NCBI RefSeq assembly: GCF_006335115.1
Contig: NZ_VDMJ01000044.1
Span: 85,863 to 149,862 of the forward strand
Reading direction: 5' to 3'
DNA length: 64,000 bases
Source: Streptomyces sp. NP160
GTDB lineage: Bacteria; Actinomycetota; Actinomycetes; Actinomycetales; Quadrisphaeraceae
Shown: piece by piece, positions 1 through 64,000 of the stretch
How the letters are laid out: each line of letters opens with the position of its first letter
How positions within the stretch are numbered: position 1 is the stretch's first letter
Notes under the pieces: generated by a model
Databases searched by the model: none
Seen by the model: only the letters and a program-made list of their open reading frames with translations
What the model was told of the DNA's origin: nothing
Translations under genes and position numbers: made by a program

Positions 1-1295
1 TGGACGGCGAGGCTGGTGGCGGCGGCGCGCAGGTCCACGCCGTGCCGCTGGGACTGGGCGAGCACCTGCTGCCAGGCCGAGGTCATGCGGTCGGCGAGGC
101 GGGCCTCCACCTCGGCCTCGGACCACCAGTACGCCTGGTTGGCCTGCACCCACTCGAAGTAGGAGACGATCACACCGCCGGCGTTGGCGAGGATGTCCGG
201 CACCACGAGCACCCCGCGCTGCGCGAGCAGCTCGTCCGCGGCCGCGGTGGTGGGGCCGTTGGCGCCCTCCACCACGAGGCGCGCGCGCACACCACCGGCG
301 TTGCCCTCGTGCAGGACGCCCTCCACCGCGGCGGGCACGAGCAGGTCGACGTCGGCGGTGAGCAGGTCCGCACCGTCGAGCGGGACCCCGCCGCGGAAGC
401 CGGCCACGGAGCCGGTGGCGTCCACGTGCGCCTCGAGCGCGACCACGTCCAGCCCGGAGCCGTCCGCCGACGGCGCTGCGGCCACAGCGCCGTACTGGTC
501 GCTGACGGCGCGCACGGCCACGCCGGCCTCGGCGAGGAACCTCGCGGTGCCGCGCCCGACCTTGCCGAAGCCCTGCACCGCGGCGGTGGAGCGCGCCGGG
601 TCCAGGCCGAGGTGGCGCAGGGCGGCGAGCGCCACGTGGACGACCCCGCGGGAGGTGGCCGAGGCCCGTCCCAGCGACCCGCCGAGGGAGATGGGCTTGC
701 CCGTCACCACGCCCAGCACCGTGTGGCCCGCGCCCACGGAGTAGGTGTCCATCATCCAGGCCATGGTCTGCTCGTCGGTGCCGACGTCGGGGGCGGGGAT
801 GTCCTGGACGGGGCCGATGAGCGGGGAGATCTCGCTGGTGAAGCGGCGGGTGACGCGCTCGAGCTCGGCGGTCGAGTACTGGCGCGGGTCGATCCGCACC
901 CCGCCCTTGGCGCCGCCGTAGGGCACGTCGAGCAGGGCGCACTTCCAGGTCATCCACATCGCCAGGGCGCGCACCTCGTCGAGGTCGACGTGGGGGCTGA
1001 AGCGGACGCCGCCCTTGCCCGGACCGCGGGAGTAGTTGTGCTGCACGCGGTGGCCGGTGAGCACCTCCACGCTGCCGTCGTCGCGGCGCAGCGGGATGCT
1101 CACCGTCACCTCGCGGCGGGGCACCGACAGCAGCTCGTAGGTGCCCCGGTCGTACCCGAGGAGCTCCACGGCGGCGGCCAGCTGCGCGCGGGCGTCGGCC
1201 AGGGTGGCCGCACCGCCCGTCAGCGCCGTCGGCGCCGCCGGCGCGGTCAGCGCCGCCTGCGGCGGGGCCGCGGACCGGTCGTGCACGGCGGTCAC
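1..1295 (-). CDS. gdhA: Glutamate dehydrogenase (Glu/Leu/Phe/Val family), 3' end cut by window edge
   Basis: Interconverts glutamate with 2-oxoglutarate and ammonia using NAD(P). About 431 codons are visible and only the last residues and stop are missing. Seen in order: an N-terminal block reading RGPGKGGVRF, the catalytic-lysine region TWKCALLDVPYGGAKGG, and a Rossmann nucleotide-binding loop VQGFGKVGRG. The GTG start at 1295 overlaps the gabT stop by 4 bp (GTGA), so the two genes are translationally coupled. Inferred role in this operon: GABA transaminase turns 2-oxoglutarate into glutamate, and this enzyme regenerates 2-oxoglutarate. Cofactor preference cannot be read from the sequence. 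Confidence 0.92.
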   Translation of the reverse strand, partial: MTAVHDRSAAPPQAALTAPAAPTALTGGAATLADARAQLAAAVELLGYDRGTYELLSVPRREVTVSIPLRRDDGSVEVLTGHRVQHNYSRGPGKGGVRFSPHVDLDEVRALAMWMTWKCALLDVPYGGAKGGVRIDPRQYSTAELERVTRRFTSEISPLIGPVQDIPAPDVGTDEQTMAWMMDTYSVGAGHTVLGVVTGKPISLGGSLGRASATSRGVVHVALAALRHLGLDPARSTAAVQGFGKVGRGTARFLAEAGVAVRAVSDQYGAVAAAPSADGSGLDVVALEAHVDATGSVAGFRGGVPLDGADLLTADVDLLVPAAVEGVLHEGNAGGVRARLVVEGANGPTTAAADELLAQRGVLVVPDILANAGGVIVSYFEWVQANQAYWWSEAEVEARLADRMTSAWQQVLAQSQRHGVDLRAAATSLAV

Positions 1296-2683
1296 CGGGC
1301 GGCCGCCGTCGTCGTCGTGGTGGTCGCGAAGGCGGCGTCCAGCACGTCGAAGGCGTCGTGGAGCAGCTCGTCGCTGGTCGACAGCGGCGGCAGGAAGCGC
1401 AGCACGTTCCCGTGGGTGCCGCAGGTCAGCACGATGACGCCCTGCGCCTTCGCCGCGCCGGCCACGGCGGCGGCCAGCGCGGGGTCGGGGGTGAGTCCGT
1501 CCTCACCGACCAGCTCCACGCCCAGCATCGCGCCGCGGCCGCGGACGTCGCCGACGCGGGGGTCGCGGGCGGCGAGGGCGTGCAGGCGGCCCTTGACCAG
1601 CCGCTCGACCTCGCGGGCCCGCGCGAGCAGGCCGTCGCGCTCGACGGCCTCCAGCGCGGCGAGCGCGGCGGCGCAGGCGACGGGGTTGCCGCCGTAGGTG
1701 CCGCCCAGGCCGCCGGTGTGCACCGCGTCGACCAGCTCGGCGCGGCCGGTGACGGCGGACAGCGGCATGCCGCCGGCCACGCCCTTGGCCACCACGACGA
1801 GGTCGGGGACGACGCCCTCGTGGTCGCAGGCGAACCAGTCGCCGGTGCGCCCGACGCCGGTCTGCACCTCGTCGGCCACGAACAGCGCGCCGTTCTCGCG
1901 GCACCAGGCGGCCAGCGCGGGGAGGAACCCGGGGGCGGGCTCGATGAAGCCGCCCTCGCCCTGGACGGGCTCGATGACGACGCAGGCCACCTGGTCGGCG
2001 CCGACCTGCTTCTCGACCACGTCGATCGCGCGGGCCGCGGCCTCAGCTCCGGACAGGCCGCCGTCGCGGAAGGGGTAGGACAGCGGGGCGCGGTAGACCT
2101 CGCCCGCGAACGGCCCGAACCCGCTCTTGTAGGGCATGGCCTTGGCGGTCATGGCCATCGTGAGGTTCGTGCGGCCGTGGTAGGCGTGGTCGAAGACGAC
2201 GACGGCGTCGCGCCCGGTGGCGTGCCGGGCGATCTTCACGGCGTTCTCCACGGCCTCGGCGCCGGAGTTGAACAGGGCCGTCCTCTTGGCGTGGTCGCCG
2301 GGGGTGAGCGCGTTGAGCCTCTCGGCCACGGCCACGTACGGCTCGTAGGGGGTGACCATGAAGCAGGTGTGGGTGAACTGCTCCACCTGCGCCTGCACGG
2401 CCGCGACGACGGCGGGGTGGCTCGCGCCGACCGTGGTGACGGCGATGCCCGAGCCGAGGTCGATGAAGCGGTTGCCGTCGACGTCCTCGACGATCCCGCC
2501 GCCGGCCCGGGCCGCGAAGACGGGCACCGTGGTGCCGACGCCGGCGGCCACCGCGGAGGCCTTGCGGGCCATGAGGGCGCGCGAGCGCGGGCCCGGCAGC
2601 TCGGTGGCCAGGTGGCGCGACTGCGGCAGCTCGGTCCCGGGGGGCGCGGCGGTGTCGGGGGTGCGGTCGGCCAGCTGGGTCAC
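1292..2683 (-). CDS. gabT: 4-aminobutyrate (GABA) aminotransferase
   Basis: A 463-residue class-III PLP aminotransferase that moves the amino group of GABA to 2-oxoglutarate, giving succinate semialdehyde and glutamate. The PLP lysine is about residue 300 in VVVAKGVAGG, preceded by FVADEVQTGVGRTG; the substrate-side SGAEAVENAVK block is also present. The start is the GTG at 2683 with GAGGAG upstream; the frame stays open further upstream but without family similarity. The C-terminus ends in a short threonine run. It is divergent from a LysR gene and followed by gdhA with a 4-bp overlap. Other omega-amino acids (beta-alanine, 5-aminovalerate) are possible substrates. Confidence 0.9.
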   Translation of the reverse strand: MTQLADRTPDTAAPPGTELPQSRHLATELPGPRSRALMARKASAVAAGVGTTVPVFAARAGGGIVEDVDGNRFIDLGSGIAVTTVGASHPAVVAAVQAQVEQFTHTCFMVTPYEPYVAVAERLNALTPGDHAKRTALFNSGAEAVENAVKIARHATGRDAVVVFDHAYHGRTNLTMAMTAKAMPYKSGFGPFAGEVYRAPLSYPFRDGGLSGAEAAARAIDVVEKQVGADQVACVVIEPVQGEGGFIEPAPGFLPALAAWCRENGALFVADEVQTGVGRTGDWFACDHEGVVPDLVVVAKGVAGGMPLSAVTGRAELVDAVHTGGLGGTYGGNPVACAAALAALEAVERDGLLARAREVERLVKGRLHALAARDPRVGDVRGRGAMLGVELVGEDGLTPDPALAAAVAGAAKAQGVIVLTCGTHGNVLRFLPPLSTSDELLHDAFDVLDAAFATTTTTTAAAR

Positions 2684-2741
2684 AGGGCTCTCCTCGTCGA
2701 GGTCCGGGTGAGGACGGGCAGCGCGCCCGCCGTGCTGGTGC

Positions 2742-2809
2742 CAGCGTGGACTCGCGCCTCCCATGCCGTCCAATGCCGGTCTCCTTTCGGCTCCATGCCC
2801 GTGGGGCAT
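2742..2809 (-). promoter_or_regulatory. Promoter/operator module of gabT with LysR-type box
   Basis: Reading the + strand: CAGCGTGGA (2742-2750), 17 nt, GTCCAATGCC (2768-2777), 17 nt, then the 15-bp palindrome ATGCCCGTGGGGCAT (2795-2809), which fits the LysR box T-N11-A. On the minus strand GTCCAATGCC reads GGCATTGGAC, supplying a TTGGAC -35. The same pieces with the same spacing recur at 8368-8435. A further half-site GGGCAT lies at 2818. Inferred: the distal palindrome is the regulator recognition site and the proximal half-site is the activation site at -35. Confidence 0.75.
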
Positions 2810-2870
2810 ACGAGCGAGGGCATCGCACCTGCCTGGACGGGGCGCCCCGCCGTCTGGCAGAACAGCCTCC

Positions 2871-3755
2871 GTGGAGCTGCGCACCCTGGGCTACTTCGTC
2901 GCGACCGCCGACGCCGGCACGGTCAGCGCCGCCGCCGAGCGCGTGCACGTGACGCAGCCGTCGCTGTCGCGCCAGCTGCGCGGGCTCGAGCGGGAGCTGG
3001 GCGTCGACCTCTTCGAGCGCGGGCAGCGGCGCCTGGAGCTCTCCCCCGCCGGCCGGGCGCTGCTGCCGCGCGCCCGGGCCCTGCTGGACGACGCCGAGGC
3101 GCTGCGCCGCGCCGCCCGCGTCCACGCCCGCGGCGCGCTGGAGCGGGTGACGGTGGCAGCACCGGCCACCACGCTCACCGACGTCGTCTCGCCGTTCCTC
3201 ACCACGCTGGCCCCGGCCGACCCGGTGCCCTCGGTCCGCGAGACCGACGGCTCCTCGGCGCAGGAGGCGCTGCGCGCGGGCGCCGACCTGGTCATCGTGG
3301 CCGGGCGCCCGCCGCGGCCGCTGGCCTCCCGCGCGCTGCCGCCCCTGCCGGTGTGGGCCTACCTGCCCGGCGACCACCCCTGGGTCGGCGAGCGGCGCGT
3401 CGGCCTGGCCGAGCTCGCCGGCCAGCCGCTCGTCGTCCTGCCCTCCACCCACCCCGCCCGCCGGGTGCTCGACGCGGCGCTGACCACAGCCGGCCTGGAC
3501 GCACCCCGGCTGCTCGAGGCGAGCAACGGGACGGTGGCGCAGGCGCTGTGCGCCGCCGGCCGCGGCGTGGCGGTGGTCTCGGACGACCCCCGCTTCGACC
3601 TGGCCCGCGTCGCGGTCGCGCTCTCAGGCGACGACGACGACGAGCTGCGCGTGCGGCTCCACTGCGCCTGGGACACGCGCCACCCCGCCGCGGAGGTGCT
3701 GGCGGAGCTGGCCGGGCGCATCGGCGACTTCGTCGTCGCCCGCTACCCCTCCTGA
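2871..3755 (+). CDS. LysR-family transcriptional regulator
   Basis: A 294-residue LysR regulator. The N-terminal winged helix-turn-helix is clear (about residues 1-60: ELRTLGYFVATADAGTVSAAA, then HVTQPSLSRQLRGLERELG), followed by a type-2 periplasmic-binding-protein-like effector domain. The GTG at 2871 was chosen because the family motif begins directly there. It is divergent from gabT, and the intergenic gap holds a T-N11-A palindrome. It most likely regulates gabT-gdhA and, through an identical module, the amine oxidase operon. The inducer is not known; GABA, putrescine or a semialdehyde would fit. Confidence 0.92.
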   Translation: MELRTLGYFVATADAGTVSAAAERVHVTQPSLSRQLRGLERELGVDLFERGQRRLELSPAGRALLPRARALLDDAEALRRAARVHARGALERVTVAAPATTLTDVVSPFLTTLAPADPVPSVRETDGSSAQEALRAGADLVIVAGRPPRPLASRALPPLPVWAYLPGDHPWVGERRVGLAELAGQPLVVLPSTHPARRVLDAALTTAGLDAPRLLEASNGTVAQALCAAGRGVAVVSDDPRFDLARVAVALSGDDDDELRVRLHCAWDTRHPAAEVLAELAGRIGDFVVARYPS

Positions 3756-3780
3756 CCGCGCCCCCGCACCCCCTCCCTGA

Positions 3781-3836
3781 CCGTGATCATGGGCGATCGG
3801 CCACCTCTCCGGGTGGCCGATCGCCCATGATCACGG
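3781..3836. terminator. Bidirectional terminator, perfect 25-bp stem
   Basis: Arms at 3781-3805 and 3812-3836 are perfectly complementary with a 6-nt loop. It sits between the convergent LysR and aldehyde dehydrogenase genes. No T-tract follows, as is usual in GC-rich actinobacteria. The word CCATGATCACG from its right arm recurs at 25976. Confidence 0.8.
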
Positions 3837-3848
3837 CGAGGGGGTGGG

Positions 3849-5240
3849 TCAGCCGGCGACGCGGATGAGCTTCTTGTTGACGAACTCGTCCGCCGCCAGG
3901 GTGCCCATCTCGCGCGAGGTCCCGCTGCGCTTGACCCCGCCGAAGGGCAGCTCCGGGGAGTCGGCCAGCACGCAGTTGACGAAGACCATGCCGGCCTCGA
4001 TCTTGTCGGCTACCCGCTCGGCCTGCGCCGCGTCGGTGGTGAAGACGTACGAGCCCAGGCCGTAGGCGGTGTCGTTGGCCAGCTCCACGGCGTCGTCCTC
4101 GTCCGCGACGCGGTAGACCACCGCCACCGGGCCGAACAGCTCCTCGGAGTACGCCGGGTTGCCGGGGACCACGTCGGTGAGCACGGTCGGCGCGTAGAAG
4201 GCGCCGTCGCGGGTGCCTCCCGTGACCAGGGTCGCCCCGGCCGCCACGGCGCGGTCCACCTGGTCGGCGAGGCGCTCGGCCGCCGCCAGCGAGCTCAGCG
4301 GGCCGAGGTCGGTGCCGTCGGCGAAGGGGTCGCCCGTGGTGGCCTCGGCCATCTTGGCGGTGATCTTCTCCACGAACGGCTCGTAGAGGTCCTCGACGAC
4401 GATGAAGCGCTTGGCGGCGTTGCAGGACTGCCCGGTGTTGTCCAGGCGCGCGGCCACCGCCTGCTCGACCACGGCGTCGAGGTCGTCGGTGGACAGCAGC
4501 ACGAACGGGTCCGAGCCGCCCAGCTCCAGGGCCACCTTCTTGAGGTGGCGCCCGGCGATCTCCGCCACGGCCGCACCGGCCCGCTCCGAGCCGGTCAGCG
4601 AGACGCCGGCCACCCGCGGGTCGCCGATGACCGCGGCGGCCTGGTCGTTCGACAGGCGCACGTTGACGTAGGCGCCGGCCGGCACGCCGAGCTCTGCCGC
4701 GGCGTCGTCGAAGGCCTTCTGGATGAGCTCGGCCGAGACCGGGCACTGCGGGGCGTGCTTGAGGATGATCGTGTTGCCCACCACGAGGTTCGGGCCGGCG
4801 AACCGGGCGACCTGGTAGTAGGGGAAGTTCCACGGCATGATCCCCAGCAGCGGGCCCAGCGACGCGCGGCGCACCACCGCGGTGCCCTCGCCGCCGAGCA
4901 GGTCGATGGGCTGGTCGGCCGTGAGCTGCTCGGCGCGGTCGGCGTAGTACTCGTAGATGTCCGCGGCGAAGTCGACCTCGCCGAGCGCGGCCTCCTTCGG
5001 CTTGCCCATCTCCCGCACGATCGCGTCGGCCAGCTCCTCGCGGCGCTCGCGGTGCAGCTGGGCCACGCGGCGCACCAGCTCACCGCGCTGCACGGCGGTG
5101 CTGGACCGGGACCAGCCGCGGTGGGCCTCGGTGGCGGCGGCGATGGCCGCCTCGACCTCCTCGTCCGTGGCGGTCGGGTAGGAGTCCAGCTCCTGGCCGG
5201 TGGCGGGGTTGACGACCCGGTACTCGCTGCTGGTGCTCAT
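3849..5240 (-). CDS. gabD: NAD(P)-dependent succinate-semialdehyde dehydrogenase (GabD1-like)
   Basis: A 463-residue aldehyde dehydrogenase oxidising succinate semialdehyde to succinate. Seen: IMPWNFPYYQVARF (oxyanion Asn), general base Glu in ELGGSDPF near residue 239, nucleophile Cys near residue 273 in GQSCNAAKRF, and PELPFGGVKRSG near the end. These blocks match mycobacterial GabD1 as I recall it. The ATG at 5240 overlaps the permease stop (ATGA). It is the last gene of the amine oxidase-permease-dehydrogenase operon. It could also, or instead, oxidise 4-aminobutanal made by the amine oxidase, since no other aldehyde dehydrogenase is present here. Confidence 0.88.
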   Translation of the reverse strand: MSTSSEYRVVNPATGQELDSYPTATDEEVEAAIAAATEAHRGWSRSSTAVQRGELVRRVAQLHRERREELADAIVREMGKPKEAALGEVDFAADIYEYYADRAEQLTADQPIDLLGGEGTAVVRRASLGPLLGIMPWNFPYYQVARFAGPNLVVGNTIILKHAPQCPVSAELIQKAFDDAAAELGVPAGAYVNVRLSNDQAAAVIGDPRVAGVSLTGSERAGAAVAEIAGRHLKKVALELGGSDPFVLLSTDDLDAVVEQAVAARLDNTGQSCNAAKRFIVVEDLYEPFVEKITAKMAEATTGDPFADGTDLGPLSSLAAAERLADQVDRAVAAGATLVTGGTRDGAFYAPTVLTDVVPGNPAYSEELFGPVAVVYRVADEDDAVELANDTAYGLGSYVFTTDAAQAERVADKIEAGMVFVNCVLADSPELPFGGVKRSGTSREMGTLAADEFVNKKLIRVAG

Positions 5241-6829
5241 GCGTGCTCCCTGTCGGTGAGGTCGGCAGTGCTGCCTGAGGTGGCGTCGGCGGTGGTGTCC
5301 GAGGTGCTGTCGCTGCGCCGCAGCGTCTCAGAGCGGAAGAACGCCGGTCGAGCCAGGCGCTGCGCGACCATCAGGACGGCGCCCACCGCGATGACGCCGA
5401 CGCCCAGCACGAAGACCAGGCCGACCCCGCCGACCGACGAGCCGCTGCCGTAGGCGGGGTCGGTGCTGTCGACGAGGGTGGTGACGAACAGGACCGCGAG
5501 CACCAGCCCGCCCACCAGCGGGCACACCAGCGTGAACAGGGCGCTGCGCGCGGAGGCGGACCACTGGCGGCGGAAGTACCAGACGCACGCGAAGGCGGTG
5601 GTGCCGTAGTAGAAGCAGATCATCATGCCGAGCGCGGTGATGGTGTCCCACAGGACGTTCTCGCTGACCACGCGCATCACGGCGTAGAACGCGGCCGCGA
5701 CGGCCGCGGCGGCCACCGTGGCGTTGCCCGGGGTGGCGAAGCGCGGGTGCACGCGGCCGAACCACGCCGGCAGCGCGCCGTAGTGGCCCATGGCCAGCAG
5801 GGTCCGGGCCGGGGAGACGAACGTCGACTGCAGGGAGGCCGCCGAGCTGGTGAGCACCGCGAGGGACACGAGGGCGGCCGCCGGCCCGAGCACCGGGCCC
5901 GCGAGGGCGGAGAAGGCGTTGTCCTGCAGCTCGGGGTTGTTCAGCCCGTGCCCAGTGTCGCCCGTCCCGGCGAAGGCGAGCAGGCAGACCGCGAGCAGCA
6001 GGTAGACCGCCACGATGACCGCCACGGTGACCATCGCGGCGCGGCCGGGCGTGCGGTCGGGGTCGGCGGTCTCCTCGTTCATCGTCAGGGTGACGTCCCA
6101 GCCCCAGAAGATGAAGATCGACAGCGACAGGCCCGCGGCGAACGCCGAGGTGCTGGACACGGCCGTCGGGTCGAACCAGTCCAGCGCGACCTGCGCGCTG
6201 CCCTGTTCGCCGTGGGTGGCCCGCCACAGCGCGACCCCCGCGAAGAGCACGAGCACGGCCAGCTGGAAGGCGACCATGACGAGCTGCACCCGCTGCGTGG
6301 TCTGCATGTCGCGGTAGGCGACGGCGGTGGCGGCCGCCACGAACGCCAGGCAGACCAGCACGTTGACGGCGGTGTTCGACGCCAGGTCGGCCAGCCCGGC
6401 GCTGCCCGTGACCTGGGCCAGCAGCAGGAAGAGGAAGTCGACGGCGATGCCGGCGAGGTTGGACAGCACGAGCACCGTCGCGGCCACCAGGCCCCAGCCG
6501 GCCATCCAGCCCACCCACGGGCCGAACGCGCGGGTGGCCCACGTGAAGGTGGTGCCGGAGTCTGGCATGGCCCGGTTGAGCTCCCGGTACCCGAGCGCGA
6601 CCAGCAGCATCGGCAGGAACCCGACCAGCACCAGCGCCGGCACCTGCTGGCCCACCTCGGAGACCGTCGGGCCGAGCGCCGCGGTCATCGTGTAGGCGGG
6701 TGCGATCGACGACAGCCCGATGACCACTGCACCGACCAGGCCGACGGTCCCGACGCCCAGCCCCTTGCCCGACAGGCCCCTGGCTCGCAGCTCCGCCTCG
6801 GCGGGCGGAGGCGCCTGCTGGACGCTCAC
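5237..6829 (-). CDS. APC-superfamily amino acid/polyamine permease
   Basis: A 530-residue inner-membrane permease with about 12 hydrophobic segments. The APC N-terminal signature is visible (GLGVGTVGLVGAVVIGLSSI and APAYTMTAALG); TM1 follows a short cytosolic tail. The start is the GTG at 6829, which overlaps the amine oxidase stop by 4 bp; its own stop overlaps the gabD start by 4 bp. Position between an amine oxidase and a semialdehyde dehydrogenase suggests uptake of putrescine or GABA. The substrate is inferred from context only. Confidence 0.88.
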   Translation of the reverse strand: MSVQQAPPPAEAELRARGLSGKGLGVGTVGLVGAVVIGLSSIAPAYTMTAALGPTVSEVGQQVPALVLVGFLPMLLVALGYRELNRAMPDSGTTFTWATRAFGPWVGWMAGWGLVAATVLVLSNLAGIAVDFLFLLLAQVTGSAGLADLASNTAVNVLVCLAFVAAATAVAYRDMQTTQRVQLVMVAFQLAVLVLFAGVALWRATHGEQGSAQVALDWFDPTAVSSTSAFAAGLSLSIFIFWGWDVTLTMNEETADPDRTPGRAAMVTVAVIVAVYLLLAVCLLAFAGTGDTGHGLNNPELQDNAFSALAGPVLGPAAALVSLAVLTSSAASLQSTFVSPARTLLAMGHYGALPAWFGRVHPRFATPGNATVAAAAVAAAFYAVMRVVSENVLWDTITALGMMICFYYGTTAFACVWYFRRQWSASARSALFTLVCPLVGGLVLAVLFVTTLVDSTDPAYGSGSSVGGVGLVFVLGVGVIAVGAVLMVAQRLARPAFFRSETLRRSDSTSDTTADATSGSTADLTDREHA

Positions 6830-8247
6830 CGCGCCGCGCCGACGGGGACGGGGACGGCCAGCTCGGCGGCGATCCGCTCGGCGACGAGGTGGCCCATCCG
6901 GATCGCGCCGTCGACGTGCTGGTACCCGAGGCCGGCGAGGTCGGAGCAGGCGAAGCTCACCGGGCCGACGGGGGTGCGCAGGTCGGCGCCGTAGCGGTGC
7001 AGGCCACCGAGGTCGAAGCTGGCGGCGTAGGCGCCGCGGGTCCACTCCTCCGAGCCCCAGTCGCTCTCGTAGTACACGACCGGGTGCTTCGCCTGCTCCC
7101 CGTAGTAGTGGGCGAGGGACTCCAGCACCCGCTCGCGCCGCTCGTCAGCGGTCAGGGCGAGCACCTCGTCGGCGCGGACGTCGGAGACGAAGCCGACCAG
7201 GGTGCCGCGGGCGTCGCCGTGGTTGGTGTTGTCGTACGCCTCGTGGCAGAGCTCGTGCGGCCCGAACGCGGTGCCGGACAGGCCGTCGGCGCGCCAGAAC
7301 GGGGTGTCGTAGACGGCGTGCACCTTGATGACGAAGCCCATCGACAGGTGCTGGTGGAGCTGCTGCTGGCGGAGCGGCAGCGGCGGGTCGAAGGTGATGC
7401 GCGGCAGCAGCACCGGCGCCAGGGCCAGCACGGCGCGGCGGGCGCGGACCACCGCACCGCCGTCGGCCTCGGCCACGACGCTGCCGCCGTCCTCGCCCTC
7501 ACCGGCCGACCAGCGCAGGGTGCGGACCGGACGGCCCAGCAGCACGTCCCCGCCGAGGCGCTCGGCCAGGCGCAGCGGCACCTGCTGGAGCCCCCCGACC
7601 ACTCGCCGGTCGAGGATGAAGTCGGGGTCCACCAGGTGGGAGAAGCTGCCGGCGCTGGCCGCCATGAGCAGCGCCTGCAGCACGGAGAAGGCGTGAGCGG
7701 GCTTGGTGAGCATGGCGCCGGCCACGAAGAGGGCCACCTGCACGCGGGCCTGCTCGTCGTCGGTCTGGTCGGCGAGCCAGGCCTCGAAGCTCGTGCGGTC
7801 CAGGCGCTCGGCGTCGGGGTGCTCCCAGGGCCGGTCCGGGTCGACCTGGGCGACGAGCGCGTCGAGGACCCCGGTCAGCCGGCTGACCTCGGCCTCGGTG
7901 CGCGGGTCGCACGGCAGCACCTCGCCGGTGTAGCGGGTGCGCGTCCCGTCGGCGTCCACGAACACGGAGTCGCCCTCGCGGAAGCGGGGGTGGGTGGTCA
8001 GGCCGAGCTCGTCGAGGGTGGCGAGCAGGGCCGTCTGGTCCGGCGAGACCCACTGCCCGCCGACCTCCAGCACCGCGCCGTCCACGACGTCGGTGTGCAG
8101 GCGCCCGCCGACGCGGTCGCGCGCCTCCAGGACGACGACGGACAGGCCCGCCCGGCGCAGGTCCGTCGCCGCGGTCAGGCCGGCGGCGCCGGCTCCCACG
8201 ACGACGACGTCGACGTCGAGCTCGACGGGGTGGTGGCTGTGCTGCAC
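6826..8247 (-). CDS. Flavin monoamine oxidase, putrescine oxidase-like
   Basis: A 473-residue FAD amine oxidase: oxidises an amine to an aldehyde, releasing ammonia and H2O2. Seen: dinucleotide-binding VVVVGAGAAGLTAATDL then VVLEARDRVGGR, and the C-terminal FAD motif near YQHVDGAIRMGH. The GTG at 8247 has GGAGGA 4 nt upstream. It is the first gene of the operon with the permease and gabD. Putrescine as substrate (to 4-aminobutanal, then GABA) is inferred from the neighbouring GABA genes and from the actinobacterial putrescine oxidase family. Tyramine or other amines cannot be excluded. Confidence 0.87.
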   Translation of the reverse strand: MQHSHHPVELDVDVVVVGAGAAGLTAATDLRRAGLSVVVLEARDRVGGRLHTDVVDGAVLEVGGQWVSPDQTALLATLDELGLTTHPRFREGDSVFVDADGTRTRYTGEVLPCDPRTEAEVSRLTGVLDALVAQVDPDRPWEHPDAERLDRTSFEAWLADQTDDEQARVQVALFVAGAMLTKPAHAFSVLQALLMAASAGSFSHLVDPDFILDRRVVGGLQQVPLRLAERLGGDVLLGRPVRTLRWSAGEGEDGGSVVAEADGGAVVRARRAVLALAPVLLPRITFDPPLPLRQQQLHQHLSMGFVIKVHAVYDTPFWRADGLSGTAFGPHELCHEAYDNTNHGDARGTLVGFVSDVRADEVLALTADERRERVLESLAHYYGEQAKHPVVYYESDWGSEEWTRGAYAASFDLGGLHRYGADLRTPVGPVSFACSDLAGLGYQHVDGAIRMGHLVAERIAAELAVPVPVGAAR

Positions 8248-8367
8248 GGGGTCCTCCGCGGGTCGTCCGGGCGCTCGCTGCGAGCGCGTCGCGCGCCGGC
8301 GCCGCCCGGCCGGGCGGACGCGGTCCGCGGGCTCGGTGTGCTGACGACGCCGTCGCGCACTGCTGAG

Positions 8368-8435
8368 CAGCGTGGAGCGGGGCGGCGGTGCCCGTCCAAT
8401 GCCTGCTGGCGGGCCCTCGGATGCCTCCTGGGCAT
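8368..8435 (-). promoter_or_regulatory. Promoter/operator module of the amine oxidase operon
   Basis: On the + strand: CAGCGTGGA (8368-8376), GTCCAATGCC (8394-8403), ATGCCTCCTGGGCAT (8421-8435). Elements, spacings (17 and 17 nt) and orientation relative to the regulated genes equal those of 2742-2809. It lies about 120 nt before the amine oxidase start, in the roughly 300-bp gap 8248-8550. I see nothing else recognisable in that gap. Confidence 0.75.
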
Positions 8436-8550
8436 GGGCGCAGGCGCGCCGAGCCGGACGGGTGCACGACGGAGGGCGCACGGCGGGCGCTGCGGGAAGC
8501 GGGAGCGCGGCGGAGGGGCGCGTCGCGGTGGTGGGACTGCCGCCCGGGGG

Positions 8551-8622
8551 TGCCCCCGGCAGGATTCGAACCTGCGCACCCGCCTCCGGAGGGCGGTGCT
8601 CTATCCCCTGAGCTACGGGGGC
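8551..8622 (-). tRNA. tRNA-Arg (anticodon CCG)
   Basis: A 72-nt cloverleaf: acceptor GCCCCCG/CGGGGGC, D-arm GCTC/GAGC, anticodon stem CCGCC/GGCGG around the loop CTCCGGA (anticodon CCG, reads CGG codons), T-arm GCAGG TTCGAAT CCTGC, discriminator A. No CCA is encoded. Confidence 0.97.
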
Positions 8623-8722
8623 GGCTGCCGCGCTCACGCGGCCCGATGAGACTACCAGCGGGTCGACCGGCCGCCGACGGCGACCGGTCGGGCGCCGCCG
8701 ACCGGGGTGCCCCGGGTGGGGG

Positions 8723-10906
8723 TCACTCCCCCGCCACGAACTCCCAGTGCCACGGCTCGTACGGGCCGCCGCCGCCCTTGCGGGCCCACACCGGGTGGTC
8801 CCAGCCGTACTTGGGGGCGTTCTCGATGAGCCAGTCGTAGTGCTCGTCGCTGTTCTGCACGCCGTCGCCGAGGTCCACCGCGAGTCCCCAGCCGTGCTCG
8901 CTGGTGCCGGGCACCGCGGCGAGCCCGGGCTTCTTGCGCCGCACCGCCACCTGGGCCGCGTAGGAGCGGTAGGAGTCGGTGATGACGATGTCCTTGCCGA
9001 AGTGGTCGCGGTAGGCGAGGTTCAGCTCGGCGAAGGCGACGGCCGCGTCGGAGCGGAGCTGGTGCCCGTTCGTCCACAGGTCGCACATCTGGCCGTCGGT
9101 GAGCCGCCCGTTCCTCGTGCCGCCCATCGCCGGCCGGTCACCGCTGCACTGGCCCACCAGCTGCTCCACGGCGGCCTGGTGGTCGGCGGCGGCCTTCGCG
9201 GCCGCCTCCTGCTCGGCCAGCTGGCGCTGCTGCTCCTCCTGGAGCGCCAGCGCGGCCGCTTCGGCGGCGGCCTTGGCGGCGCTGGCCCGCTCGGCGGTGG
9301 CCTGCACGCCGGCCTCGCGGGCGGAGTCCCGCGAGAGGGCCAGGGCCCGGGTGGCGCGCTCGGCCACGAGGTCGGTGGCGCTGGCCAGGCTCGCCGCGGC
9401 CGCGGCCCTGGCCGTGCTCGCGCCGGCGTCAGCGGTGGTGCCGGAGGCGGTGTCGGCCTCGGCCCGCAAGTGCGTGCCGACCAGCGGTGCGACGAGCGTC
9501 GCCACGCCGAGGGCGCTGACCACGGCCACGTGCGGCAGGGCGACGCGCACGCGGCGGGGCAGGCGGTGGGCGCCGCGGCCGCGGCGCGGCGTGAACGCCG
9601 TGGTGGCGGGCGTGCCCGGCTCGGCGAGCAGCGCCTCGGCGACGGCGGCCGCGGCGGGTACCGGCGCCAGCACCACGGGGGTGATCTCCACCGGCTGGGT
9701 CCAGGGGGCCGGCGCGGCCTCCGCGGACGGGGCGGAGGGCGCGCTGAGCACCTCGGCCGGCGCGACCGGCGGCGCGACGGGGGCCGCCGGGACGACGGGC
9801 TCCGAGCCGAGGCGCGTCCAGCCGGGACCAACGAGGAGCGGGTCGGTGCGCAGGTCGAGCTCGGAGGGCGCCAGCGGCTCCCAGGCCGGCGCGGCGGCGG
9901 GCTCGGCGAGGAGCGCCTCGAGCCGGGCCAGGACGTCGGTGTCGGAGGAGGTGGGCTGCTCGCGCTCCGTCCGGCTCCACGCGGGCTCGTCGCCGGCGGG
10001 GGTCCGCAGGGCCGGGAGGTCGTCGGGCGCCGTGCTCGGTGCGGCAGCCCCGGAGGAGAGGGCGGCCTGCTGGCGCAGGGCGCGGCGGCTGCCGGGGCGG
10101 GCCGGCTCCGCGGAGCGCGGCTGCAGGTCGACGGGGCCCTGCGCGGCGCGGCGCGCCCGGCGAGTCAGGGGCTCGACGGGAGCGGCGGGCTCGGCGGCCG
10201 GGCGGCGGACGACGGGCGCCGGGCTGTCAGCGGGGGCCGGGACCGACCACGGGGCGGGGGCCGGGACGGCCGGCGCCACCGCGGGCTGCGCGGCGGGAGC
10301 CACCGGCGCGCCGGCGCGCGCCTCGACCGGGGCCGGACCGACCGGAGCGACCGGCGCGGAAGGGGACTCCACCAGCCCGTCGGCGGGCAGGGAGGACGCC
10401 CGGCGGCGGCGGCGCAGCGGCGCCTCGAGCGCGGCGATCTCGTCGGTGCTGGGCCAGCCCCCCGCGAAGGCGGCGGGCACCGCTCCCCCGGAGCGGCCTG
10501 CGGGGGCGGTCGGAGCGGGCACCGGAGCCGGCACCGGAGCGGAGGGGTGCGCGGGGGGCATGCCCTCCGACCAGTCCCGCGCCCACGACGGCGGCGCGGT
10601 GCGCTGGCCGGGCAGGCCCAGGAGCGCCGCCAGCTCGGCGAAGCCGTCCGGAGGGGTGGCCAGGGCGGTGGTGGAGCGCTGCGAGGGCACCGACGCCGCC
10701 GGCCGGCCGGCCGACGAGGGCTCTCCTGCTGCGCCCGGGTCCGTCAGCGCGGAGCGCCGGCCGCTGCGCGCGGCGAGCTCCTCGCGGGAGGCCCGGCTGT
10801 TGGGCCAGCTGCCGCGCGTCCGGGCCGCCGACGGCCGCTCGCGCACGTCCACCGGAGCACCGGGAGACTCGACGAGCCCTCCCTCGGCTCCGCGGTGAGA
10901 CGGCAC
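8723..10906 (-). CDS. Membrane-anchored M15-family (VanY-like) peptidase with long Pro/Ala-rich N-terminus
   Basis: 727 residues. Order: a disordered Pro/Ala/Ser-rich region (about 1-440), one transmembrane segment (about 452-475, VALPHVAVVSALGVATLVAP), an Ala/Gln/Glu-rich coiled coil (about 500-590), then an M15 D-Ala-D-Ala carboxypeptidase-like domain. Zinc ligands appear in SEHGWGLAVDLG and EPWHWEF. Topology suggests a cytosolic N-tail and an extracytoplasmic peptidase acting on peptidoglycan. The GTG at 10906 has GGAGGT 7 nt upstream; the frame is open further upstream without similarity. The gene stands alone. The substrate bond is inferred from family membership. Confidence 0.82.
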   Translation of the reverse strand: MPSHRGAEGGLVESPGAPVDVRERPSAARTRGSWPNSRASREELAARSGRRSALTDPGAAGEPSSAGRPAASVPSQRSTTALATPPDGFAELAALLGLPGQRTAPPSWARDWSEGMPPAHPSAPVPAPVPAPTAPAGRSGGAVPAAFAGGWPSTDEIAALEAPLRRRRRASSLPADGLVESPSAPVAPVGPAPVEARAGAPVAPAAQPAVAPAVPAPAPWSVPAPADSPAPVVRRPAAEPAAPVEPLTRRARRAAQGPVDLQPRSAEPARPGSRRALRQQAALSSGAAAPSTAPDDLPALRTPAGDEPAWSRTEREQPTSSDTDVLARLEALLAEPAAAPAWEPLAPSELDLRTDPLLVGPGWTRLGSEPVVPAAPVAPPVAPAEVLSAPSAPSAEAAPAPWTQPVEITPVVLAPVPAAAAVAEALLAEPGTPATTAFTPRRGRGAHRLPRRVRVALPHVAVVSALGVATLVAPLVGTHLRAEADTASGTTADAGASTARAAAAASLASATDLVAERATRALALSRDSAREAGVQATAERASAAKAAAEAAALALQEEQQRQLAEQEAAAKAAADHQAAVEQLVGQCSGDRPAMGGTRNGRLTDGQMCDLWTNGHQLRSDAAVAFAELNLAYRDHFGKDIVITDSYRSYAAQVAVRRKKPGLAAVPGTSEHGWGLAVDLGDGVQNSDEHYDWLIENAPKYGWDHPVWARKGGGGPYEPWHWEFVAGE

Positions 10907-11061
10907 AGCGGGACCTCCACGGGGCTCGGGCAGCGGTGGGCGCACGACCGCGCCCCGCCTTTGACGTGCGGCGGAGCGTCTCGGCCGCGGCTTCGACGAC
11001 TGCGAGACTAGGTGAAAGGCCGACGCCGGTCGGGGACTTCCGGAGTTCCTGTGGAAAAGGA

Positions 11062-11102
11062 GTTGCACGACTGTCGTTCACTGCAGGTCACAGACGTGCA
11101 AC
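11062..11102. repeat. Inverted repeat between the M15 peptidase and guaB1
   Basis: GTTGCACG (11062-11069) and CGTGCAAC (11095-11102) form 8-bp arms with a 25-nt spacer in the 297-bp gap upstream of the M15 gene. It may be an operator for that gene. A TTGCAC -35-like hexamer is inside the right arm on the minus strand, but no convincing -10 follows. Confidence 0.45.
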
Positions 11103-11203
11103 GCAGCGACACGCCACGCCGACGCGCCGGAGCACCGGGCCAGGGGTGGGTCAGGACCCCTCCGCCGGGTCCGGCCCGCCGCCTCGGGGGGCGCGGCCCC
11201 GCG

Positions 11204-17357
<6,154 letters not shown>

Positions 17358-17368
17358 CGCCCGCTCCG

Positions 17369-17477
17369 TTCCGCACTTTCCGCGGAAAGTGCGGAACCCG
17401 CGTCTCCCTTCCCGCACTTTCCGCGGAAAGTGCGGGAATGACGGGGTCCAGGAGCGCACTCTCCGCGGAAAGTGCGC
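17369..17477. repeat. Three consecutive palindromes sharing GCACTTTCCGCGGAAAGTGC
   Basis: Perfect palindromes at 17369-17396 (28 bp) and 17409-17438 (30 bp), and a near-perfect one at 17454-17477, all centred on CCGCGG. They fill the gap between the convergent SGNH-like and MDR genes. As RNA each folds into a hairpin on either strand, so they may act as a triple bidirectional terminator. Their near-identity suggests a repeated element rather than independent terminators. Confidence 0.85.
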
Positions 17478-17496
17478 AAGGACTCCGGGCGGGGGG

Positions 17497-18477
17497 TCAG
17501 GGGCGGACGACGAGCTTGCCGAACACCTCTCCGGCCTCGAGGCGGCGCAGGCCCTCGGCGGCGTCGGCCAGGGGCAGGACCTCGTCGACGAGGGGGCGCA
17601 CCCCCGTCGCGGCGCACAGCTGCGCGAGGCGGCGCAGCTCCTCGCGGCTGCCCATCGTCGAGCCGACGACGCGCAGCTGCGTGAAGAAGACGCGGGTGAG
17701 CTCGGCGGGGGCGTCTCCGGTGGTCGCGCCGCACACCACCACCGTGCCGCCGGGCCTCAGGGAGCGCAGCGAGTGCCCCCACGTGGCCTTCCCCACGCTC
17801 TCCATCACCGCGTCGACGCGCTCGGGCAGCCGCTCCCCCGGCGCGAACGCCGCGTGCGCCCCCAGCTCCAGCGCCCGGGCGCGCCGCTCCTCCGAGCGGC
17901 TGGTCACCCACACCCGCAGCCCCGCCGAGGCCGCCAGCGCCACGAGCGCGGTGGAGACGCCTCCCCCGGCGCCCTGCACGAGCACGGTGTCGCCCGGGGA
18001 GGTCCCGGAGTTCGTGAACAGCATGCGGTAGGCGGTCAGCCAGGCGGTGGGCAGGCAGGCGGCCTCCTCGAAGCTCAGCTCTGCCGGCTTGTCCACGAGG
18101 TTGCGCGCGGGCACCCGCACCACCGGCGCCAGGGTGCCGGGCCAGCGCTCCGACAGGAGCGTGCGCCGCGGGTCGAGGGTCTCCTCCCCGGCCCAGTCCG
18201 GGTCGGACAGCACGGCGTGCACCACCACCTCGCGCCCGTCCTCGGTGGTGCCGGCGGCGTCGCAGCCGAGCACCACGGGCAGCGCCTCGGGGTGCACGCC
18301 CACGCCGCGCAGGGTCCACAGGTCGTGGCGGTTGAGCGCGGCGGCGCGCACGCGCACCGGCACCCACCCGTCAGGCACGGGAGCGGGCTCGCCCTCACCG
18401 ACCTCGAGGAACTGCAGCGGGTCGGCGTCGGGTCCCGACGGCGAGGTGGACGTGCGGACGGCGCGGGCGGCCAGCAT
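17497..18477 (-). CDS. Zinc-type/quinone oxidoreductase of the MDR (alcohol dehydrogenase) superfamily
   Basis: A 326-residue medium-chain dehydrogenase/reductase. Seen: GroES-like N-terminal domain (RVRAAALNRHDLWTLRGVGV), NAD(P)-binding VLVQGAGGGVSTALVALA, and C-terminal FGKLVV. The first zinc-ligand cysteine of classical ADHs is absent and GCDAAG stands in its region, so it is closer to quinone-oxidoreductase/YhdH-like members. ATG at 18477 with TAGCGT 7 nt upstream and no Shine-Dalgarno (leaderless-type). Substrate unknown. Confidence 0.85.
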   Translation of the reverse strand: MLAARAVRTSTSPSGPDADPLQFLEVGEGEPAPVPDGWVPVRVRAAALNRHDLWTLRGVGVHPEALPVVLGCDAAGTTEDGREVVVHAVLSDPDWAGEETLDPRRTLLSERWPGTLAPVVRVPARNLVDKPAELSFEEAACLPTAWLTAYRMLFTNSGTSPGDTVLVQGAGGGVSTALVALAASAGLRVWVTSRSEERRARALELGAHAAFAPGERLPERVDAVMESVGKATWGHSLRSLRPGGTVVVCGATTGDAPAELTRVFFTQLRVVGSTMGSREELRRLAQLCAATGVRPLVDEVLPLADAAEGLRRLEAGEVFGKLVVRP

Positions 18478-18484
18478 CCGCCCG

Positions 18485-18490
18485 ACGCTA
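18485..18490 (-). promoter_or_regulatory. Leaderless -10 box (TAGCGT) of the MDR gene
   Basis: TAGCGT on the minus strand, 7 nt before the ATG at 18477, with no Shine-Dalgarno between. Confidence 0.5.
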
Positions 18491-18494
18491 GCCG

Positions 18495-19397
18495 TCAGGC
18501 GACCGGCTCGCCGCGCCGCACCAGCTCCGCGACCTCGCGGCGGGTGGCGATGAGCCGTCCCGCCTGCTGGGTGGCCACGTAGCCGAGCAGCGCCACGAGG
18601 TGCAGCAGCCACACCCACAGCAGCACGGCGGTCCACCCGCCCACGGCCTGGTTGCCGCCGAAGGGGGCGCCCAGGTCGATGGGCAGCCACAGGAACAGCG
18701 TGAACCCCTGCAGGAACCCGGAGATGAACGCTCCGGTGGCGAACCCGCCGATGAGCGCGAGCCGCCAGGACGGCGGGTCGGGCGCCACCACCCGGAAGGA
18801 CCACGCCAGCGGCACCGACACCGCGATCCAGTCGACGTTGAGCGCCACGTAGACCCCGAGGGCGGTGGCGGCGGGCCGGCCCTCGGAGAAGAGCGTGGCC
18901 AGCAGCGGGGTGATCCCGAGCACCGCCAGCAGCAGCAGGGGGGCCGCCGCGAGGACCGGCAGGACGGCGATGCGCCCGCGCCAGCCGGTGCGGCTCTCGG
19001 TCACCCGGTCCAGCGAGCCGTAGGCGCGGCGCAGGCCCTCGCCGTACAGGCTGGCCGCGAACGCCGCGAAGAGCGCCACGAACCAGCTGGTGGACGCGGC
19101 CTGCTCGATGACCGTCCGGGCCACCGGCCCCGCCCCGGACCCGCGGGGCAGCGCCGCCTCGAGCGTGGTGGACAGGTAGCGCACGCGCTCCTCGCCGACC
19201 ACGAGCGTGGCCAGCCGCACGGCGAGCATGAGCATGGGCACGCCGGCGATCGCCGCGTAGAAGGTGACCGCGGCGCCGTGCAGCAGGAGGTCCTGCCGGC
19301 TCAGCTGCGACCTCACGGCCCAGGGCAGCGCGCCGAGCACCTCCCGCCAGGGCGCCCGGCCCGGCCGGCGCTCGCTGCGCGCCACCGCTGTGCTCAC
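18495..19397 (-). CDS. YihY/BrkB-family inner membrane protein
   Basis: A 300-residue integral membrane protein with about six hydrophobic segments and the family N-terminal block LHGAAVTFYAAIAGVPMLML. Family members (YihY, BrkB, YhjD) are inner-membrane proteins of poorly defined transport or envelope function. GTG start at 19397. It precedes the MDR gene by 17 nt on the same strand, but that gene has its own leaderless-type promoter. Confidence 0.82.
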   Translation of the reverse strand: MSTAVARSERRPGRAPWREVLGALPWAVRSQLSRQDLLLHGAAVTFYAAIAGVPMLMLAVRLATLVVGEERVRYLSTTLEAALPRGSGAGPVARTVIEQAASTSWFVALFAAFAASLYGEGLRRAYGSLDRVTESRTGWRGRIAVLPVLAAAPLLLLAVLGITPLLATLFSEGRPAATALGVYVALNVDWIAVSVPLAWSFRVVAPDPPSWRLALIGGFATGAFISGFLQGFTLFLWLPIDLGAPFGGNQAVGGWTAVLLWVWLLHLVALLGYVATQQAGRLIATRREVAELVRRGEPVA

Positions 19398-19489
19398 GCC
19401 CCCATGCTCTCCCGTCCCGGCCCCGGGTGCGGCGGTGGAGCCGCAGGACGCCGCGGTCGCGTCGTCGCCCGCTCGCCCCCGGGGCGGTC

Positions 19490-20599
19490 TCAGCCGCCGA
19501 CGCCGAGGCGGCGCAGCTCCACCGCGAGGTCGTGCGGGTGGCTGGCCACGCCGAGCGCGTCGTCCTCCGAGACCACGCCGTCGCGGACCAGGGCCACCAG
19601 GGCCTGGTCGAACGTCTGCATGCCGTAGAAGGCGCCGTCGGCGATGAGGTCGTGCATGCCGGAGGTCAGGGCGGGGTCCGTCACCGCCTGCGCCACGCGC
19701 GGGGTGTTGACCGCCACCTCCAGGACCACCACGCGGCCCTGACCGTCGCAGCGCTGCACGAGGCGCTGGCAGACGATGCCGCGCAGCGAGCCCGCCAGCC
19801 CCAGGCGCACCTGCTGCTGCTCGTGCGGGGGGAAGAAGTCGACGATGCGGGTGACGGTCTCGGTGGCGTCGGTGGTGTGCAGCGTGGACAGCACCAGGTG
19901 ACCGGTCTCGGCGGCCGACAGCGCCGCGCGCACCGTCTCGGCGTCGCGCATCTCACCCACGAGGATGACGTCGGGGTCCTGGCGCATCGCGGCCCGCAGG
20001 GCGCTGGCGAAGTCGCGGGTGTCCACCCGCACCTCGCGCTGGTTCACCATGCCCAGCTTGTCGGTGTGGAGGACCTCGACCGGGTCCTCCAGCGTCATGA
20101 TGTGGCACTCGCGAGTGCTGTTGACGTGGTCGATCATGCTCGAGAGCGTGGTCGTCTTGCCCGAGCCCGTGGGGCCGGTGACGAGCACCAGCCCGCGGGG
20201 CTCCAGGGCCAGGGAGGAGACCACCGGCGGCAGGCCCAGGTCGTCCAGGCTGACGGGCGTGGTGGAGACCCGGCGGAACACCAGGCCGACGGTGCCGCGC
20301 TGGCGGTAGGCGTTCACGCGGAAGCGGCCCACCCCGGGGACGGAGTGGGCGAAGTCGGCCTCGTTGGTCCGCGCGAACTCCTCGGCGAGGTCGGGGCGCA
20401 GCACCTCGGCCACCATCCGCTGCGTGTCCGCGGGCACCAGCTCGGGGGCGCGCAGCTTGCGCAGCCGGCCGTCGATGCGCACCCGCGGCGGCGAGCCCAC
20501 CTTGCAGTGCAGGTCCGAGCCCGACAGCTCCACGAGCGCGCGCAGGTACTCCTGCACCCCCGACGACGGGGCGCTGCTGGGGGGTGCCTGGAGGGGCAC
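19490..20599 (-). CDS. pilT: PilT/VirB11-type pilus retraction ATPase
   Basis: A 369-residue hexameric secretion ATPase. Walker A GPTGSGKTTTL (about 138-148), Asp box, Walker B DVILVGEMRD, and His box GHLVLSTLHTTDATETVTRI; the N-terminal GSDLHCKVGSPPRVRIDG is typical of PilT. It powers type IV pilus retraction at the membrane; no pilin or PilB gene is adjacent. The start is unclear: the GTG at 20599 has AAGGGG 6 nt upstream, while a GTG at 20626 has its GGAGG touching the codon, too close to work. I prefer 20599. Confidence 0.87.
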   Translation of the reverse strand: MPLQAPPSSAPSSGVQEYLRALVELSGSDLHCKVGSPPRVRIDGRLRKLRAPELVPADTQRMVAEVLRPDLAEEFARTNEADFAHSVPGVGRFRVNAYRQRGTVGLVFRRVSTTPVSLDDLGLPPVVSSLALEPRGLVLVTGPTGSGKTTTLSSMIDHVNSTRECHIMTLEDPVEVLHTDKLGMVNQREVRVDTRDFASALRAAMRQDPDVILVGEMRDAETVRAALSAAETGHLVLSTLHTTDATETVTRIVDFFPPHEQQQVRLGLAGSLRGIVCQRLVQRCDGQGRVVVLEVAVNTPRVAQAVTDPALTSGMHDLIADGAFYGMQTFDQALVALVRDGVVSEDDALGVASHPHDLAVELRRLGVGG

Positions 20600-20740
20600 G
20601 CGCGCCCCTTCGCTGACCTGGCTCACCTCCGGGCCATCGGCTCGTGTCGGCGCCGACCTGAGCCTGTGGGACCATCGGGGTGAGCCTGACGACGACGACG
20701 GGCAGCCTGCACAGACTCGAGACGGGTGAGGAGGTCCGCC

Positions 20741-20815
20741 ATGAGCAAGCGCGCACGCAAGCGCCGCGACCGGAAGAAGGGTGGCGCCAACCACGGCAAG
20801 CGCCCCAACTCCTGA
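20741..20815 (+). CDS. Ribosomal protein bL37 (24 residues)
   Basis: A tiny, very basic protein: begins MSKRARKRRDRKK and ends GANHGKRPNS. This matches the actinobacteria-specific large-subunit protein bL37 described in mycobacterial ribosome structures (24 residues, same KRxRKxRDRK...ANHGKRPN pattern as I recall it). ATG at 20741 with GGAGG 7 nt upstream, and a strong palindromic terminator 32 nt after the stop. It stands alone on the + strand between rsrA and pilT. It is easily missed because of its size. Confidence 0.85.
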   Translation: MSKRARKRRDRKKGGANHGKRPNS

Positions 20816-20846
20816 GGGAGCGGGCAGCACCCTGCTGCTGGTCGCA

Positions 20847-20882
20847 CGAGAGGCCGGGACCCGATCGGGTCCCGGCCTCTCG
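20847..20882 (+). terminator. Terminator after bL37
   Basis: A 36-nt perfect palindrome (CGAGAGGCCGGGACCC, GATC centre, mirrored arm) followed by TCGTC. It also faces the 3' end of rsrA, so it can serve both strands. Confidence 0.85.
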
Positions 20883-20912
20883 TCGTCCTGCTGCCGGTCG
20901 GTGCGCCGGCGC

Positions 20913-21227
20913 TCAGCCCTCGACGCTGGTGGTGCGGGTCACCCGCGCCACCACCGCGGAGCCGTCCGCGGAGCGCGCGGTCACCGTCGTCTGCACCGTC
21001 TCCACGCGGGTGATGGACGCGACGATCTTGGCCCTCAGCGCCGCCGGAGCCTGCTCGGCGCAGCACCGGCGCACCAGGGCCTTGAGCGCCGCCTCCACCT
21101 CGTACTCCTCGAGGCACGGAGGGCACGCCTCGAGGTGGTGGTGGATGTCGGCCAGCTCGGCGGCCGACACCTCTCCGTCCAGGGCGGAGTAGATCCGCTC
21201 CAGCACCCCGTCGCACTCGGCGCTCAC
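20913..21227 (-). CDS. rsrA: Zinc-binding anti-sigma factor RsrA (anti-sigma-R)
   Basis: A 104-residue ZAS-family anti-sigma factor. The zinc/redox motif H-x3-C-x2-C is present as HLEACPPC, with a further Cys pair (RRCC) downstream. Reduced RsrA holds sigma-R; disulfide stress ejects zinc and frees sigma-R to turn on thioredoxin and mycothiol genes. GTG start at 21227 overlaps the sigR stop by 4 bp, a fixed arrangement of this pair in actinobacteria. The C-terminal part, unusually, carries a short Thr/Val-rich extension. Confidence 0.93.
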
Positions 21228-21898
21228 GACGGGTCCCCCGTCCCGGCGGACGTCGCGGCGGGAGCGGCCCCGGCGGGGATGAGACCGCGCTCGCGGGCGT
21301 AGTCCTGGAGCTGGGTGCGCAGGATGCGGCGCCCACGGTGCAGGCGCGACATCACGGTGCCGATCGGCGTTCCCATGATCTCGGCGATCTCCTTGTACGC
21401 GAAGCCCTCGACGTCCGCGTAGTAGACCGCCATCCGGAAGTCCTCCGGGACGGCCTGCAGGGCGCGCTTGACGTCGGAGTCCGGCAGGTGGTCCAGCGCC
21501 TCGGTCTCCGCCGAGCGCAGGCCCGTCGAGCTGTGCGCCTCGGCGCGCGCCAGCTGCCAGTCCTCGATCTCGTCGGTGCCCGCCTGCTGGGGCTGCCGCT
21601 GCTTCTTGCGGTAGGTGTTGATGTAGGTGTTGGTGAGGATCCGGTACAGCCAGGCCTTGAGGTTGGTGCCCGGGCGGTACTGGTGGAAGCTCGCGAACGC
21701 CTTCGCGAACGCCTCCTGCACCAGGTCCTCGGCGTCCGCGGGGTTGCGCGTCATGCGCAGCGCGGCGGAGTACAGCTGGTCGAGGTGCTGCAGCGCCTCG
21801 GCCTCGAACCGGGCCGTGCGCTCCTCGGGGGTCTCCTCGGGAGCCCGCACCGTCTCGTCGGTGCCGGCGTCAGCACGGGTGGCCGGGTCGTCGCTCAT
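21224..21898 (-). CDS. sigR: RNA polymerase sigma factor SigR (ECF, redox stress)
   Basis: A 224-residue group-4 sigma factor. Region 2: [20 protein letters not shown], then [19 protein letters not shown]-like (here [20 protein letters not shown]); region 4: [20 protein letters not shown]. It directs transcription of the disulfide-stress regulon. ATG at 21898 has TATCGT 8 nt upstream and no Shine-Dalgarno, so the short form may be leaderless. An in-frame GTG at 21961 with a strong Shine-Dalgarno would give a 21-residue-longer form from the upstream sigma-R-type promoter. Confidence 0.95.
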
Positions 21899-21906
21899 CG
21901 ACCCCC

Positions 21907-21912
21907 ACGATA
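21907..21912 (-). promoter_or_regulatory. Leaderless -10 box (TATCGT) of the short sigR form
   Basis: TATCGT on the minus strand, 8 nt before the ATG at 21898. Confidence 0.5.
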
Positions 21913-21958
21913 GTGGCGGGGGCGGCACGAGGGCCTCTCCCAGCGGTTCGGCGACGAG

Positions 21959-21972
21959 CACGCGCTCCTCCT
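21959..21972 (-). other. Upstream start and Shine-Dalgarno for an N-extended SigR
   Basis: On the minus strand AGGAGGAG (21972-21965) stands 3 nt before GTG (21961-21959). That GTG is in frame with sigR and adds 21 residues beginning [11 protein letters not shown]. Streptomyces makes an unstable longer sigma-R' in a comparable way from its sigma-R-dependent promoter. Confidence 0.6.
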
Positions 21973-22005
21973 GCTCCGGCGGGTCGGGTGTCCGCCACGC
22001 CGTGC

Positions 22006-22031
22006 AACGCGGTCCGCCCGGCCCTTGTTCC
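22006..22031 (-). promoter_or_regulatory. Sigma-R-type promoter of sigR-rsrA
   Basis: Minus strand: GGAAC (22031-22027), 18 nt, GTT (22008-22006), matching the sigma-R consensus GGAAT-N18-GTT with one change. The expected transcript start near 21999 is upstream of the extended GTG start, giving autoregulation. Confidence 0.72.
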
Positions 22032-22132
22032 GGGCCGGCTCGCGCACGGGTTCCGCACGAGTCCCGCACGAGTCCCGTCGGAGGGAGGCCCCCGTGGTGG
22101 CGAGCGGTCGCCGGGTGCGGTAGACCGGCTGC

Positions 22133-22699
22133 ATGAGCCTCGTCCGTCGTCTCGCCCGACCGCTGCTCGCGGCCCCGTTCGTCTACGGCGGCATCGACCA
22201 GCTCCGCAAGCCCGCCGCCAAGACCGACGGCGGCGGCCCGATCATCCCGGCGCTCAAGGGTCTGGCCGTCGGCCCGGTCACCCTGCCCAGCGACGACGCG
22301 GGCCTGGTCCGCCTCAACGGCGCCCTCATGACCACGGCCGGCCTCGCGCTCGCCACGGGCAAGGCCCCGCGCGCGTCCTCCGCCGTGCTGGCCGCCTCGC
22401 TGGTCCCCACCACCCTGACCGGGCACCGGTTCTGGGAGGCGCCCGACGCGAAGACCCGCCAGCTGCAGCTGGTGCAGGCCCTCAAGAACGCCGCGCTGTT
22501 CGGCGGCCTGCTCATCGCCGCCGTCGACCTGGACGGCAAGCCCGGGCTCGCCTGGCGCGCCCAGCACGCCGCCAAGACCACGCAGCGCTCCGCCAAGGCC
22601 GCCACCGCCGCGGGCACGGCCGTGGCCAAGCGCGCCCAGAAGAAGGCGTCCAAGAGCGCCAAGCGCGCCCAGAAGAAGCTGAACAGGGCGCACGGCTGA
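22133..22699 (+). CDS. DoxX-family membrane protein
   Basis: 188 residues: short N-terminus [20 protein letters not shown], about four hydrophobic segments with GHRFWEA in the middle, then a Lys/Ala-rich basic tail from about residue 145 (KRAQKK repeated). DoxX proteins are small quinone-linked or integrity-related membrane proteins; in mycobacteria a DoxX works with SodA and SseA in oxidative defence. It is divergent from sigR, which fits a stress role but does not prove it. ATG at 22133 with a poor Shine-Dalgarno. Confidence 0.8.
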
Positions 22700-22717
22700 G
22701 CCCACCCGCACCGGCAC

Positions 22718-22755
22718 GGGGCCGGCCACCGCGACGCAGCGCGGGGGCCGGCCCC
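22718..22755 (+). terminator. Terminator after the DoxX gene
   Basis: GGGGCCGGCC (22718-22727) pairs with GGCCGGCCCC (22746-22755) across an 18-nt loop and is followed by TCGTCG. Confidence 0.65.
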
Positions 22756-22815
22756 TCGTCGTCGCGGGATCCCCGCCCGGCCGCTCGGCCGTGGCAGCGC
22801 CGTCGGCGGGAGCCG

Positions 22816-22821
22816 TAGGCT
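22816..22821 (+). promoter_or_regulatory. Leaderless -10 box (TAGGCT) of aroA
   Basis: TAGGCT ends 8 nt before the ATG at 22830 (5 nt before an in-frame GTG at 22827). Confidence 0.5.
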
Positions 22822-22829
22822 CGGTGGTG

Positions 22830-24170
22830 ATGAGCCCCTCCGCCAGCACGGCAGCCACCGCCCCCCTCGACTGGGCGGCGCCCACCGGCGAGGCCCCCGT
22901 CGACGCCGAGGTCCGCCTGCCGGGGTCGAAGTCGCTGACCAACCGCTACCTGGTGCTGGCGGCGCTGGCCGAGGGCCCCTCGGAGCTGAGGGCGCCGCTG
23001 CGCTCGCGCGACACCCTGCTCATGGCCGCCGCGGTGGCCTCCCTGGGCGCCCGCGTCACCGACGTCCCCGCGTCCGACCCGACGGAGGTGGACGCGTGGC
23101 GGGTGCAGCCGGGGTCCCTGCGCGGGGCCGGCTCGCTCGACTGCGGCCTGGCGGGCACGGTGATGCGCTTCCTCCCGCCCGTCGCCGCCCTCGCCTCCGG
23201 CGACACGACCTTCGACGGCGACCCGCACGCCCGCACCCGCCCGATGGCTCCCCTGCTCGGCGCCCTGCGCGACCTCGGGGCCCGCGTCGACGACGACGGC
23301 CGCGGCCTCATGCCCTTCACCGTGCACGGCGCCGGCCGCCTGCCCGGCGGACGGGTGGTCATGGACGCCAGCGCCTCCAGCCAGTTCGTCTCCGCGCTGC
23401 TGCTGGCGGGCGCCCGCAGCGACACCGGTGTCGAGGTGGTGCACGAGGGGCCGCCCGTCCCCAGCGCCCCCCACCTCGTGATGACCGAGCAGGTGCTGCG
23501 CGACGCCGGTGTGGAGGTGGAGTCCGACCTGCCTTCCACCGGCGGCGCCTCGGGCACCCGCTGGCGGGTGGCGCCCGGGCGCGTGGGCGCCCTCGACGTG
23601 GACGTGGAGCCCGACCTGTCCAACGCGGCGCCGTTCCTCGCGGCCGCCCTGGTCACCGGTGGCCGGGTCACGGTGCCGGGCTGGCCGCAGCGCACCACGC
23701 AGGCCGGTGACGCGCTGCGCGACCTGCTCGACGAGATGGGCGCCGACGTCGACCTCACCCCCGAGGGCCTCACCGTCCGCGGCGGGGACGGCGTCTCCGG
23801 CATCGACGCGGACCTGCACGACGTCGGAGAGCTGGCCCCGGTGCTCGCCGCCGTCGCCGCGCTCGCCGACACCCCCACCCGCCTGCGCGGCATCGCGCAC
23901 CTGCGCGGCCACGAGACCGACCGGCTGGCAGCGCTGGCCACCGAGCTGAACGCCCTCGGCGGTGACGTCTCCGAGACCGAGGACGGCCTGCTCATCAGGC
24001 CGCGCCCGCTGCACGGCGGCCGCTTCTCCACCTACGGCGACCACCGCATGGCGACGGCGGGAGCGGTGCTCGGGCTGGCGGTGCCCGGCGTCGTCGTCCT
24101 CGACGTGGGCACCACCGCCAAGACGCTGCCCGACTTCCCGGGCCTGTGGACGGGGATGCTCGCCCGCTGA
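22830..24170 (+). CDS. aroA: 3-phosphoshikimate 1-carboxyvinyltransferase (EPSP synthase)
   Basis: A 446-residue shikimate-pathway enzyme joining shikimate-3-phosphate and phosphoenolpyruvate. Signature [18 protein letters not shown] near residue 30, [14 protein letters not shown] near 105, [14 protein letters not shown] near 180, and C-terminal [14 protein letters not shown]. It is usually followed by rsgA and hisN in actinobacteria, as here. The stop overlaps the rsgA ATG by one base (TGATG). Start at 22830 preferred; GTG 22827 is equally open. Confidence 0.95.
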
Positions 24171-25270
24171 TGGCCGGACCGACGGACAGGCAGGTGGGGG
24201 ACGAGCGCCGGCGCACCTCCGGCTACGACGAGCGCGACGTCAGGGTCCGGCCCAACCGCCGCGGCTCGCGTCCGCGCACCAAGGACCGGCCGGACCACGC
24301 CGACGCCGTGCCCGCGCGCGTGCTCACCATCGACAGGGGCCGGATCACCACCCTCGTCGCGGAGGGCACCGGTGACGAGCGCGAGGTCGTCGCCATGCGC
24401 GCCCGCGAGCTGGGGCGGGCGGGCATCGCCGTGGGCGACCGCGTGGGGGTGGTCGGCGACACCAGCGGCGCCGTCGACACCCTGGCGCGGATCGTGAGGA
24501 TCGACGAGCGCAGCTCGGTGCTGCGGCGCACCGCCGACGACACCGACCCCGTCGAGCGCGTGCTCGTGGGCAACGCCGACCAGCTGCTCGTCGTGACGGC
24601 CGTGGCCGACCCCGCCCCGGTGCAGCGCATGGTGGACCGGTGCCTGGCCGCCGCCTACGACGGCGGGCTGCAGCCGGTGCTGGTGCTCACCAAGGCGGAC
24701 CTGGGCGACCCCGCCGAGGCGCTGGCCGCCTGGGCCGCGCTGGACGTGCCGGTGCTCGTGGTGCGCCGCCGGGTGCTGGAGGACGGCACCCGCGTGCTCG
24801 AGGGCGTCGAGGCGGTCCGCGAGCGCCTCACCGGCCACGAGAGCGTGCTGGTCGGCCCGTCGGGCGTGGGCAAGTCGACGCTGGTCAACGCGCTGGTGCC
24901 GGGGGCGGGCCGCGCGACGGGCTCGGTCAACGAGAGCACCGGCCGCGGCCGGCACACCTCCAGCTCCGCGGTGGCGCTGTCGCTGCGCGACGAGGACGGC
25001 GAGCGGACCGGCTGGGTCATCGACACCCCCGGCGTGCGCAGCTTCGGGCTGGCGCACCTCACGCCCGAGCGCCTGCTGCGCGCCTTCAGCGACCTCGAGC
25101 CCGGCACGGCGGACTGCCCCCGGGGCTGCACCCACGACGACGCCGAGACCACCGAGTGCGCCCTGGACGCCTACGTCGCCTCCGGGGCGGCCGGGGAGGC
25201 GGGTCCGGCACGGCTGGACTCGCTGCGGCGCCTGCTGCGCAGCCGTTCCGGGGAGACCGACACCCGCTGA
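24170..25270 (+). CDS. rsgA: Ribosome small-subunit-dependent GTPase A
   Basis: A 366-residue circularly permuted GTPase that acts in late 30S maturation. Order: OB-fold (about 45-130), G4 LTKADL (about 178), G1 GPSGVGKSTLVN (about 230), switch with GRGRHTSSS, G3 DTPGVRSFGL, and a C-terminal zinc knuckle C-x4-C-x-H (CPRGCTH) with a later Cys. ATG at 24170 chosen for the coupled TGATG overlap with aroA; an in-frame ATG at 24146 would overlap aroA by 25 nt. The Arg-rich N-tail is typical of actinobacterial RsgA. Confidence 0.94.
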   Translation: MAGPTDRQVGDERRRTSGYDERDVRVRPNRRGSRPRTKDRPDHADAVPARVLTIDRGRITTLVAEGTGDEREVVAMRARELGRAGIAVGDRVGVVGDTSGAVDTLARIVRIDERSSVLRRTADDTDPVERVLVGNADQLLVVTAVADPAPVQRMVDRCLAAAYDGGLQPVLVLTKADLGDPAEALAAWAALDVPVLVVRRRVLEDGTRVLEGVEAVRERLTGHESVLVGPSGVGKSTLVNALVPGAGRATGSVNESTGRGRHTSSSAVALSLRDEDGERTGWVIDTPGVRSFGLAHLTPERLLRAFSDLEPGTADCPRGCTHDDAETTECALDAYVASGAAGEAGPARLDSLRRLLRSRSGETDTR

Positions 25271-25311
25271 CCCTCGTGGTCAGGGACCTCCCGAGGACGT
25301 CCGGGCCAGGG

Positions 25312-25953
25312 TCAGGCGCGGTCAGGAGGCAGGCCGAGGGCGCGGCGCTCCAGGGCGGCCAGCGCCCGCGTGGTGCGCGGGTCCCCGCCGCGCACGTCGG
25401 CGAGGGGGTCCGGGCTCACGGCGGCCAGCGCCGTGAGCGGCTGGTTCGCCAGCGCGCGCCAGGCCAGCAGCTCGGTGCGGCTGCGCCCCGTCGGGCCCGC
25501 CCCGGCGCCGTCGTCGTCGAGCCAGGCGCGCGCGGCACCGGCGCGCCGCGCGAAGCGCAGCCGCACCGGCAGCCACAGCGCCACGACCAGCAGCACGGGC
25601 AGCACCGCGACAGCGACCCCCAGCACGGTCGCGAGGTGGTCGACCGTGGTCGCCAGGTCCGTCCCCGCGGCGGCGAGGTCGCCGGCCGAGCCGCTGGCGC
25701 CGGTCAGCGGCGAGGCCAGCTCGTCGCCGACCAGCGGGACGCGCCCGGCGGCGTCGGCAGCGCCGCCCAGCTGGTCGCGGAGCCCTCCGGCACCGCTCGC
25801 CAGCGACCTCGCCGGCTCGGCGAGGGCCGCGACGGCGCCGTGGACCACCACGCCGGTCAGCACGCACACCACCGACCAGAGCAGGACGGCGACGTCAGCG
25901 GTCACCTGGCGGGCGCGGCGGACGGGGCTGGCGGCGTAGGGCTGCAGCGGCAT
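25312..25953 (-). CDS. Membrane protein with two transmembrane segments, unknown function
   Basis: 213 residues. TM1 about 20-45 (VAVLLWSVVCVLTGVVVHGA), an extracytoplasmic Gly/Ala/Leu-rich loop of roughly 75 residues, TM2 about 125-145 (VAVAVLPVLLVVALWLPV), then a basic cytosolic tail. I do not recognise a named family. ATG at 25953 with CAGGAT 6 nt upstream and no clear Shine-Dalgarno. It converges on rsgA with a 41-nt gap. Confidence 0.7.
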   Translation of the reverse strand: MPLQPYAASPVRRARQVTADVAVLLWSVVCVLTGVVVHGAVAALAEPARSLASGAGGLRDQLGGAADAAGRVPLVGDELASPLTGASGSAGDLAAAGTDLATTVDHLATVLGVAVAVLPVLLVVALWLPVRLRFARRAGAARAWLDDDGAGAGPTGRSRTELLAWRALANQPLTALAAVSPDPLADVRGGDPRTTRALAALERRALGLPPDRA

Positions 25954-26019
25954 GCCCCGATCCTGTGCGGGAAGTCCATGATCACGACCCGAAGTGCTCG
26001 GGAAGCCCAACGGGGAGGG

Positions 26020-26352
26020 TCAGAGGTCGACCGAACCGCCGGTGCGCCAGTAGACGCCGTCGGCGCGGTCGAGGAAGCCCTCGTCCACGAGGTAGCGGCG
26101 CAGCGCGGCGACGTCGTCGTGGAAGGCGCGCAGCAGGGCGTTGACCTCCAGCTCGGGGTAGCGCTCCCCCGGCTCGAAGACCCTGGCGAGGAGGTCGAGC
26201 ACCACGAGGCGCTTGGCGCGCTTGGCGGGGATGCTCGTCAGCCTGCCGTCGGCGTCGAGGAAGGCGCGCAGCACCTTCTCGCGGGCGACCAGGGCCTGCT
26301 GCAGGGGCTCACCGATGGCGCCGTCCGTGCTGCCGTCAGGTGCGGGGACCAC
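26020..26352 (-). CDS. DUF2087 domain protein
   Basis: 110 residues. The C-terminal half shows the DUF2087 pattern: [20 protein letters not shown], then [20 protein letters not shown] and a closing YWR. The domain occurs alone or fused to ArsR-type regulators, so a nucleic-acid-binding role is possible but unproven. GTG at 26352 lies 7 nt after TACCCT, with no Shine-Dalgarno. It is divergent from hisN with only 37 nt between start codons. A small stem CCCGA/TCGGG at 25988-26002 may terminate it. Confidence 0.8.
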
Positions 26353-26359
26353 GCCACCC

Positions 26360-26382
26360 AGGGTAGAAGCGACCGCTACGGT
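26360..26382. promoter_or_regulatory. Back-to-back leaderless -10 boxes for DUF2087 and hisN
   Basis: TACCCT on the minus strand (26365-26360) and TACGGT on the plus strand (26377-26382), each 7 nt from its start codon and only 11 bp apart. Each promoter's -35 region must overlap the other's -10. Confidence 0.55.
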
Positions 26383-26389
26383 GCCACGT

Positions 26390-27178
26390 GTGCCCGGTTA
26401 CGACGACGACCTGAGGCTCGCGCACGTCATCGCCGACGCCGTGGACAACCTCACCACCACCCGCTTCAAGGCGCGCGACCTCGTGGTCGAGGCCAAGCCC
26501 GACCTCACCCCGGTCACCGACGCGGACCGCGCGGCGGAGGAGATCGTCAGGTCGCAGCTCAGCCGCACCCGCAGCCGCGACGGCTTCGTGGGCGAGGAGA
26601 GCGGGGTCTCGAAGGGCTCCTCGGGGCGCCAGTGGGTGGTCGACCCGATCGACGGCACCAAGAACTTCGTGCGCGGCGTGCCGGTGTGGGCCACGCTCAT
26701 CGCGCTCCTGGACGACGGCGTGCCCGTGCTCGGCGTGGTCTCAGCCCCGGCGCTGAACCGCCGCTGGTGGGCGGCGCAGGGCACCGGGGCCTACACCGGC
26801 CCCCGCCTGAGCTCGGCCAAGCGGCTGCAGGTCTCGAAGGTCTCCGCCCTCGGCGACGCCAGCCTGAGCCACTCCGAGATCTGGGAGTGGGAGGAGGCCG
26901 GGCGCTTGGAGGGCTTCCTCGACCTCACGAAGAAGGTGTGGCGCACCCGCGGGTACGGCGACTTCTGGAGCTACACCCTGGTGGCCGAGGGCGCCGCCGA
27001 CATCGCCTGCGAGCCCGAGCTGGAGCTGTACGACATGGCGGCCCTGGTGCCCGTGGTCACCGAGGCGGGCGGCCGGTTCACCTCGCTGGCCGGCGAGGAC
27101 GGGCCGCACGGCGGGAACGCGGTGGCCACCAACGGGCTGCTGCACGACGAGGTGCTCGGGCTGCTCCAGCGCCGCTGA
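26390..27178 (+). CDS. hisN: Histidinol-phosphatase, inositol-monophosphatase family
   Basis: A 262-residue Mg-dependent phosphatase. Metal ligands: GEE near 67 (GFVGEESG), DPIDGTKNF near 84-92, and the late Asp in [12 protein letters not shown]. In actinobacteria the IMPase-family HisN hydrolyses histidinol phosphate in histidine synthesis, and the gene lies close to aroA-rsgA as here. GTG at 26390, 7 nt after TACGGT, probably leaderless. Inositol-1-phosphatase activity is the alternative. Confidence 0.87.
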
Positions 27179-27184
27179 GGCGCT

Positions 27185-27240
27185 CGACCGCGGAGCCCGG
27201 GGCCGGGACACCCCGGTCCTGGCCCTGGGCTCCGCGGTCG
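27185..27240. terminator. Bidirectional terminator between hisN and the DszC-like gene
   Basis: A 20-bp stem (27185-27204 with 27221-27240) with a single G-T mismatch and a 16-nt loop, between convergent genes. Confidence 0.8.
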
Positions 27241-27259
27241 ACCCCCGGTCAGCCGGCCG

Positions 27260-28570
27260 TCACGTGTACCAGCTGGGCTCGGGCACCTCGTCGAGCAGCA
27301 CGTAGCCGCCCACCTCGCGCTTCTTGTACGGCAGCGGGTCGTGCAGGCTGTGCGTGCGCAGGTTGCGCCAGTGGACGTCGAGCCCCACGGCGTTGGCGCT
27401 GGCCCGGGCGCCGGTGAGCTCGTACACCTTGGTCGCCACCTCGAGCCCGTCGTCGACGGCGCGGACCTTCGCCGCCGCGATGCGGACCGCCAGCTCGCCG
27501 CGGCGGCGCTCGGTGAGCTCCTCGCGCGGGGCGTGCAGCACCGCGCTGGCCTCAGCTCCCACGGCGTCGAGGAGGGCCTCGTCGGCCCACAGCTTCGAGG
27601 CCAGCTCGCCGTACCCCTCCAGCACGTACCACTCCTGCGTGGCGGACTCCTTGTCGTCACCGCCGTACGGCCAGGCGCGCGTCGTCGTCCTGGTGTACTC
27701 CGCGGCCCGCTCCAGCGCGCCCTGGGCGATGCCCAGGTAGAAGTTGGCGAAGACGACCTGGATGGTCGGCACGTTGAGGGTGTTGTACGTCAGCGGCTGG
27801 AACACCCTGTCGACGAAGCCCGCCGCGGCCGCCCACGGCACCCGCACGCCGTCGATGCGCACCGAGCCGCTCTCGGTGAGCCGCTGCCCGAGGTTGTCCC
27901 AGTCGTCGTGGAAGACGATGCCCGGCTGGTCGGTCGGCACGATGGCGAAGACGTGGGTGTCGGTGCCGTCGAGGACGCCCTCCAGCACGGTGAGGTCGGA
28001 GACGACACCGCCGGTGGAGAAGGACTTGCGCCCGGAGAAGACCAGCTCGTCGCCGTCCTCGGTGATGACGAGGTCCCCGTCGCGGGGGTTGACGGCCCCG
28101 CCGAAGAACAGCTCGCCGGAGGTGTAGAGCTCCTCGACGGCAGCGACCTGCTCCTCCGTGCCGACCAGGCGCGCTGCCCACGCCCACAGGTAGTGGTAGC
28201 CGAGCAGCTGGCCGACCGACCCGTCCCCGCGGGCCACGGTGCGCACCACGCGCAGCGCGGTCTCCCACGTCTGGGCGGCGCCGCCGTGCTCGCTGGGGCC
28301 CAACAGGGTGACCAGGCCGGAGGCCTTGAGGAGGTCGACCTCCTCGCGGGGGTGTCCGCCGGCGCGGTCGCGCTCGACGGCGCCGCGGCGCAGCTGGGCG
28401 GCGACGTCCTCGGCGCGGCGCAGCCAGCCCGCGGTGTCGGTGGGACGGGGTGCGGTGCGCCAGTGCTCGGTGCCCGCGAGCAGGTGGCCCACGGCCGGAC
28501 GGCCGCTGCGGACCGGACGCGCGCTGGTCGTGGTGGTGGAGGTGGTCGTGGCGTCGTCGAGGAGGGTCAT
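27260..28570 (-). CDS. Acyl-CoA dehydrogenase-fold flavin monooxygenase (DszC/SfnB-like), sulfur acquisition
   Basis: 436 residues, ACAD fold throughout, closest in feel to DszC/SfnB sulfur-acquisition monooxygenases: central GRKSFSTGGVVSDLTVLEG, and the C-terminal RNLRTHSLHDPLPYKKREVG typical of that group. Such enzymes use reduced flavin and O2 to attack organosulfur or related compounds. The ATG at 28570 has GGAG 5 nt upstream. The N-terminus carries a Thr/Ser-rich run. A 29-residue leader peptide with the actinobacterial cysteine-type signature lies 78 nt upstream, supporting control by sulfur supply. The substrate is unknown. Confidence 0.82.
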   Translation of the reverse strand: MTLLDDATTTSTTTTSARPVRSGRPAVGHLLAGTEHWRTAPRPTDTAGWLRRAEDVAAQLRRGAVERDRAGGHPREEVDLLKASGLVTLLGPSEHGGAAQTWETALRVVRTVARGDGSVGQLLGYHYLWAWAARLVGTEEQVAAVEELYTSGELFFGGAVNPRDGDLVITEDGDELVFSGRKSFSTGGVVSDLTVLEGVLDGTDTHVFAIVPTDQPGIVFHDDWDNLGQRLTESGSVRIDGVRVPWAAAAGFVDRVFQPLTYNTLNVPTIQVVFANFYLGIAQGALERAAEYTRTTTRAWPYGGDDKESATQEWYVLEGYGELASKLWADEALLDAVGAEASAVLHAPREELTERRRGELAVRIAAAKVRAVDDGLEVATKVYELTGARASANAVGLDVHWRNLRTHSLHDPLPYKKREVGGYVLLDEVPEPSWYT

Positions 28571-28648
28571 CGGGTGCTCCAGAGGTCGTCGGGGCGCGGC
28601 GGGACGCCGACGCCGGTCGTGGTCGAGGAGGGAGGGGCGGGTGGGTCG

Positions 28649-28738
28649 TCAGGCGCGACAGCGCGTGGACGACGTCCGGCCCAGGTCGACGACGAGCCTG
28701 CGGGTGAGGACCTCGGACGTGCGGTGAGGAAGGCTCAT
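28649..28738 (-). CDS. Cysteine-type leader peptide (29 residues)
   Basis: A small ORF: ATG at 28738 preceded by AGGAG at 5-6 nt. It begins MSLPHRTSEVL, continues TRRLVVDLGRTSST and ends RCRA. The V-D-L-G-R-T-S-S core and a Cys near the end match the actinobacterial putative leader peptides found before sulfur and cysteine genes. Translation stalling at the late Cys codon would sense low cysteinyl-tRNA and relieve attenuation of the monooxygenase 78 nt downstream. The 78-nt gap is GC-rich and can fold. The mechanism is inferred. Confidence 0.8.
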   Translation of the reverse strand: MSLPHRTSEVLTRRLVVDLGRTSSTRCRA

Positions 28739-28746
28739 GGGGAGCT

Positions 28747-28784
28747 CCTGTCTCGTCCCCCGCGGGGGACCTCGCGCTGACAGG
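28747..28784 (-). other. Nested stem-loop just upstream of the leader peptide
   Basis: The inner 16-bp palindrome GTCCCCCGCGGGGGAC (28755-28770) is enclosed by CCTGTC (28747-28752) and GACAGG (28779-28784). It ends at the leader-peptide Shine-Dalgarno. It does not match a riboswitch I know. The rest of 28785-28918 shows nothing clear. Confidence 0.5.
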
Positions 28785-28918
28785 ATCGCGGCTGCGTCCT
28801 GCCCGGTCCTCACCTGGAGCACCCCGCCGCGGAGGGGGGTTGCTGGACAGCGAGCCAGGGCTTGTCGCTGCCACTCATGACCGACGTCGACGACCGTAGG
28901 GAAGACCGGCCATACGGG

Positions 28919-30118
28919 TCAACCCCTCGTCGCGGTGCTGCGCCGGCGCAGCAGCAGGACCGCGAGCGCCGCCGCGGCCAGGGCTCCCGCGAGCCCGGCC
29001 AGCGCCAGGACCGCCACGCGCAGGCCGGCCGCGTCGGCGAGGGCGCCGACGCCCACCACGGGCACGGAGATGGCCACGTAGAACACCACGAACAGGGTGG
29101 AGACCACCTCGGCGCGCCGCTGCGGGGGTGACGCGGCGCCGACCTCGGCCACCCCGGCCCGGAAGCAGGCGCCCTGGGCGCCGCCCAGCACCACCGTGGC
29201 GAGCAGCAGCAGCGGCAGCGAGACCAGCTCCAGGCTCGCGGCGAGGAGCGCCGTGCCGACGAGCAGCGCGACGCACCCCGCGGGCAGCACCCGGGCCGGC
29301 GCGAGGCGCGCGGTGGCCGCCTGGCCGCCCACCGACGCGGCGAAGATGAGCGCCGCCACGGCCCCGGCGGCGAGAGGGGCGCCGATGCCGAGGAGCTGGC
29401 CGAGCACCCGCGGTTCCGCCGCCGAGTACAGGCCCAGGCAGGCGAACCCGGCGAACCCGCTGACGGCGGCGGGCAGGAACGCCGCCCGCGCCTGGGAGGG
29501 CACGGCGGGTCGCAGCGGGCGCCACGGCGGACGCTGCTCGACCGGGCCCGCCACGGTCTCCCCGGCGACGGCGAGGGCACCCGCGGCGAGCACCAGCAGC
29601 GCGAGGTGCAGGGCGTAGGGCAGCACCAGCGGCGCCCAGCCCAGCTGCGCGACGACCCCCGCCAGCAGCGGGCCGGACCCGAGCCCGCCGATGTTGGCGG
29701 CGGTGGCCACGAGCGAGGCGGCGCGCGCCGAGCCCTGCGGCGCCAGCTCGGAGACCAGCGCGGTGGCCGCCCCGGTGAACAGGCCGGCGGAGATCCCGGA
29801 CAGCACCCGCCCGGTCAGCAGCCCCGGCACGGAGGCGGGCAGGAGGAAGACGACGGCGGACGCGGCGGCGAAGCCCAGGCCCACGGCCAGCACGGGGCGC
29901 CGGCCGAACCTGTCGCTCGCCTGACCGGCCACGACGAGCGCCGCGATGACGCCGACGGCGTAGGCGGCGAAGACGGTGGTCTGCAGCAGCGCCGACAGGC
30001 CGAGGCGCTGCGTGTACAGGCCGTACAGCGGCGTCGGCAGCGTGGTGCCCAGCATGGTGGCCCAGAACGCGAAGGCCGCTGCGGCGAGCCGCCACCGCCA
30101 GGCGTGCTCGTGCGACAC
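28919..30118 (-). CDS. MFS transporter (drug-efflux type)
   Basis: A 399-residue major facilitator with about 12 hydrophobic segments. Motif A between TM2 and TM3 reads GQASDRFGRRPVLAVGLG; TM1 holds the TTLPTPLYGLY of the MFS sugar/drug-transporter group. Probably a proton-driven exporter; the substrate is unknown. The start is the GTG at 30118 with GGGAGGT upstream. It lies 180 nt upstream of the leader peptide on the same strand, with no clear operon link. Confidence 0.87.
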   Translation of the reverse strand: MSHEHAWRWRLAAAAFAFWATMLGTTLPTPLYGLYTQRLGLSALLQTTVFAAYAVGVIAALVVAGQASDRFGRRPVLAVGLGFAAASAVVFLLPASVPGLLTGRVLSGISAGLFTGAATALVSELAPQGSARAASLVATAANIGGLGSGPLLAGVVAQLGWAPLVLPYALHLALLVLAAGALAVAGETVAGPVEQRPPWRPLRPAVPSQARAAFLPAAVSGFAGFACLGLYSAAEPRVLGQLLGIGAPLAAGAVAALIFAASVGGQAATARLAPARVLPAGCVALLVGTALLAASLELVSLPLLLLATVVLGGAQGACFRAGVAEVGAASPPQRRAEVVSTLFVVFYVAISVPVVGVGALADAAGLRVAVLALAGLAGALAAAALAVLLLRRRSTATRG

Positions 30119-30170
30119 GTGACCTCCCGCGCTCGACCGACGCCCGGGTGTGCTGGTGCGCCCGGACAGC

Positions 30171-30208
30171 ACGAAGGCCGCCGATCCAGGAGGATCGACG
30201 GCCTTCGT
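30171..30208 (-). terminator. Terminator after tRNA-fMet
   Basis: ACGAAGGCCG (30171-30180) pairs with CGGCCTTCGT (30199-30208), with inner GATCC/GGATC pairing. It sits 6 nt past the tRNA 3' end on the minus strand. Confidence 0.75.
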
Positions 30209-30214
30209 CAGGAG

Positions 30215-30288
30215 TAGCGGGGGCAGGATTTGAACCTGCGGCCTCTGGGTTATGAGCCCAGCGAGCTACCGAGCTGCTCCACCCCGCG
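30215..30288 (-). tRNA. Initiator tRNA-fMet (anticodon CAT)
   Basis: A 74-nt cloverleaf without encoded CCA. The initiator marks are present: C1 opposite T72 unpaired, three G-C pairs closing the anticodon loop (GGG CTCATAA CCC), and T-arm GCAGG TTCAAAT CCTGC. Confidence 0.96.
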
Positions 30289-30331
30289 TCGGTGAACAGA
30301 ACATTACCCGACCCGCGGCGAGGAGCCAAAA

Positions 30332-30363
30332 CGGGCCCCCGCAGCAGCCGCTGCGGGGGCCCG
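30332..30363 (-). terminator. Terminator after the UPF0182 gene
   Basis: CGGGCCCCCGCAGC (30332-30345) pairs perfectly with GCTGCGGGGGCCCG (30350-30363), 4-nt loop. The flanking A30331 and T30364 extend the stem. Confidence 0.85.
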
Positions 30364-30391
30364 TCCTGGTGCGCGCCGAGGCGCGGCCGGC

Positions 30392-33300
30392 TCAGCCGGC
30401 GGGCGTCGCCGACGGTGACGCCGTGCTCGCCTGCTCGGCGGCGACGGCCGCGTCCAGCGCCTGCTTGAGCCGGTCCTGCGCCTGCCCGTAGGCGGCGAAG
30501 TCGCCGTTCTGCAGGGCCTGCTGCGCCTCCCGCTCGGCTGCGACGGCCTGCTGGAGGGCGTCGCGCACCCCCTGCGGCAACGGGGCGGTCGTGGCACCGT
30601 CCGTGGCCGACGGCGACTGGCTCGGCGACTGGCTCGGCGAGCCGTTCGACGGGCTCGCCGTGGAGCCGTCCCCAGGGGTGATCGGCGCGTCGCCGGTGCC
30701 CGAGCCGGCGTCGCCGGCGGTCACGCCGGAGTCACCGCCGAACACCTGGTCGAGGGCGCCGTCGAGGGTGTCGGCGAACCCGATGTTGTCGCCGAACGCC
30801 ACGAGCACGCGCTGCAGCGTCGGGTAGGCGGTCTCACCGGTGCTCTGCACGTAGACGGGTTCCACGTACAGCAGGCCGCCACCGACGGGCAGGGTGAGCA
30901 GGTTGCCGTAGCGGACGGTCGAACCGCCCTGGCGCAGCAGGTTGAGGAACTGGCCGACCGCCGGGTTCGTGTTGAACTCGTTCTGGATCTGGCCCGGGCC
31001 GTTGACCGTGCCCTCCGTGGGCAGCTGCAGCAGCCGCAGCTGCCCGTAGCCGTCGCGCTTCTGCCCGGCGACGTCCCCGGCGTCGGCGTCCACGGCCAGG
31101 AAGCCCGTGAGGATGTTCCTCGCCGCCTCGCCCGAGCGGTTGTTGGGGATGAAGGTCGACGTCAGCGAGAACGACGCCTCCGGCTGCTCGGGCATCTGCA
31201 GCGTCAGGTAGTACGGCGGCTGGGCGGGGCTGTCCGGGGACGCCGCGCCTGCGGCCGCCGTGCCGCCGCTGGCCGCGGCCCCTGACGTGGGGTCGGCCGG
31301 GATGCGCCAGAAGTCGTTCTGCGAGTAGAACGCCGCCGGGTCGGTCACGTGGTAGCTGGCCATGACGGTGCGCTGGACCTTGAAGAGGTCCTCCGGGTAC
31401 CGCACGTGCGACATCAGCTCGGCCGACATCGCCGTGAGCTCCTTGACCGAGCCCGGGAACGCCTTCTTCCAGGCGCGCAGCACCGGGTCGGTGTCGTCCC
31501 AGGTGTAGAGCTCCACCTGGCCGGAGTAGGCGTCGACGGTGGCCTTCACCGAGTTGCGCAGGTAGTTCACCTGGTTCGGCGGCAGCGCCGCGACCGTGCC
31601 GGTCGGCGTGGTCAGCGTGTCGGCCGTGGCCTCCTGCAGCACCTGGGGCTGGGAGTAGGGGTACTCCGCCGAGGTCGTGTAGCCGTCGACGACCCACTTG
31701 ACCCGCCCGTCCACGATGGTCGGGAAGGGGTCGCCGTCGATCGTCAGGAAGGGAGCGACCTTCTGCACCCGCTCGCGGGGGTTGCGGTCGTACAGGATCT
31801 GGCTCTGGTCGTTGACCGCCGAGGACAGCAGGATGTTCGCGTCGCGGAACTTGATCGCGTACAGGGCGCGCTCGATGACGTTGCCCACCGACGGGCCACC
31901 GTTCCCGGTGTACGTGTAGCGCGCCACACCGCCCGGCTGCGTGTCGTCGGGGTAGTCGATCTCCTGGTTCGAGCCGGGCGGCCCTCCGACGATCGAGTAC
32001 TCCGGGCTCTCCTCGCCGAAGTAGATGCGCGGCTCGTACTCGGGCAGCGAGCCGGACGCGGGGATGCCGCCCTCGAGGTAGGTGGGCTCGCCGTTGGACT
32101 GCTTGTCGTTGCCCGCGGCAGCCACCAGGCCGTAGCCGTGGGTGTAGGCGGTGCGCGTGTTGACCCAGGAGGTGTTGCCGATGCCGGACTCGCGCAGCTC
32201 GCGCACGGCGACGACGACGTCCTGGCTCTGGCCGTCGATGGTGTACCTGTCGACGTCGAGGGGGTTGGGGAACTGGTAGAAGCCGCGGACCTGCTGGTTC
32301 TGCGCGAAGGTCGGGCTGACCACGGCCGGGTCGAGGATGCGGGTGCTGGCCGTGGTGGCGGCGTCACCGCGGAGGGCGCCGGCCTCCCCCTCCGTGGTCG
32401 GGGTGTAGGGCTGGACGCGGGTCTCGTCCAGGCCGAAGGCCGCCCGCGTGGCCTCGATGTTGTCCTGGATGTAGGGCGCCTCGACGCGCGCCTCGTTCGG
32501 CGCCACCTGCACGCGCTGCACGACCGCCGGCACGATGCCGGCGGCGACCACCGCGACGACGACGAGCAGTCCCACGCCGGCCGCCGGGAAGCGCCAGCCG
32601 CCGCGGACCGCGGTGAGGATGAAGAGCACCGCGCAGATGACCGCCGCGATGGCGAGGATGCCGCGGGCGGGGACCACCACGGCCACGTCGGTGTAGCTGG
32701 CACCGGCGAAGCGCTGGTGGACGTTGGTCAGCGTGGAGTACCGGTCCAGCCAGTAGCTGACGGCCTGCAGGCCCACCAGCACGGCCGCGGTGGCGGCCAG
32801 CTGCACGCGCGCGGCGACCGTGGTGCGCGCGCCCGGACCGGACAGGCGCAGGGCGCCGTAGAGGTACAGCGTCACCGCGCCGGCGATGCCCGCCAGCAGC
32901 ACGACCGCCGTCAGCAGGCCGACGACGAAGCGCACGAACGGGATCGTGAAGACGTACAGGCCGACGTCGTGCCCGAAGACCGGGTCGACCTGGCCGAAGC
33001 TGGTGCGGTTCCACCACAGCAGCACGGTCTCCCAGCGGCTGGACGCGGCGGAGCCGGCGAACAGGCCCAGCAGCAGCGGCAGCACCACCGTGAGCACGCG
33101 GCGCAGCGGCTCCAGGCCCTCGCGGTACCGGTCGAGGCTCGCGGCGGGGCCCGGGACAGGTGCGTAGACGGGCCGGTTCTTGTAGGCGACCGTCATGCTG
33201 ACGGCGACGGCGGCGGCCATGAGCGCGCCGGCCACGAGGAACAGGCCCACGCGCAGCGCCAGCTGCGTGAAGTAGACCCGGCCGAACCCGAGCTGGTTGA

Positions 33301-33460
33301 ACCAGAGCACCTCGGTGGCCACCGACGCGACCAGGCTGACGAGCAGCACCAGGACGGCGACGCCGACGAGCACGGGCACCAGCGGGCGGCGCCGCTGCGG
33401 ACCTCCTCGCGGCGCTCGGGGCGCACCCGGGCGCGGTGGGCGGGGCGGTGGCGACGTCAC
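30392..33460 (-). CDS. UPF0182 family membrane protein
   Basis: 1,022 residues, a typical length for the family. About seven N-terminal transmembrane segments (residues about 25-330), then a large extracytoplasmic domain with the conserved GLDETRVQPYTP-like, SWVNTRTAYTHGYG and IYFGEESPEYSIV blocks, and a Pro/Ser/Asp-rich C-terminus with a short SQSP repeat. Conserved in actinobacteria; function unknown. GTG at 33460 with GGAGGAAG upstream. The 187-bp gap upstream to ylbL shows no clear promoter. Confidence 0.9.
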   Translation of the reverse strand: MTSPPPRPPRPGAPRAPRGGPQRRRPLVPVLVGVAVLVLLVSLVASVATEVLWFNQLGFGRVYFTQLALRVGLFLVAGALMAAAVAVSMTVAYKNRPVYAPVPGPAASLDRYREGLEPLRRVLTVVLPLLLGLFAGSAASSRWETVLLWWNRTSFGQVDPVFGHDVGLYVFTIPFVRFVVGLLTAVVLLAGIAGAVTLYLYGALRLSGPGARTTVAARVQLAATAAVLVGLQAVSYWLDRYSTLTNVHQRFAGASYTDVAVVVPARGILAIAAVICAVLFILTAVRGGWRFPAAGVGLLVVVAVVAAGIVPAVVQRVQVAPNEARVEAPYIQDNIEATRAAFGLDETRVQPYTPTTEGEAGALRGDAATTASTRILDPAVVSPTFAQNQQVRGFYQFPNPLDVDRYTIDGQSQDVVVAVRELRESGIGNTSWVNTRTAYTHGYGLVAAAGNDKQSNGEPTYLEGGIPASGSLPEYEPRIYFGEESPEYSIVGGPPGSNQEIDYPDDTQPGGVARYTYTGNGGPSVGNVIERALYAIKFRDANILLSSAVNDQSQILYDRNPRERVQKVAPFLTIDGDPFPTIVDGRVKWVVDGYTTSAEYPYSQPQVLQEATADTLTTPTGTVAALPPNQVNYLRNSVKATVDAYSGQVELYTWDDTDPVLRAWKKAFPGSVKELTAMSAELMSHVRYPEDLFKVQRTVMASYHVTDPAAFYSQNDFWRIPADPTSGAAASGGTAAAGAASPDSPAQPPYYLTLQMPEQPEASFSLTSTFIPNNRSGEAARNILTGFLAVDADAGDVAGQKRDGYGQLRLLQLPTEGTVNGPGQIQNEFNTNPAVGQFLNLLRQGGSTVRYGNLLTLPVGGGLLYVEPVYVQSTGETAYPTLQRVLVAFGDNIGFADTLDGALDQVFGGDSGVTAGDAGSGTGDAPITPGDGSTASPSNGSPSQSPSQSPSATDGATTAPLPQGVRDALQQAVAAEREAQQALQNGDFAAYGQAQDRLKQALDAAVAAEQASTASPSATPAG

Positions 33461-33647
33461 CGGGCTCTTCCTCCATCAAGCCCGTCAGACCTGCGACGGG
33501 CGGCTCGGGGCGGGCTCAGATCGTCGCACGGCCACCTGGGGGCCCCGACCCTCGGAGGTCGCTCCCGCCATCACGAGACGGTCACGGCTCCCTGAGAACG
33601 GCTCTCGGAGGACCTGGCAGCCGCGTCCGCCCCGCGGCGAGGGCCCG

Positions 33648-34799
33648 TCAGGAGCAGCCCGGGAGGTCCTGGCCCCGGCCGGCGCCGACCTCCTCCACCG
33701 CCCGGCGCGCCTCGGCCAGCGTCGAGACGGCCACCACGCGCAGCCCGTCCGGCACGCGGCCGGCCACCTCGCCGCAGTTGGCCGCCGGCGCGAGGAACAC
33801 CTCGGCACCGGCGGCCCGCGCGCCGAGCATCTTCTGCCGGACGCCGCCGATGGCCCCGACGTTCCCCGCGGAGTCGATCGTGCCGGTGCCGGCGAACCGC
33901 TTGCCGCCGGTCATGTCCCCCGGGGTCAGCAGGTCGACGACGCCGAGGGCGAACACCATCCCCGCGCTCGGCCCTCCGATCCGGTCGACCGCGATCTCCA
34001 CGTCGACCGGCGGCTCGGCGCGCTCGCGCACGAGCACCCCGAGGACGGGCGAGCCGTCCTGCCCGGCCGTGACCGGCACGGCGGCGTCCACGGCCAGCCC
34101 GTCGCGCTGCACCCGCACGTCGGCGTCCCGGCCGACGCCGACCGACCGGATCGCGTCGCGCAGCGCCGTCGCGTCCGTCACCGCCGCCCCGTCGACGGCG
34201 GTGACGACGTCCCCGTCGCGCAGCTGCCCCGCCGCGCCCGAGCCGTCGACGACGTCCGTCACCACCACCTGCACGGGCACGTCGTAGCCGAGCTCGGTGA
34301 GGGCTGCGACGGTCGCGGCCTGCTGGGAGCCGGTGAAGGCCGCCGCGTTGCTCTCGTCGACCTGCTGCTCGGTGGCGCCGGGCGGGAAGAGGGCGGCCTC
34401 CGGGAGCACGGCGCTGTCGTCGTCCAGCCAGGCCGCCAGCTGCCCGCCCAGGTCCAGGGACCGGCCCGGGCCGCCGCGCACGCTCACGGTGGTGAGGTCC
34501 AGCGAGCCCGACGCGGGGTACGTGGGGGCCCCCGTGATGGAGATGAGGCGCTGGTCGCCCTGCACGGACAGCACGTCGCGCACCGGGCCCGGGCTCTCCA
34601 CGGCGAACGGCACCGGCAGCAGCGCCACGACCGACACCAGCGCCACGGACACCGCTCCGCAGACGACCGCCGCGACCGCCCGGGCCGAGGCCCGGACCTG
34701 GGCCGGCGTCGGTGGGGCCAGCTGCTCGAGGTCGTCCAGCTCGTCGGGCCGCTCGTCGGGCCGCTCGTCGGGCCGCTGGCCGGACTGGGAGGAGGTCAC
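33648..34799 (-). CDS. Membrane-anchored PDZ and Lon-like (S16) protease, YlbL family
   Basis: 383 residues. Order: acidic Arg-Pro-Asp-Glu repeat tail, one transmembrane segment (about 40-60), a PDZ domain (about 170-255, RDGDVVTAVDGAAV), then a Lon proteolytic domain with Ser near 278 in GGPSAGMVFAL and Lys near 323 in GGVRQKMLGA, the Ser-Lys dyad with usual spacing. It probably degrades or processes envelope proteins outside the membrane. GTG at 34799 overlaps the epimerase-like stop by 4 bp. Confidence 0.9.
   Translation of the reverse strand: MTSSQSGQRPDERPDERPDELDDLEQLAPPTPAQVRASARAVAAVVCGAVSVALVSVVALLPVPFAVESPGPVRDVLSVQGDQRLISITGAPTYPASGSLDLTTVSVRGGPGRSLDLGGQLAAWLDDDSAVLPEAALFPPGATEQQVDESNAAAFTGSQQAATVAALTELGYDVPVQVVVTDVVDGSGAAGQLRDGDVVTAVDGAAVTDATALRDAIRSVGVGRDADVRVQRDGLAVDAAVPVTAGQDGSPVLGVLVRERAEPPVDVEIAVDRIGGPSAGMVFALGVVDLLTPGDMTGGKRFAGTGTIDSAGNVGAIGGVRQKMLGARAAGAEVFLAPAANCGEVAGRVPDGLRVVAVSTLAEARRAVEEVGAGRGQDLPGCS
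34741..34776 (-). repeat. 12-bp tandem repeat in the 5' end of the YlbL-like gene
   Basis: Three exact copies of TCGTCGGGCCGC give R-P-D-E repeats in the cytosolic N-tail before the transmembrane segment. Confidence 0.85.
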
Positions 34800-35998
34800 C
34801 GGCCGCGCCGCGCCCGCGCCTGGCGCAGCACCGCCGCCGTCGCCACCACCGCCACCGCGGCCCCCGCCGCACCCGCGGCACCCAGGGCGGCCTCGCGCGG
34901 CAGCCGCGGCGCACCCGCCGCTCCCCGCCGGCCCGCGCGGCGCTCGGCCACGCCCTCCAGGAGCACCGCCAGGCACTCCTCGTTGCTGCGCGCCGGGCGC
35001 CACCCCGCCTCCCGCAGCCGCTCGGAGGAGACCGCCCACGGGTGGACCACGTAGGCGAGGTCGCCGGCGGGCGTCGGCAGCAGCCCCAGCCGCGCGAGCC
35101 GCTCCGCCGTCGCCTGCGCCAGCCGGGCCGGCAGCTCCACCGAGCGCAGCCCGGAGGAGCGCTCCAGCGCCTCGTGCGGCAGCACCCCCTCGGCACCGGC
35201 GCCCAGCGCCCCGGTCAGCCCGCGGTCCAGGACCACGGCGACCGCGTCGGCGAGGTCGCCGGTGTGGCAGAACTGCCACACCGGGGCCCGCTCGCGCAGC
35301 GCCAGCAGCCGCGGCACCTCGAAGGACCGCGTCACCACCGTGTCCACACCCGGACCGACCACCGCAGCGGGCCTCAGCACCGCCGTCGGCACACCGGGCA
35401 GCGCCCGCGCGGCGCGCTCCCACACGTCCTCCACCGCGAGGAGGTCGCCGACGAGGCCGTCGTCAGGGGCCGCCAGCAGCGGGGCGTCGTCGGGAAGCGG
35501 CACCGGGGCGTCCGGCAGCGCCCCGTGCACCATGGCGCTGCTCACGAGCACCAGCCGGCCCGCACCGGCCGCGGCGGCGGCGGTGACGACGGCCCGCACC
35601 GACGCCTCGGCCCGCTCGCGGCGCCGGGCCGCCGGCGTGGCCAGAGCGGCGCGCAGGTCGCTGTCGAGGGCCACGTGCACCACCGCGGCCGGCGCGCCGT
35701 CGAGCCCGGTCGGCCCCGTTCCGGCGGCACCGCCGGACATGGCGGCGAGCACGTCCGGCGTGGTGAGGTCCACGGCCACGCGCAGCGGGCGCCGCCCGGC
35801 GCCCTCGTCGTCGTCCTCAGGGCCCTCCGCGGGAGCGGCGGCTGCGCCCGGGGAGTCCTCCAGGGCGACGACGACGGCCCCCGCGGCCGCCAGCCCGCGG
35901 GCGACGGCTCGCCCCGCCGGCGTCTGCGCACCCGTGACCACGACGTGGCCGTCCAGGGACAGCGGGACCGCTACCCCGCCGTCGACCAGGTCCCCCAC
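34796..35998 (-). CDS. NAD-dependent epimerase/dehydratase-like (atypical SDR) membrane-anchored protein
   Basis: 400 residues. Rossmann start HVVVTGAQTPAGRAVARGLA, a strand with LVLVSSAMVHG, and VLRPAAVVGPGVD, all typical of the extended SDR fold. The Tyr-x3-Lys catalytic pair is not seen at its usual place, so it may bind a nucleotide without classical dehydrogenase activity. The C-terminus has a hydrophobic Ala-rich segment. GTG at 35998 with GGAGGAG upstream. Coupled with the YlbL-like gene and divergent from the DUF2342 gene; this trio is common in actinobacteria. Function unknown. Confidence 0.8.
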   Translation of the reverse strand: MGDLVDGGVAVPLSLDGHVVVTGAQTPAGRAVARGLAAAGAVVVALEDSPGAAAAPAEGPEDDDEGAGRRPLRVAVDLTTPDVLAAMSGGAAGTGPTGLDGAPAAVVHVALDSDLRAALATPAARRRERAEASVRAVVTAAAAAGAGRLVLVSSAMVHGALPDAPVPLPDDAPLLAAPDDGLVGDLLAVEDVWERAARALPGVPTAVLRPAAVVGPGVDTVVTRSFEVPRLLALRERAPVWQFCHTGDLADAVAVVLDRGLTGALGAGAEGVLPHEALERSSGLRSVELPARLAQATAERLARLGLLPTPAGDLAYVVHPWAVSSERLREAGWRPARSNEECLAVLLEGVAERRAGRRGAAGAPRLPREAALGAAGAAGAAVAVVATAAVLRQARARRGR

Positions 35999-36193
35999 CC
36001 GAGCTCCTCCGCCGCTGCTGCTCAGCCGCCGGGCCTGCGATGGACGTTCGCTGCGAGCGTCACTCCGGGGCGGCCACCGCCCGCGGCCCCTGGGTACCGT
36101 GGGCGCAGACGGCGGCAGGCACATCCTGCCGCCTCGCCCCGGCGGCGGGCGCCGCACCGCCTCGGCTCCCCCTGATGCGCGGCTGGAGGACCG

Positions 36194-37756
36194 GTGCCTG
36201 ACACCCCGCCGCCCCCTCGTCCCGACGAGGACCCGGAGGAGGGCACGTCGGGCGAGCGTTCCGCAGACGGCACCCCCGGAGGCTCCAGCGGTCCCGGCGG
36301 ACCGGCCGACCCCCTGTCCCAGCTGTTCTCCGCCCTCGGCGGTGGCCTCCCCGGCGGCGCCGGTGGCCTCCCCGGCGGAGCTGGCGGGCTGCCCGGCGGT
36401 CTGGGGGGCCTGGGAGGTCCCGGAGGCCTGGGCGGTGCCGGGGGCATCGACCCCGCGCAGCTGTTCGAGCAGCTCCAGAAGGACCCGCAGGCCATGGCCC
36501 AGGCGATGGCCGCCGTGCAGCAGCTCATGGCCTCCGCCGGTGACGGGCCAGTGAACTGGCAGCTGGCGCACGACGTCGCCCGCCAGGCCGCCGTGGCCGA
36601 GGGAGACCCGGCACCGAGCTCCTCCGACGAGCGCGAGGTCTCCGAGGCGCTGCGCCTGGCCGACCTGTGGCTCGACCCCGTCACCGACCTCACCTCGGCC
36701 GCCGCGGCGGGCCGCGCGTGGTCGCGCTCGGAGTGGGTGGAGGCCACGCTGCCCACCTGGAAGCGCCTGGCCGAGCCGGTGGCCAGCAGCGTCGCCGACG
36801 CGGTCGCCTCCGCCATGGCCGAGCAGGTGCCCGAAGAGGCTCGCGGCATGGTGGCGGGCGCGTCCTCGATGATGCGCTCGATCGGCGGCACGGTCTTCGG
36901 CGCGCAGCTGGGCCAGGCCGTCGGCGGACTGAGCCGCGAGGTGGTCTCCGCCACCGACGTCGGCATCCCGCTGGTGGCCGGCAGCACCACCGCGCTGCTG
37001 CCCAGCGGCGTCGCCGCCTTCGCCGACGGCCTCGGCGTGCCCGCGGGCGAGGTGCGCCTGTTCCTCGCGGCGCGCGAGTCCGCGCACGCCCGGCTGTTCG
37101 CCGGCGTGCCGTGGCTGCGCGGGCACCTGCTGGGCTCGGTGGAGGCGTACGCCCGCGGCATCACCCTCGACACGAGCCGGATCGAGGAGGCCGTCCGCAA
37201 CATCGACCCCTCCGACCCGACGGCGCTGCAGGAGGCGCTCGGGTCGGGCGTGCTGGAGCCGGAGAAGACCCCCGCGCAGCAGGCGGCGCTGGAGCGGCTG
37301 GAGACGGCGCTGGCGCTGGTGGAGGGCTGGGTCGACCACGTGGTGGACCAGGCGACGCGCTCCACGCTGCCCAGCAGTGCGGCGCTGCGCGAGGCCGCCC
37401 GCCGCCGCCGGGCCGTCGGCGGTCCCGCCGAGCACGTCATGGCCGGGCTCGTGGGCCTGGAGCTGCGCCCGCGCCGGCTGCGGGAGGCCTCGCGGCTGTG
37501 GGAGGCCGTCGAAGCGGCCCGCGGCGCCGAGGGCCGGGACGCGGTGTGGGCCCACCCCGACCTGCTGCCGACGCCCGCGGACCTGGACGACCCCGAGGGC
37601 TTCGCCACCCGGCGCAGCGACGCGGAGGCCGCCTCGGCCGACGTCGACGCGGCCCTGGAGGCCCTGCTGCGCGGCGAGGAGACCCGCGGCGACGACCCCC
37701 GCCCCGAGGAGCACCGCCCCGACGGCGACGACGACGCGGGCAGCGCCCCCCGGTGA
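36194..37756 (+). CDS. Zinc-dependent metalloprotease-like protein (DUF2342)
   Basis: 520 residues. A Pro/Gly-rich start with repeated GGLPGGAGGLPGG (about 50-85), then the DUF2342 body with a zincin-like helix, here AARESAHARLFAGVPWL, and LVEGWVDHVVD further on. Members are conserved actinobacterial proteins annotated as zinc-dependent metalloproteases; a substrate is not established. GTG at 36194 with GGAGG 4 nt upstream. Its stop is 7 nt before the Nudix start, so the two are probably co-transcribed. Confidence 0.85.
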   Translation: MPDTPPPPRPDEDPEEGTSGERSADGTPGGSSGPGGPADPLSQLFSALGGGLPGGAGGLPGGAGGLPGGLGGLGGPGGLGGAGGIDPAQLFEQLQKDPQAMAQAMAAVQQLMASAGDGPVNWQLAHDVARQAAVAEGDPAPSSSDEREVSEALRLADLWLDPVTDLTSAAAAGRAWSRSEWVEATLPTWKRLAEPVASSVADAVASAMAEQVPEEARGMVAGASSMMRSIGGTVFGAQLGQAVGGLSREVVSATDVGIPLVAGSTTALLPSGVAAFADGLGVPAGEVRLFLAARESAHARLFAGVPWLRGHLLGSVEAYARGITLDTSRIEEAVRNIDPSDPTALQEALGSGVLEPEKTPAQQAALERLETALALVEGWVDHVVDQATRSTLPSSAALREAARRRRAVGGPAEHVMAGLVGLELRPRRLREASRLWEAVEAARGAEGRDAVWAHPDLLPTPADLDDPEGFATRRSDAEAASADVDAALEALLRGEETRGDDPRPEEHRPDGDDDAGSAPR

Positions 37757-37763
37757 CCGGGGC

Positions 37764-38387
37764 GTGACGCCGGCACAGGCCGACGCCGAGCTGGCTGGTC
37801 TGCGCCTGGCCGGCCCCAGGCAGGCGGAGCTGCTCGCGGCCTACCGCGACCAGCTCGCCGCCCACCCCGGGGCGGGCGCCGGCGGGACGTTCGCGGGCAG
37901 CGCCCTGCACCGGGACGGACCCCCGGCCCACCTCACGGCCTCGGCCCTGGTGCTGTCCGCCGACGGCGACCGCGCCCTGCTGCTGCTGCACCGCAAGGCC
38001 GGTGCGTGGCTGCAGCCGGGCGGGCACCTCGAGGCCGGCGACCCCTCCCTCGCCGCGGCGGCCCTGCGCGAGGCGTCGGAGGAGACCGGGCTCGGACCGG
38101 TGCTGCAGCCGGCCGGGGGGCTGGTCGACCTGCACCACCACGCGCTCGGCGCGGCCTTCGGCCGCTGCCGGGAGCACCTCGACGTGGCCTTCGTGCTCAC
38201 CGCGCCGGACGGCGCCGAGCCCGTGGTGAGCGCGGAGAGCGAGCACGTGGCGTGGTTCGCCCTGGACGCGCTGCCCGAGGGCGTCGCCGCCGACGTCCCA
38301 CCCCGGTTGCGACGCGCCGCAGCGCTGCTGCGCGGCCTGCGCGCGCAGGACCCCACCGCAGGTGACCCCGGTCAGCTCCGGGAGTGA
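37764..38387 (+). CDS. Nudix hydrolase
   Basis: A 207-residue Nudix-fold hydrolase acting on a nucleoside diphosphate derivative. The Nudix box is GHLEAGDPSLAAAALREASE plus ETGL, with Asp replacing the first Glu, as in a known subgroup. GTG at 37764. The last residues lie inside a repeated sequence (38353-38451), so the C-terminal tail may be a recent extension. Substrate unknown. Confidence 0.87.
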   Translation: MTPAQADAELAGLRLAGPRQAELLAAYRDQLAAHPGAGAGGTFAGSALHRDGPPAHLTASALVLSADGDRALLLLHRKAGAWLQPGGHLEAGDPSLAAAALREASEETGLGPVLQPAGGLVDLHHHALGAAFGRCREHLDVAFVLTAPDGAEPVVSAESEHVAWFALDALPEGVAADVPPRLRRAAALLRGLRAQDPTAGDPGQLRE

Positions 38388-38451
38388 CCTGGGTCAGCTG
38401 CGGAGCCGTCGGCCCTGCGGCGACCCACCGCGGGTGACCTCGGTCAGCTGC
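38353..38451. repeat. Three imperfect direct repeats spanning the Nudix stop codon
   Basis: GGTGACCCCGGTCAGCT (38361-38377), AGTGACCTGGGTCAGCTG (38383-38400) and GGTGACCTCGGTCAGCTG (38433-38450). The first and third are also preceded by CCACCGC. The Nudix stop TGA lies in the second copy; the first copy is read in another frame as sense codons. The repeats occupy the gap between the convergent Nudix and serine-hydrolase genes. Confidence 0.75.
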
Positions 38452-38479
38452 TGTGGCACCCGGTGGCGGACGGCCGTCC

Positions 38480-39973
38480 TCAGGCGCGCGGCTGCGGCCC
38501 AGGGGTGGGGCGGTGCGTGATGCCGCCGGCGCCGCGCACGGTGGTGGTCCGACCGGTGTCGTCGAAGGTGTAGCGCAGCAGCTCCCCCGGGGCGGCGAAG
38601 CCGGGCGCCGCCGTGACCAGCAGGGCGTCGTCGCCGGCCACCCGCAGCTCCGCGACCGGGCCCGGGACGTCGGCGACCGGGTCGAGCGCCACCAGCCGGT
38701 CCCCGAGGCGGACCACGTCGAGCACGCCCCACTGCGACGCGAAGCGCCCGGTGAAGCGCTCCAGCGCACCGGGCCGGGCGGCGGCCGGGTCGGGGGCGCC
38801 GGTCGTGGCGATCTCCACGAGCCGCAGCACGCCGCGGGCCAGCGGGAGCGCCGGCCCGTCGACGGCGTTGGTGCACACCGCCACCGCCAGGCCCGTGGCC
38901 GGGTCGAAGGCGGTGCGGGTGGCGTGCCCGAAGTAGCCGCCACCGTGGCCGGCGGTGCGGCGCCCGCCGGCGGTGAGGCGCTGCCAGCCCAGGCCGTACT
39001 CGTCGCCGCTGGCGGCGGGGCCGTCACCGCTGGGGTCGTCGGTGGCCCAGGCGCCCTGCCGCGCCAGGCGGCGCAGGTGCGCCGGCAGGACCCGCCCCTC
39101 GTCGTCGTCCTGCCCACCGGGGCCGCCGGCGGCGGGGACGTCGCAGTGAGCGCTCGCCCACCGGACCAGGTCCTCGGCGGTGCTGGAGACGCCGGTGGCG
39201 GCGTCCATCGCGCGGGCGTCGGCGGTGAGGGCGTCCCACACCACCGGCCGGCGCGCACCGCCGAGCGCCGCGAGGGTGTGGCCGCTGGCGTGCTCGGCGG
39301 CGCGCGCCGGCACCCAGGACGGTTCCGTGCGGCGCAGGCCGAGCGGCTCCAGCAGCTCGGTGCGCACCAGCTGCGCCCACGGCCGCCCGATGGCCGCCTC
39401 GAGCACCAGGCCGAGCGCGGCGTAGCCGAGGTTGGAGTACTTGAACCGCTCGTAGACGCCGAGGACGGCGACGCCGGGCGCCGAGAGCACCGCCAGCAGC
39501 TCCGCGCGGTCGGGGAAGGGGCGCTCGCCCTGCCAGTGGTCGGCGTCGCCGTGGCCGGCCCCCTCGACGCTGTCGCGCGCCAGGCCCGACGTGTGCTCCA
39601 GCAGCGCCCTCAGCGGCACCTGCGCGGCGGGGCTCCCGGCGGCGACGAGCTCGGGCACCCACCGGCCGAGCCGGTCCTCCAGCGACAGCGCCCCGGCGTG
39701 CGCCAGCCGCAGCACGAGGGTGGCGGCGAAGGCCTTGGAGTGGGAGGCCACCCGGAAGAGGTGGTCGGTGCGCAGCGGCTCTCCCGTGCCCTCGTCGGCC
39801 ACGCCGGCGGCCGTGCTGAGGAGCAGCTCGCCGCGCAGCGCCAGGGCCGCCTGGACGCCCGGCACGCGCAGGTGGTCGCGGCGCGCGGCGAGCCAGTCCC
39901 GCGCTGCGGCCGCCGCCGTGCGGACGGCGGCGGCGTCGAGGTCGGACGGGTGGTCTGCGCCGGTGGTCGCCAC
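38480..39973 (-). CDS. Serine hydrolase, beta-lactamase/penicillin-binding-protein class C family
   Basis: 497 residues. Nucleophile motif S-x-x-K as SHSKAF (about 72-77), Y-x-N as YSNLGY (about 160), and H-x-G as HGGGYFG (about 325), followed by a C-terminal beta-barrel-like domain of about 100 residues. No signal peptide, so probably cytosolic. It could be an esterase, D-amino peptidase or similar. GTG at 39973, GAGGG upstream. Confidence 0.85.
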   Translation of the reverse strand: MATTGADHPSDLDAAAVRTAAAAARDWLAARRDHLRVPGVQAALALRGELLLSTAAGVADEGTGEPLRTDHLFRVASHSKAFAATLVLRLAHAGALSLEDRLGRWVPELVAAGSPAAQVPLRALLEHTSGLARDSVEGAGHGDADHWQGERPFPDRAELLAVLSAPGVAVLGVYERFKYSNLGYAALGLVLEAAIGRPWAQLVRTELLEPLGLRRTEPSWVPARAAEHASGHTLAALGGARRPVVWDALTADARAMDAATGVSSTAEDLVRWASAHCDVPAAGGPGGQDDDEGRVLPAHLRRLARQGAWATDDPSGDGPAASGDEYGLGWQRLTAGGRRTAGHGGGYFGHATRTAFDPATGLAVAVCTNAVDGPALPLARGVLRLVEIATTGAPDPAAARPGALERFTGRFASQWGVLDVVRLGDRLVALDPVADVPGPVAELRVAGDDALLVTAAPGFAAPGELLRYTFDDTGRTTTVRGAGGITHRPTPGPQPRA

Positions 39974-40001
39974 GGCCCCACCCTCGCACCGCCGCCCCTG
40001 C

Positions 40002-40037
40002 GGGGAGGTGGCGTCAGCCGGGGAGGTGGCGTCAGCC
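40002..40037. repeat. 18-bp tandem duplication at the 3' end of the YgjP-like gene
   Basis: Two exact copies of GGGGAGGTGGCGTCAGCC. The right copy supplies the stop codon of the 40032-40649 gene, and the left copy repeats the same stop sequence downstream. Confidence 0.85.
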
Positions 40038-40649
40038 GGGGAGCTGGGCGGCGGGGTCGGCGCCGTCGTCGACGTCGGCGATGGGCAGGTCGCGCGCGGT
40101 GGCGAAGCCCTCGAGGTAGCCGCGGGCGCGCTCGGTGCGGGGGTAGGCCTCCACGAGCTCCCAGAAGCGGTCGCCGTGGCCGTGCTCGAGCAGGTGCGCC
40201 AGCTCGTGCACGAGCACGTAGTCGACCACCCAGGACGGCATCCCCTGGAGCCGGTCGGACAGGCGGATGGTGCCGTCGGCGGTGGTGGTGGAGCCCCAGC
40301 GCGTGGTCTGGTTGGCCACCCACCGCACGCTGGAGGGCCGGGCCCGCCCGCCGAGGTAGCGGGCGCTGAGCTCGGCGGCGCGGCGCGCGAGCGCCTCGTC
40401 GCTGGGGCGGCGGCGCTGGTCCTGCGCGGCGAGCTTGGTGACCATGCGGTCCACCCAGACGCGCTCCTGCGCGCGGGTGAACCCCGCCGGGATGCAGACG
40501 ACCACGGTGCCGCCGTCGCGGAAGGCGGTGACGGTGCGTCGGCGCCGAGCGCTGCGGCGCACCTCCACGGGCGGGAGGTCGTGGGCCACCGGGCGCGCCG
40601 TCGTGGGCACGGGGTCGCCCCCGGCCGCTCGCGCCCCCTGCGCCGCCAT
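40032..40649 (-). CDS. YgjP-like zinc metallopeptidase (M48-related, DUF45)
   Basis: 205 residues. Zinc motif H-E-x-x-H as VHELAHLLEHGHGDRFW (about 150-165), plus the RWGSTTTADGTIRLS strand that typifies YgjP/SprT-like proteins. Cytosolic; substrate unknown. ATG at 40649 is 6 nt after TAGCGT, with no Shine-Dalgarno (leaderless-type). Confidence 0.87.
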   Translation of the reverse strand: MAAQGARAAGGDPVPTTARPVAHDLPPVEVRRSARRRRTVTAFRDGGTVVVCIPAGFTRAQERVWVDRMVTKLAAQDQRRRPSDEALARRAAELSARYLGGRARPSSVRWVANQTTRWGSTTTADGTIRLSDRLQGMPSWVVDYVLVHELAHLLEHGHGDRFWELVEAYPRTERARGYLEGFATARDLPIADVDDGADPAAQLPG

Positions 40650-40655
40650 GCAGCA

Positions 40656-40661
40656 ACGCTA
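40656..40661 (-). promoter_or_regulatory. Leaderless -10 box (TAGCGT) of the YgjP-like gene
   Basis: TAGCGT on the minus strand, 6 nt before the ATG at 40649. Confidence 0.5.
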
Positions 40662-40830
40662 CTGCCCCGAGGGCCCCGCCACCGGCCACGACACCCGCTC
40701 GGGGGCCACGGGGAGGAGCTCGGCGGCCTGGGCGGGCATCCGGTGGGCGCTGTCGCCACCACCCGCCACGAACCGGCACGCTCAGTGACCACCCGCGGGG
40801 GACGGACAGGGCCGGACGGGCGCTCCCGCG

Positions 40831-40859
40831 TTGACGGTGCCCGCCGCCGGCCCTACCGT
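40831..40859 (+). promoter_or_regulatory. Housekeeping-type promoter of the DUF5679 gene
   Basis: TTGACG (40831-40836), 17-nt spacer, TACCGT (40854-40859). It is the best -35/-10 pair in the window. It implies an approximately 160-nt leader before the gene at 41029. Confidence 0.65.
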
Positions 40860-40872
40860 CGTCACCAGTCCT

Positions 40873-40921
40873 CCGGTCGAGGGGCCCACCGCAGGGGAAG
40901 GCGGGATGGTTCCTCGACCGG
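40873..40921 (+). other. Inverted repeat in the DUF5679 leader
   Basis: CCGGTCGAGG (40873-40882) and CCTCGACCGG (40912-40921), perfect 10-bp arms with a 29-nt spacer. It begins just after the expected transcription start, so it may be a 5'-UTR stem. The rest of 40650-41028 shows nothing coding. Confidence 0.5.
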
Positions 40922-41028
40922 GGGACGACTGCTGTCCGGCCACCGCCGTCCGGACCAGCCGCTACGGTGGCGCGGACCGCACCACCCGTCCGGGCCCCCC
41001 GCCCGGGCCCAGACACGAGGAGGCCCCC

Positions 41029-41184
41029 GTGGCCGAGACCTACTCGGGTTCGTTCTACTGCGTGAAGTGCAAGGAGAAGCGCGACGCCGAGGGCGGCGTC
41101 GTGGAGACCAACGGCCGCCGGATGGCCAAGGCGAAGTGCCCCGTGTGCGGCACCAACCTCAACCGCATCCTCGGCAAGGCCTGA
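41029..41184 (+). CDS. DUF5679 zinc-ribbon protein
   Basis: A 51-residue protein with a four-cysteine ribbon: FYCVKCKEKR and KCPVCGTNLNRIL. Conserved small actinobacterial protein of unknown function, basic, possibly nucleic-acid binding. GTG at 41029 with GAGGAGG upstream. A housekeeping-type promoter and structured leader precede it. Confidence 0.88.
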   Translation: MAETYSGSFYCVKCKEKRDAEGGVVETNGRRMAKAKCPVCGTNLNRILGKA

Positions 41185-41268
41185 GCTCCGCCCCCTGCAC
41201 CGCCCCGCTGGCGCCGCCCCTGTGGACGGCGCCAGCGGCGCAGGGCGGACCGGTGCCACGCTCCTCGA

Positions 41269-42252
41269 GTGAGCGCCCCGACGTCCCTGCGCCTGCGCCC
41301 CGGCCTGCTGACCGCGTGGCGCTCCCCCGGCCGGCTCCAGCTCGGTGTGGGCGCCGTCGCCCACGTGCTGGAGGGCCTCACCACCGCTGACGAGCTGGTG
41401 GTGGACGCGCTCGCCACGGGAGCCGACCCCACCTCCCTGCAGCGGCTCGCGGCCCTGCACGGCGGCCCCCCCGAGCGCACCCGCGCCCTGCTCGAGGCCC
41501 TGGCCGGCGCCGGCGCCCTGGAGCGGGTCGAGGGCAGGGGTCCCGGCGCACGACCGGACGGGCTCGCGCGGACGTGCGCCGCCGTCGTGGGGGCCTCCCC
41601 CACGGGGCGCGCCGTGGCGCTGGGCCTGGCCGCGGCCGGCGTGGGCGCGGTGCTCGTGGAGGACGAGGCCCCGGTGACCCGCGCCGACGTCGGCCCCGCG
41701 GCCTTCTCCCCGTCCGACCTGGAGCTGTCGCGCGGAGCTGCCGTCGTGCGCACCCTGCTGCGGCACCACCCGTCCGTCCGCGTGCAGCCGCCCCCGGCCG
41801 GGCGCGTGCGCCCCGACGTCGTCGTCCTGGTGGCCTCGGGAGCCCACGACGCGCGCCGGGCGGAACCGCTGGTGCGCGAGGGCGTGCCGCACCTGGGCGT
41901 GCTGCACCTCGGCGCAGCAGCGGTGGTGGGGCCGCTGGTGCGCCCCGGGGACAGCGCCTGCCTGCGCTGCCTCGACCTGCACCGCACCGACCGAGACCCG
42001 GAGTGGCCGCGCCTGCTGCCGCAGCTGGCCGCGCCACCGGGCGGCCCGCGGCGCCCGGAGCCCGCGGACCTCGCGGCGCTGGCCGCCGCGGTGGCGGTCC
42101 AGCAGGTGCTGGCGCAGCTGCGCGGCCACGAGCCCGCCGCGCTCGACGCCACCCTGGAGCTGGACGGCGCCGGGGCACTCGGCGTGCGCCCGTGGTCGGC
42201 CCACCCCGCCTGCGGGTGCACCTGGGCCGACGGGGTGCTGGCAGCGGGCTGA
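41269..42252 (+). CDS. ThiF/E1-like adenylyltransferase-fold protein
   Basis: 327 residues. N-terminal winged-helix-like region, then a Rossmann segment AAVVGASPTGRAVALGLAAA, a central acidic strand, CLRCLDLHRTDRD and a C-terminal HPACGCTW. These cysteine pairs form the zinc site typical of the ThiF-like proteins next to actinobacterial peptide-modification or orphan loci. The usual G-x-G-x-x-G and ATP-contact Arg are weak, so activation chemistry is uncertain. GTG at 41269 with no clear ribosome-binding site. It stands just upstream of an ABC1 kinase gene. Confidence 0.75.
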   Translation: MSAPTSLRLRPGLLTAWRSPGRLQLGVGAVAHVLEGLTTADELVVDALATGADPTSLQRLAALHGGPPERTRALLEALAGAGALERVEGRGPGARPDGLARTCAAVVGASPTGRAVALGLAAAGVGAVLVEDEAPVTRADVGPAAFSPSDLELSRGAAVVRTLLRHHPSVRVQPPPAGRVRPDVVVLVASGAHDARRAEPLVREGVPHLGVLHLGAAAVVGPLVRPGDSACLRCLDLHRTDRDPEWPRLLPQLAAPPGGPRRPEPADLAALAAAVAVQQVLAQLRGHEPAALDATLELDGAGALGVRPWSAHPACGCTWADGVLAAG

Positions 42253-42309
42253 CGGCGCGGTGATCGGGCCGGCGCTGCGAGAGCCCGGAAGCCGTCGCAG
42301 GATGGCGGG

Positions 42310-43734
42310 GTGGACGCACCCGCCGAGGACCCCCTGGACCGCGCGCCGGACGGCTGGGCGGAGGGTGCCGACGACGACGAGCGCGGCGGCCGCCGGGGCG
42401 GCGCCATCCCGCGCGGCTCCCTCGGGCGCGGCCTGCGCCTGGCCCAGCTGCCGGCGGCCTTCGCCGGCCGCCAGGCGGTCGGGCTGGGGCGCCGGCTGGG
42501 CGGCCGCTCCCAGGCCGACGTGCAGGCCTCGGTGCAGCAGGCCACGGCCGAGCAGGTCTTCAAGGTGCTCGGCCAGCTCAAGGGCGGCGCCATGAAGGTG
42601 GGGCAGGCGCTGTCCGTGCTGGAGGCCGCGCTGCCCGAGGAGCAGGCCGGCCCCTACCGCGCGGCGCTCACCAAGCTGCAGGACGCCGCTCCCCCGATGC
42701 CGGCGGCCACGGTCCGCGCGGTGCTCGCCGCCGAGCTGGGCCCGGGCTGGCGCTCGCTGTTCCGCAGCTTCGAGGAGAAGCCGGCCGCCGCGGCGTCCGT
42801 CGGGCAGGTGCACCGCGCGGTGTGGTCGGACGGCCGGGACGTCGCGGTCAAGGTGCAGTACCCCGGCGCCGGCGACGCGCTGCTGGGAGACCTCGACCAG
42901 GTGGGCCGCCTCGTGCGCGTGGCGGCGGGGTGGATCCCCGGCATGGAGGTCGGCCCGATCATCGCCGAGCTGCGCGAGCGGGTGGCCGAGGAGCTGGACT
43001 ACCGCGCCGAGGGCGCCTCCCAGCAGGCCTTCGCGGACGCGTTCGCCGACGACGACGAGGTGGTCGTCCCCGCCGTCGTCATGGCCACCGGCCGCGTGCT
43101 GGTCAGCGAGTGGCTGGACGGGGTGCCGCTGTCGAAGGTGATCGCCGAGGGCACGCAGGAGCAGCGCGACCTCGCGGCCCGGCGCTACCTGGAGGTGCTG
43201 CTGCTGGGCCCGGCGCGCGCCGGTCTGCTGCACGCCGACCCCCACCCGGGCAACTTCCGGCTCACGCCCGACGGCCGTTTCGGCATCCTCGACTTCGGTG
43301 CCGTGAACCGCCTGCCGGACGGAATGCCGCCCGCCATCGGAAGGCTGCTGGGGGCCGCTCTCGACGGTGATTCCGAGACCGTCGCCGACGGCCTGCGGGA
43401 AGAGGGCTTCATCCGCGAGCGCATCCAGGTGGACCCCGACCAGCTGCTCGACTACCTCAGCCCTTTCGTGGAGCCGCTGCGGCACGAGGAGTTCAGGTTC
43501 GACAGGGCGTGGCTGCAGTCGCTCTTCAAGCACGTGAACGACCGCGAGCGCCCCGAGTGGACGATCAACCTCAAGGTCAACCTGCCTCCGGAGTACGTGC
43601 TGATCCACCGCGTGTGGTTCGGGGGGATCGGCGTGATGTGCCAGCTGGGCGGCGTCGTCCCCGCCGTCCAGGTGCTCGCCGACTTCCTCCCCGAGTTCGC
43701 CGAGGAGGACGCCGAAGAGTCGGAAGTCTCCTGA
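42310..43734 (+). CDS. ABC1/AarF (UbiB-like) atypical kinase
   Basis: 474 residues. Family marks: K-x-G-Q as MKVGQALSVLE (near 95), Ala-rich loop AAAASVGQVHRA replacing the Gly-rich loop, VAVKVQYPG, DPHPGNF, and DFGAV metal-binding. UbiB-type ATPases support quinone or lipid metabolism; menaquinone-using actinobacteria keep several. GTG at 42310 follows CAGGAT by 6 nt. The C-terminus is acidic. The target is unknown. Confidence 0.88.
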   Translation: MDAPAEDPLDRAPDGWAEGADDDERGGRRGGAIPRGSLGRGLRLAQLPAAFAGRQAVGLGRRLGGRSQADVQASVQQATAEQVFKVLGQLKGGAMKVGQALSVLEAALPEEQAGPYRAALTKLQDAAPPMPAATVRAVLAAELGPGWRSLFRSFEEKPAAAASVGQVHRAVWSDGRDVAVKVQYPGAGDALLGDLDQVGRLVRVAAGWIPGMEVGPIIAELRERVAEELDYRAEGASQQAFADAFADDDEVVVPAVVMATGRVLVSEWLDGVPLSKVIAEGTQEQRDLAARRYLEVLLLGPARAGLLHADPHPGNFRLTPDGRFGILDFGAVNRLPDGMPPAIGRLLGAALDGDSETVADGLREEGFIRERIQVDPDQLLDYLSPFVEPLRHEEFRFDRAWLQSLFKHVNDRERPEWTINLKVNLPPEYVLIHRVWFGGIGVMCQLGGVVPAVQVLADFLPEFAEEDAEESEVS

Positions 43735-43804
43735 CTCCGAGAGGTCCCTGCCGCCCGAGGTGAGTGATATTCCGCCGCCGATCCGGTGGTGGGCCGCACC
43801 CGTA

Positions 43805-43834
43805 TTGCGAATTCTTCGGCACGTGTGCGATAAA
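43805..43834 (+). promoter_or_regulatory. Promoter of lsr2
   Basis: TTGCGA (43805-43810), 18-nt spacer, GATAAA (43829-43834), within a locally AT-richer stretch about 62 nt before the ATG. Confidence 0.55.
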
Positions 43835-43844
43835 TGACGCGCAC

Positions 43845-43862
43845 GTCCACCTCTCGGTGGAC
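43845..43862 (+). other. 5'-UTR hairpin of lsr2
   Basis: GTCCACC, loop TCTC, GGTGGAC, extendable by GCAC/GTGC with one bulge. It lies between the promoter and the lsr2 start, so it would be transcribed. Confidence 0.55.
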
Positions 43863-43896
43863 CGTGCCTTTCCCAGCCCTTTGCGAGAGAGACGGC

Positions 43897-44247
43897 ATGG
43901 CCACCAAGACCATCACCCACATCACCGACGACCTCGACGGCACCTCGGACGCCGAGACCGTCAAGTTCGGCCTGTGGGGAGCCACCTACGAGATCGACCT
44001 CTCCGAGGACAACCAGAAGAAGCTCGAGGCCGCCCTGGAGCCCTTCCTCAACGTCGCCCGGAAGTCGACGGGCGGGGGCGGCGTCCGCCGCGCCAGCACC
44101 TCGCGCAGCACCGGCTCGTCCTCGGGCGGCGCCGACTACGACGCGAAGGCCGTGCGCGCCTGGGCCTCGGCCAACGGCGTCTCGGTGCCGGCCCGCGGCC
44201 GCATCCCCAAGACGGTGCTCGAGCAGTACCAGTCCGCCGCCAGCTGA
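43897..44247 (+). CDS. lsr2: Lsr2-family nucleoid protein / xenogeneic silencer
   Basis: A 116-residue Lsr2 protein. N-terminal dimerisation region (ETVKFGLWGATYEIDLSEDN), Ser/Gly/Arg linker, and C-terminal DNA-binding helix pair with the minor-groove RGR motif (VPARGRIPKTVLEQY). It binds AT-rich DNA and silences acquired genes, the actinobacterial H-NS analogue. ATG at 43897 with a GAGAGAG ribosome-binding site. Its own upstream region is AT-rich for this genome, allowing autoregulation. A strong terminator follows. Confidence 0.95.
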   Translation: MATKTITHITDDLDGTSDAETVKFGLWGATYEIDLSEDNQKKLEAALEPFLNVARKSTGGGGVRRASTSRSTGSSSGGADYDAKAVRAWASANGVSVPARGRIPKTVLEQYQSAAS

Positions 44248-44280
44248 CCCGGTGGCCGGTCGACCGGCCGCAGGCACCAC

Positions 44281-44317
44281 CGCAGCGCCCGTCCCCGTCG
44301 TGGGGGCGGGCGCTGCG
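44281..44317. terminator. Terminator between lsr2 and the tad operon
   Basis: A 16-bp stem (44281-44296 with 44302-44317) with one G-T mismatch and a 5-nt loop, serving the convergent lsr2 and tadG-like genes. Confidence 0.8.
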
Positions 44318-44332
44318 TCGTCGTCGGCGGCG

Positions 44333-44818
44333 TCAGGGCAGGACCAGGCCCTCGCGGGCGCGGGAGGTCACCTGCAGCGGCACGGTGACGCCGTCACCGA
44401 CCCACGCCGGCAGCAGCGCCGGCCTGACGCTGGCGGCGAGCGTCACCTCGGCGGTCGTCCCGTCCGGGGTGCCGGTGGGGGCGACCACGGCCACGCCGAG
44501 CAGGTCCCCGGGCTGCGGGGTGCGGGCCAGCAGCTCCGCCGCGCTGCGCCGCACGCCGTCGTCGTCCAGGGGCACGCCCTGCCCGGGGAGCACGCCGTCG
44601 CGGTAGTAGGCGGCCTCGTCGAGGGCGTCAGCGGCGTCGAGGGCGGCCGCGTCGGCCGCGGCCAGCAGGTGCGTGCGCGCCAGGTGCAGCTCGGTGGCCG
44701 ACGCCCCGACCAGCACCAGGGCGACGACGACGACCGCGTCGACGATGACGAGCGGCGCGACCGACCCCTCGTCCCCCCTGCGCACCGGGCGCAGCGCCGC
44801 GGCGCGCGGGCGCCTCAC
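44333..44818 (-). CDS. TadG-like / Rv3654c-like pilus-locus protein
   Basis: 161 residues: short basic N-terminus, GSVAPLVIVDAVVVVALVLV-type hydrophobic helix (about 18-40), then a ATELHLARTHLLAAADAAAL region and a beta-rich tail. It resembles the last gene of the mycobacterial tad-like locus (Rv3654c) and TadG/TadE minor pilins. GTG at 44818 overlaps the upstream tadE-like stop by 4 bp. Last gene of the operon. Confidence 0.78.
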   Translation of the reverse strand: MRRPRAAALRPVRRGDEGSVAPLVIVDAVVVVALVLVGASATELHLARTHLLAAADAAALDAADALDEAAYYRDGVLPGQGVPLDDDGVRRSAAELLARTPQPGDLLGVAVVAPTGTPDGTTAEVTLAASVRPALLPAWVGDGVTVPLQVTSRAREGLVLP

Positions 44819-45354
44819 CGCGAGGCTCCCGCCGCCGTCGTGGTCCTGGCCGTCGTGGCCGCCGGCAGGGCCGCGAACCTGTCCACGACAGCGGTGCCGG
44901 TGGCCTCCACCGGCACCTGCGCCGGCACCGCAGAGCGCAGCAGCGGCGGGACGAACGGCAGCGGGACGTCCACCCGGACCGTCACGACGACGGCGGCGTC
45001 GGGCGCGAAGCATCCGGCGGCCTCGCAGGACGTGCTGGCGGTCGCGTCGGCGGTGGTGAAGCCCTGGTCGGTGAGGGCGAGGTCGAGCGCGGCCTGGGCG
45101 CGCCCGGGCGCCTGCGCGGCGTCGGCGGCCGTGACGTAGGCGCGGGCGGCAGCGCGCGAGCCCGCGGCCGCGGCGTAGGCGCCGGCCTGCAGCCGCGCGA
45201 GGGTCACCACGAGGTAGGCGACGGGCACCAGCAGGAGCAGCGCCAGCACGATGAACTCCACCGAGGCGCTGCCGGCGTCGCCGCGGCCGCTGCCGCTGCC
45301 GAGGGACACCGGCCGGTGGCGCAGGGCGGCCAGCCGGCGGCGCAGCGGCCTCAC
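44815..45354 (-). CDS. TadE-like minor pilin (first of two)
   Basis: 179 residues. Basic N-terminus, then GSASVEFIVLALLLLVPVAY, the Glu-containing pilin-like helix of TadE proteins, followed by an Ala-rich extracytoplasmic domain with two Cys (SCEAAGC) that could form a disulfide. GTG at 45354 overlaps the preceding gene by 4 bp. Presumed minor component of the Flp pilus. Confidence 0.82.
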   Translation of the reverse strand: MRPLRRRLAALRHRPVSLGSGSGRGDAGSASVEFIVLALLLLVPVAYLVVTLARLQAGAYAAAAGSRAAARAYVTAADAAQAPGRAQAALDLALTDQGFTTADATASTSCEAAGCFAPDAAVVVTVRVDVPLPFVPPLLRSAVPAQVPVEATGTAVVDRFAALPAATTARTTTAAGASR

Positions 45355-45770
45355 GGGAGCACCTCCACCAGGCCGTGCCCGCGCACCGCCATGGTGCCGC
45401 CGCCGAACCAGCCCACCAGCGGCAGCGGGACGGTGGCGGTGACCTCGACGACGTCCAGGCCGCCGCGGTCCACCTCGGCGGCCGTGACGTCGTCGGCGTA
45501 CGCGGCGGGCAGGGAGGCGCGGATGAGCTCGCGCGCCCGGTCGGCGCCGTCCGCCGGGGTCCGGTCCGCCAGGGCGCCGAAGCGGGCCCCCTCCCCCACG
45601 CAGTCGACGAGCGTCCCCCGCAGGTGCAGGGCCAGGCCCAGCTGCAGGAGGCTCGCGAACAGCACCGACACGAGCGCCATCACCATGACGCTCTCGGCGA
45701 CGGCGGCTCCTGCGTCCCCGCGGGGCGCCCGGCGGTGGTGCGGCGGAGCAGCCACCGCCAGGGGCGTCAC
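45351..45770 (-). CDS. TadE-like minor pilin (second)
   Basis: 139 residues. DAGAAVAESVMVMALVSVLF carries the conserved Glu just before the hydrophobic helix, as in TadE. The C-terminal domain is beta-rich. GTG at 45770 overlaps the flp-like stop by 4 bp. Confidence 0.83.
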   Translation of the reverse strand: MTPLAVAAPPHHRRAPRGDAGAAVAESVMVMALVSVLFASLLQLGLALHLRGTLVDCVGEGARFGALADRTPADGADRARELIRASLPAAYADDVTAAEVDRGGLDVVEVTATVPLPLVGWFGGGTMAVRGHGLVEVLP

Positions 45771-45982
45771 GGGACCTGCACGGCGCTGACGGCGCTCTCG
45801 AACATCTGGACCAGCAGCGGCTGGGCCACCGCCGCGAGGCCGACGACGATGCCGGCGGTCATCACGGTGACGAGCACCCAGCCGGGCACGTCGCCGCGCT
45901 CGCGGTCGCCGTCGTCGGGCAGGGCCGCGACGACGCGCAGGGCGTGGGCGGCGGTGAGCACCAGGGCGGTCAGGCGGGACAT
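45767..45982 (-). CDS. Flp-type pilin candidate
   Basis: 71 residues with one hydrophobic helix: GDVPGWVLVTVMTAGIVVGL. Size, position between tadC and tadE and the C-terminal helix fit a Flp/DUF4244-type pilin, though the classical G/xxxxEY processing site is not seen. ATG at 45982 with GGAGG 5 nt upstream. It is the main structural subunit if this locus makes a pilus. Confidence 0.72.
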   Translation of the reverse strand: MSRLTALVLTAAHALRVVAALPDDGDRERGDVPGWVLVTVMTAGIVVGLAAVAQPLLVQMFESAVSAVQVP

Positions 45983-46062
45983 CGGGTCCTCCGGTGTGTC
46001 GGTGGTCGTCGGCGGGCGCCGAGCGGGGCGGGTCGGGGTCGAGCTGTCGAGCAGGTCTGGGG

Positions 46063-47022
46063 TCACGGGGACAGGCGCAGCACGGCCAGCCCGGGGTAGA
46101 CGGCGAAGAGCACGGTCACCGGGAGCACGAGGAAGACCACCGGGACGATCATGGCGAGCTCCTTGCGGCCGCCGGCCTCCACGAGCCGGCGGCGGGCCAG
46201 CTGGCGCACGTCCTGCGCCTGCGCCGCCAGGACGTCGGCCAGGGGGGACCCGCGCTCGACGGCCACGGCGATGCCGTCGACGAACCGGGTCAGAGGAGCC
46301 GCGGAGGTGCGCTCGCCCATCCGCGCGAGGGCGACGACCAGCGGCGTGCCCGAGCGGGCGTCGGCGAGGGTCGTGCGCAGCTCTCCCGACAGCTCTCCGC
46401 GGCAGGTGCGCGAGACCCGGTCGAGCGCACCGACGGCTCCCTCGCCGGCGCCCACCGCGAGGGCCAGCAGCTCGGCCACGGTCGGCAGCTCGGCGAGGAG
46501 GCGCTCCTCGCGCCTGCGCACGGCGCGGCCCAGCGCCTGGTCGCGAGCCAGCACGCCGCCGAGCACCGCGCTCGGGACGAGCAGCACGGCCGCCAGCAGC
46601 GGAGCGCCGCGGGCGACCACGGCGAGCGCTGCGAGCAGGCCGGCAGCCCCCGCGAGCGCTCCCCAGACGACCTGCTCCGCGCGGTAGTGCTCCACGGTGG
46701 TGGCGCTGCCCGCCTGGAGCAGGCGGCGCGAGACGGCGGCGGTGCTGGGCGAGCGGCGCGCTGCCGCGCGCGCCAGCGGGGCGAGCAGCCCCCCGGGCGA
46801 GGTGCCGAGCAGCCGTGCCAGCACCCCCGCGGGCGCCCGTCCCGGCGCGAGCAGGCGGGAGCCGCGGGGCCGGTCGGCCAGGTGCGGTGCCAGCCGGGCG
46901 TCCAGCGACGGGCGGGCCCAGGCGGGGACGCCGAGCACCGCCAGCCACAGGCCGGCGCCGGTGAGCAGGCCCAGGACGGCGCCGACGGGGCTCAGGCCGC
47001 CGACACCCGCCAGCCCGCTCAC
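46063..47022 (-). CDS. tadC: TadC-type inner membrane platform protein (T2SS F family)
   Basis: 319 residues, four to five hydrophobic segments and the cytosolic T2SSF domain (ELLALAVGAGEGAVGALDRV ... FVDGIAVAVERGSPLADVLA). With TadB it forms the platform on which TadA acts. GTG at 47022 overlaps the tadB stop by 4 bp. An 80-nt gap separates it from flp. Confidence 0.86.
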   Translation of the reverse strand: MSGLAGVGGLSPVGAVLGLLTGAGLWLAVLGVPAWARPSLDARLAPHLADRPRGSRLLAPGRAPAGVLARLLGTSPGGLLAPLARAAARRSPSTAAVSRRLLQAGSATTVEHYRAEQVVWGALAGAAGLLAALAVVARGAPLLAAVLLVPSAVLGGVLARDQALGRAVRRREERLLAELPTVAELLALAVGAGEGAVGALDRVSRTCRGELSGELRTTLADARSGTPLVVALARMGERTSAAPLTRFVDGIAVAVERGSPLADVLAAQAQDVRQLARRRLVEAGGRKELAMIVPVVFLVLPVTVLFAVYPGLAVLRLSP

Positions 47023-47885
47023 CGCAGCACCCGCTCGTCCTCGGGCAGCCGGCCCACCCGGCGCATGACCGCGTAGGCGAGGACGCAGCACGCCGCTCCG
47101 GAGCCGATGACCAGCGCACCCGCCGGTTCGCGGAACGCGCTGACCGTGCCGGGGCGGGTGCACAGCAGCAGGAGCACCAGCCACGGAGCGGCGACGGCGA
47201 GGCGCGCGGTGGTCACGGTCCAGCTCTGGCGTGCGAGCAGCTCGCCGCGCGTGCGGGCGTCGTCGCGCAGGAACGAGGACAGCGAGCGCAGCACCCGGCC
47301 GAGGTCGCTGCCGCCGACCTCCCGGGTCAGGCGCAGCGCCTCCACCACGCGGTCGGCCACCGGGTCGGCGAGGGCGTCCTTGAGCCTGTCCAGCGCGGGC
47401 AGGAACCGGCCGGTGGCGCGGTGGTCGTCGGCGAAGTCCGCGAAGGCCGGTCGCAGCGGCTCCGGCCCGTGCACCGCCAGGGCGGCGAGCGCCTCGGGCA
47501 GCGACAGCCCGGCGCGGACGCCGGAGGCGAGGTGGTCCACCGCGTCGGGCCACAGCTCGCGCACGGCCGCTGCACGGCTGCGGGCGCGGGCGCGCAGGAG
47601 GGCGACCGGCCCCCAGGAGGCGCCGGCGCCCAGCACGAGCGACAGCAGCGGTGCCCCCGCCACGAGGAGGGAGGCCAGGGCGACCGCCAGCGCGCAGGCC
47701 GCGCACGCGGCCACGAGCACCGCGAGCGGCAACCCGGCCAGGCCGGCGCGGGCGAGCAGGTCCTCGGCCCTGGCCCGCAGGCCGGGACGGGCACCTGCTG
47801 CGTCGTCGTCGCGGTCCTCCACCCAGCAGGCCCACCAGGCGCAGAAGAGGCCCGCGCCCAGCAGCAGGCCGGTCAGCGCCCCCAT
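47019..47885 (-). CDS. tadB: TadB-type inner membrane platform protein (T2SS F family)
   Basis: 288 residues. N-terminal and C-terminal transmembrane segments around the T2SSF domain (AVDHLASGVRAGLSLPEALA ... VVEALRLTREVGGSDLGRVL). Partner of TadC. ATG at 47885 overlaps the tadA stop by one base (TGATG). Confidence 0.87.
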   Translation of the reverse strand: MGALTGLLLGAGLFCAWWACWVEDRDDDAAGARPGLRARAEDLLARAGLAGLPLAVLVAACAACALAVALASLLVAGAPLLSLVLGAGASWGPVALLRARARSRAAAVRELWPDAVDHLASGVRAGLSLPEALAALAVHGPEPLRPAFADFADDHRATGRFLPALDRLKDALADPVADRVVEALRLTREVGGSDLGRVLRSLSSFLRDDARTRGELLARQSWTVTTARLAVAAPWLVLLLLCTRPGTVSAFREPAGALVIGSGAACCVLAYAVMRRVGRLPEDERVLR

Positions 47886-49123
47886 CAGGCCTGCTCGCGC
47901 AGCAGCGCCGCGAGGTCGAAGCCGGCGCGGGCGAAGCGCTCCTCGTGCGGCGCCGCGGCGGTGCCACGGACCAGGCGCGGGCTGCCGCCGTCCAGCACGG
48001 TGCCGAAGACGGTGCCGGTCTCGATGACGCCGCCCTCCACGCGGCCTGGCACGGCGAGCACCTCGCGGACGCGCCGGCGGCCGTCGGCCTCCAGCGCCAC
48101 GTGCACCACCAGGTCGACGGCGGAGGCGACCGTCGGGACGACGAAGTCCGCGGTGACGTTCGGGCCGGCCAGCAGCGGCAGCGTGCACAGCTTGGTCACG
48201 GCCTCGCGGGCGCTGTTGGCGTGCACGGTGGCCATGCCCGGGAGGCCGGAGTTCAGCGCGATGAGCAGGTCCAGGCTCTCCGCCTGGCGCACCTCACCCA
48301 CCACGAGGCGGTCGGGGCGCATCCGCAGCGCCTCCTTGACCAGGCGGCGCAGCGTGATCTCCCCGGTGCCCTCCAGGCTGGGCTGGCGGCACTGCAGGCC
48401 CACGACGTCGCGGCCGGCGAAGGCCAGCTCGAAGACCTCCTCGACCGTGATGACGCGCTCGCGGGAGGGGATGGCCGCCGAGAGGCAGTTGAGCATGGTG
48501 GTCTTGCCGGCCTGCGTGCCCCCGGCCACGAGCACGTTCAGCCCGGAGGCGACGGCGGCGTCGAGGAAGGCGGCGCAGCCGGCCGTCAGGGTGCCGAGCT
48601 GCACGAGGTGCTCGGTGCGGGAGGCCTTCACCACGAACTTGCGGATGTTCACGGCCCAGTGGCGGCGCGTGACGTCGGGGATGGCGACGTGCAGTCGGGC
48701 GCCCGAGGGCAGGGCCGCGTCCACGAAGGGTGAGCTGAGGTCGAGGCGGCGGCCGGTGGTGCGGAGCATGCGCTCGACGAGGTCGTGCACGGCGCTCTCG
48801 GTCAGGATCGTGGTGGTGAGCTCCGAGCGGCCGCCGCGCGCGACGAACACCTTGCCGGGCTCGTTGATCCAGATCTCCTCGACCTCGGGGTCGTCCAGGT
48901 GCACCTGCAGCGGGCCGAAGCCCGCGACGGCGTCGACGACGGCGCGCACGGTGCCGCTGCGGTCGGACAGGCCCGGCAGGACGCCCTGCAGGGACCGCTC
49001 GTCGTAGTCGGCGACGACCTCCTCCACCAGGCGGCGCACCACCTCGGCGTCGGCCGAGGGGTCCAGCGCGCGCCGGCGCACCAGCTCGCGGACCTCGTCC
49101 TCGACGATGGCGGTCGCTTCCAC
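47885..49123 (-). CDS. tadA: TadA/CpaF-type pilus assembly ATPase
   Basis: 412 residues, VirB11-like hexameric ATPase driving Flp pilus assembly. N-terminal domain (FGPLQVHLDDPEVEEIWINE), Walker A AGGTQAGKTTMLN, Asp box TVEEVFEL, Walker B RPDRLVVGEVR, and a His-box region with GLPGMATVHANSAREAV. GTG at 49123 with AGGAGG upstream. First gene of the tad operon, divergent from the FHA-FtsK gene. Confidence 0.92.
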   Translation of the reverse strand: MEATAIVEDEVRELVRRRALDPSADAEVVRRLVEEVVADYDERSLQGVLPGLSDRSGTVRAVVDAVAGFGPLQVHLDDPEVEEIWINEPGKVFVARGGRSELTTTILTESAVHDLVERMLRTTGRRLDLSSPFVDAALPSGARLHVAIPDVTRRHWAVNIRKFVVKASRTEHLVQLGTLTAGCAAFLDAAVASGLNVLVAGGTQAGKTTMLNCLSAAIPSRERVITVEEVFELAFAGRDVVGLQCRQPSLEGTGEITLRRLVKEALRMRPDRLVVGEVRQAESLDLLIALNSGLPGMATVHANSAREAVTKLCTLPLLAGPNVTADFVVPTVASAVDLVVHVALEADGRRRVREVLAVPGRVEGGVIETGTVFGTVLDGGSPRLVRGTAAAPHEERFARAGFDLAALLREQA

Positions 49124-49323
49124 GCCCGTCCCCTCCTGCTCTCCAGCGGTCCTGCAGACCTCCTGCAGCCCTGGCGCCGTGTCGGGCGCCGCGGCGCAGC
49201 CCCCGGAGCCCGAGGCGGGTGGAGGCGGCGCGGGACCGACGCTAGAGAGCGGCGCGCGCGGAGGGCTGGCGAGCGGGTGACCCCCCGCACCCGAGGCGGG
49301 TGCCCCCCGACCGAGAGACGATC

Positions 49324-49346
49324 GATGATCACCCAGGGTGATCATC
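49324..49346. promoter_or_regulatory. 23-bp palindrome between tadA and the FHA-FtsK gene
   Basis: GATGATCACCC, central A, GGGTGATCATC: perfect 11-bp arms. A likely operator in the 365-bp divergent gap 49124-49488. A near copy of one arm (GATCATCACCC) lies at 63160 before the cpaB-like gene. The rest of the gap holds only a repeated CCCGAGGCGGGTG word (49207, 49290 area). Confidence 0.6.
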
Positions 49347-49488
49347 TTGAGCACCGACGAGCGGGCGAACCGGGCGCAAGCGTGACACTGCGCCACGAAC
49401 CGGGAGGTCGGCGGCGAAGCGGACCCGTCGTCCACAGGGCGGCGCGCGGTCTCGGCGGGGAACCGCCGGGCCGGTGCATGGTCGCGGT

Positions 49489-52400
49489 GTGCGCCTGGAG
49501 CTGACGGTCCGTGGCGCCGGGTGCGGTGGCCCCGGCGCCGACGTGGTGGTGGAGGCACCCGCCGGGACGCCGCTGTCCGCGGTGCTGCCGGACCTGGCGA
49601 CCGCGGCGGGCACCGCCCTCACACCCGCGGCGAGGGTCGTGGTCGACGGGCGGGGTGTCAGCCCCGACGCGGCGCTGGGCTCCCCGCCGCTCCTGCGGGG
49701 AGCGGTCCTGGCGGTCCTCGACGGCTCCGACCAGCTCGACCGGCTCGCCGGGCTCGCGCTGGGTGGGGCGGGCCCCCAGGGCCCCGGGAGCGGCGCCGTC
49801 GTCCTCCAGGTCCTGTCAGGGCCCGACGCCGGTCTGCGCGCCCCCCTGCCGCTGGGCCGGTGCTGGGTGGGCCGCGGGGACGGCTCGCTGCTGCCCCTGC
49901 GGGACCCGACCGCCTCCCGCTGCCACGTCGAGCTCGACCGCTCACCGGCCGGCACCCGCGTCCGCGACCCCGGCTCCGCCAACGGGGCCCACCTCGACGG
50001 CCGCCCGCTGGCGCGGGAGTGGACGGCGCTGCCCGCCGGCGCGCTGCTGCAGGTGGGGGCCGGCGTGCTCCGGGTGGCGCCGGCCGAGGTCCGGACGGCC
50101 CGGGCCGCGCTCCCCGACGGCCTCGGCGGGCTCGTCCTGGACGGGCCCGCGCCGGACCCCGCCGCAGCCGGCCTCCCGCCCGACCCCGGCCCCGTGGAGG
50201 TCGTGGTCCCCGCGACGCCGTCGCCGTCCGCACCCGCACCGGTGATGTGGGTGGCGGTCCTCGCACCGGCCCTGGTCGCCGTCCCGCTCGCGCTCCTGTG
50301 GTCCCCCGTGGCGCTGCTCCTCGCGGGCACGGGCCCGCTGGTCGCGCTGCTCACCGCGTGGGGCGACCGGCGGGGGCGCCGGCGCCAGCACGTCCGGGCC
50401 CTGGAGGACCACCGCGCCGCGGTCTGGAGGTCCCGGGCCCGCTCGGAGCGGGCGCTGGCCGCGGAGCGCGCCGCGCTGGAGCTGCTGCACCCCGCGGCGG
50501 GGGCGCTGCTCGACCTCGCGCACGAGCGCAGCCCGCTGCTCTGGTCGAGATCCGCACCGCGGACGCAGGACGGGGGCGAGCGGGACGGCGCAGCGGCCCA
50601 CCCTTGGGTGCGGCTGGGGACGGCGCGGGTGCCGAGTCGCGTGGTGGTCCGCGGCGGCGCCCACCCGGAGGAGGCGGAGGCCCCCCCCGACCACCACGAC
50701 GACGGCGGTGCGCCGGACGGGAGCTCGGGCGCCGACGGTCCCGGCCGGCAGCGCCTGGAGCACGAGGCCGGTCCGCTGCTGGCGGACCTCACCGGCCTGC
50801 GCCGCGTGGTGGTGCGCGGCGACGGGGAGGCGGCCCGCGCGGCCGCGCGCGCCCTGGTCTGCCAGCTCGTCGCGCTGCACCCGCCCGAGCGGCTCGAGCT
50901 GCTCCTGCCCGACGGCGCGCTGCTCCCCGGCGGCCGGTCCCCGGCGTGGAGCTGGGCGCGCTGGCTGCCTCACGCGAGGTCTCCCGGGAGGGGTGGACGC
51001 GCCGTCGGCGCGTCGCCGCGGGCCCGCCTCACCGTCGTCGAGCGAACGGACCCGGCCGCAGTGATGAGCGCCGCGGAGGCGCTGGCGGACCGGGGCACCA
51101 CCCTGGTCGTCCTCGCCGACGACGCGGGCGGACCCCGGCTCGACGTCCCCGCGGCCGCGGGGACCGGCGTCCTGTCCGTCGAGGCGGGTGGCACCGCGAC
51201 GTGGTCCGCTGCCGGCCGCACGACGCCCCTCGTGGCCGACCTGCTGACCCCCGCCCGGTCGGAGCAGCTGGCCCGGGCGCTCGCCCCGCTGCGCGGCCCC
51301 GACGGGGCGCCGCAGGACGGGAGCCGGGTCGTCCCCGCCCTCACGACCCTCCTGGCCGCCCCGTCCGGCCCGGACGCGTCGGACCCGCTGGACCCGCTGG
51401 ACCCGCTGGACCCGCTGGCAGTGGCGCGCCGCTGGGACGCGCCCCGCGGCGCGGGTGCCGCTGCGGTGGTGGGCGTGCGGCCCGGCGGTGCCCCCTGGGT
51501 GCTCGACCTCGACCGGGACGGGCCGCACGCGCTGGTGGCGGGCACCACCGGAGCGGGGAAGAGCTCCCTCCTCGTGGCCTGGGTCCTCGCCCTGGCGGTG
51601 GCGGTGCCGCCGGAGGAGCTGTCCGTGGTGCTCGTCGACTACAAGGGCGGCGCCACCGCGGGCCGCCTGGAGGGCCTGCCCCACCTGGTGGGTGCCGTCA
51701 CCGACCTCGACGAGCACCTGGCGCAGCGAGCACTGACCTCGCTCACCGCCGAGGTCCGCCGCCGCGAGCGCGTGCTGGCCGACCACGGCGTGGCGGACCG
51801 CGCCGAGCTGGTGCGCACCCGCCGCGACGGGGCGCGCCTGCTGCCGCGCCTGCTGGTGGTGGTGGACGAGGTGCGGGTCCTGGTCGACGAGGTGCCCGAC
51901 CTCGTGCCCGGCCTGGTGCGCCTGGCGACGGTGGGCCGCTCCCTGGGCGTGCACCTGGTGCTCGCCACGCAGCGCCCGGCGGGGGCGGTGAGCGCCGACG
52001 CGCGCGCGTGCACCAACCTGCGCGTGGCGCTGCGGGTGCGCGACGCCCCGGACTCCCTCGACGTCCTCGACGACCCCGGCGCAGCCCACCTGCCGCCGGA
52101 CCGCCCGGGGGCCGCACTCGTGCGGCGCGGCGGCCTGGACCTGGAGGCGGTGCAGGTGGCGTCGCTGGTGCGCCACCCGCCCACCCCGGTGCGGGTGCTG
52201 GCGAGCGGCCACGGGCCTGCCGAGACTGCGGTCCCCGTCGACGAGGTGCCGCTGCTCGTGACCTGCCTGCGGGCCGCGGCGCAGCACCGCGGCGCCACCG
52301 CGGGGGCAGCGCCCTGGCTGCCGCCCCTGCCGGACCTGCTGCAGTGGCGCCACCCCCGCGACGTCCCCGCGGACCGGGACGACGCGGACGACCGGGACGA

Positions 52401-53838
52401 CCGGGACGACGACGGGGGCGGCGGTCGCCGCACCCGCGGCCTGTCGCTGGGGCTGCTCGACGAGCCGGAGGTGCCGTCACAGCGGGTGCTGCGCTGGGAC
52501 GCCCGCTCACCGCTCGCCGTGTGCGGAGGACCGGGCTCGGGACGGACGTCGCTGCTGCGCTGGCTCGCCGCCGCGAGCTCGCAGGAGGTGCACCTCGTGG
52601 GCGACCCGGAGGAGCTGGCCGGCGCTGCGCGGCTGCCGCACGTGGCCAGCACCGTCGACCCGGACGACGGTGAGCACCTCGTGCGCCTCCTGCAGCACCT
52701 CGCCGGCGCCGTCCGGAGCCGCCCTGCGGACGCGCCGGGCGGCGCGCCCCTGCTGCTCGTCGACGGCGCCGACCGCGTCCTGGCGGGGCGGGCCGCGCGC
52801 GGACAGCGCCAGGAGGCCGACGCCGCCGCTGACCTGCTGGCCGGGCTGGTCGCCGCCGGTGCGCCCGTCGTGCTGGGGTGCGACGCGGCCGCGCTGTCCT
52901 CACGCGCCCTGGCCGGCGTGCGGGAGGTGCTGCTCCTCGCGCCCGCGGACCGCAGCGCCGCGGTGCTCGCCGGGGTGCCGACGGCGTCGACGCCGGTCCA
53001 CTGGCCCCCGGGCAGGGCGCTGCGGCTGCGCCCCGGCCCGCTGCGCGAGTGCCAGCTGCCGCTGCTCGACCCGGCGCAGCTGGCCAGCACCCCGCCGGCG
53101 GTCAGCGACCGAGAGCGCCGGGCCGCACCGGTCCCCGCGCTGCCGGAGCAGCTCCCCCTGGACGCGCTGCGCGCGCTCGCCACCCCTCTCGCCCTGCCGG
53201 AGGGTCCGCCGGCACCACTCGTGGTGGGCGTCGGTGGCCTGCGGGCCGCGCCCGTCGGGCTCGACCTGGGCCTCGGCGCCGGGGCGCTGGTGGTCGGGCC
53301 CGCGGGCTCCGGCCGGACCAGCGCCCTGCACCTGCTCGCCGCGCAGGCGGGAGCCGCCGGACGCGCCTGCGTGCTCGTCCAGCCGCGCCCCCCGCTGCCC
53401 GGGGCACCACCGCCCGCGCACCGCGCCCCTGGGCCGGCGGTGACCGGCACGGACGCGGACGCCGCGCGGGCGCTCCTCGCCGCGCTGGGAGACGCCGCGG
53501 CGCAGGCCCCACCGGGCGCCGGCGTGCCGCTGGTGCTCGTCGACGACGCCGACCTCCTGCTGGGCAGCCCCCTGGAGGCGCTCCTGCTCGACCTCGCCGA
53601 CGGTGACGGGCCGGCCTGCGCCGTCGTGGCCGCGGGCACCAGCGGGCTCCTCCCGGCCCACCGCGGGCTCGCGGTGGCGCTGCGCCGCCACCGCACCGGA
53701 CTGCTCCTGCACCCGCTGGGCCCCGGGGACGCGGAGCTGCTCGGCGCACGGGCACCGGTCGTCCGCGGCGGTCCGCCGGGGCGGGCGAGCCTGGTGGAGG
53801 CGGGCGCCCTCGTCGTCGTCCAGCTGGCCCGGCCGTGA
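49489..53838 (+). CDS. FHA domain and tandem FtsK/SpoIIIE ATPase (EssC/EccC-like)
   Basis: 1,449 residues. Order: beta-grasp-like N-terminus (about 1-85), FHA domain (about 108-185, with RCWVGRGDGS and NGAHLDGRPL), two transmembrane segments (about 250-292), then three P-loop domains. Domain 1 is intact (AGTTGAGKSSLL near 685, DYKGGAT, LVVVDEVR). Domains 2 and 3 have Arg in place of the Walker A Lys (GGPGSGRTS near 1013; GPAGSGRTS near 1270). The layout is that of type VII secretion EssC/EccC, yet no WXG100 protein or other ESX gene is adjacent. Start GTG 49489 preferred over 49474; neither has a Shine-Dalgarno. Confidence 0.85.
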   Translation: MRLELTVRGAGCGGPGADVVVEAPAGTPLSAVLPDLATAAGTALTPAARVVVDGRGVSPDAALGSPPLLRGAVLAVLDGSDQLDRLAGLALGGAGPQGPGSGAVVLQVLSGPDAGLRAPLPLGRCWVGRGDGSLLPLRDPTASRCHVELDRSPAGTRVRDPGSANGAHLDGRPLAREWTALPAGALLQVGAGVLRVAPAEVRTARAALPDGLGGLVLDGPAPDPAAAGLPPDPGPVEVVVPATPSPSAPAPVMWVAVLAPALVAVPLALLWSPVALLLAGTGPLVALLTAWGDRRGRRRQHVRALEDHRAAVWRSRARSERALAAERAALELLHPAAGALLDLAHERSPLLWSRSAPRTQDGGERDGAAAHPWVRLGTARVPSRVVVRGGAHPEEAEAPPDHHDDGGAPDGSSGADGPGRQRLEHEAGPLLADLTGLRRVVVRGDGEAARAAARALVCQLVALHPPERLELLLPDGALLPGGRSPAWSWARWLPHARSPGRGGRAVGASPRARLTVVERTDPAAVMSAAEALADRGTTLVVLADDAGGPRLDVPAAAGTGVLSVEAGGTATWSAAGRTTPLVADLLTPARSEQLARALAPLRGPDGAPQDGSRVVPALTTLLAAPSGPDASDPLDPLDPLDPLAVARRWDAPRGAGAAAVVGVRPGGAPWVLDLDRDGPHALVAGTTGAGKSSLLVAWVLALAVAVPPEELSVVLVDYKGGATAGRLEGLPHLVGAVTDLDEHLAQRALTSLTAEVRRRERVLADHGVADRAELVRTRRDGARLLPRLLVVVDEVRVLVDEVPDLVPGLVRLATVGRSLGVHLVLATQRPAGAVSADARACTNLRVALRVRDAPDSLDVLDDPGAAHLPPDRPGAALVRRGGLDLEAVQVASLVRHPPTPVRVLASGHGPAETAVPVDEVPLLVTCLRAAAQHRGATAGAAPWLPPLPDLLQWRHPRDVPADRDDADDRDDRDDDGGGGRRTRGLSLGLLDEPEVPSQRVLRWDARSPLAVCGGPGSGRTSLLRWLAAASSQEVHLVGDPEELAGAARLPHVASTVDPDDGEHLVRLLQHLAGAVRSRPADAPGGAPLLLVDGADRVLAGRAARGQRQEADAAADLLAGLVAAGAPVVLGCDAAALSSRALAGVREVLLLAPADRSAAVLAGVPTASTPVHWPPGRALRLRPGPLRECQLPLLDPAQLASTPPAVSDRERRAAPVPALPEQLPLDALRALATPLALPEGPPAPLVVGVGGLRAAPVGLDLGLGAGALVVGPAGSGRTSALHLLAAQAGAAGRACVLVQPRPPLPGAPPPAHRAPGPAVTGTDADAARALLAALGDAAAQAPPGAGVPLVLVDDADLLLGSPLEALLLDLADGDGPACAVVAAGTSGLLPAHRGLAVALRRHRTGLLLHPLGPGDAELLGARAPVVRGGPPGRASLVEAGALVVVQLARP
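51382..51417 (+). repeat. 9-bp tandem repeat in the FHA-FtsK gene
   Basis: Four exact copies of GACCCGCTG encode (D-P-L)4 just before the first ATPase domain. Confidence 0.85.
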
Positions 53839-53856
53839 GCCGCTCGGGCAGCCCCG

Positions 53857-54933
53857 TCAGCGACGCGCCAGGTGCACCACGAGACCCCGGTGGTCGGTGT
53901 CCCCCACGGTGACCACCTGCGCCGACAGGACCCGCCACGCGCGGCCGTCCACGAGGACGTGGTCGATCGGGGCCGCCAGCAGCGTCGGCACCGAGGCGGG
54001 CCAGGTCCCCAGGCCGCCGGCGCCGGCGGCCGCCGCAGCGTCGACGCACGGCCCGAGGTCGCGCAGGCCGGGGTGGTCGAGCGTGGCGTTGAGGTCACCG
54101 GCCACCACGGCCCCCGGCGAGCCGCTGCACGCGGCGACGGCCCGGGGCACGTCGGCCCGCCACCGCTGCACGAAGGTCCCCTGCGGCACGGGCGCCACGG
54201 GGTGCACCGCCACCACCGGCCCCGGAAGGGACGGCAGGGTGGCCGCCACGGCGGCGAGCTCCACGGAGGGCGCCGGCGCGGGGAGCGGGGACCCGAGGCC
54301 GTCGGCGAGGAGCAGGCTCGTGGCGTGCGTCGGCTCGGGTGAGGTGGTGGCCGTGGACGCGCTGAACACCGCGCCGTGCTGCTCGCGCAGCAGGTCCACC
54401 ACCTCCTGCGCCGCGGTGGCGGGCGTCTCGGGGAGCACCACGACGTCCGCCCCGGCCTCGCCGACCGCGTCGGCCACCTGGCGGGAGCTGGCACCGCCGT
54501 GCTCGGTGTTGAGGCTGAGCACCACGAGGTCGGCGCCGGCGGGAGGGGCGGCGGGCAGCACGCCGCGGGCCACCAGCACCCCCGCGTGGACCGCGGCGGC
54601 CAGCACGAGCCCCGCTGCGAGGACCGCCGCGGCCCCGGGAGTGCGGGCCCGCGGCCCGCGGGTCAGCAGGCGGACCAGCCCGCCCACCGCGAGCACGACC
54701 GCTGCGCCGGCGAGCAGGACGACGACGAGCGCCCCCCGGAAGGGCAGCAGCTGCGCCAGCGGCACCCTCCCCGCCAGCCCGAGGGCGCCGGGCAGCGCCG
54801 TGACCAGCGCTGGGAGGGCGAGGAGGCCCGCGACGGCGTGCGCCGCACGCGTGCGGCGCGGGCGACTCCGCCCGGCCGGGTGGGGGGCGGCGCGCGAGCT
54901 GGTGTCGAGGGAGTCCGCACCCGGCTGCTGCAC
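53857..54933 (-). CDS. Endonuclease/exonuclease/phosphatase (EEP) family membrane protein
   Basis: 358 residues. Three N-terminal transmembrane segments (about 30-120), then an extracytoplasmic EEP domain: VLSLNTEHGG, AGDLNATLDHPGLRDLG, IDHVLVDG and TDHRGLVV hold the Asn/Asp/His ligands. It could act on nucleic acid or phosphoester substrates at the cell surface. GTG at 54933. It converges on the FHA-FtsK gene with an 18-nt gap. Confidence 0.85.
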   Translation of the reverse strand: MQQPGADSLDTSSRAAPHPAGRSRPRRTRAAHAVAGLLALPALVTALPGALGLAGRVPLAQLLPFRGALVVVLLAGAAVVLAVGGLVRLLTRGPRARTPGAAAVLAAGLVLAAAVHAGVLVARGVLPAAPPAGADLVVLSLNTEHGGASSRQVADAVGEAGADVVVLPETPATAAQEVVDLLREQHGAVFSASTATTSPEPTHATSLLLADGLGSPLPAPAPSVELAAVAATLPSLPGPVVAVHPVAPVPQGTFVQRWRADVPRAVAACSGSPGAVVAGDLNATLDHPGLRDLGPCVDAAAAAGAGGLGTWPASVPTLLAAPIDHVLVDGRAWRVLSAQVVTVGDTDHRGLVVHLARR

Positions 54934-55018
54934 GCCCTCTACCGTGCCACCCGCGGGGGCCGGCGCAGAGCCGCACCGCGGGGGCGCACAGGACGGCACA
55001 GGAGAGGGGCGGAGGGGC

Positions 55019-55531
55019 GTGGCACCCAGGACGAGGGTCCGCTGGGCCGTGGAGGCGGACGTGGAGGCGGTCGACGGCCTCATCCGCCAGCTGGCGGTGT
55101 ACGAGCGCGAGCCCGACGCGGTCGAGGCCACCCCCGAGGACCTGCGCGCCGCCCTCTTCGGTCCCGACCCGCGGGTGCGGGCGCTGGTGGCGGAGGTGCT
55201 GGAGGGCGAGGCCTGGGTGGTGGCCGGGACGGCGATCTCCTTCACCACCTACTCCACCTGGACCGGCCGCCACGGCACCTGGCTGGAGGACCTCTTCGTC
55301 AGGCCCCAGCACCGCGGCCTGGGGCTCGGCAGGGCGCTGCTGTCCGCGCTGGCCGCCGACGCCGTGGCGAACGGGCACCGCCGGCTGGAGTGGTCGGTGC
55401 TCGACTGGAACACCCCGGCGCAGGCCGTCTACACCGCCATCGGCGCCCAGCCCCTGGAGGAGTGGACGCGCTGGCGCCTCGACGGGCCGGAGCTGGAGGC
55501 GCTGGCCGCCTCGGGCGCCGTCCCCGGCTGA
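55019..55531 (+). CDS. GNAT-family N-acetyltransferase (SSAT-like)
   Basis: A 170-residue GNAT: acetyl-CoA loop LEDLFVRPQHRGLGLGRALL and the later YTAIGAQPLEEW. The overall pattern resembles spermidine/diamine acetyltransferases, which is interesting given the putrescine genes at the other end of the window, but the substrate is not assured. GTG at 55019 with GGAGGGG upstream. Divergent from the EEP gene. Confidence 0.86.
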   Translation: MAPRTRVRWAVEADVEAVDGLIRQLAVYEREPDAVEATPEDLRAALFGPDPRVRALVAEVLEGEAWVVAGTAISFTTYSTWTGRHGTWLEDLFVRPQHRGLGLGRALLSALAADAVANGHRRLEWSVLDWNTPAQAVYTAIGAQPLEEWTRWRLDGPELEALAASGAVPG

Positions 55532-55568
55532 CCCCGGACCGGCCCGGACGCCCCCGAGCGGCCCAGCG

Positions 55569-55601
55569 CTGGCCCAGGACTGGCCCGGGACTGGCGCGGC
55601 C
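55569..55601. repeat. 11-bp tandem repeat between the GNAT and usfX genes
   Basis: CTGGCCCAGGA, CTGGCCCGGGA and a diverged third copy in the 207-bp gap. No promoter matching a SigF consensus is evident there. Confidence 0.6.
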
Positions 55602-55738
55602 CACCTGCGCGCCCCGGCGGACGGGTGCGACGATGACCGCGACGGCAGGCGTCAGCGGGCTCCGGCGCACGGCGGCTGCGGACGACGACGCGGCGCGGTG
55701 ACGGGCTGCGCGGGGCGCGAGCACGAGGAGGCGACGGC

Positions 55739-56221
55739 GTGACAGTTCCAGCAGACCGGTCGGCCGGCGCTCCCGCGGACGGCGCGGCACCGGTGGCCGG
55801 TGACCGCGTGGAGCTGGTGGTCCCCGCGGCGCCGGAGTACCTGTCGGTGCTGCGGACCGCCACCGCCGGTCTGGCCGCCCGCCTCGACCTCACGATCGAC
55901 GAGATCGAGGACCTCCGCATCGCCGTCGACGAGGCGTGCGCGCTGGTGCTGGGCCCGCAGGCCCTGGACGGCTCCCCCGACCTGCACGCCGTCGAGCCCG
56001 GCGCCGCGCCGGGTGCCGCCGTGCCGGTGCTCACCGCCCGCTTCGACCTCGTCGCCCCGGGCATGCGGGTGCGGGTCAGCGGCCCGGCGCAGACCCTGCC
56101 GACCCGCGACAGCTTCGCGTGGGCGGTGCTGGAGGCGCTGGTCAACGGCCTGGAGACGGGCCGCGACGACGCCGGGCGCCACTGGATCCAGCTGCGCCAC
56201 GACGGTCCCGGGCGCGGGTAG
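55739..56221 (+). CDS. SigF anti-sigma factor (UsfX/RsbW-like)
   Basis: 160 residues, GHKL-type ATPase fold as in mycobacterial UsfX. N-box region IDEIEDLRIAVDEACALVLG, with SFAWAVLEALVNGLETG later. It would hold SigF inactive until an anti-sigma-antagonist binds. GTG at 55739 with GAGGAGG 7 nt upstream. It sits 12 nt before sigF, the usual order. The antagonist gene is not in the window. Confidence 0.85.
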   Translation: MTVPADRSAGAPADGAAPVAGDRVELVVPAAPEYLSVLRTATAGLAARLDLTIDEIEDLRIAVDEACALVLGPQALDGSPDLHAVEPGAAPGAAVPVLTARFDLVAPGMRVRVSGPAQTLPTRDSFAWAVLEALVNGLETGRDDAGRHWIQLRHDGPGRG

Positions 56222-56233
56222 CGCGGACCCACC

Positions 56234-57049
56234 GTGAGCGCGCAGGGCCCCGACGGCTCCCCCTCCTCGCTGGTGCGGGCCACCGTGCCCGAGCAGAACC
56301 CCGGCCCCCACCCGGACCTGCCCCCCGAGCTGCTCGAGCTGTCGCGGCTGCCCGAGGGCGACCCGCGCCGCACCGCGCTGCGGAACCGGGTGGTGGAGGC
56401 CCACCTGCCCCTGGTGCGCCACCTCGCGCGGCGCTACGCCGACCGCGGGGAGCCCATGGACGACCTGGTGCAGGTGGGCACGATCGGCCTGCTGAAGGCC
56501 GTCGACAGGTACGACCCCGAGCGCGGCGTGCCGTTCTCCGCCTTCGCCGTGCCCACCGTGCTCGGGGAGATCCGCCGCCACTTCCGCGACCGCGGGTGGG
56601 CCGTGCGCGTCCCGCGGCGCCTGCAGGAGCTCTCGCGCACCCTCGCCGACGCCCGCACCGACCTCACCCAGGAGCTGGGCCGGGCGCCCACGGTCGCGGA
56701 GCTGGCCGAGCGCGCCCAAGTGGACGAGGACGCGGTGCTCGAGGGCATGGAGTCGGCCGGGGCGTACACGACGGTGCCGCTGGACACCGGCGAGGTCGAC
56801 GCGCCCGGCGCCTGGCTCGCCACGGACGACGAGGCGCTCAGGGTGGTGGAGGACCGCGAGGCGCTGCGCCCGCTGCTGGCGCGCCTGCCCGCGCGCGAGC
56901 GGCGCATCATCGCGCTGCGCTTCGTGCGGGGGATGTCGCAGTCCCAGATCGCCGAGGAGGTCGGCATCTCGCAGATGCACGTCTCCCGGCTGCTGTCGCG
57001 GACCCTGGCCACGATGCGGGCCGAGCTCGGCGACGGCGCCCAGGGCTGA
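56234..57049 (+). CDS. sigF: RNA polymerase sigma factor SigF (SigB/SigF/SigG family)
   Basis: 271 residues, group-3 sigma. Region 2: GEPMDDLVQVGTIGLLKAVD then FSAFAVPTVLGEIRRHFRD; region 3: LQELSRTLADARTDLTQELG; region 4: GMSQSQIAEEVGISQMHVSR. General stress or stationary-phase sigma of actinobacteria, partner of the upstream anti-sigma factor. GTG at 56234. Confidence 0.93.
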   Translation: MSAQGPDGSPSSLVRATVPEQNPGPHPDLPPELLELSRLPEGDPRRTALRNRVVEAHLPLVRHLARRYADRGEPMDDLVQVGTIGLLKAVDRYDPERGVPFSAFAVPTVLGEIRRHFRDRGWAVRVPRRLQELSRTLADARTDLTQELGRAPTVAELAERAQVDEDAVLEGMESAGAYTTVPLDTGEVDAPGAWLATDDEALRVVEDREALRPLLARLPARERRIIALRFVRGMSQSQIAEEVGISQMHVSRLLSRTLATMRAELGDGAQG

Positions 57050-57070
57050 GCACCGCCGTCGGTGCCGGGG

Positions 57071-57478
57071 TCAGTGGACGGGGGGCCCCGCGGCGTCGTC
57101 GTCGCCCACCCACACCGACAGCGCCCTCGACGCGAGGCACACGCCGGCCACCACGGCCAGCACCACGAAGACCGCCGCCACCGGCCACAGCGGCCCGGTG
57201 ACGAGCGGCGCCGTCAGCACCACCTGGAACAGCTGCCAGGTGATCAGCGGCGCCCGCCCCCAGCGGCTCCGCCCCAGCAGCGCCCGGGAGCACAGCACCA
57301 GGCCCACGGCGAGCGCAGCAGCCAGGACGGCGGTGGCCACCGCTCCGGTGGGCACCGCCGCCGCGCCGCGGCTGAGCTCGACCCCGTAGAAGACCACCAC
57401 GGCGACCAGCGCCAGCGCCTCCGCGGCGACGACGCCCACGGCCACGACCAGCGCCGTCGGCCGCTCCCCGCTCCTCAC
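57071..57478 (-). CDS. Small four-helix membrane protein, unknown function
   Basis: 135 residues with four hydrophobic segments (ALVVAVGVVAAEALALVAVV first; PVAAVFVVLAVVAGVCLASR last) and an acidic C-terminus. No family recognised with confidence. GTG at 57478 (9 nt after GGAGG); GTG at 57487 is also possible. It converges on sigF with a 21-nt gap. Confidence 0.7.
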   Translation of the reverse strand: MRSGERPTALVVAVGVVAAEALALVAVVVFYGVELSRGAAAVPTGAVATAVLAAALAVGLVLCSRALLGRSRWGRAPLITWQLFQVVLTAPLVTGPLWPVAAVFVVLAVVAGVCLASRALSVWVGDDDAAGPPVH

Positions 57479-57560
57479 CGCGTCCACCCTCCCCGTCCTC
57501 ACCCGCGTCCCGCGTCGGGCCCGCTGCCGGAGCCGCTGCCGAGATCCGTTCCCGGTTGGC

Positions 57561-57586
57561 GGAACACTCCGGCGTGCTCCACCGTT
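57561..57586 (+). promoter_or_regulatory. Sigma-R-type promoter upstream of whiB1
   Basis: GGAAC (57561-57565), 18 nt, GTT (57584-57586), the same form as at 22006-22031. The expected start near 57593 gives a leader of about 225 nt to whiB1. The Streptomyces whiB1 homologue wblE is a known sigma-R target. Confidence 0.65.
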
Positions 57587-57719
57587 GGTCAGATCAGAGC
57601 ACGAGAAGTTCCAGACGGTGTTCCGGGCACCACGGACACCGGCACCAGACACCCCGCGAGTGACTCGCCGCAGTCAACCCTTGTGCAACACAGCGGACTC
57701 TGTGACGATACCTGCGGAC

Positions 57720-57771
57720 GGGGCGCCACTGAGCGCCCCATATACGTGTTCGGACTCGTGAACCGCTTCAC
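57720..57771. promoter_or_regulatory. Hairpin and palindrome in the whiB1 upstream region
   Basis: GGGGCGC (57720-57726), 6-nt loop, GCGCCCC (57733-57739); then the palindrome GTGAACCGCTTCAC (57758-57771). Both sit between the sigma-R-type promoter and the gene. The palindrome is a candidate regulator site. Confidence 0.5.
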
Positions 57772-57819
57772 AAGAGCGGAGCGACCGGACGACACCCCGA
57801 TCCACTGAGGAGCTCACTG

Positions 57820-58068
57820 ATGGACTGGCGGCACCGCTCAGCGTGCCTCGAGGAAGACCCCGAGCTGTTCTTCCCGATCGGCAACACGGGCCCTGCCCTG
57901 CTGCAGATCGAGGAGGCGAAGGCCATCTGCCGGCGCTGCGACGTCGTGGAGACCTGCCTGAAGTGGGCGCTGGAGAACGGACAGGACTCCGGCGTCTGGG
58001 GCGGCCTCTCCGAGGACGAGCGCCGCGCGCTCAAGCGCCGCACCGCGCGCGCCCGCCGCGCCGGCTGA
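57820..58068 (+). CDS. whiB1: WhiB-family iron-sulfur regulator WhiB1
   Basis: 82 residues, the WhiB1/WblE length. Four cluster cysteines: one in HRSACLEEDPELFF (residue 9), then CRRC and ETC-type spacing (ICRRCDVVETCLKW), followed by the G-[VI]-W-G-G turn and a basic C-terminus RALKRRTARARR. It binds a [4Fe-4S] cluster that reacts with nitric oxide and contacts the principal sigma factor. ATG at 57820 with GAGGAG upstream. It is followed by pdtaS on the opposite strand, as in M. tuberculosis. Confidence 0.95.
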   Translation: MDWRHRSACLEEDPELFFPIGNTGPALLQIEEAKAICRRCDVVETCLKWALENGQDSGVWGGLSEDERRALKRRTARARRAG

Positions 58069-58115
58069 ACCAGCCCGCGCCGCGCGCACGGTCGAGCACC
58101 GCAGAGCGCCGCACG

Positions 58116-58149
58116 CGAAGGGCCGCCCCCCGTCGGGGGCGGCCCTTCG
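58116..58149. terminator. Terminator between whiB1 and pdtaS
   Basis: CGAAGGGCCGCCCCC (58116-58130) pairs perfectly with 58135-58149; 4-nt loop CGTC. Confidence 0.88.
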
Positions 58150-58187
58150 TCGTCCAGCGCCCTCTCCAGCGCCGGACGGGCCGCGGC

Positions 58188-59681
58188 TCACGCGGTGACC
58201 GCCGCCGGGGCCCGGTCCCCGCGGGGCTCGTGCAGCTCGGCCCGGACCACGGCCTCGGCGCCGCCCCCGGGGCGGTTGCCCCAGACGATGCTGCCGCGCA
58301 GCTCCCCCTGCACCAGCGCCTGCACGATCTGCGTGCCCAGGCCGCCGGCGTGCGGGGAGAAGTCCTCCGGCAGGCCCGCGCCGTCGTCGGCGACGGTGGC
58401 GACCAGGGAGGTCCCGTCGCGCTCGGCGCGCACCTCGACGCGGCCGTCACCCCCGCGCAGGCCGTGCTCCACGGCGTTGGTGACCAGCTCGGTGAGCACG
58501 AGGGCCAGCGCCGTCGCGTCCTCGGCGCCGACCTGCCCGAAGGTGCCGATCCGCCGGACGCCGGCGGCGCCGTGGCTGGCGGCGAGGCTGGCGATGAGCT
58601 GCAGCCCCCGGTCCATGACGTCGTCGAACTCGACGACCTCCTCGAACCCCGCCGACAGCGTCTCGTGGACCAGGGCGATGGTGCTGACGCGGCGCATCGC
58701 CTCCTCGAGGGCGGCTCGGCCCGCGTCGGACTCGATGCGGCGGGTCTGCAGCCGCAGCAGCGCCGAGACCGTCTGCAGGTTGTTCTTCACCCGGTGGTGG
58801 ATCTCGCGGATGGTCGCGTCCTTGGTGAGCAGCTCCTGCTCGCGGCGGCGCAGCTCGGTGACGTCGCGGCACAGCACCAGCGCGCCGGTGCGCACGCCCT
58901 CCTCCAGCAGCGGCACGGCCCGCAGCGACAGCGCCGCCTGGCGCGACTCCACGTCGCAGCGCCACGGGGCGCGCCCGGTGACCACCAGCGGCAGCGTCTC
59001 GTCCACCTGGTGGGTGCTGTCCAGGCAGCTGGCGGTGACCTCCGCCAGGGACCTGCCGACGAGGTCGCCGGTGAAGCCGAGGCGGCGGTAGTCGGAGCGC
59101 GCGTTGGGGCTGGCGTAGACGACCACGCCCTCCACGTCGAGGCGGACCAGGCCGTCGCCGACGCGCGGGGCGCCGCGCCGGGTGCCCGTGGGCGCCCCCT
59201 GGTGGGGGAAGGCGCCCTCGGAGACCATCCGCGCCAGCGCGTCGGCGCACTGCAGGTAGTTGCGCTCCAGGCGGGAGGGCGCGCGCGGCACCGACAGGCT
59301 CGTGTCGCGCGACATCACCGCGATGACGCGGCCCTGGCGCACCACCGGCACGGTCTCCTCGCGCACCGGGGAGCCGTCCAGCCACTCCGGGTCGTGGTCG
59401 CGGCAGATGCGCGCCTCGGCGTACGCCCGGTCGACCTGCTCGCGCTGGCCCGGGGTGATGCGCGTGCCCACGACGTCCTCGTCGTGGACGGTGACGCCGG
59501 TGCTGGGGCGGCAGTGGGCGACGACGACGAAGCCGCCGTCGCTGTCGGGCACCCACAGCAGCAGGTCGGCGAAGGACAGGTCGGAGAGCATCTGCCAGTC
59601 GCCGACGAGCAGGTGCAGCCACTCCTCGTCAGCGGGGTCGAGGACTCCCAGCCTGCGCACGAGCGAGCTCAGGGTCGGCAC
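58188..59681 (-). CDS. pdtaS: Sensor histidine kinase PdtaS
   Basis: 497 residues, soluble. N-terminal GAF-type domain (about 1-150), PAS domain (about 170-285, DVEGVVVYASPNARSDYRRL), then HisKA_2 with the phospho-acceptor in REIHHRVKNNLQTVSALLRL, and a HATPase domain (LTELVTNAVEHGLRG; VADDGAGLPEDF). Its partner PdtaR is an ANTAR-type RNA-binding antiterminator, not present here. GTG at 59681 lies 7 nt after TAGGGT, leaderless-type. Order whiB1-pdtaS as in mycobacteria. Confidence 0.92.
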   Translation of the reverse strand: MPTLSSLVRRLGVLDPADEEWLHLLVGDWQMLSDLSFADLLLWVPDSDGGFVVVAHCRPSTGVTVHDEDVVGTRITPGQREQVDRAYAEARICRDHDPEWLDGSPVREETVPVVRQGRVIAVMSRDTSLSVPRAPSRLERNYLQCADALARMVSEGAFPHQGAPTGTRRGAPRVGDGLVRLDVEGVVVYASPNARSDYRRLGFTGDLVGRSLAEVTASCLDSTHQVDETLPLVVTGRAPWRCDVESRQAALSLRAVPLLEEGVRTGALVLCRDVTELRRREQELLTKDATIREIHHRVKNNLQTVSALLRLQTRRIESDAGRAALEEAMRRVSTIALVHETLSAGFEEVVEFDDVMDRGLQLIASLAASHGAAGVRRIGTFGQVGAEDATALALVLTELVTNAVEHGLRGGDGRVEVRAERDGTSLVATVADDGAGLPEDFSPHAGGLGTQIVQALVQGELRGSIVWGNRPGGGAEAVVRAELHEPRGDRAPAAVTA

Positions 59682-59688
59682 GTGCTGA

Positions 59689-59737
59689 ACCCTAGAGGGC
59701 GCCCAGGAGGGCCCGCGCCCGCCTCCGGACCTACGGT
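59689..59737. promoter_or_regulatory. Divergent leaderless -10 boxes for pdtaS and DUF2505
   Basis: TAGGGT on the minus strand (59694-59689), 7 nt before the pdtaS GTG; TACGGT on the plus strand (59732-59737), 6 nt before the DUF2505 GTG. No Shine-Dalgarno for either gene. Confidence 0.55.
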
Positions 59738-59743
59738 GGGCGG

Positions 59744-60259
59744 GTGCGCCTCGACGTCCTGCTCCGCTACCCCGGCGACCCGCACCGCGTGGCGCAGCTC
59801 CTCGCCGACCCCGCGGTGCTGGACCAGCTGCTCGAGGCCAGCGACGCGCTGTCGCACGAGGTGGCGGTGGAGGGCGGTCCCGAGGGGCGGTTCGTGGTGA
59901 CCGTCGACCGCGTGCTGCCCACCGACGAGCTGCCCGACGTCGCCCGGCGGTTCGTGGGCGCCTCGATGCGGCTGCGCCAGGTCGACACCTGGGAGGCGCC
60001 CGCCGCGGACGGCTCCCGGTCCGGCACCACCGAGCTGCAGGTGCCCGGAGCGCCGGTCAGCGCGACGGCGACCACCGCGCTGCGCCCCGTGCGCACCGGG
60101 GTGGTCCCGGGCCGCGGCGTGCACACCGAGCACTCCGTGAGCGGCACGCTGACGGCCTCGGTCCCGCTGCTGGGGGGCAGGATCGAGCGCGCCGCCGAGG
60201 AGCCGGTCGTGCGCGCCCTGCGCGACCAGGAGCGGGAGATCGCCCAGCTGCTCGGCTGA
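59744..60259 (+). CDS. DUF2505 domain protein
   Basis: 171 residues, SRPBCC-like fold expected: LRYPGDPHRVAQLLADPAVL at the start, a central beta-rich part, and a C-terminal helix RAAEEPVVRALRDQEREIAQ. DUF2505 proteins are conserved in actinobacteria, possibly binding a hydrophobic ligand. GTG at 59744, 6 nt after TACGGT. Its stop codon lies in a 13-bp tandem repeat. Confidence 0.82.
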   Translation: MRLDVLLRYPGDPHRVAQLLADPAVLDQLLEASDALSHEVAVEGGPEGRFVVTVDRVLPTDELPDVARRFVGASMRLRQVDTWEAPAADGSRSGTTELQVPGAPVSATATTALRPVRTGVVPGRGVHTEHSVSGTLTASVPLLGGRIERAAEEPVVRALRDQEREIAQLLG

Positions 60260-60278
60260 GCCGGTCGGCTGAGCCGGT
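60253..60278. repeat. 13-bp tandem duplication including the DUF2505 stop
   Basis: Two exact copies of CGGCTGAGCCGGT; the first holds the stop TGA. Confidence 0.85.
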
Positions 60279-60290
60279 CGGTCGAGTCGG

Positions 60291-60854
60291 TCAGCCCAGC
60301 TCGGCAGCGAGCGCCTCCAGCTCGGAGGCGTCGTACCAGAGCAGGTCGTGCCCCTGGGCGCCGTCCACCGTGAAGGCGGCGTCCTCGTCGCCAACGTCCG
60401 CGGCGGGCAGCGCCGCCGCGGCGGCGGCCACGTCGGTGGCCGCCTCGACCTCGTCGACGTGGGCGCTGACCACCGCGGACAGGGCCAGCGGCTCGGTGAG
60501 GTCCACACGGGAGAGCGCCTCGGCGGGGTCGTCGTCAGCCACCGGGCGGGGGGACGCCTGCGCGGCGGGGACGTCGGCGGCGAGCACCAGCCGCCGGGCG
60601 GTCGCCCCTCCCCCGGAGGTCCCGGCCGAGCCGGTGGCGGCGATGAGGCGCAGGGAGGAGTCGGCGGCGTCGAGCATGGCCGCCAGCTCCAGCTCCTCGG
60701 CGTCGCCCTCGGTGTAGTGCTCGCGCAGGGCCGGGGTGACGGCGTGCACCGGGGCGTCGTCCGGGAGCCGCCCGCTGCGCAGGCACTCGGGGAGCTGCTC
60801 CGGCCGCAGGGCCGCGTAGACGCGCTCGGGGGCGCTGCCGAGGGAGGGGCTCAC
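60291..60854 (-). CDS. DUF6912 family protein
   Basis: 187 residues: ERVYAALRPEQLPECLRSGR, HAVTPALREHYTEGDAEELE and LAAMLDAADSSLRLI, a pattern of a conserved actinobacterial family (DUF6912) of unknown function. Acidic C-terminus. GTG at 60854 overlaps the TadZ-like stop by 4 bp, so it is co-translated with the pilus-type genes upstream, though it has no obvious pilus role. Confidence 0.75.
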   Translation of the reverse strand: MSPSLGSAPERVYAALRPEQLPECLRSGRLPDDAPVHAVTPALREHYTEGDAEELELAAMLDAADSSLRLIAATGSAGTSGGGATARRLVLAADVPAAQASPRPVADDDPAEALSRVDLTEPLALSAVVSAHVDEVEAATDVAAAAAALPAADVGDEDAAFTVDGAQGHDLLWYDASELEALAAELG

Positions 60855-62317
60855 CCGCGCATCCTGGCCCACGCTCGGCGCCGGGGACGCACGGGGGCCG
60901 CGACGGTGGCACCGCCGTCGTCGTGACGCGCCGCGGCCACGAGCTCGGCGGCCAGCGCCGCCAGGGCGGCACGGGCCGGGGAGCCCGGCGAGGACTCGCG
61001 CAGCGTGCGCCCGGTCAGGAGGGCGGCGTCGCAGGCCGCGCGGTCGTCGGGGACCAGCAAAGCGTCGCGCACCCCCGCGTAGCGGGCCAGCGCCTCCGCC
61101 ACGCGGGCGGCCGGGCCGTGGCCGACGGCCGCCGAGCGGACCTTGGTGACCACCGCGCGGCGGCGCTCCACGGCGTCCGGCTGGGCCTCCGCGAGGTCCC
61201 CCAGGGCGCGGACCAGGCGCTGCAGGCCCACCGGGTCCGCCTGGCCCACCACGAGCACCTCGTCGGCCGCGGCCAGCGCCGTGGTGGTGGCCGCGTTGCG
61301 GCGGGGAGCGGCCGTGTCGAGCACGAGCTCCTCGTCCTGCTCCAGCGGCGCCGCGCAGTCGACGACCGTCCAGGTGGCCGCCGAGCGGCACGTCGACCAC
61401 AGCTCCTCGAGGGCGGCGGCGCCGAGCTCGTGCCAGCGCTCGGCGCGGGGCAGCCCCGTCAGCACCGACATCCGCGGCAGGGCCGACGGCGCGAGCTGCA
61501 GCAGCCGCCCCGGCGTCAGGGTGCCTGCCGCGGCGGCCCGGCAGGCGGCGGCCACGCCCGCGGTCTCGTCGAGCAGACCGAGCACCTGCGCGGTGCTGGC
61601 GGCCCAGGTGTCGGCGTCCACCAGCAGCACGTGCTCGCCGAGCGCGGCGAGCTCCGCGGCCAGCGACACCGCGACCGTCGTGCGACCGGGGGCCCCCGGA
61701 GCCCCCCACACGGCGACGAGGCGCCCGGAGCGGCCCGGCAGCAGCGCGGCCTCCGGCTCGTCACCGCCGTCTGCGGGGTGGCCGAGCGCGTCGGGCGCTG
61801 CGTCCTGCGGCGACGGGGCCGCGGGACCCGGCAGGGCGCGCTCCGCGGCAGGGACCGGTGCCGGAGCCGGGACGGAGGTGCTCGGTGTGCTCCCCGCGGG
61901 CGCTGCACGCCCCCGCGTCCCACCGAACGCCAGCCCGGCGACGGCTGCGCCGACCACCGCGGCCACCTCCTCACCGGGCGCCCCCGCTGCCACCTGCCGG
62001 ACCACCCCGAGGGCGGTGAGCCGGGCGGCAGCCGCCGCCGTCCCCGCAGCAGGCAGCACCCCCACCACGGCGGTGCCCTGCGCGGCGAGGCGGGCGAGGG
62101 CCTCGCGGTCGAGGCGGTGCAGGTCCGCGGACACGAGCGCAGCCCGGCCGTGGCCCGCGGCGCTCGCGGACAGCAGCTCCCCCAGGTCGGCGCAGCGGCG
62201 CACCACCGCGACCCCGGCGGTGCGGCCGAGGGCGGCCACCAGCTGGGCCTCCTCCGGCCCGGGGACCGCGGTGAGCAGGGGCAGTGGGGATGCGCCCCGG
62301 CGCGGGACCGCCCCCAC
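60851..62317 (-). CDS. TadZ/CpaE-like (Ssd-like) MinD-fold protein
   Basis: 488 residues. N-terminal receiver-like region (about 1-120), Pro/Ala linker, then a MinD/ParA-type domain with a deviant P-loop (VWGAPGAPGRTTVAVSLAAE, Arg where Lys is usual) and LLVDADTWAAS. Related to TadZ, which places the Tad apparatus, and to the mycobacterial Ssd protein next to tadA. Here it lies 12 kb from tadA, following the SAF gene with stop and start codons touching. GTG at 62317. Confidence 0.78.
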   Translation of the reverse strand: MGAVPRRGASPLPLLTAVPGPEEAQLVAALGRTAGVAVVRRCADLGELLSASAAGHGRAALVSADLHRLDREALARLAAQGTAVVGVLPAAGTAAAAARLTALGVVRQVAAGAPGEEVAAVVGAAVAGLAFGGTRGRAAPAGSTPSTSVPAPAPVPAAERALPGPAAPSPQDAAPDALGHPADGGDEPEAALLPGRSGRLVAVWGAPGAPGRTTVAVSLAAELAALGEHVLLVDADTWAASTAQVLGLLDETAGVAAACRAAAAGTLTPGRLLQLAPSALPRMSVLTGLPRAERWHELGAAALEELWSTCRSAATWTVVDCAAPLEQDEELVLDTAAPRRNAATTTALAAADEVLVVGQADPVGLQRLVRALGDLAEAQPDAVERRRAVVTKVRSAAVGHGPAARVAEALARYAGVRDALLVPDDRAACDAALLTGRTLRESSPGSPARAALAALAAELVAAARHDDGGATVAAPVRPRRRAWARMRG

Positions 62318-63040
62318 TCAGCGGCCCGCCGGGGCTGAGCCGGGCACGAGGACCAGCGAGACGGTCGCACCGTCGGCCAGGGCCTGCAGCGCCTGCTGCA
62401 GCTCGGCCGGCGGCAGCTGCACCTGCACGAGCCCGCCGCGACCGGTGGCGAAGGACCCGCCCTCGGTGACGACCTCCTGGACCACGGCGGCCGCCGCGAG
62501 CTGGCGCGGTCCGCTCACCTCCTGCGCCGCGGCGCTCGGCCCGCCCGCCGCGGCGGCGGCCGCCACGGGGGCACCGCGGGTCGGGGCCGGGGTCACCCAG
62601 ACGTCGACGAGCGCCCCGGCGACCAGGCCGGAGGGCAGCGGGCCCGTCACGGGCAGGCCCACCGGGCGCGTGGTGAGGGCCGCGGCGCTGCCCACCGCGC
62701 TGCGCGGCAGCAGGTCACCCGACCCGACCTCGCGCAGGGCCACCGCCCCGTGCGGGGGCTGCGCGTCCGCGGCCAGGTAGCCGCCCGCACCGCCCTCGAG
62801 GTGGACGCGGACCGCGCGGACGTCCTCGGCGGTGATCTCCTCGCCGGGCACGAGGGTGTGCGCCGCCACCCACACCGGCACCGTGGAGTCCGCGGCGGAC
62901 ACCACGCGGGCGCCCACCAGCACCGAGGCCAGCACCAGGACCAGGCCGACGACGAGGCGGGGGTCCCGCCACGACGGGGCGCGCAGGCGAGCGGCGAGCG
63001 GCGACGCGGGGGTGAGCGCTGTCGGGCGGACGGCGGCCAT
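62318..63040 (-). CDS. CpaB/RcpC-like SAF-domain pilus protein
   Basis: 240 residues. N-terminal transmembrane segment (LVVGLVLVLASVLVGARVVS), SAF domain (HTLVPGEEITAEDVRAVRVH; ALREVGSGDLLPRSAVG), and a C-terminal extracytoplasmic part. CpaB proteins gate Flp pilus assembly. ATG at 63040 with AGGAG 5 nt upstream. First gene of the cpaB-tadZ-DUF6912 operon. Confidence 0.82.
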   Translation of the reverse strand: MAAVRPTALTPASPLAARLRAPSWRDPRLVVGLVLVLASVLVGARVVSAADSTVPVWVAAHTLVPGEEITAEDVRAVRVHLEGGAGGYLAADAQPPHGAVALREVGSGDLLPRSAVGSAAALTTRPVGLPVTGPLPSGLVAGALVDVWVTPAPTRGAPVAAAAAAGGPSAAAQEVSGPRQLAAAAVVQEVVTEGGSFATGRGGLVQVQLPPAELQQALQALADGATVSLVLVPGSAPAGR

Positions 63041-63211
63041 GGCGGCTCCTGGCGGTGCGGGTGCGGGTGGGGCGTCCTGGAGGGTGGCAGCCGGGAGCGG
63101 GCCGGTCAGGGCCCTCGCACGCCGGATCGCTCCGTCCGGGTGGCGGCGACGCCCGAGTGGATCATCACCCCTGTGTCTCCCGAGAGAGGTGCACCACGCT
63201 GCGCTCGTCCA

Positions 63212-63228
63212 GGTCACAGCGGGTGACC
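63212..63228. promoter_or_regulatory. 17-bp palindrome between the cpaB-like and excisionase-type genes
   Basis: GGTCAC, AGCGG, GTGACC. A candidate operator in the 237-bp divergent gap 63041-63277, possibly bound by the adjacent DNA-binding protein. GATCATCACCC at 63160-63170 resembles one arm of the palindrome at 49324. Confidence 0.5.
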
Positions 63229-63277
63229 GGCTGTGGAAAGCGGCCGCTGGGCACCACCGGCGTGGGACCATCCGGGG

Positions 63278-63529
63278 GTGGCCGCGCGCTTCATGACCCT
63301 CGCCGACGTGGCCGAGACCCTACAGGTCTCGGCCGTGCAGGCCTACGCCCTGGTGCGCAGCGGCGAGCTCCCGGCCATCAAGGTGGGCGGCCGGGGGCAG
63401 TGGCGCGTCGAGATCTCCGTGCTGGAGGACTACATCCAGGGCAAGTACGCCGAGACGCGTGCGCTCGTGGCCTCCCAGTCGGAGCTCGAGGGTGCCCAGG
63501 AGGCCCGGTCGAGCGCACTGCGCGGCTGA
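63278..63529 (+). CDS. Excisionase/MerR-type winged helix DNA-binding protein
   Basis: 83 residues: MTLADVAETLQVSAVQAYAL then SGELPAIKVGGRGQWRVEIS and VLEDYIQ, a complete excisionase-family DNA-binding fold with a short C-terminal tail, as in small actinobacterial regulators conserved beside this locus. GTG at 63278 is 6 nt after GACCAT with no Shine-Dalgarno; ATG 63293 is the alternative start. No integrase or phage gene is near, so it is more likely a housekeeping regulator. Confidence 0.85.
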   Translation: MAARFMTLADVAETLQVSAVQAYALVRSGELPAIKVGGRGQWRVEISVLEDYIQGKYAETRALVASQSELEGAQEARSSALRG

Positions 63530-63577
63530 CCACCCGGCCCTGCGGGCGCGCTGGGCGCCTCGAGCGGGCCAGCCGGC

Positions 63578-64000
63578 TCAGACCGACCGGCGCAGGCAGG
63601 CCAGCGCCGCCAGCGGCACCGTGACCACCCCGCGGACGGCCCCGGGGCGGCGCGGCTCGTCGACGGCGTGACGGGCGAGGTCGAGGTGGTCGGCACCCAC
63701 GCGGTCCACGGTGCCGGTGATCGCACCACCCCCGGTCTCGCGAAGCCAGATCCGCACCGCTGAGCGGTCGCGGGCGACGCCGCGCAGCGCGGACGCCAGA
63801 CCGAGCCGGTTCTCGACGGCGCCCGCCGGGGCGGCCAGGGAGCGCGTCAGGCCGTCGAGGAGCACCACGGCCACCAGCGGCACGAGCGCCTCTCCGGCGG
63901 CCTCCTCCACCAGCAGCCAGTCGGGCCCGGCGGCGCGCAGGGCGCCCTCCACCGCCTCGCCACCCGCCAGCCGCAGCGCCACGCGCTGCCCCGCGGAGGC
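63578..64000 (-). CDS. Conserved actinobacterial protein, 5' end cut by window edge
   Basis: At least 140 residues in an open frame reaching the right edge; the true start is outside or is the GTG at 63982. Two similar halves of small beta-barrel look (LRLAGGEAVEGALRAAGPDW; GTVDRVGADHLDLARHAVDE) and NRLGLASALRGVARDRSAVR between. It resembles a conserved hypothetical found next to the excisionase-type gene in other actinobacteria. Function unknown. Confidence 0.7.
   Translation of the reverse strand, partial: ASAGQRVALRLAGGEAVEGALRAAGPDWLLVEEAAGEALVPLVAVVLLDGLTRSLAAPAGAVENRLGLASALRGVARDRSAVRIWLRETGGGAITGTVDRVGADHLDLARHAVDEPRRPGAVRGVVTVPLAALACLRRSV

Follow-up and report, generated by a model that had tools for sequence, protein, structure and literature searches.

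Short upstream open reading frames (uORFs) with Cys codons precede sulfur genes in mycobacteria, where they form polycysteine leaders (PMC13236596, PMC9031893; accessible parts of both articles). In alphaproteobacteria, the cysS uORF motif uORFC-8-2 is a case of Cys-codon attenuation with two tandem Cys codons, UGC being dominant, and a terminator with a U-run (PMC8632094, accessible part). Leader peptides of this general kind have also been annotated in NCBIfam as NF042934 (cis_reg_atten), which has the C-terminal core RRHVDLxRxxSAxCR, and as the Cys-rich leader peptides NF042936 (Ms4527A) and NF042933 (Ms5788A); the one-line descriptions of the three entries name neither SAM-IV nor a codon. 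SAM-IV riboswitches (RF00634) stand before actinobacterial sulfur genes. Control of a gene by a riboswitch through an upstream ORF is known for ppe2 of Mycobacterium tuberculosis, where a B12 riboswitch relays to the gene via translation of the uORF uPPE2, with termination-reinitiation at an AUGA overlap; amino acid sensing by the uORF is not mentioned in the accessible part of that report (PMC11260477). Tandem riboswitches integrate two ligand inputs in one leader with combined logic, and the accessible text of a review on them contains none of the terms "leader peptide", "uORF" and "attenuat" (PMC9481103).

The locus described here lies in a stretch of 64,000 nt (the window) of a genome of 4.77 Mb, and in it a single leader combines a SAM riboswitch with a Cys leader peptide (Table 1). 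As in other SAM-IV cases, a full-length aptamer above the gathering score precedes an actinobacterial sulfur gene, but the aptamer is followed first by the ORF of a Cys leader peptide and not by the structural gene. In contrast to the polycysteine leaders, there is a single key Cys codon in a conserved core, the ORF is led by a Shine-Dalgarno sequence (SD) instead of being leaderless, and a riboswitch is located in front. In contrast to uORFC-8-2, there is one UGU codon and no visible U-tract. As with ppe2, an actinobacterial riboswitch would act through an upstream ORF, but the predicted ligand is SAM, and 78 nt separate the stop codon of the leader from the start codon of the gene. As with tandem riboswitches, two ligand inputs would be combined, but the second sensor would be a translated peptide. 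In several actinobacterial families the combination is found again in front of sulfur-related genes, and both SAM and Cys are formed in sulfur assimilation. No description of the tandem of SAM-IV and Cys leader, or of the UGU codon rule reported below, appeared among the papers listed in the literature searches, as judged by titles, abstract openings and selected passages; an earlier publication may exist.

Table 1. Features of the monooxygenase locus in the window, in 5' to 3' order of the transcript.
Feature	Position	Strand	Remarks
Promoter-like boxes	28893..28922	-	TTGACC 28922-28917, 18 nt, TACGGT 28898-28893; read from the sequence
SAM-IV riboswitch aptamer (RF00634)	28769..28882	-	cmscan, model positions 1-116
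Hairpin GUCCCCCGCGGGGGAC	28755..28770	-	between aptamer and leader SD; the stem-loop of the sequence-only reading
Leader SD AGGAG	28745..28749	-	identical in three orthologues
Leader peptide ORF MSLPHRTSEVLTRRLVVDLGRTSSTRCRA	28649..28738	-	29 codons; ATG 28738-28736, TGA 28651-28649
Presumed regulatory Cys codon TGT	28658..28660	-	codon rule over 73 leaders
Spacer, C-rich and G-poor, rut-like	28571..28648	-	after leader stop; includes gene SD GGAG 28580-28577
Flavin-dependent sulfur monooxygenase, DszC/SfnB/MsuC kind, 436 aa	27260..28570	-	family scores and PDB match

It is probable, though well short of certain, that the region is a composite two-input OFF switch of a sulfur-scavenging monooxygenase, in which SAM-IV would gate the Cys-sensing leader and the leader would gate the gene. 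The transcript probably starts just before the riboswitch. When SAM is plentiful, the bound aptamer would hinder initiation at the leader, and when it is scarce, the leader would be translated. With Cys available, the ribosome would finish the leader and leave, the rut-like stretch would be exposed, and transcription would stop there, probably by the action of Rho. With Cys scarce, the ribosome would pause on UGU, assisted by its conserved nascent chain RR-HVDL-R--S; the waiting ribosome would cover the C-rich stretch, and the gene would be expressed. In the simplest logic, the gene would be expressed only if SAM and Cys are scarce at the same time. The sequence comparisons establish the two elements with their order and spacing, their recurrence in several families, the codon rule and the base composition of the spacer, whereas the ligand responses, the relay from SAM-IV through the leader, the stalling and the role of Rho are predictions. 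Both boxes of the candidate promoter, which were recognized by eye, were found to be identical in an alignment of three orthologous Quadrisphaera regions. An MFS-type transporter gene (28919-30172) is encoded on the same strand; 36 nt separate its end from the aptamer, and the promoter-like -35 box overlaps that end.

The riboswitch was identified with cmscan at 95.1 bits (gathering score 38, E 5e-16) over its full length, and a search of the genome carrying the window gave E 8.8e-18. By its covariance score the RNA is a member of RF00634, and SAM binding is predicted for it. That genome has nine SAM-IV sites, three of which are followed by a leader of the type described here (L009, L012, L015). 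A common mode of SD sequestration was not found: pairing between the 3' part of the aptamer and the SD was analysed over 136 SAM-IV sites, and 16 of 200 permutations were equally good, so that no sequestration platform could be recognized. At the window site, UCCUGUC in the last aptamer hairpin could pair with GACAGGA at the leader SD; this pairing, a lead found by eye, is common to only three near-identical orthologues.

An earlier sequence-only reading had proposed that a 29-codon ORF with its own SD stands 78 nt before the monooxygenase gene, and the coordinates, the motif statistics and the gap-free reading frame bear this out. A strict motif, [VI]D[LAIV]x[RS]xx[AS]xxC[RG] within 300 nt downstream of SAM-IV, was present behind 9 of 163 SAM-IV sites in 54 genomes. 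It was absent from all 163 reverse strands and from 20 versions of these regions shuffled in dinucleotide blocks, and the one match in a control strand of 491 kb was the L015 site, seen again from a neighbouring locus; the motif was written after some of the sites had been seen, and these numbers are thus a specificity control and not an independent prediction. The sites were most, not all, of the matches listed in a sample of genomes of the order and the phylum, and 163 of 164 loci were used, L272 having no aptamer match by sequence profile. A leader profile was then built from nine leaders, all of them from tandem sites. It matched the window peptide, which the profile contains, with E 1.9e-12, and it had matches in 32 of 99 genomes of the order. 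The survey of the order, together with the 17 best matches of another leader-profile search, yielded 81 leader loci; the two sets overlap, and the loci are not independent of one another.

In the orthologues the leader reading frame contains no gap, but the following spacer varies in length (78 versus 125 nt). In comparison with the orthologue in genome G008, codons 12-29 are clearly constrained (dN 0.12, dS 0.37, no gap), whereas the whole ORF showed weak constraint (dN 0.18, dS 0.30), and the N-terminal half is therefore only loosely kept. In all 73 leaders retained for codon analysis, R, D and C were at fixed places, C being part of the search pattern. The window leader has the core RR-VDL-R--S--CR in a short ORF upstream of a sulfur gene, and by this core it is assigned to the "putative leader peptide" family NF042934, although the window peptide itself stayed below the cut-off of 27 bits. 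This cut-off was exceeded by the leader of L009, behind another SAM-IV of the same genome (33.3 bits, trimmed), and by a tandem leader in G074 (28.0), but not by the orthologous leader in G008, which is of the Q. granulorum type (19.6). It is very improbable that the ORF is incidental and that SAM-IV alone regulates the gene. The window peptide had no NCBIfam match at E up to 10, its N-terminal half varies freely and translation of the ORF is predicted only, all of which would suit an incidental ORF; the motif statistics, the constraint on codons 12-29, the invariant residues and the codon rule argue against it. A Cys-type leader before a sulfur-acquisition gene, with Cys sensing as a prediction, is well supported. 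The leader can serve as a simple marker for the annotation of sulfur genes, and ORF callers easily miss such peptides.

The codon usage of the leaders was analysed at the key Cys, which is located exactly seven residues after V-D-L. From the 81 loci, two with an identical 51-nt sequence (L279, L289) and six without the exact core were removed, leaving 73 leaders. The key Cys was encoded by TGT in 71 of them, the two exceptions with TGC being L351 and L385; L384, which lies inside a long ORF and is probably false, is included in this number, and without it the count is 70 of 72. The other Cys codons in the same 73 peptides were TGC in 46 cases and TGT in one case out of 47, and TGT was also rare in ordinary genes (5 of 105 Cys codons in the window, 85 of 824 at the loci). 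For the difference between the key Cys and the other Cys within the peptides, Fisher p was 1.4e-29, a value that overstates the case because the sites are related by descent; the internal control with other Cys codons of the same peptides is less dependent on shared descent. The rule held in leaders with SAM-IV (12 of 12) and without it (59 of 61). It also held in three genomes of one genus outside the order, where the key codon was TGT in 19 of 19 leaders and the other Cys codons were TGC ten times and TGT five times. For this set 22 of 24 loci were used, as two lacked the core, and three identical sequences were dropped; a looser spacing yielded 20 TGT and 2 TGC, because the first of two adjacent Cys was taken in L411 and L407.

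Elsewhere in the core the synonymous codons vary. Ser at position -3 is encoded by AGC (36), TCC (11) or TCG (6), and five different codons are used for Arg at -13, a residue found in 73 of 73 leaders. As the core codons vary while the residues stay, and the codon of the key Cys is nearly fixed, the leader is, on the evidence of these alignments, kept as a peptide and the key Cys is kept as a codon. The profile and the motif act on amino acids and cannot have created the codon rule, and the key Cys codon is judged to be under codon-specific selection. Bacterial tRNA-Cys has the anticodon GCA, which reads UGU by wobble and, as a rule, more slowly than UGC. A UGU codon could therefore be the first to feel a shortage of charged tRNA. 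Selection at the level of RNA pairing or structure is an unlikely alternative reading of the same rule. It would fit with the CG that follows the key codon in 55 of 73 leaders and with the fact that U is the only base that sets TGT apart from TGC, but TGT persists when the next codon encodes Pro, Ser, Gln, Ala or Cys, and no pairing partner for the key codon was apparent by eye. Read as a decoding signal, the codon rule turns an annotated, little-explained peptide family into a precise decoding hypothesis, which can be tested by one synonymous change.

The tandem arrangement was not restricted to the window. At 13 of the 81 leader loci, in families f1, f5, f14, f17 and f18, the leader was located behind a SAM-IV aptamer, a share that is biased upward by the tandem-only seeds of the profile; at the other 68 no SAM-IV was detected upstream by sequence profile, two of these (L327, L377) having less than 190 nt of upstream sequence. 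The genes behind the 13 tandems were the monooxygenase described here (three), a family-5 solute-binding protein (three, one checked with Pfam and two by likeness), an ABC permease, a carbonic-anhydrase-like protein, an NlpA lipoprotein, an SsuE-type FMN reductase (190.5 bits, above the cut-off of 164) and a partial CysD, which scored 363.5 bits against 195 for NF003587 and stayed below the cut-offs of two other CysD models; two genes were cut by a contig end. The carbonic-anhydrase-like gene (L015/L295, contig C79 of the genome carrying the window) reads in two frames and looks either broken or affected by an assembly error. In five Quadrisphaera genomes (L280, L281, L289, L290, L282) the leader, without SAM-IV, is located before the gene of a PF00375 symporter (one Pfam-checked), for which a role in cystine uptake is a guess. 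In the same genus it was found before genes that, by reading, resemble a sulfurtransferase (L285) and PLP enzymes of Cys/Met metabolism, and in another family before genes whose first residues resemble sulfite reductase, cysteine synthase and rhodanese. Near L285 there is a divergent SAM-IV.

At the 13 tandem sites the in-frame start of the leader is 16-38 nt from the end of the aptamer (31 nt in the window), and 12 of them have an SD-like sequence. For comparison, a first ORF preceded by an SD could be placed at 136 of the 163 SAM-IV sites, and at the 125 other SAM-IV sites the first long ORF of this kind began at a median distance of 55 nt, the starts being rough. In the genome carrying the window, the distance from the aptamer to the tandem gene is about 200 nt or more. 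These distances put the riboswitch in a position to act on the leader, which in turn could act on the gene. It has to be considered that SAM-IV, acting on transcription or stability, and the leader might work independently, without any relay. Each element does occur alone, as the strict motif was found at only 9 of the 163 SAM-IV sites and most leaders had no SAM-IV by profile, but the position of the leader start right behind the aptamer, with the gene much farther away, makes independent action rather improbable, and a relay through the leader is the favoured reading.

Directly upstream of the leader, a stem-loop had been noted in the sequence-only reading. It is present, abuts the 3' end of the aptamer and, folded alone, has -10.9 kcal/mol, a value reached by 4 of 200 shuffles; in a longer fold of 102 nt, however, the minimum-energy structure pairs its bases otherwise in the window and in G009, and only G008 keeps the hairpin. 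When short stretches were folded, a stem of 5-6 bp was kept in the three orthologous regions (GUCCC/GGGAC in G009, GACCCC/GGGGUC in G008), with one swap from U-A to A-U among the orthologues, which in three sequences is no proof of a conserved stem. The folds also predict partial pairing of the leader SD, within a hairpin (GCUC/GAGC) that surrounds the AUG. The hairpin GUCCCCCGCGGGGGAC was considered as the terminator of an attenuator and was rejected, because it is located directly behind the aptamer, lacks a U-tract and precedes the leader.

The region between leader and gene is distinguished by its composition. In the first 60 nt after the leader stop the fractions of C and G were 0.51 and 0.28, and the mean C-G skew was 0.29 and positive at 71 of 71 leader loci (71 of the 73 leaders were used). 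The control values were 0.04 after 158 ordinary stop codons (positive in 53%) and 0.05 in front of 151 gene starts, the ordinary genes having been found by a simple GC-frame rule. Rho loads on C-rich, G-poor stretches. The C-over-G stretch expected behind the leader for a Rho-dependent attenuator is present, although C-richness is no proof of Rho. From 28571 to 28651 no U-tract is visible, and the fold is no better than those of shuffled sequences; a conserved attenuator hairpin between leader and gene was not found in the three orthologues, and the spacers of G009 and G008 show no conservation. Rho has likewise been suspected for terminator-less cys leaders of mycobacteria, in what the accessible part of the article calls a weak prediction (PMC1262725).

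Alternatively, the stalled ribosome might free the SD of the gene instead of blocking Rho, with SAM-IV as the upper input. Such translation attenuation has been described for cysteine genes of M. smegmatis (PMC13236596, accessible part, citing Canestrari 2020), and the gene SD GGAG is predicted to be mostly paired in the window and partly paired in two orthologues. It seems doubtful for this locus nevertheless, since sequence and length of the spacer differ between the orthologues, the spacer folds no better than shuffles, and the common feature seen over the 71 loci is the excess of C over G, the composition on which the proposed action of Rho is based. Tentatively, and with clearly less confidence than is placed in the two-input switch as such, the element may be seen as a natural NOR element. 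In it, the riboswitch would control translation of a Cys-sensing, arrest-like peptide, which would sense via one position-specific wobble UGU about ten residues behind an invariant Asp, by a rule kept across actinobacterial families.

The gene had been called DszC-like, which is a loose term: the product scored 256.3 bits with the DszC model NF043015 (cut-off 850) and 245.1 bits with the SfnB model TIGR04022 (cut-off 430.9). The best PDB match was methanesulfinate monooxygenase 6u76 (E 1.7e-70), and Pfam revealed acyl-CoA dehydrogenase domains, of which the middle one narrowly missed its cut-off. The earlier proposal of a Cys-type leader on a sulfur-acquisition gene is strengthened by the likeness to 6u76, by the CysD- and SsuE-type targets and by the codon-specific selection, but it captured only half of the element, as the SAM-IV in front had been overlooked.

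The conservation of the regulator at this gene was analysed in six Quadrisphaera genomes and in 80 relatives of the monooxygenase in named genomes. SAM-IV and leader are kept in 3 of 3 Quadrisphaera genomes with a monooxygenase of more than 90% identity across 415 or more of the 436 residues, i.e., the genome carrying the window, G008 and G009; the two same-genus proteins are 91 and 92% identical to that of the window, and the protein of Quadrisphaera granulorum is 86% identical. On these identities the window is taken to come from a Quadrisphaera species, a putative assignment. G010 has a match of 115 residues at 79%, where no leader was found, and in G011 and G012 no match exceeds about 50%. 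Among the 80 relatives, Q. granulorum (L017), whose leader region is identical to that of G008, is alone in having SAM-IV and leader. In Arthrobacter sp. H14 (L062) a SAM-IV is located before a flavin-reductase-like gene that precedes the monooxygenase gene, and no such leader was seen. The remaining 78 had neither peptide nor riboswitch at the thresholds used, two of the 80 having less than 900 nt of upstream sequence; a loose motif pattern gave chance matches without the VDL--CR core in L033, L034, L038, L042, L044, L046, L055 and L056. The sequence-only reading had named, as an outcome that would refute it, relatives with the gene but without the peptide, and such relatives were seen outside the genus. 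As the relatives outside the genus lack the whole regulator, the result limits the reach of the claim and does not refute it in Quadrisphaera. As far as these searches reach, the regulator at this gene is confined to this genus.

Several other short ORFs were observed behind SAM-IV aptamers. A Cys-containing ORF ending with CRWRRA is located behind SAM-IV and before metN-like ABC genes in five Quadrisphaera genomes (L014, L177, L179, L135, L182); the copy in the genome carrying the window (L014, contig C13) has TGT as its Cys codon. Two further families have Cys-rich short ORFs behind SAM-IV that end with MAACMCTCECRR (L254, G075) and MCGMPMACLCMR (L222, G084), and polycysteine leaders may therefore also pair with SAM-IV. 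Another short ORF, VRTDPRTTT(V/M)RCRH(A/S)R, follows directly behind SAM-IV in G011 (L141) and G012 (L146). In the genome carrying the window, a second acyl-CoA-dehydrogenase-like gene (L016, contig C110) is located directly behind SAM-IV, without a leader of the type described here, and its SD GAGGAG looks, by eye, complementary to CUCCUCCUC just behind the aptamer. Lastly, pairs of SAM-IV aptamers were found close together on opposite strands in G008 (L122/L185, contig C23) and G009 (L133/L183, contig C11).
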